In this document: piece by piece, positions 1-10,519 of the stretch
Position numbering within the stretch: position 1 is the first letter of the stretch
Layout: every line of letters starts with the position of its first letter
DNA from: Ktedonobacter sp. 13_1_20CM_4_53_11
GTDB lineage: Bacteria > Chloroflexota > Ktedonobacteria > Ktedonobacterales > Ktedonobacteraceae
Assembly (NCBI GenBank): GCA_001919995.1
Contig: MNIY01000134.1
Location: forward strand, 1 to 10,519
Length of the DNA: 10,519 nt
Reading direction: 5' to 3'
Translations under genes and position numbers: made by a program
Notes under the pieces: model-generated
What the model was told of the DNA's origin: nothing
The model's database searches: none
The model's input: the letters and a program-made list of their open reading frames with translations, nothing else

Positions 1-911
1 TCCAGGCATTCTCGCCTGACGCTGCCCAGGAAGCGTTCACACACAGCATTAGCTCGTGGGGTTCGGTACGGCGTTCGAAGGACTTTGATGCCACTCGTGA
101 TTGCTACGCGTGCGAAATGCGGGCCGAATTTACGGTCGTTATCCCGGATCAGATATTTTGGCCCTTCTCCATACGGAGTCGCTTCTCGCAGTTGTTGTGC
201 CACCCACAGATCAGTTGGAGAGCGTGTCACATTCACATGGATCACCTTGCGCGATTGCAATTCGACAATGAAGAAGGCAAAAAGTGGACGAAAAAAGAGA
301 TCCGTCACCTGCAGGAAATCGCAGGCCCATATCTCTGCCGCATGGTTGCGCAGGAACGTTTTCCAGGTCTGTCCACTCAGCCGTTTGTGGCGGATGGGTC
401 TCATATATTTCTGAATTGTTCGTTTACTCACCCGAATATCGAGCTTGAGAAGCTCACCACGAATGCGCTCCGCTCCCCAGAGCCGATTGTTTGCGGCCAT
501 CTCCTTGATCAAGCTGATCGTCTCTGGCGAGAGCTTCGGCTTTCTCGCATGTGCCTTCGATTTGCGCTTCCAGAACAGGCGGAAAAGCTCACGGTGCCAG
601 CGTAGGAGCGTCTCTGGCTGGACAAGGAACAGAGCCTGTTTCCAGGTTCGGACCATCTTGGCAAGGAGCACCAAAAGAAGCCGATCCGTCTTCCGATAGG
701 TTGGTCGCTTGGCCTGTCGATGTAGGATGATCAGTTGCTGTCGTAAGAGCGCATTTTCTGCCAATAGTTCGGCTTTGCCTCGCGTCAGATCGGCGAACGT
801 GCCGAGCACAAAGGAAGTTGTCGACGGTTTGATCCAACGCAAAACGTGTTCTTGAAGCGTATGGAAGCAAGAAGAGACACGTTGCTTGATCGGGAAAAAT
901 AGACGCAGCAC
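1..911 (-). CDS. IS transposase, integrase catalytic core (rve, DDE) type, 3' end cut by window
   Basis: This transposase cuts and joins the ends of its own insertion sequence. About 303 codons are visible and the frame is open to the left edge. Key residues match an rve/RNase H-like DDE core: D198 in WACDFLQ, D257 in LIRDND and E292 in ANAVCERF, with 34 residues between the last two acids. The ending FLGSVRRECLD is typical of integrase-type transposases. Residues 46-66 hold a Leu-rich heptad segment (KAELLAENALLRQQL) that could be a coiled coil. Residues around 140-170 (RLWGAERIRGELLKL, VSKRTIQKYMR) are a helix-turn-helix region. I chose GTG at 911 because AAGAAGAGG lies 8 nt upstream and a promoter lies further up. 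An in-frame stop at 1014-1016 bounds it upstream. A single-ORF layout argues against a classical two-frame IS3 element. It appears intact within the window. Confidence 0.9.
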   Translation of the reverse strand, partial: MLRLFFPIKQRVSSCFHTLQEHVLRWIKPSTTSFVLGTFADLTRGKAELLAENALLRQQLIILHRQAKRPTYRKTDRLLLVLLAKMVRTWKQALFLVQPETLLRWHRELFRLFWKRKSKAHARKPKLSPETISLIKEMAANNRLWGAERIRGELLKLDIRVSKRTIQKYMRPIRHKRLSGQTWKTFLRNHAAEIWACDFLQVTDLFFRPLFAFFIVELQSRKVIHVNVTRSPTDLWVAQQLREATPYGEGPKYLIRDNDRKFGPHFARVAITSGIKVLRTPYRTPRANAVCERFLGSVRRECL

Positions 912-977
912 AAATAGAACCTCTTCTTTGTGAGAACGGCGTATGGCCGGGGTGCATACGCAGAATGGACCATGTTG

Positions 978-1007
978 ATTGTACACGTGTCCCACATGCT
1001 TTGACAA
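978..1007 (-). promoter_or_regulatory. Putative sigma70-like promoter of the IS transposase
   Basis: On the minus strand TTGTCA (1007-1002) and TACAAT (983-978) are separated by 18 bp. They lie about 70 nt upstream of the GTG start at 911 and inside the IS end. Both hexamers are one or two bases off consensus. The position fits a transposase promoter, but this rests on pattern matching only. Confidence 0.55.
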
Positions 1008-1044
1008 GAAAGCTTACTCCGTTGTACACAACAGTCCTATTTAC

Positions 1045-1072
1045 CGAACAGATGTTCTAAGTAGCCAGCACA
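1045..1072 (-). repeat. Terminal inverted repeat of the left IS
   Basis: Read inward on the minus strand from 1072, the end starts with TGTGCTGGCTACTT and, after a 5-nt variable stretch, continues with ATCTGTTCG. The end at 9195 shows the same 14-mer and the same 9-mer, so 24 of 28 positions agree. Shared ends between an element with a transposase and one without suggest that one transposase family can act on both. Confidence 0.8.
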
Positions 1073-1244
1073 GGCATGGCGGCCGCGAGGGCATGGATTC
1101 CAACTACCGAGGATGCTCGTAGCAAGCTCAAGCATCTCTACCCGTCAACTCAAGAATGACAGACCACTAAATGCTTCCAGGGAAAAGCTAAGGAGAGATC
1201 TCTTCATGTTCTGTCTCCACGAATTGATGAATGCCAGCCACTTG

Positions 1245-1947
1245 CTATGGCACCACAGATGTGGTGTCATCCAGGCACCCATCAGCGAGGCAGCGAGCGA
1301 CCTGCGCAATCTTCCAGACTCCCTCCTCCACATCGAGTGTAAACTGAAAGTCCCGCTCATAGTCGTCCGTATATCCCTTGGGTCCAATCGTCTTGAGCAA
1401 CAGGAACCCAGTCGCCGACGTCTCGCTCACATTGTCCACCCTACAGTGGACAATCGTGATGCGAACAAGGAAAGGCGGGGGTGTTGCCCGCTCCTTTTGC
1501 AGGGCCTTGGCGTACTGCCCCCAGGCCGTATCCAGATCGTGTCGGTCGATAGCATCACAGAACGTAGTAAGCACCTGAGCCGTTGAGGGAGTCAGGGATG
1601 GAATGGGCGTCGGCGAAGGAGATGCTGAGAGAGAAGGAGCCAACGAGGGAAACGGCGTCGGCGAAGGCGAAAGCCCCCCAGAAGACGAAACTGCTGTCGA
1701 CGAGGCCACAGGCGCGCCGATGGGAGCGGCATTCGCTCCGTGAAACAAGACCACTCCCGCACTGAGCACAAGGAAGAGTGAGAGGCATACCACCAGCGTG
1801 AGTCGGGTCCAGAGCCATTGGTGCCACGATGAGAGATGAACCTCGGGGCTGCGCAGGGCAAGTATGAGCACCAGCGCTGCCAGAATGATGATCCCCCCCT
1901 CCAATCTGCCAGATTGGGTCGCCCAGACTCTCCATGATCACGTTCAT
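1245..1947 (-). pseudogene. Membrane-anchored NTF2-like protein, frameshifted in a G7 tract (paralog of the gene at 1966-2634)
   Basis: The last gene of the operon is split over two frames. From ATG at 1947 (AAGAAGAG 9-10 nt upstream) it reads MNVIMESLGDPIWQIGGG, matching the start of the neighbouring paralog (MNILLNTLSDPVWQV). At 1893-1899 the coding strand has seven Gs. With six, the frame would run into GIIILAALVLILAL and on to the stop at 1245, about 233 residues in total. The restored protein has two membrane segments, a Pro/Ser/Thr linker (for example SPSPTPIPSLTPS) and a C-terminal domain starting VLTTFCDAI, which resembles SnoaL/NTF2-like folds. Four cysteines (FC, HC, RC, GC) align with those of the paralog. 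Without a frame repair the only anchored product would need a TTG start inside the G tract. Sequencing error, slippage and true loss are all possible. Function unknown. Confidence 0.75.
1893..1899. repeat. Seven-base homopolymer (C7 on plus, G7 on coding strand)
   Basis: This tract lies in codons 17-19 of the last operon gene, exactly where the reading frame breaks. One base fewer restores an open frame through the whole gene. Such tracts are slippage-prone in cells and error-prone in sequencing. Confidence 0.85.
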
Positions 1948-1965
1948 CGGCACACACTCTTCTTT

Positions 1966-2634
1966 CTAGCCCCAACTGACCGCAAAGCAGCCTTCCGAGA
2001 GGATATCGCAGACGCCTGTAATCTTCCAGGCCTGGTCCTCCACACCCATCGTCAACCGATAGTCCACATCCCCACTGCGTCTAAACCGGTCGGTATACCC
2101 ATTCGCAAACGTCAGCGTCAGGACGGAGAGTGCTGAGGGATCCCCACTCTGATCAGGAATGATACAGCGGGTAAACTTCCTCCATGCAGCGAACGTCTCA
2201 GGTTGCGGATGCGTGTGTTGCAAGGAATTCGCGTACTGGTTCCAGGCCGTCTGGTAATCCTGGCTGGTGATGGCATCGCAGAACGTCATCAGGACCTGCG
2301 TAATGGAACGGGCGAGCCGAGGAGTCGGTGTGGGGGTTGGGATGGATGTCGGTGAAGGTGTCGGCGACGGAGTTGGTACGGGTGATGGTGCCGTGCTGCT
2401 TGTCCTCAGCGGTGCAGCGTCAGGCAGATGCAGCGCGACCGCCACCCCGCTCATCAGCAGAAGGGTAGCAAGCCACACTCGCAGAACGGTCAGCGTGTCC
2501 CGACGCTTCTGCTGTTCGGAGGCATGCACATCACGGGTGCGCACGGCCACGATCAACACTGGTGCGGCGAGCGTGATGACGAGCGCAAGCACCTGCCAGA
2601 CTGGATCGCTGAGCGTGTTCAGGAGGATGTTCAT
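1966..2634 (-). CDS. Membrane-anchored protein with Pro/Ser/Thr linker and extracytoplasmic NTF2-like domain
   Basis: The protein has 222 residues and I assign no biochemical function. Residues about 12-31 and 48-68 are hydrophobic. The loop between them is rich in Arg and Lys (VRTRDVHASEQQKRRD), which by the positive-inside rule puts both the N-terminus and the large C-terminal part outside the cell. Residues about 75-105 are a low-complexity linker of PTPSPTPSPT type. The C-terminal domain from about 110 (VLMTFCDAITSQDYQTAW...) resembles SnoaL/NTF2-like proteins, with four cysteines that could form two disulfides. The ATG at 2634 overlaps the stop of the upstream MFS gene by 4 bp (ATGA), and GGAGGAG lies 9 nt upstream, so translation is probably coupled. 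The 18-nt gap to the downstream paralog marks a tandem duplication. Chloroflexota carry many proteins of this build; binding of a ligand or metal is only a guess. Confidence 0.8.
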   Translation of the reverse strand: MNILLNTLSDPVWQVLALVITLAAPVLIVAVRTRDVHASEQQKRRDTLTVLRVWLATLLLMSGVAVALHLPDAAPLRTSSTAPSPVPTPSPTPSPTSIPTPTPTPRLARSITQVLMTFCDAITSQDYQTAWNQYANSLQHTHPQPETFAAWRKFTRCIIPDQSGDPSALSVLTLTFANGYTDRFRRSGDVDYRLTMGVEDQAWKITGVCDILSEGCFAVSWG

Positions 2635-4013
2635 CGGTACCTGCTCCTCCCGTCATCTGTCTGCGTACGCGCTCCATCTTTTGGCGCATGCGTGACCTCC
2701 CCTGCACGAACTGGCTCCTGCGTTGGAGCGCACTGTTCCACTTCCAGGTGGACATGCCGAAACACCATCCAGAGGGAGCAGTCATAGGCCGATTTGAGCA
2801 TCCCAGCCAGGATGAAGGGAAGCCCGAGAACGAGCAGGGGCCCTTGCAAGAGCAGACCGGAAAAGACGGGGCTGCTTGCCGAGCCCACGCTGCGTGCCAG
2901 GGAGGTGACGCTGGCGGCAGCCGTGCGCTCCTGCGGGTCCACCAGGGCCATCGTGTAGGCCTGACGAGTCGGCACATCCATCTGCGAGCGCGCCTGGCGA
3001 ACGAGCAGCAGTACCGCCGCGATGGGAAAGGTGGGCGCGAAGGCCACCAGGGCCAGCAGGATATTCGATGGGAGATGGGTAAACACCATCGTGTTGAGCA
3101 GACCGAAACGCCGGGCGAGCGGCGCCGCCGCCAGGAACGAGAGCGCCGAGAGGAGGTTCGCCCCGAAGAACAGGGCCGAGAGCGTCGTGAGCGGAACGCC
3201 GAAGCGCAGATGGAAGAAGAGCGCCATCAGGCTCTGCACCACCAGCCCTCCGGCCAGCGCATCCACGCTGAAGAGTGCACTCAGTCGCCACACCATGCCG
3301 CGTGAACGTCCCAACGGAGGCGCAAGCCGCTCCCAGAGGGGCTTTCCCTCGATGGGGGCACGCTCTGGTGCTTCCACCGCTCCGGAGAGCCGCGGGGCAA
3401 GCCAGGCCACAACGAGGGCCAGCACTGCATACGCCCCGAACAGAAGACGGATGCCCGTGATGAGAGGCAGATGCAGACGTAGCAGCAGATCGGGTAACCC
3501 GGCCACCAGCGCCCCCACAGCGACACTGAGCGAGGCAACCAGGTTATAGCGGGCGAACAGGGCCGTCCGGCGCGAAGGCGCTGTGACCTGTGCGATCATC
3601 GCCTGGTCAACGGGCAGAAAAGGAGCAGTCTCGGAGGCCGTCGTGCCAAGTGTCCCGAAGAACGCCGCCACCAGCAGCGCGGGATAGCTCGTCACCAGTC
3701 CAAAGACCACGCCCGTCCCGGCCATAAGGAGAGAAAGCAGCACCAGCATGCGCCGCCGTCCCCAGGTGTCAGTCATCAGGCCAACCACGTAGGTTCCGAT
3801 CATATCGCCTATCAGGGAGACGGTGATCAGGATACCGATAGCCGCAGGTGAAAAGCCCTCATCTGCAAGCGCCACGCCCAAGAGCACGGCCAGTAACCCG
3901 TAGGCAAGTGAGCGCAGTCCACGCATCACCAGGATGAGCTGGGTGCTGCGACGGCGCTCGCTCGTGTCGACTGAGAGAGGGTCTGCTCCCCCTTTTGGTC
4001 TCGACTTTCTCAT
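2631..4013 (-). CDS. Major facilitator superfamily (MFS) transporter
   Basis: A 460-residue inner-membrane transporter with about 12 predicted hydrophobic segments, the usual MFS size. The loop 2-3 signature (motif A) is visible at residues 78-90 as GLMTDTWGRRRML. A second conserved stretch, QMDVPTRQAYTMALV followed by ERTAAASVTSLARS, sits between segments 10 and 11 and is common in one branch of drug/anion-type MFS proteins. The last ~45 residues (after FRHVHLEVEQC) are a hydrophilic cytoplasmic tail. The ATG at 4013 is preceded by GAGCGAGGGAA. The gene follows the second ChrB-C gene by 31 nt and overlaps the next gene by 4 bp. The substrate cannot be read from sequence. The neighbourhood suggests export of chromate, another oxyanion or a related toxic compound. 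That is inference; the family includes many drug exporters. Confidence 0.9.
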   Translation of the reverse strand: MRKSRPKGGADPLSVDTSERRRSTQLILVMRGLRSLAYGLLAVLLGVALADEGFSPAAIGILITVSLIGDMIGTYVVGLMTDTWGRRRMLVLLSLLMAGTGVVFGLVTSYPALLVAAFFGTLGTTASETAPFLPVDQAMIAQVTAPSRRTALFARYNLVASLSVAVGALVAGLPDLLLRLHLPLITGIRLLFGAYAVLALVVAWLAPRLSGAVEAPERAPIEGKPLWERLAPPLGRSRGMVWRLSALFSVDALAGGLVVQSLMALFFHLRFGVPLTTLSALFFGANLLSALSFLAAAPLARRFGLLNTMVFTHLPSNILLALVAFAPTFPIAAVLLLVRQARSQMDVPTRQAYTMALVDPQERTAAASVTSLARSVGSASSPVFSGLLLQGPLLVLGLPFILAGMLKSAYDCSLWMVFRHVHLEVEQCAPTQEPVRAGEVTHAPKDGARTQTDDGRSRYR

Positions 4014-4044
4014 TTCCCTCGCTCCGCATCAGGCGAACCTCGCC

Positions 4045-4509
4045 TCACGAGACAAAGTCGCCATGCGGCTTGCCCTGGCGCACCATTTCCTGGCAATAGG
4101 CATAGAGGGCATCATAGACAATCCACTCAGCGGCATTCTGGGCGTTATCATCCTGGAAACCAAGATGGCGGAAGCCCTCGGCGATGGCCTCTAGTCCGGG
4201 TCCCTCGGGCTGATTCCAGAGCGTATTATCGGTATCTGCGCCATTCACGATCTTGCCAAGCAAGACCAGCGCTGAGTCGCTCGTCAAGTGGTACTTCTTG
4301 AGGATGGCCTCAAACGAACACTCTTTGCCGTGATGGCCCAGTTCCACATTTTTCACGTCGTAGGGGATCGCCCCTTCGCGCTCGGCCACCTCCAGCACCT
4401 GGTTGGTTGGCACAAAGAGAAACTCGGCATCTTTGTCCACAAATTTTTTAATGAGCCAGGGGCAGGCCACGCGGTCTACCTTGACATGCTCGCGGGTAAT
4501 CCATTTCAT
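4045..4509 (-). CDS. Second ChrB C-terminal domain protein (chromate resistance, PF09828-type), stand-alone
   Basis: A 154-residue cytoplasmic protein that is almost entirely the C-terminal domain of ChrB. Visible hallmarks are VDRVACPWLI at residues 11-20 (with C16), AEFLFVP at 28-34 and ELGHHGKECSF at 56-66 with a His pair and C64. These are the likely metal- or substrate-binding residues of the family, though I do not know their assigned roles. The domain is paralogous to the protein at 5901-6326: both start MKW, share DR-AC-WLI and HH...C-F, and differ by short insertions. The ATG at 4509 has AAGAAGGAGA 8 nt upstream. It lies 77 nt downstream of the propeller gene and 31 nt upstream of the MFS gene, suggesting a ChrB-C/MFS functional pair. 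In Proteobacteria this domain is normally fused to a PaaX-like N-terminal half. Confidence 0.88.
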   Translation of the reverse strand: MKWITREHVKVDRVACPWLIKKFVDKDAEFLFVPTNQVLEVAEREGAIPYDVKNVELGHHGKECSFEAILKKYHLTSDSALVLLGKIVNGADTDNTLWNQPEGPGLEAIAEGFRHLGFQDDNAQNAAEWIVYDALYAYCQEMVRQGKPHGDFVS

Positions 4510-4586
4510 GGTCAGGTTCTCCTTCTTCTTACGAGTAAGAGACGTTCAAACAACAAAGAAACGCGACATCCGAGCGCTCGTTCCGT

Positions 4587-5498
4587 TTACGGCACCTCGC
4601 TTTCCTCATAGACCGCGGTGCGACAACTGGGCAGAAAGACGTAGAGACGTTGCCGCCTAGCATCGTAGGCCGTCGTGTGCGCTCCCACCTCCGTAGAAAT
4701 CTGCTCATCGACCACCATCGTCTGCGTGTTCAGCACATCGATGACGCCAGGATCCTCAATAGCCACGTAGAGATGTGATGTCTGGTGGTTGTGCCAGATG
4801 GCATCTGGGGCACCCGCAATCGGTACCTTTGCCAGTTCGCTCCCGGTAGAGGTGTCCAGCGTTACGACACTGCCTCCATCGCAGGCGACGAACGCCCGAC
4901 GACCATCCTGGTCGAGGTCTAATCCATGCGGCCCAACACCCGAGACCGAGAACTGGCCGACCAACGCGCCTGTCGAGGCCGAGAGCACTGCCACCACCGC
5001 CGGTTCGCGGATATTGACGAGAAAACGCTCCCCTGCCGCGTGATAGACCGCCCAGCGTGGCCGACCGGGCAACGGTACTGACGCGATCACTCGGCCGACC
5101 TGCAGGTCAATGAGCCGTGCGGTATTGTCGTGCACATCAGCCACCAGCAGGTGTTTACGCAGTGGGTCAAAGGCCAGACCATTGGGCCGTGATCCTACAG
5201 CAACAGTTCGTATCACCGTAGCGCTCATGGCGTCGATAACCAGAAGCTTGCCCACGCCACGCGCTGCTGCAAAGATCAGTGCGCCGTCCTGTGCCGCCAG
5301 CACGCCGCTGGCCTCTGGACAGTCAGGAATCGTCACCAGGTGGCCCAGGCGCTCCCCATCGACAACCTCGACAGTGGAGACTTTGGTATTGGCGATAAAG
5401 ACGTAACCGTTGGAGAGCGACACATCGCCGTGATCGAAGTCTCCCTCCGGGTGGAACGGGAGGTCAATATATTGGCGCAAGACCAGTGTGCTTGCCAT
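4587..5498 (-). CDS. Cytoplasmic seven-bladed beta-propeller (YncE / YVTN-repeat type)
   Basis: About 303 residues with seven repeated units of roughly 40 residues. The unit pattern is a hydrophobic strand such as LLVADV or AFVACD, then a polar turn, then VIDVLNTQT-like and VGSRPNGLAF-like stretches, typical of YVTN/YncE propellers. No signal peptide or membrane segment is visible, so it should act in the cytoplasm. Many YncE relatives are periplasmic. I choose the second ATG (5498) because GGAG lies 7 nt upstream of it; the ATG at 5504 sits only one base after the same GGAGC. It starts 22 nt after the broken membrane gene and precedes the second ChrB-C gene by 77 nt. Propellers bind proteins or small molecules, and some (SMP-30-like) are enzymes. 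I see no catalytic signature and assign no reaction. Its place in a chromate operon is unusual. Confidence 0.82.
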   Translation of the reverse strand: MASTLVLRQYIDLPFHPEGDFDHGDVSLSNGYVFIANTKVSTVEVVDGERLGHLVTIPDCPEASGVLAAQDGALIFAAARGVGKLLVIDAMSATVIRTVAVGSRPNGLAFDPLRKHLLVADVHDNTARLIDLQVGRVIASVPLPGRPRWAVYHAAGERFLVNIREPAVVAVLSASTGALVGQFSVSGVGPHGLDLDQDGRRAFVACDGGSVVTLDTSTGSELAKVPIAGAPDAIWHNHQTSHLYVAIEDPGVIDVLNTQTMVVDEQISTEVGAHTTAYDARRQRLYVFLPSCRTAVYEESEVP

Positions 5499-5520
5499 TG
5501 ACATGCTCCTTCTTTACGAG

Positions 5521-5867
5521 CTAGATTGTGACCACATTGACGACAAAGGAGACCAGGGCGAGCAGCACCCGCGCCTGCTCGAAGCGAATGGGGTCGGCAG
5601 GACGGCGGAAGGCCGCGTAAAAGCCAACAAAGAGATACGTCACCAGGGGGCACAGCACGTCATTGGGACTCACTGGTGGAATGGGATCGTTGTGGAGTCG
5701 CCCCGGTATTGCCCGCTGACCGCCACACCAGGACCGAGATGCCAACAACCACCGCGACCAGCAGGCAATCGACCAGCGGAAGCGCCTTGAAACGTGCGCG
5801 CAGAGCAACCAGCACCAGCAGTGAGCGCAAAGTGCACAAACGGAAAGACCGAAGGGCTCGTAGACAT
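5521..5867 (-). pseudogene. Small multi-pass membrane protein broken by two single-base frameshifts
   Basis: Three frames must be joined to read this gene. From ATG at 5867 the first frame gives MSTSPSVFPFVHFALT. Near 5815-5825 the hydrophobic sense moves to the next frame (LVLVALRARFKALPLVD, then CLLVAVVVGISVLVW). Near 5700-5715 it moves again to IPPVSPNDVLCPLVTYL, then FVGFYAAFRRPADPIRF and VLLALVSFVVNVVTI before the TAG at 5521. Both shifts are in the same direction, as if one extra base were present each time. The restored product is about 114 residues with four hydrophobic segments. I do not recognise the family. Spacing to both neighbours (33 and 22 nt) fits an operon member. Either the gene is dead or the sequence carries two insertion errors; short hydrophobicity runs out of frame could also mislead me. 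Confidence 0.6.
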
Positions 5868-5900
5868 GCTTTTCTTCTCTTCTTCTCTTGTGCGTCCTCT

Positions 5901-6326
5901 TTACGCCTGGGTTGGTTCACTGGCGAACTGCGCATAGAGGGCATCATACACGAGCCGTCCTCGTTCCAGGGCGACCAGATCACTCGGACTGACCAGGCGA
6001 ATACCCTGACAGATGACGTCCAGACCAGTTGCCGCTGGCTCCAGCATGACATCCTGCACGGTGTCAGCTTCATCCACCACGCGAGCGATACGCTGCAAGA
6101 CGGGATCATGCAAATCATACTCGCGCAGTATGGTGTAAAACGTGCAGTGCCCCCGGTGATGGGAGAGCCGCACACCGGGGATATCGAATGGCTCCGCCCC
6201 TTCAGGCAGCGGCTTGTGTCCTGCAGGCACGAAGAGAAACTCCGCCTGTGGATCAATGTATTTGGTGATCAGCCAGGCGCAGGCCATGCGGTCCACGCCC
6301 ACCTGCTCCCAGGTCACCCATTTCAT
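5901..6326 (-). CDS. chrB: ChrB C-terminal domain protein (chromate resistance, PF09828-type), split from its N-terminal half
   Basis: A 141-residue cytoplasmic protein corresponding to the C-terminal half of classical ChrB. Hallmarks are VDRMACAWLI at residues 11-20, AEFLFVP at 28-34 and RLSHHRGHCTF at 53-63, with conserved C16, H56, H57 and C61. The ATG at 6326 overlaps the stop of the ChrB N-terminal gene by 4 bp and has GAGGAGG about 8 nt upstream. The two halves are therefore translated together and probably form one complex. In Proteobacteria ChrB acts as a chromate-responsive regulator and is needed for full resistance. Which half senses chromate here is unknown. The two-ORF arrangement looks genuine rather than a frameshift, because each half has its own start and ribosome site. 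Confidence 0.9.
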   Translation of the reverse strand: MKWVTWEQVGVDRMACAWLITKYIDPQAEFLFVPAGHKPLPEGAEPFDIPGVRLSHHRGHCTFYTILREYDLHDPVLQRIARVVDEADTVQDVMLEPAATGLDVICQGIRLVSPSDLVALERGRLVYDALYAQFASEPTQA

Positions 6327-6772
6327 GAGACAAATCCTCCTCTTGCACTCATCAGTCGTTCCCTCACGTGTGTCCCCAACGCTGAGTGAAAGTAGTCCTG
6401 CGCCCGCACCTGTTGATACTTGCGGGAGAGCGCGACGAGGTCAGCATCCTCCTGCTCCACCTCGTCCAGAATTTCCTGGTAGGCGGCATCCACACGAGCC
6501 TGGAACTGCTGCACCAGCGCGTCTGCTTGCCCATTTAAGAGCAAGTGGGATTCCCACAGGTAAGCTTCTCCCCCGAGTTCGCCAATCTCCACGGCCAGCC
6601 ACTGGAACTGCTCGCGCGTCCAGGGCGTGGCAGGTAACACCCAGACGGCGTCGTGCAACAGCAGCGCCCCCAGGCGTTTGAGTTTGCGCCAGACGGCAGC
6701 CCGGCTGGCTGTGGGCTCGCGTGGGATTTTGTAAACGAGCAGCACCCACGATGTTTCCTTCGGCTTTTCCAC
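6323..6772 (-). CDS. chrB: ChrB N-terminal (PaaX-like winged-helix) domain protein, stand-alone
   Basis: A 149-residue protein equal to the N-terminal half of ChrB. The diagnostic opening is SWVLLVYKIPREPTASR followed by VWRKLKRLGALLLHDAVWVLP and a helix EQFQWLAVEIGELGGEAYLW, all characteristic of the ChrB/PaaX-related fold. The C-terminal third (AYQEILDEVEQEDADLVAL) is helical and acidic. GTG at 6772 is chosen because AGGAGG, overlapping the chrA stop codon, lies 8 nt upstream; an ATG 9 nt further upstream is out of frame. It begins 12 nt after chrA and overlaps the ChrB-C gene by 4 bp. By family knowledge it is the best candidate for the factor that binds the palindromes in front of chrA, which would make the operon self-regulated. 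That binding is inferred. (One residue run here is described in pieces; see the operator entry for its proposed site.). Confidence 0.88.
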   Translation of the reverse strand: MEKPKETSWVLLVYKIPREPTASRAAVWRKLKRLGALLLHDAVWVLPATPWTREQFQWLAVEIGELGGEAYLWESHLLLNGQADALVQQFQARVDAAYQEILDEVEQEDADLVALSRKYQQVRAQDYFHSALGTHVRERLMSARGGFVS

Positions 6773-6784
6773 GCAGCATCCCTC

Positions 6785-7894
6785 CTAGCGATGGAGCGCT
6801 GAGTACACGGCCAGGCCGATGACAGCGGCTCCCAACACGATGAACGGCTCCGGGATCTTTTTCCAGCGCCACAGGAGGACCAGCGTGGCGAGCGCCAGCG
6901 CCAGCGTGGGGATGTCCGTAATCGTGCGTCGTCCCAGCACGACGACCGCCCCGGTGATCGCGCCGATGGCGGCAGCGGTGACCCCTTGAACAAAGGCCGC
7001 GATGGCCGGGCGCTTTCCGTACTTGCGGAAGGCGGGAGCGGCGATCACCACAAACGCATAACAGGGCAGAAACGTCCCCAGGGCCGCGACACAGGCTCCG
7101 GCGAAGCCGGCCACCAGGAAGCCGATGAAGCCGGACGTAATCACCACAGGCCCCGGCGTAATCATGGCGACGGCCACCGCGTCCACGAACTGACGGTCGG
7201 TGAGCCAGTGGTGCCCCTGCACCACGCCTCCATAGAGAAAGGGGATGATAGCCAGCCCACTGCCAAAGACGAAGGCCCCGGCAAAGACAAAAAAGGTGAA
7301 GATGGTCCACAAGGTTCCGCCTGCCATTCCTCCCAGAGCCAGGAGGGCTGCCAAAGGCAGAGGCGAGAGACTCGTCACGCCGGGTTTCCCTTTGCTCCAG
7401 GACTTCCACAACGCGTGAGGAGGAGTCTTGACCAGCCAGACCAGGACACCGGCGGCGAGGAAGAGCAGCACCTGTTCGGTCTGCGTGAGGATGGTCACCG
7501 CTGCCGTCACGAGGTAGATCCCCCAGAGCAGAGGGTCACGTCCAATGGTTCTGGTCGTCAGCTTGTAGGCGAGAAACGATGGCCAGATAAAGGCCAGCCC
7601 CACCAGGGTTGCTCCCAGGATGCGAGAGCGAACATAGCCCAGGTACATCGCCAGTTGCGCAGCCAGCGGGCCCGGCGAGAGCTGGGCGAGGGCCAGTCCC
7701 TCCTGGTAATCAGCCTCGGCAATCCACTCGCGGCCCTCGACGAGATCGCGCTGCATATACCCAACCAGAGCCACCGGGCCACCGAAGCCGAGTGTCCCCA
7801 GGCGCAAGAAATAGCGCACCAACTGCCAGAGCGAAAAGGGCTCCTGCTTCGGTGTGGGTACTTCTGTTGATTCGTTCACCGGCGATGGATCCAC
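6785..7894 (-). CDS. chrA: ChrA chromate transporter (CHR family, long-chain two-domain form)
   Basis: An inner-membrane chromate transporter of the CHR superfamily (TC 2.A.51) that lowers cytoplasmic chromate. About 369 residues contain two homologous CHR domains. The N-half shows LGTLGFGGPVALVGYMQ, then EGLALAQLSPGPLAAQLA. The C-half repeats the theme with FGSGLAIIPFLYGG, then VAVAMITPGPVVITSGFIG. Around ten to eleven hydrophobic segments are visible. A run of about 50 mixed residues (KTPPHALWKSWSKGKPG) links the halves. I prefer GTG at 7894 over GTG at 7915, because AGGAGG lies 6 nt before the former; the longer form would add seven basic residues. It is the first gene of the operon, 12 nt before the ChrB-N gene, behind the promoter at 7976-8004. 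The family and function are clear. The direction and specificity (chromate versus sulfate-like oxyanions) are known for the family only. Confidence 0.95.
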   Translation of the reverse strand: MDPSPVNESTEVPTPKQEPFSLWQLVRYFLRLGTLGFGGPVALVGYMQRDLVEGREWIAEADYQEGLALAQLSPGPLAAQLAMYLGYVRSRILGATLVGLAFIWPSFLAYKLTTRTIGRDPLLWGIYLVTAAVTILTQTEQVLLFLAAGVLVWLVKTPPHALWKSWSKGKPGVTSLSPLPLAALLALGGMAGGTLWTIFTFFVFAGAFVFGSGLAIIPFLYGGVVQGHHWLTDRQFVDAVAVAMITPGPVVITSGFIGFLVAGFAGACVAALGTFLPCYAFVVIAAPAFRKYGKRPAIAAFVQGVTAAAIGAITGAVVVLGRRTITDIPTLALALATLVLLWRWKKIPEPFIVLGAAVIGLAVYSALHR

Positions 7895-7942
7895 CTGCTT
7901 CCTCCTCGCTTGCACACAGGCCTGTTGCTACTGCGTTTTATG

Positions 7943-7974
7943 ACAATAGTTGTTACTATCTGTAACCATGGTTA
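7943..7974. promoter_or_regulatory. Nested palindromes over the chrA start site, putative repressor operator
   Basis: Four overlapping dyads lie directly downstream of the predicted -10 box. They are the perfect 12-bp palindrome TAACCATGGTTA (7963-7974), GTTAC-N5-GTAAC (7952-7966), TAGT-N4-ACTA (7947-7958) and ACAA-N3-TTGT (7943-7953). The GTTAC/GTAAC half-site recurs. Placement across the expected transcription start suits a repressor released by chromate, and the ChrB N-domain protein encoded downstream is the obvious candidate. Binding is inferred; a TetR- or PadR-like regulator elsewhere would fit too. Confidence 0.6.
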
Positions 7975-7975
7975 G

Positions 7976-8004
7976 AGTATAGCTGAAGTGGCAAGGAAAT
8001 GCAA
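7976..8004 (-). promoter_or_regulatory. Putative sigma70-like promoter of the chr operon
   Basis: On the minus strand TTGCAT (8004-7999) and TATACT (7981-7976) are separated by exactly 17 bp, about 80 nt before the chrA GTG. It is the only good promoter match I see ahead of the operon, and the dyads at 7943-7974 begin right after it. The pattern is seen; use in vivo is inferred. Confidence 0.65.
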
Positions 8005-8017
8005 GCACAAGCGGAAT

Positions 8018-8037
8018 GGAATGTATTTCAGCATTCC
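8018..8037. repeat. Inverted repeat GGAATG-N8-CATTCC upstream of the chr promoter
   Basis: A perfect 6-bp dyad with an 8-bp spacer lies 14 bp upstream of the -35 box and 27 bp past the stop of the HIHAHL gene. A second GGAATG overlaps it at 8013-8018. There is no T-run, so it is not a convincing terminator. It could be an activator site, or chance. Confidence 0.4.
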
Positions 8038-8063
8038 TGTTTCGCATGGGACGCGAGGAACCA

Positions 8064-8626
8064 TCACGTGCAACCGGTGATTCCAAAACACTCGAGCCCA
8101 TTCCAGTTGAAGGTGCTATCTGGCTGGATGCCGAGACTGTGGTAGGCTAAGGTCACCAGCGTATGCGCCTGCAAGGGAATGGTCCGAAAGTCGCCAGAGA
8201 ACGGCTTGCCATCGACATATGCCTGCCATCCCTCGGACATATCCAGTTTGTTGGGATAGCCCAGGGATGCGAACTGCGTCTTCCAGATGTCGAGGAAATC
8301 CCCCAGGGTGAAGGAACGAACCTGTGGGGCCTCTACATGGATCACGCCATCGCTGGTATGCGTGTGCAGCCAGCACAAGCAGGAACCATCTGGTGCAATC
8401 CCGATCCCCTGGGGAACAGCGACGGCTTGCCCATCAAGGGAGAAGGACAGATGGGCATGGATGTGAAAGACGGCCTGTTCCATCTGATTACAGCAATGCC
8501 ATCAATCGCGGAATACGGCGCGCTTGCGCCTAGCTCTGTCTGGTTCTGCGGATTCGCATGGGTCTGCGCCACAACGTACAGGGAGACCGCAGCCGTGATG
8601 AGCATCACACCGATGACGACGCTCAC
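8064..8626 (-). pseudogene. Membrane-anchored 'HIHAHL' protein, frameshifted and cut at its N-terminus
   Basis: Two frames make up one protein of a family I recognise from Chloroflexota and some archaea but cannot name. The first frame runs from GTG at 8626: SVVIGVMLITAAVSLYVV is a membrane anchor, then ANPQNQTELGASAPYSAIDG. At about 8495 the sense moves to the other frame, as if one base were missing, giving CCNQMEQAVFHIHAHLSF, then CLCWLHTHTSDGVIHVEAP, FTLGDFLDIWKTQF and AYVDGKPFSGDFRTI, to the stop at 8064. The family pattern DGI-C-...-EQ...HIHAHL is restored exactly across the break. The His-rich HIHAH and HTH motifs could bind metal; this is a guess. The start has no ribosome site, and a 568-bp element begins 2 bp upstream, so the original N-terminus was probably removed. 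It lies on the same strand as the chr operon. Confidence 0.78.
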
Positions 8627-8627
8627 C

Positions 8628-8655
8628 TGTGGTGGCTACTTGGTCTATCTGTTCT
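8628..8655 (+). repeat. Left terminal inverted repeat of the 568-bp element
   Basis: It reads TGTGGTGGCTACTT then GGTCTATCTGTTCT. It differs from the right end at the fifth and the last base only. Its outer edge lies 2 bp from the first codon of the broken HIHAHL gene. Confidence 0.8.
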
Positions 8656-8673
8656 CAAAGAGGCCTTTGAGCC

Positions 8674-8982
8674 TCAATGAACAGCACGAACGACACGCCG
8701 GATCGTTTCCTGTGAGACCCCAGAGTCATCTGCAACGTTGCGCACAGATTCTTTCTTCTCAAGCACACGTTTCAACACAGTCGGCCATTCGAAAGAGGGG
8801 ATCTCATCTGCCGGGTTTCTTGGCCCGGGCCTGCGATGGTGTATCAGAGGAGGAGTGCTTCACTGAGCTTGTTCATCTTCAGTGAGAAGGTCTTGGAGCT
8901 TTTGAGACAGCTTTCCGGATGGGGCAAGGAAAAGGGGAAAAATTGGTGAGAGAGGAGCCGAAATCCGTCGGTTCCGGTGAGA
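8674..8982 (-). pseudogene. Fragment of an HTH-containing mobile-element protein with an internal stop
   Basis: A 103-codon stretch between two stops, with one further in-frame TGA at 8860-8862. The readable parts are LFLAPSGKLSQKLQDLL, then EDEQAQ-stop-STPPLIHHRRPGP, then IPSFEWPTVLKRVLEKKES and VRNVADDSGVSQETIRRVV. The last piece is a clear helix-turn-helix of the kind found in recombinases and transposon-borne regulators. There is no usable start in this frame. It lies wholly inside the 568-bp element and is probably the remains of its cargo gene or of a larger protein. Family not identified. Confidence 0.6.
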
Positions 8983-9401
8983 TTATTTATTCATCATACT
9001 ATTACTAATATAATTTTTGTTCTTTCACCTCGAAATCTCCTCCCTGTGCAGGCTCTCTTGTCTCTGCTGTCCCAAACACGCTCTTCATGGCTGCCTTGCC
9101 GATTCCTCCTCTGCATCTTCACTCAGCGCTCAGAGACCTTCAGTTCGTCCTTTTCTCTCTACATGCTCGAACAGATAGACCAAGTAGCCAGCACAAGGAG
9201 GGAACGGGAACGACTTGGAAGTGAGAAGCACCCGACGCTCCAGATCCCACTCGGCAGACGAGGGAGCCAGAGGCTTCTGCTGCCACATGTGATATACTGG
9301 AGAAAAGGACCCTTTTCCTCAGAACTGTTTTCCGAATGCGAGTTTGACCCAATGACCATCCTTCCCGACCTGCTCATTGAGCACGAAAGCCGGACCACTG
9401 A
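8983..9401. other. Stretch without a supportable gene
   Basis: The first 213 bp form the right part of the 568-bp element, including an AT-rich patch (8981-9028) with a consensus -10 hexamer TATAAT at 9009-9014 but no good -35. From 9196 to 9401 I see open frames on both strands but no family motif, no ribosome site with a sensible start, and no clear repeat. Some of it may be eroded sequence of the ISL3-like element that follows. Confidence 0.5.
9168..9195 (-). repeat. Right terminal inverted repeat of the 568-bp element
   Basis: Read inward on the minus strand from 9195 it is TGTGCTGGCTACTT then GGTCTATCTGTTCG. Its first 14 bases are identical to the IS end at 1072. Confidence 0.8.
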
Positions 9402-9560
9402 GGTAGCGGTCACCGTGCGTGCAGCTTCCCCAATGGTCCGACCGAGGGACACGTCAATCGTCTCAAACTGATCAAGGGCAGCATGGATGGTCGGGCCAAA
9501 TGTGATTTGTTGCGGCAACGTGTCCTGCATCCTACCGCAAACGGCAAGCAAAGCCAAGAC
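9402..9560 (+). pseudogene. C-terminal remnant of an ISL3-like transposase
   Basis: After a stop at 9399-9401 the plus strand reads NGPTEGHVNRLKLIKG, then SMDGRAKCDLLRQRVLH. This matches the C-terminal signature of ISL3-family transposases (SNGPTEGxxNRLKLLKRxMYGRA-FDLLRxRxL). The normal Trp-Ser before Asn-Gly is missing, and the usual MYGRA is MDGRA. The catalytic domain upstream is absent or unrecognisable. It is an inactive scrap lying about 150 bp before the nitrilase gene, on the same strand. How far the remnant extends on either side is uncertain; no ISL3 end was identified. Confidence 0.75.
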
Positions 9561-9703
9561 ACAAAGACGGAAGTCCGTCCCCTCCAGCAAAGGCACCCTG
9601 CGAAGAAGCAGAGGGGCTCTCCAGGCGAAAGTGAGGGAAAAGGACGATGTCCTCTCTCACGAGCGAGACTGTGGGCATGAACGAGACGCAAGGAGAACGA
9701 ACA

Positions 9704-10519
9704 ATGAATCAGCTTACAGTTGCCCTGCTTCAGTTGACCTCGCAGGGCAATGACCAGGATGCCAACCAAGCCAAAGGCGAACGGTTCTGTCGCCGCGCCC
9801 AGCTCATGGGCGCCGATATCGCCCTCTTCCCCGAGCTCTGGAACGTCGGGTACACTCCGGCCAACAGCTGGCAAGGAACCGATGAACTCTGGCGCGCACC
9901 AGAGTTGTGGCCACCCGAGGAGGCAAATGCCAACGAGGTGCAGCCACAGCCTGAGGACCTCTGGGCGGACCAGGCCATCGGGCGTGATGACCCGTTCATC
10001 CTCCACTTCAGGGACCTGGCCAGGGAACTCGGCATGGCGATCGGCCTCACCTATCTGGAGAAGTGGAACAGGACACCACGCGATACGCTCTCTCTTCTCG
10101 ACCGGCATGGGGAGCTCGTGCTCACCTACGCCAAGGTCCACCTGTGTGAGTGGTCTCCTGTGGAAGCCACGCTGACCCCTGGCGACGACTTTTCCGTGTG
10201 CACCCTCGATACGGCGCAAGGCCCGCTCAAGGTCGGGGCGATGATCTGTTACGACCGCGGCTTCCCCGAGAGCGCCCGCATTCTGATGCTCAAAGGAGCT
10301 GAACTCATCCTCGTCCCCAATGCCAGCGACCTCGACCCACTGCATCTGGCCCAGTTGCGGGTACGTGCCTACGAGAACCTGGTCGCGGTGGCCATGGCCA
10401 ATTATGCGGGGGCAGGAGCGGGACATTCGGTGGCTTACGACCCGATCGGCTTCCCTGTGCATGGGGGGAAAGCCTCGTGGCGAGACACCCTCGTCGTCGA
10501 AGCTGGGGAGTGCGAAGGC
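9704..10519 (+). CDS. Carbon-nitrogen hydrolase (nitrilase superfamily), 3' end cut by window
   Basis: A cytoplasmic hydrolase of amide or nitrile C-N bonds. 272 codons are visible and the frame is still open at the right edge. The catalytic Glu-Lys-Cys triad is present: E44 in LFPELWN, K144 in TYAKVHL and C182 in MICYDRGFPE, at normal spacing. The start MNQLTVALLQLTSQ is typical, with AGGAG 8 nt before the ATG. The C-terminal part shows PNASDLDPLHLAQLRVRAYEN and the AMANYAGAGAGHS region, as in N-carbamoyl- or omega-amidase-like branches. Specificity cannot be told. Insertions around residues 50-95 (WQGTDELWRAPELWPP) resemble those of N-carbamoyl-D-amino-acid-hydrolase-like members, but weakly. 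It is on the strand opposite to the chr operon and separated from it by mobile-element debris, so a link with chromate resistance is unlikely. Confidence 0.93.
   Translation, partial: MNQLTVALLQLTSQGNDQDANQAKGERFCRRAQLMGADIALFPELWNVGYTPANSWQGTDELWRAPELWPPEEANANEVQPQPEDLWADQAIGRDDPFILHFRDLARELGMAIGLTYLEKWNRTPRDTLSLLDRHGELVLTYAKVHLCEWSPVEATLTPGDDFSVCTLDTAQGPLKVGAMICYDRGFPESARILMLKGAELILVPNASDLDPLHLAQLRVRAYENLVAVAMANYAGAGAGHSVAYDPIGFPVHGGKASWRDTLVVEAGECEG

Follow-up and report, generated by a model that had tools for sequence, protein, structure and literature searches.

Among the closest described systems is the chromate determinant of Arthrobacter sp. FB24, which comprises chrJ, chrB-Cterm, chrB-Nterm, chrK, SCHR, chrB-Cterm2, chrA6 and chrL. 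All eight genes are induced by chromate, and resistance drops when accessory regions are deleted. Induction is far higher by chromate than by lead, arsenate or peroxide, to which some genes respond slightly; for chrL the values are 63-fold with chromate versus 12.5-fold with peroxide. The pMOL28 locus of C. metallidurans CH34 (chrIBACEFONPYZ) and TnOtChr of Ochrobactrum tritici (chrBACF) both encode a fused ChrB. In the Ochrobactrum protein, the N-terminal half binds DNA and the C-terminal half senses chromate, and each half cloned singly gave no regulation.

Operon layout and relation to known determinants

The window analyzed here, a stretch of 10,519 nucleotides from Ktedonobacter sp. 13_1_20CM_4_53_11 (Chloroflexota), carries nine genes, all on the minus strand, preceded by candidate regulatory sites:

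7976..8004, minus strand: candidate promoter with -10 TATACT (7981-7976), 17-nt spacer and weak -35 TTGCAT (8004-7999), read by eye and not listed in a consensus promoter scan
7961..7976, minus strand: candidate operator, 16 bp, one mismatch from the palindrome TGTAACCNNGGTTACA; expectation 0 from 200 dinucleotide-shuffled versions of the window
7946..7959, minus strand: a further short inverted repeat, ATAGT-N4-ACTAT, next to the operator, read from the sequence
6785..7915, minus strand: ChrA, long-type chromate transporter, 376 aa (PF02417 4e-65; TIGR00937 344 bits, cut-off 172)
6323..6772, minus strand: ChrB_N, stand-alone DNA-binding half, 149 aa (PF20229 3e-14, PF20803 8e-7)
5901..6326, minus strand: ChrB_C-1, sensor half, 141 aa, overlapping ChrB_N by 4 nt (PF09828 5e-45)
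5521..5867, minus strand: small membrane protein gene with two frame changes as read; start, middle and end in three frames
4587..5504, minus strand: YncE-like propeller, cytoplasmic, 305 aa, no signal peptide seen (PF21783 5e-10)
4045..4509, minus strand: ChrB_C-2, ChrF-type, 154 aa (PF09828 7e-45)
2631..4013, minus strand: MFS transporter, ChrP-like, 460 aa (PF07690 3.5e-27)
1966..2634, minus strand: exported-1, two N-terminal helices, P/T-rich linker and putative NTF2-like domain with conserved Cys (sequence and predicted fold)
1245..1947, minus strand: exported-2, 36% identical paralog of exported-1, with a frame break close to the start as read (open reading frames)

The open reading frame coordinates bear out the same-strand run described in an earlier note on this DNA. 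Gaps between genes measure 12, 33, 16, 77 and 31 nt, with another of about 18 nt ahead of exported-2; ChrB_N and ChrB_C-1 overlap by 4 nt, as do MFS and exported-1. Seven of the nine genes have intact frames, whereas the small membrane protein gene and exported-2, whose probable start (around 1947) lies in a different frame from its body, are broken as read, by either mutation or assembly error. A decaying locus, in which the operon would no longer be fully functional, would fit the two breaks in the former gene and the one in the latter, but is unlikely given seven intact genes that include the core and the prospect that some breaks are assembly errors. Immediately downstream of the operon lies a transposase-like frame. 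An Rfam search at the gathering threshold gave no match.

Like FB24, the window has a split chrB with a 4-nt overlap, a second ChrB_C, a propeller (ChrK in FB24) and a small membrane protein gene, which in FB24 (ARTH_RS22920) adjoins chrK; four sites in the FB24 locus match the TGTAACCNNGGTTACA palindrome at 1 mismatch. Unlike the window, FB24 has genes on both strands and a signal sequence on ChrK; it contains chrJ and chrL and lacks the MFS and the exported pair. CH34 pMOL28 resembles the window in uniting ChrA, ChrF, an MFS transporter (chrP) and a YncE-like protein (chrZ) in one locus, and differs in its fused ChrB, another palindrome, TTGTAGAGATCTCTACAA, and the extra genes chrC, E, O, N and Y. 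TnOtChr resembles the window in that an inverted repeat partly covers the -10 of its ChrB-regulated promoter; it differs in its fused ChrB and in the sequence of that repeat, which is AT-rich. In Ktedonobacterales bin_006 (L003), chrB_N, chrB_C, a cytoplasmic propeller, ChrF and MFS follow in identical order behind the TGTAACCNNGGTTACA candidate operator at 1 mismatch, but chrA, the small protein and the exported pair were not found by tblastn within 9-10 kb. Most of the gene set is already known from FB24 and CH34, and the description of the accessories as unusual was overstated, ChrK, ChrZ, ChrP and ChrF having been published. The additions made here are the TGTAACCNNGGTTACA operator candidate, the joining of two modules, the small-protein family and the exported pair.

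The assignment of ChrA is upheld by PF02417 and by TIGR00937, both over their curated cut-offs. PF02417 matches in two stretches (two CHR domains, as in the CHR superfamily), the GGX12VX4W and PGP motifs are present, and a PDB sequence search returned no relative. The identity of 57.6% to ChrA of the CH34 pMOL28 chromate determinant bears on the substrate, as does the far stronger response of the FB24 genes to chromate than to lead, arsenate or peroxide. Both make it very unlikely that this chr-type locus serves another oxyanion (e.g. sulfate, selenate, vanadate or molybdate) instead, even though a different metal-oxyanion was raised for variant chr loci in the CH34 genome paper.

Split ChrB and its candidate operator

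The ChrB regulator adjoins chrA as separate ChrB_N and ChrB_C genes, and domain profile matches that exceed curated cut-offs agree with the identities proposed earlier for ChrB_N and both ChrB_C proteins. ChrB_C-2, a stand-alone ChrB_C beside chr genes, which is the mark of ChrF, is 51-55% identical to ChrF of CH34 and B. pyrrocinia; no relative of it was found in a PDB sequence search. At the position corresponding to R180 of Ochrobactrum ChrB, as placed from the distance between motifs (49 residues in CH34, 50 in the others) and hence by inference, ChrB_C-1 has a tryptophan in all three Ktedonobacteria copies (window, L003 and L005), while ChrB_C-2 retains an arginine. Because of this tryptophan, ChrB_C-1 may not sense chromate.

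The candidate operator and the -10-like box have one base in common, the first of the operator. Of 16 loci with a stand-alone ChrB_N gene, drawn from three phyla, 14 carry the TGTAACCNNGGTTACA palindrome upstream of that gene, versus none of nine fused-ChrB loci (Fisher p 2.7e-5); it was first noticed on five of the stand-alone loci and was then present in nine of ten newly fetched ones. The exceptions are one locus lacking the operator (L074) and one having it only at 3 mismatches (L012). In whole genomes of 5.1 Mb and 3.9 Mb it is a single site at <=1 mismatch, each time upstream of chrB_N, and in three loci (L075, L078 and L080) it occupies, as read from the sequence, the 17-nt spacer between -35-like and -10-like boxes. 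An exact copy in another genome (G039) is not part of a chr locus but lies inside a rhomboid-like gene; the reversed pattern used as a control matches 1/47 genomes. Literature searches found no published operator for split-ChrB regulons. These distributions link the palindrome to stand-alone ChrB_N, which would bind it and thereby repress transcription.

Two separable modules in one operon

The window propeller is a YncE-like propeller in a chr locus, as are ChrK and ChrZ. The exported signal sequence published for ChrK is absent, window-type propellers beginning directly with the fold as judged by eye, and they are 24-30% identical to distant propellers; they are taken as a cytoplasmic sister group of ChrK/ChrZ. 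A PDB sequence search matched only other propellers or repeat proteins, and viral contigs held no relative. ChrF is a neighbour in 8/10 propeller loci, so that the adjacency of propeller and second ChrB_C holds in relatives, and ChrA lies within the fetched stretch in two (L001 and L010).

The MFS transporter is 44% identical to CH34 ChrP and 47% to its B. pyrrocinia counterpart. Among 47 genomes from the class, 21 encode relatives of it at E<=1e-30 and seven encode ChrB_C. Among plasmid records, 74 match at 1e-5, the best near 1e-49, and inconsistently a search at 1e-40 gave none. Of six records selected solely through their MFS match, three lie in chr loci (L088, L089 and L092), and the others (L087, L090 and L091) have no chr genes within 7 kb; five further MFS genes in chr loci came via chr or propeller queries and are not a fair sample. 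The transporter does not appear to be chr-specific. Conservation beside chrA, the lack of which the earlier note named as refuting its reading, is thus partial: it is seen for two of the ten propeller loci and, as location in chr loci, for half of the MFS-chosen records, not for the remainder.

These figures would also suit a chance or mobile-element-mediated joining of neighbours that have nothing to do with each other, a simple chrA-chrB operon and a separate MFS/propeller/exported operon for another substrate, as would the downstream transposase-like frame and a genome (G003) in which ChrA lies about 1 Mb from the chrB-propeller-MFS block. Such a joining is nevertheless improbable, somewhat more so than decay. 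L003 and L005 each contain split chrB, propeller, ChrF and MFS; ChrB, ChrF, propeller, ChrA and MFS share one locus in L001, as do ChrA, ChrF, MFS and YncE in CH34 and B. pyrrocinia. The check for internal signals proposed earlier gave nothing beyond chance between 1000 and 8700, with one promoter-like site versus 1.8 expected, that one on the plus strand, and seven terminator-like sites versus 6.0 expected. The operon fuses two separable modules, ChrA/split ChrB/small protein and propeller/ChrF/MFS.

The small membrane protein, whose relatives with intact frames have 118-124 aa, belongs to a family without a name, members of which also lie next to chrA or chrK in Actinomycetota; among 400 phylum genomes it occurs in one, the source of L010. 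As a proxy for linkage, coinciding contig sizes (>2000, typed by hand) among the best 120 listed matches per search were compared with a shift null. Within these matches, propeller and small protein coincide six times (null 0.33; 0/600 as high), exported-1 and small protein twice (null 0.32; 27/600 as high), and propeller and exported-1 never (null 0.71).

For the exported pair, the NTF2-like reading proposed earlier keeps a weak fold match: the domain has pLDDT mostly of 86-96 with one block at 63, and among many NTF2-like matches the best has E 0.011, none reaching 0.001. No relatives at E <= 1e-15 appeared in 400 phylum genomes, in a search run without a positive control. Within the class, exported-1 matches 27/47 genomes at E<=1e-3 (best 3.1e-9); many of these matches include the P/T-rich linker, but some extend across the domain (57-205 or 109-207 at 26-38%, for example), which therefore has distant relatives. 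In 20 fetched exported-1 loci (~3-kb stretches), a tblastn match was kept in three (L030, L034 and L036), with no other window gene in those. Close relatives of the pair appear solely among metagenome-type proteins, and it is the weakest link of the operon.

Proposed mechanism and meaning

A chromate-inducible efflux operon under split-ChrB repression is the probable reading. The split pair, with ChrB_N on DNA and ChrB_C sensing, would occupy the palindrome abutting the -10 and repress transcription; chromate would lift the repression, and ChrA would then export chromate. The second module, composed of the cytoplasmic propeller, the ChrF-type ChrB_C and the ChrP-like MFS, could add a second step that handles and exports an oxyanion or chromium adducts. 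The exported pair, anchored in the membrane, may work outside it. Gene identities, the link between palindrome and stand-alone ChrB_N, and the usual pairing of propeller and ChrF are drawn from sequence; we infer ChrB_N binding to this palindrome, repression through that binding, the substrate, and the roles of the small protein, propeller, MFS and exported pair.

More tentatively, and with a confidence that falls a little short of probable, two wider statements may hold jointly. In the first, stand-alone ChrB_N would make up a regulator class of its own whose single operator, TGTAACCNNGGTTACA, would be conserved in Chloroflexota, Actinomycetota and Alphaproteobacteria, in some cases where ChrA is missing altogether. 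In the second, propeller-ChrF-MFS would detoxify oxyanions as a further module independent of ChrA, and its ChrF, not ChrB_C-1, would have the intact sensing residues. One palindrome would provide a cheap sequence handle on chromate regulons that have a split ChrB, a conserved family of small membrane proteins omitted from the FB24 gene list comes into view, and the accessory genes are set apart as a module that can be examined without ChrA.

Gene run, exported pair and flanking genes

The same-strand run of nine genes described in the earlier note was confirmed; it extends from 7915 to 1245 on the - strand, and its genes are separated by 12-77 nt or, at two junctions, overlap by 4 nt. The motif-based identities also held, as Pfam and NCBIfam returned ChrA, ChrB_N, two ChrB_C proteins, a YncE-like propeller and an MFS transporter. 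No fitting family was found in either database for exported-1, exported-2 and what can be read of the small membrane protein. As read, the small-protein gene has its frame broken twice (intact-frame relatives exist) and exported-2 has one frame break near its start. The metagenome-assembled genome Ktedonobacter sp. 13_1_20CM_3_54_15, presumably from a soil sample, encodes a protein 100% identical to the propeller. The features surrounding the operon are the following.

3-842, - strand: frame resembling an integrase-core transposase, running off the left edge, immediately downstream of the operon (no Pfam match reached the cut-off)
7961-7976, - strand: candidate operator, abutting a -10-like TATACT
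8064-8483, - strand: 139-aa protein without a Pfam assignment, preceding chrA
about 8650-8990, - strand: helix-turn-helix transposase-like remnant upstream of the operon (read by eye)
9704-10519, + strand: carbon-nitrogen hydrolase (PF00795), open at the right edge

Stretch L006 (Nitrosocosmicus) has at its edge a relative of the 139-aa protein, 47% over 64 residues.

The two exported proteins are 36% identical. In their family layout, two N-terminal helices are joined by a P/T-rich linker to a C-terminal domain, in which C119, C157 and C216 are invariant and C209 nearly so (38 aligned sequences). The NTF2-like assignment proposed earlier stands weakly, as the predicted model (pLDDT 73.5) matches such folds weakly. 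At E<=1e-3 the family comprises 153 of the 7995 proteins scored; of the 120 listed, the single one with a named source comes from a Ktedonobacteraceae MAG. Links of the pair to chr genes outside the window are thin: one protein (P0232) joins an MFS piece to exported-1, and exported-1 and small-protein matches have two contig sizes in common.

A candidate operator and the split ChrB

Comparison of upstream regions unveiled a palindrome, TGTAACCNNGGTTACA, which at <=1 mismatch was confined to chr loci in 70 records (596 kb), many of them fetched because chr genes were present. At this threshold it was absent from five mononucleotide shuffles of the same set, and the candidate operator occurred in 0 of 200 dinucleotide shuffles of the window. 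In whole genomes of 5.1 and 3.9 Mb, the sole site at <=1 mismatch lies upstream of chrB_N. Among 47 genomes of the class, the exact palindrome was found in G005 (chr locus) and G039, and a reversed control pattern in G041; the G039 copy, inside a rhomboid-like gene (named by eye) of a genome without ChrB_C, looks like a chance match.

Ten additional plasmid loci in which ChrB_N stands alone were collected by ChrF (L072), small-protein (L070) and ChrB_N (eight loci) queries, and all but L074 carry the palindrome (9/10); four newly fetched fused-ChrB loci lack it even at 3 mismatches. In the final count (<=2 mismatches, within 200 nt of the gene, for the window chrA as first in the operon), it accompanies 14 of 16 stand-alone ChrB_N versus 0 of 9 fused-ChrB loci (p = 2.7e-5), the loci not being independent, since those of Arthrobacter, Rhodococcus and Agrobacterium are each related among themselves. 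The nine fused loci have it nowhere in the fetched stretch at <=2 mismatches. L012 falls outside the positive count, with a 3-mismatch palindrome visible in its sequence. The main text of the paper on Arthrobacter sp. FB24 (PMC2751784) contains none of six operator-related terms, and a full-text literature search for the half-sites with chrB or chromate returned nothing relevant.

In L075, L078 and L080 the palindrome takes up the whole spacer that separates a -35-like from a -10-like box (read by eye), a placement that would fit a repressor. These three loci combine a stand-alone ChrB_N and the same operator candidate with CDF, MFS or fluoride-channel genes, with no annotated ChrB_C or ChrA nearby. 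L007, where ChrB is fused, has two related palindromes GCAACG-N2-CGTTGC between ChrB (1747, -) and ChrF (1903, +).

In Ochrobactrum ChrB, the N half binds DNA (R18, R23), the C half senses chromate (R180, R187, H229) and each half on its own reportedly fails to regulate (Branco and Morais, 2013, PMC3817168). Placed by motif spacing, the likely equivalents of R180, R187 and H229 are retained in ChrB_C-2, and ChrB_C-1 has W at the putative R180 position. Either another residue may take over this role, or ChrF may supply the sensor.

Gene neighbourhoods and known chr systems

Conservation of the propeller and MFS genes beside chrA, which the earlier note set as a test of the single-system proposal, proved partial. 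Scanning contigs of species genomes with the propeller alignment yielded ten loci, two of which belong to bins labelled Thaumarchaeota or Nitrosocosmicus. In eight, the propeller has a ChrF-type ChrB_C no more than about 130 nt away; in L006 the distance is 7 kb, and the L010 contig begins inside the propeller. The fetched stretch includes an MFS gene in at least five (L001, L003, L005, L006, L008) and ChrA in only two (L001, L010), also a lower bound, because several contigs are short. L003 and L005 contain chrB_N, chrB_C, propeller, ChrF and MFS, with no chrA nearby. The propeller thus belongs with ChrF.

Window-type propellers, in which no signal peptide was seen, keep D24, H25, D27, C62, E64, R82, N108, R148, R150, W151, R166, H193, C208, D234 and H276 in 8/8 aligned (window and L002-L008; L001, whose selected start contained a stop, L009 and L010 left out). 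Conserved positions 25, 64, 108, 150, 193, 234 and 276 are spaced by about 42 residues, which suggests one channel-lining residue per blade. H193, C208, D234 and H276 are common to 9 of 11 distant, ChrK/ChrZ-type propellers, the exceptions being the two archaeal second propellers. Distant propellers matched 67 plasmid records; five of the seven first opened are in chr loci, as are L070 and L077, reached later by other queries, and two Rhodococcus records showed no chr genes within 10 kb.

MFS relatives occur in 21 of the 47 class genomes and ChrB_C in seven; several MFS relatives, among the loci opened, lack chr genes. Six of 74 matched plasmid records were opened on the MFS match alone: three adjoin chrB and chrA (L088, L089, L092; YncE also in two), and three have no chr neighbours within 7 kb (L087, L090, L091). 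Five further MFS records in chr loci, reached by other routes, were excluded. The MFS family is often, not always, a chr partner. In L049 (genome G029, no ChrB_C match), an MFS 72% identical to the window's precedes a putative lipoprotein, WD40-like by eye.

The small-protein search scored 7998 candidates and gave 991 relatives; the 120 listed are all free of Pfam domains, and for P0281 and P0241 no domain match passed the cut-off. In Streptomyces mirabilis and L010 the relative adjoins chrA, in FB24 and FW306-05-C the propeller; the published FB24 gene list shows no gene at this position beside chrK (PMC2751784).

Most of the window's gene set is already known from other chr loci. In FB24 the two parts of a split chrB overlap by 4 nt and are accompanied by chrA, a further ChrB C-terminal gene and the YVTN/WD40 propeller chrK; all are induced by chromate, and deletion of accessory regions lowered resistance (Henne et al., 2009, PMC2751784). 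The C. metallidurans CH34 locus, chrIBACEFONPYZ, includes the MFS permease chrP and chrZ (Rmet_6194); chromate induction is stated for five of its genes, with data not given in the paper (Janssen et al., 2010, PMC2864759), and chrZ is called similar to chrK (PMC2751784). The MFS proteins of CH34 and Burkholderia pyrrocinia are 44% and 47% identical to that of the window, and their ChrF 51-55% identical to its second ChrB_C. In view of the propeller neighbourhoods, the window's operon reads as two putative modules, first ChrA, split ChrB and small protein, then propeller, ChrF and MFS.
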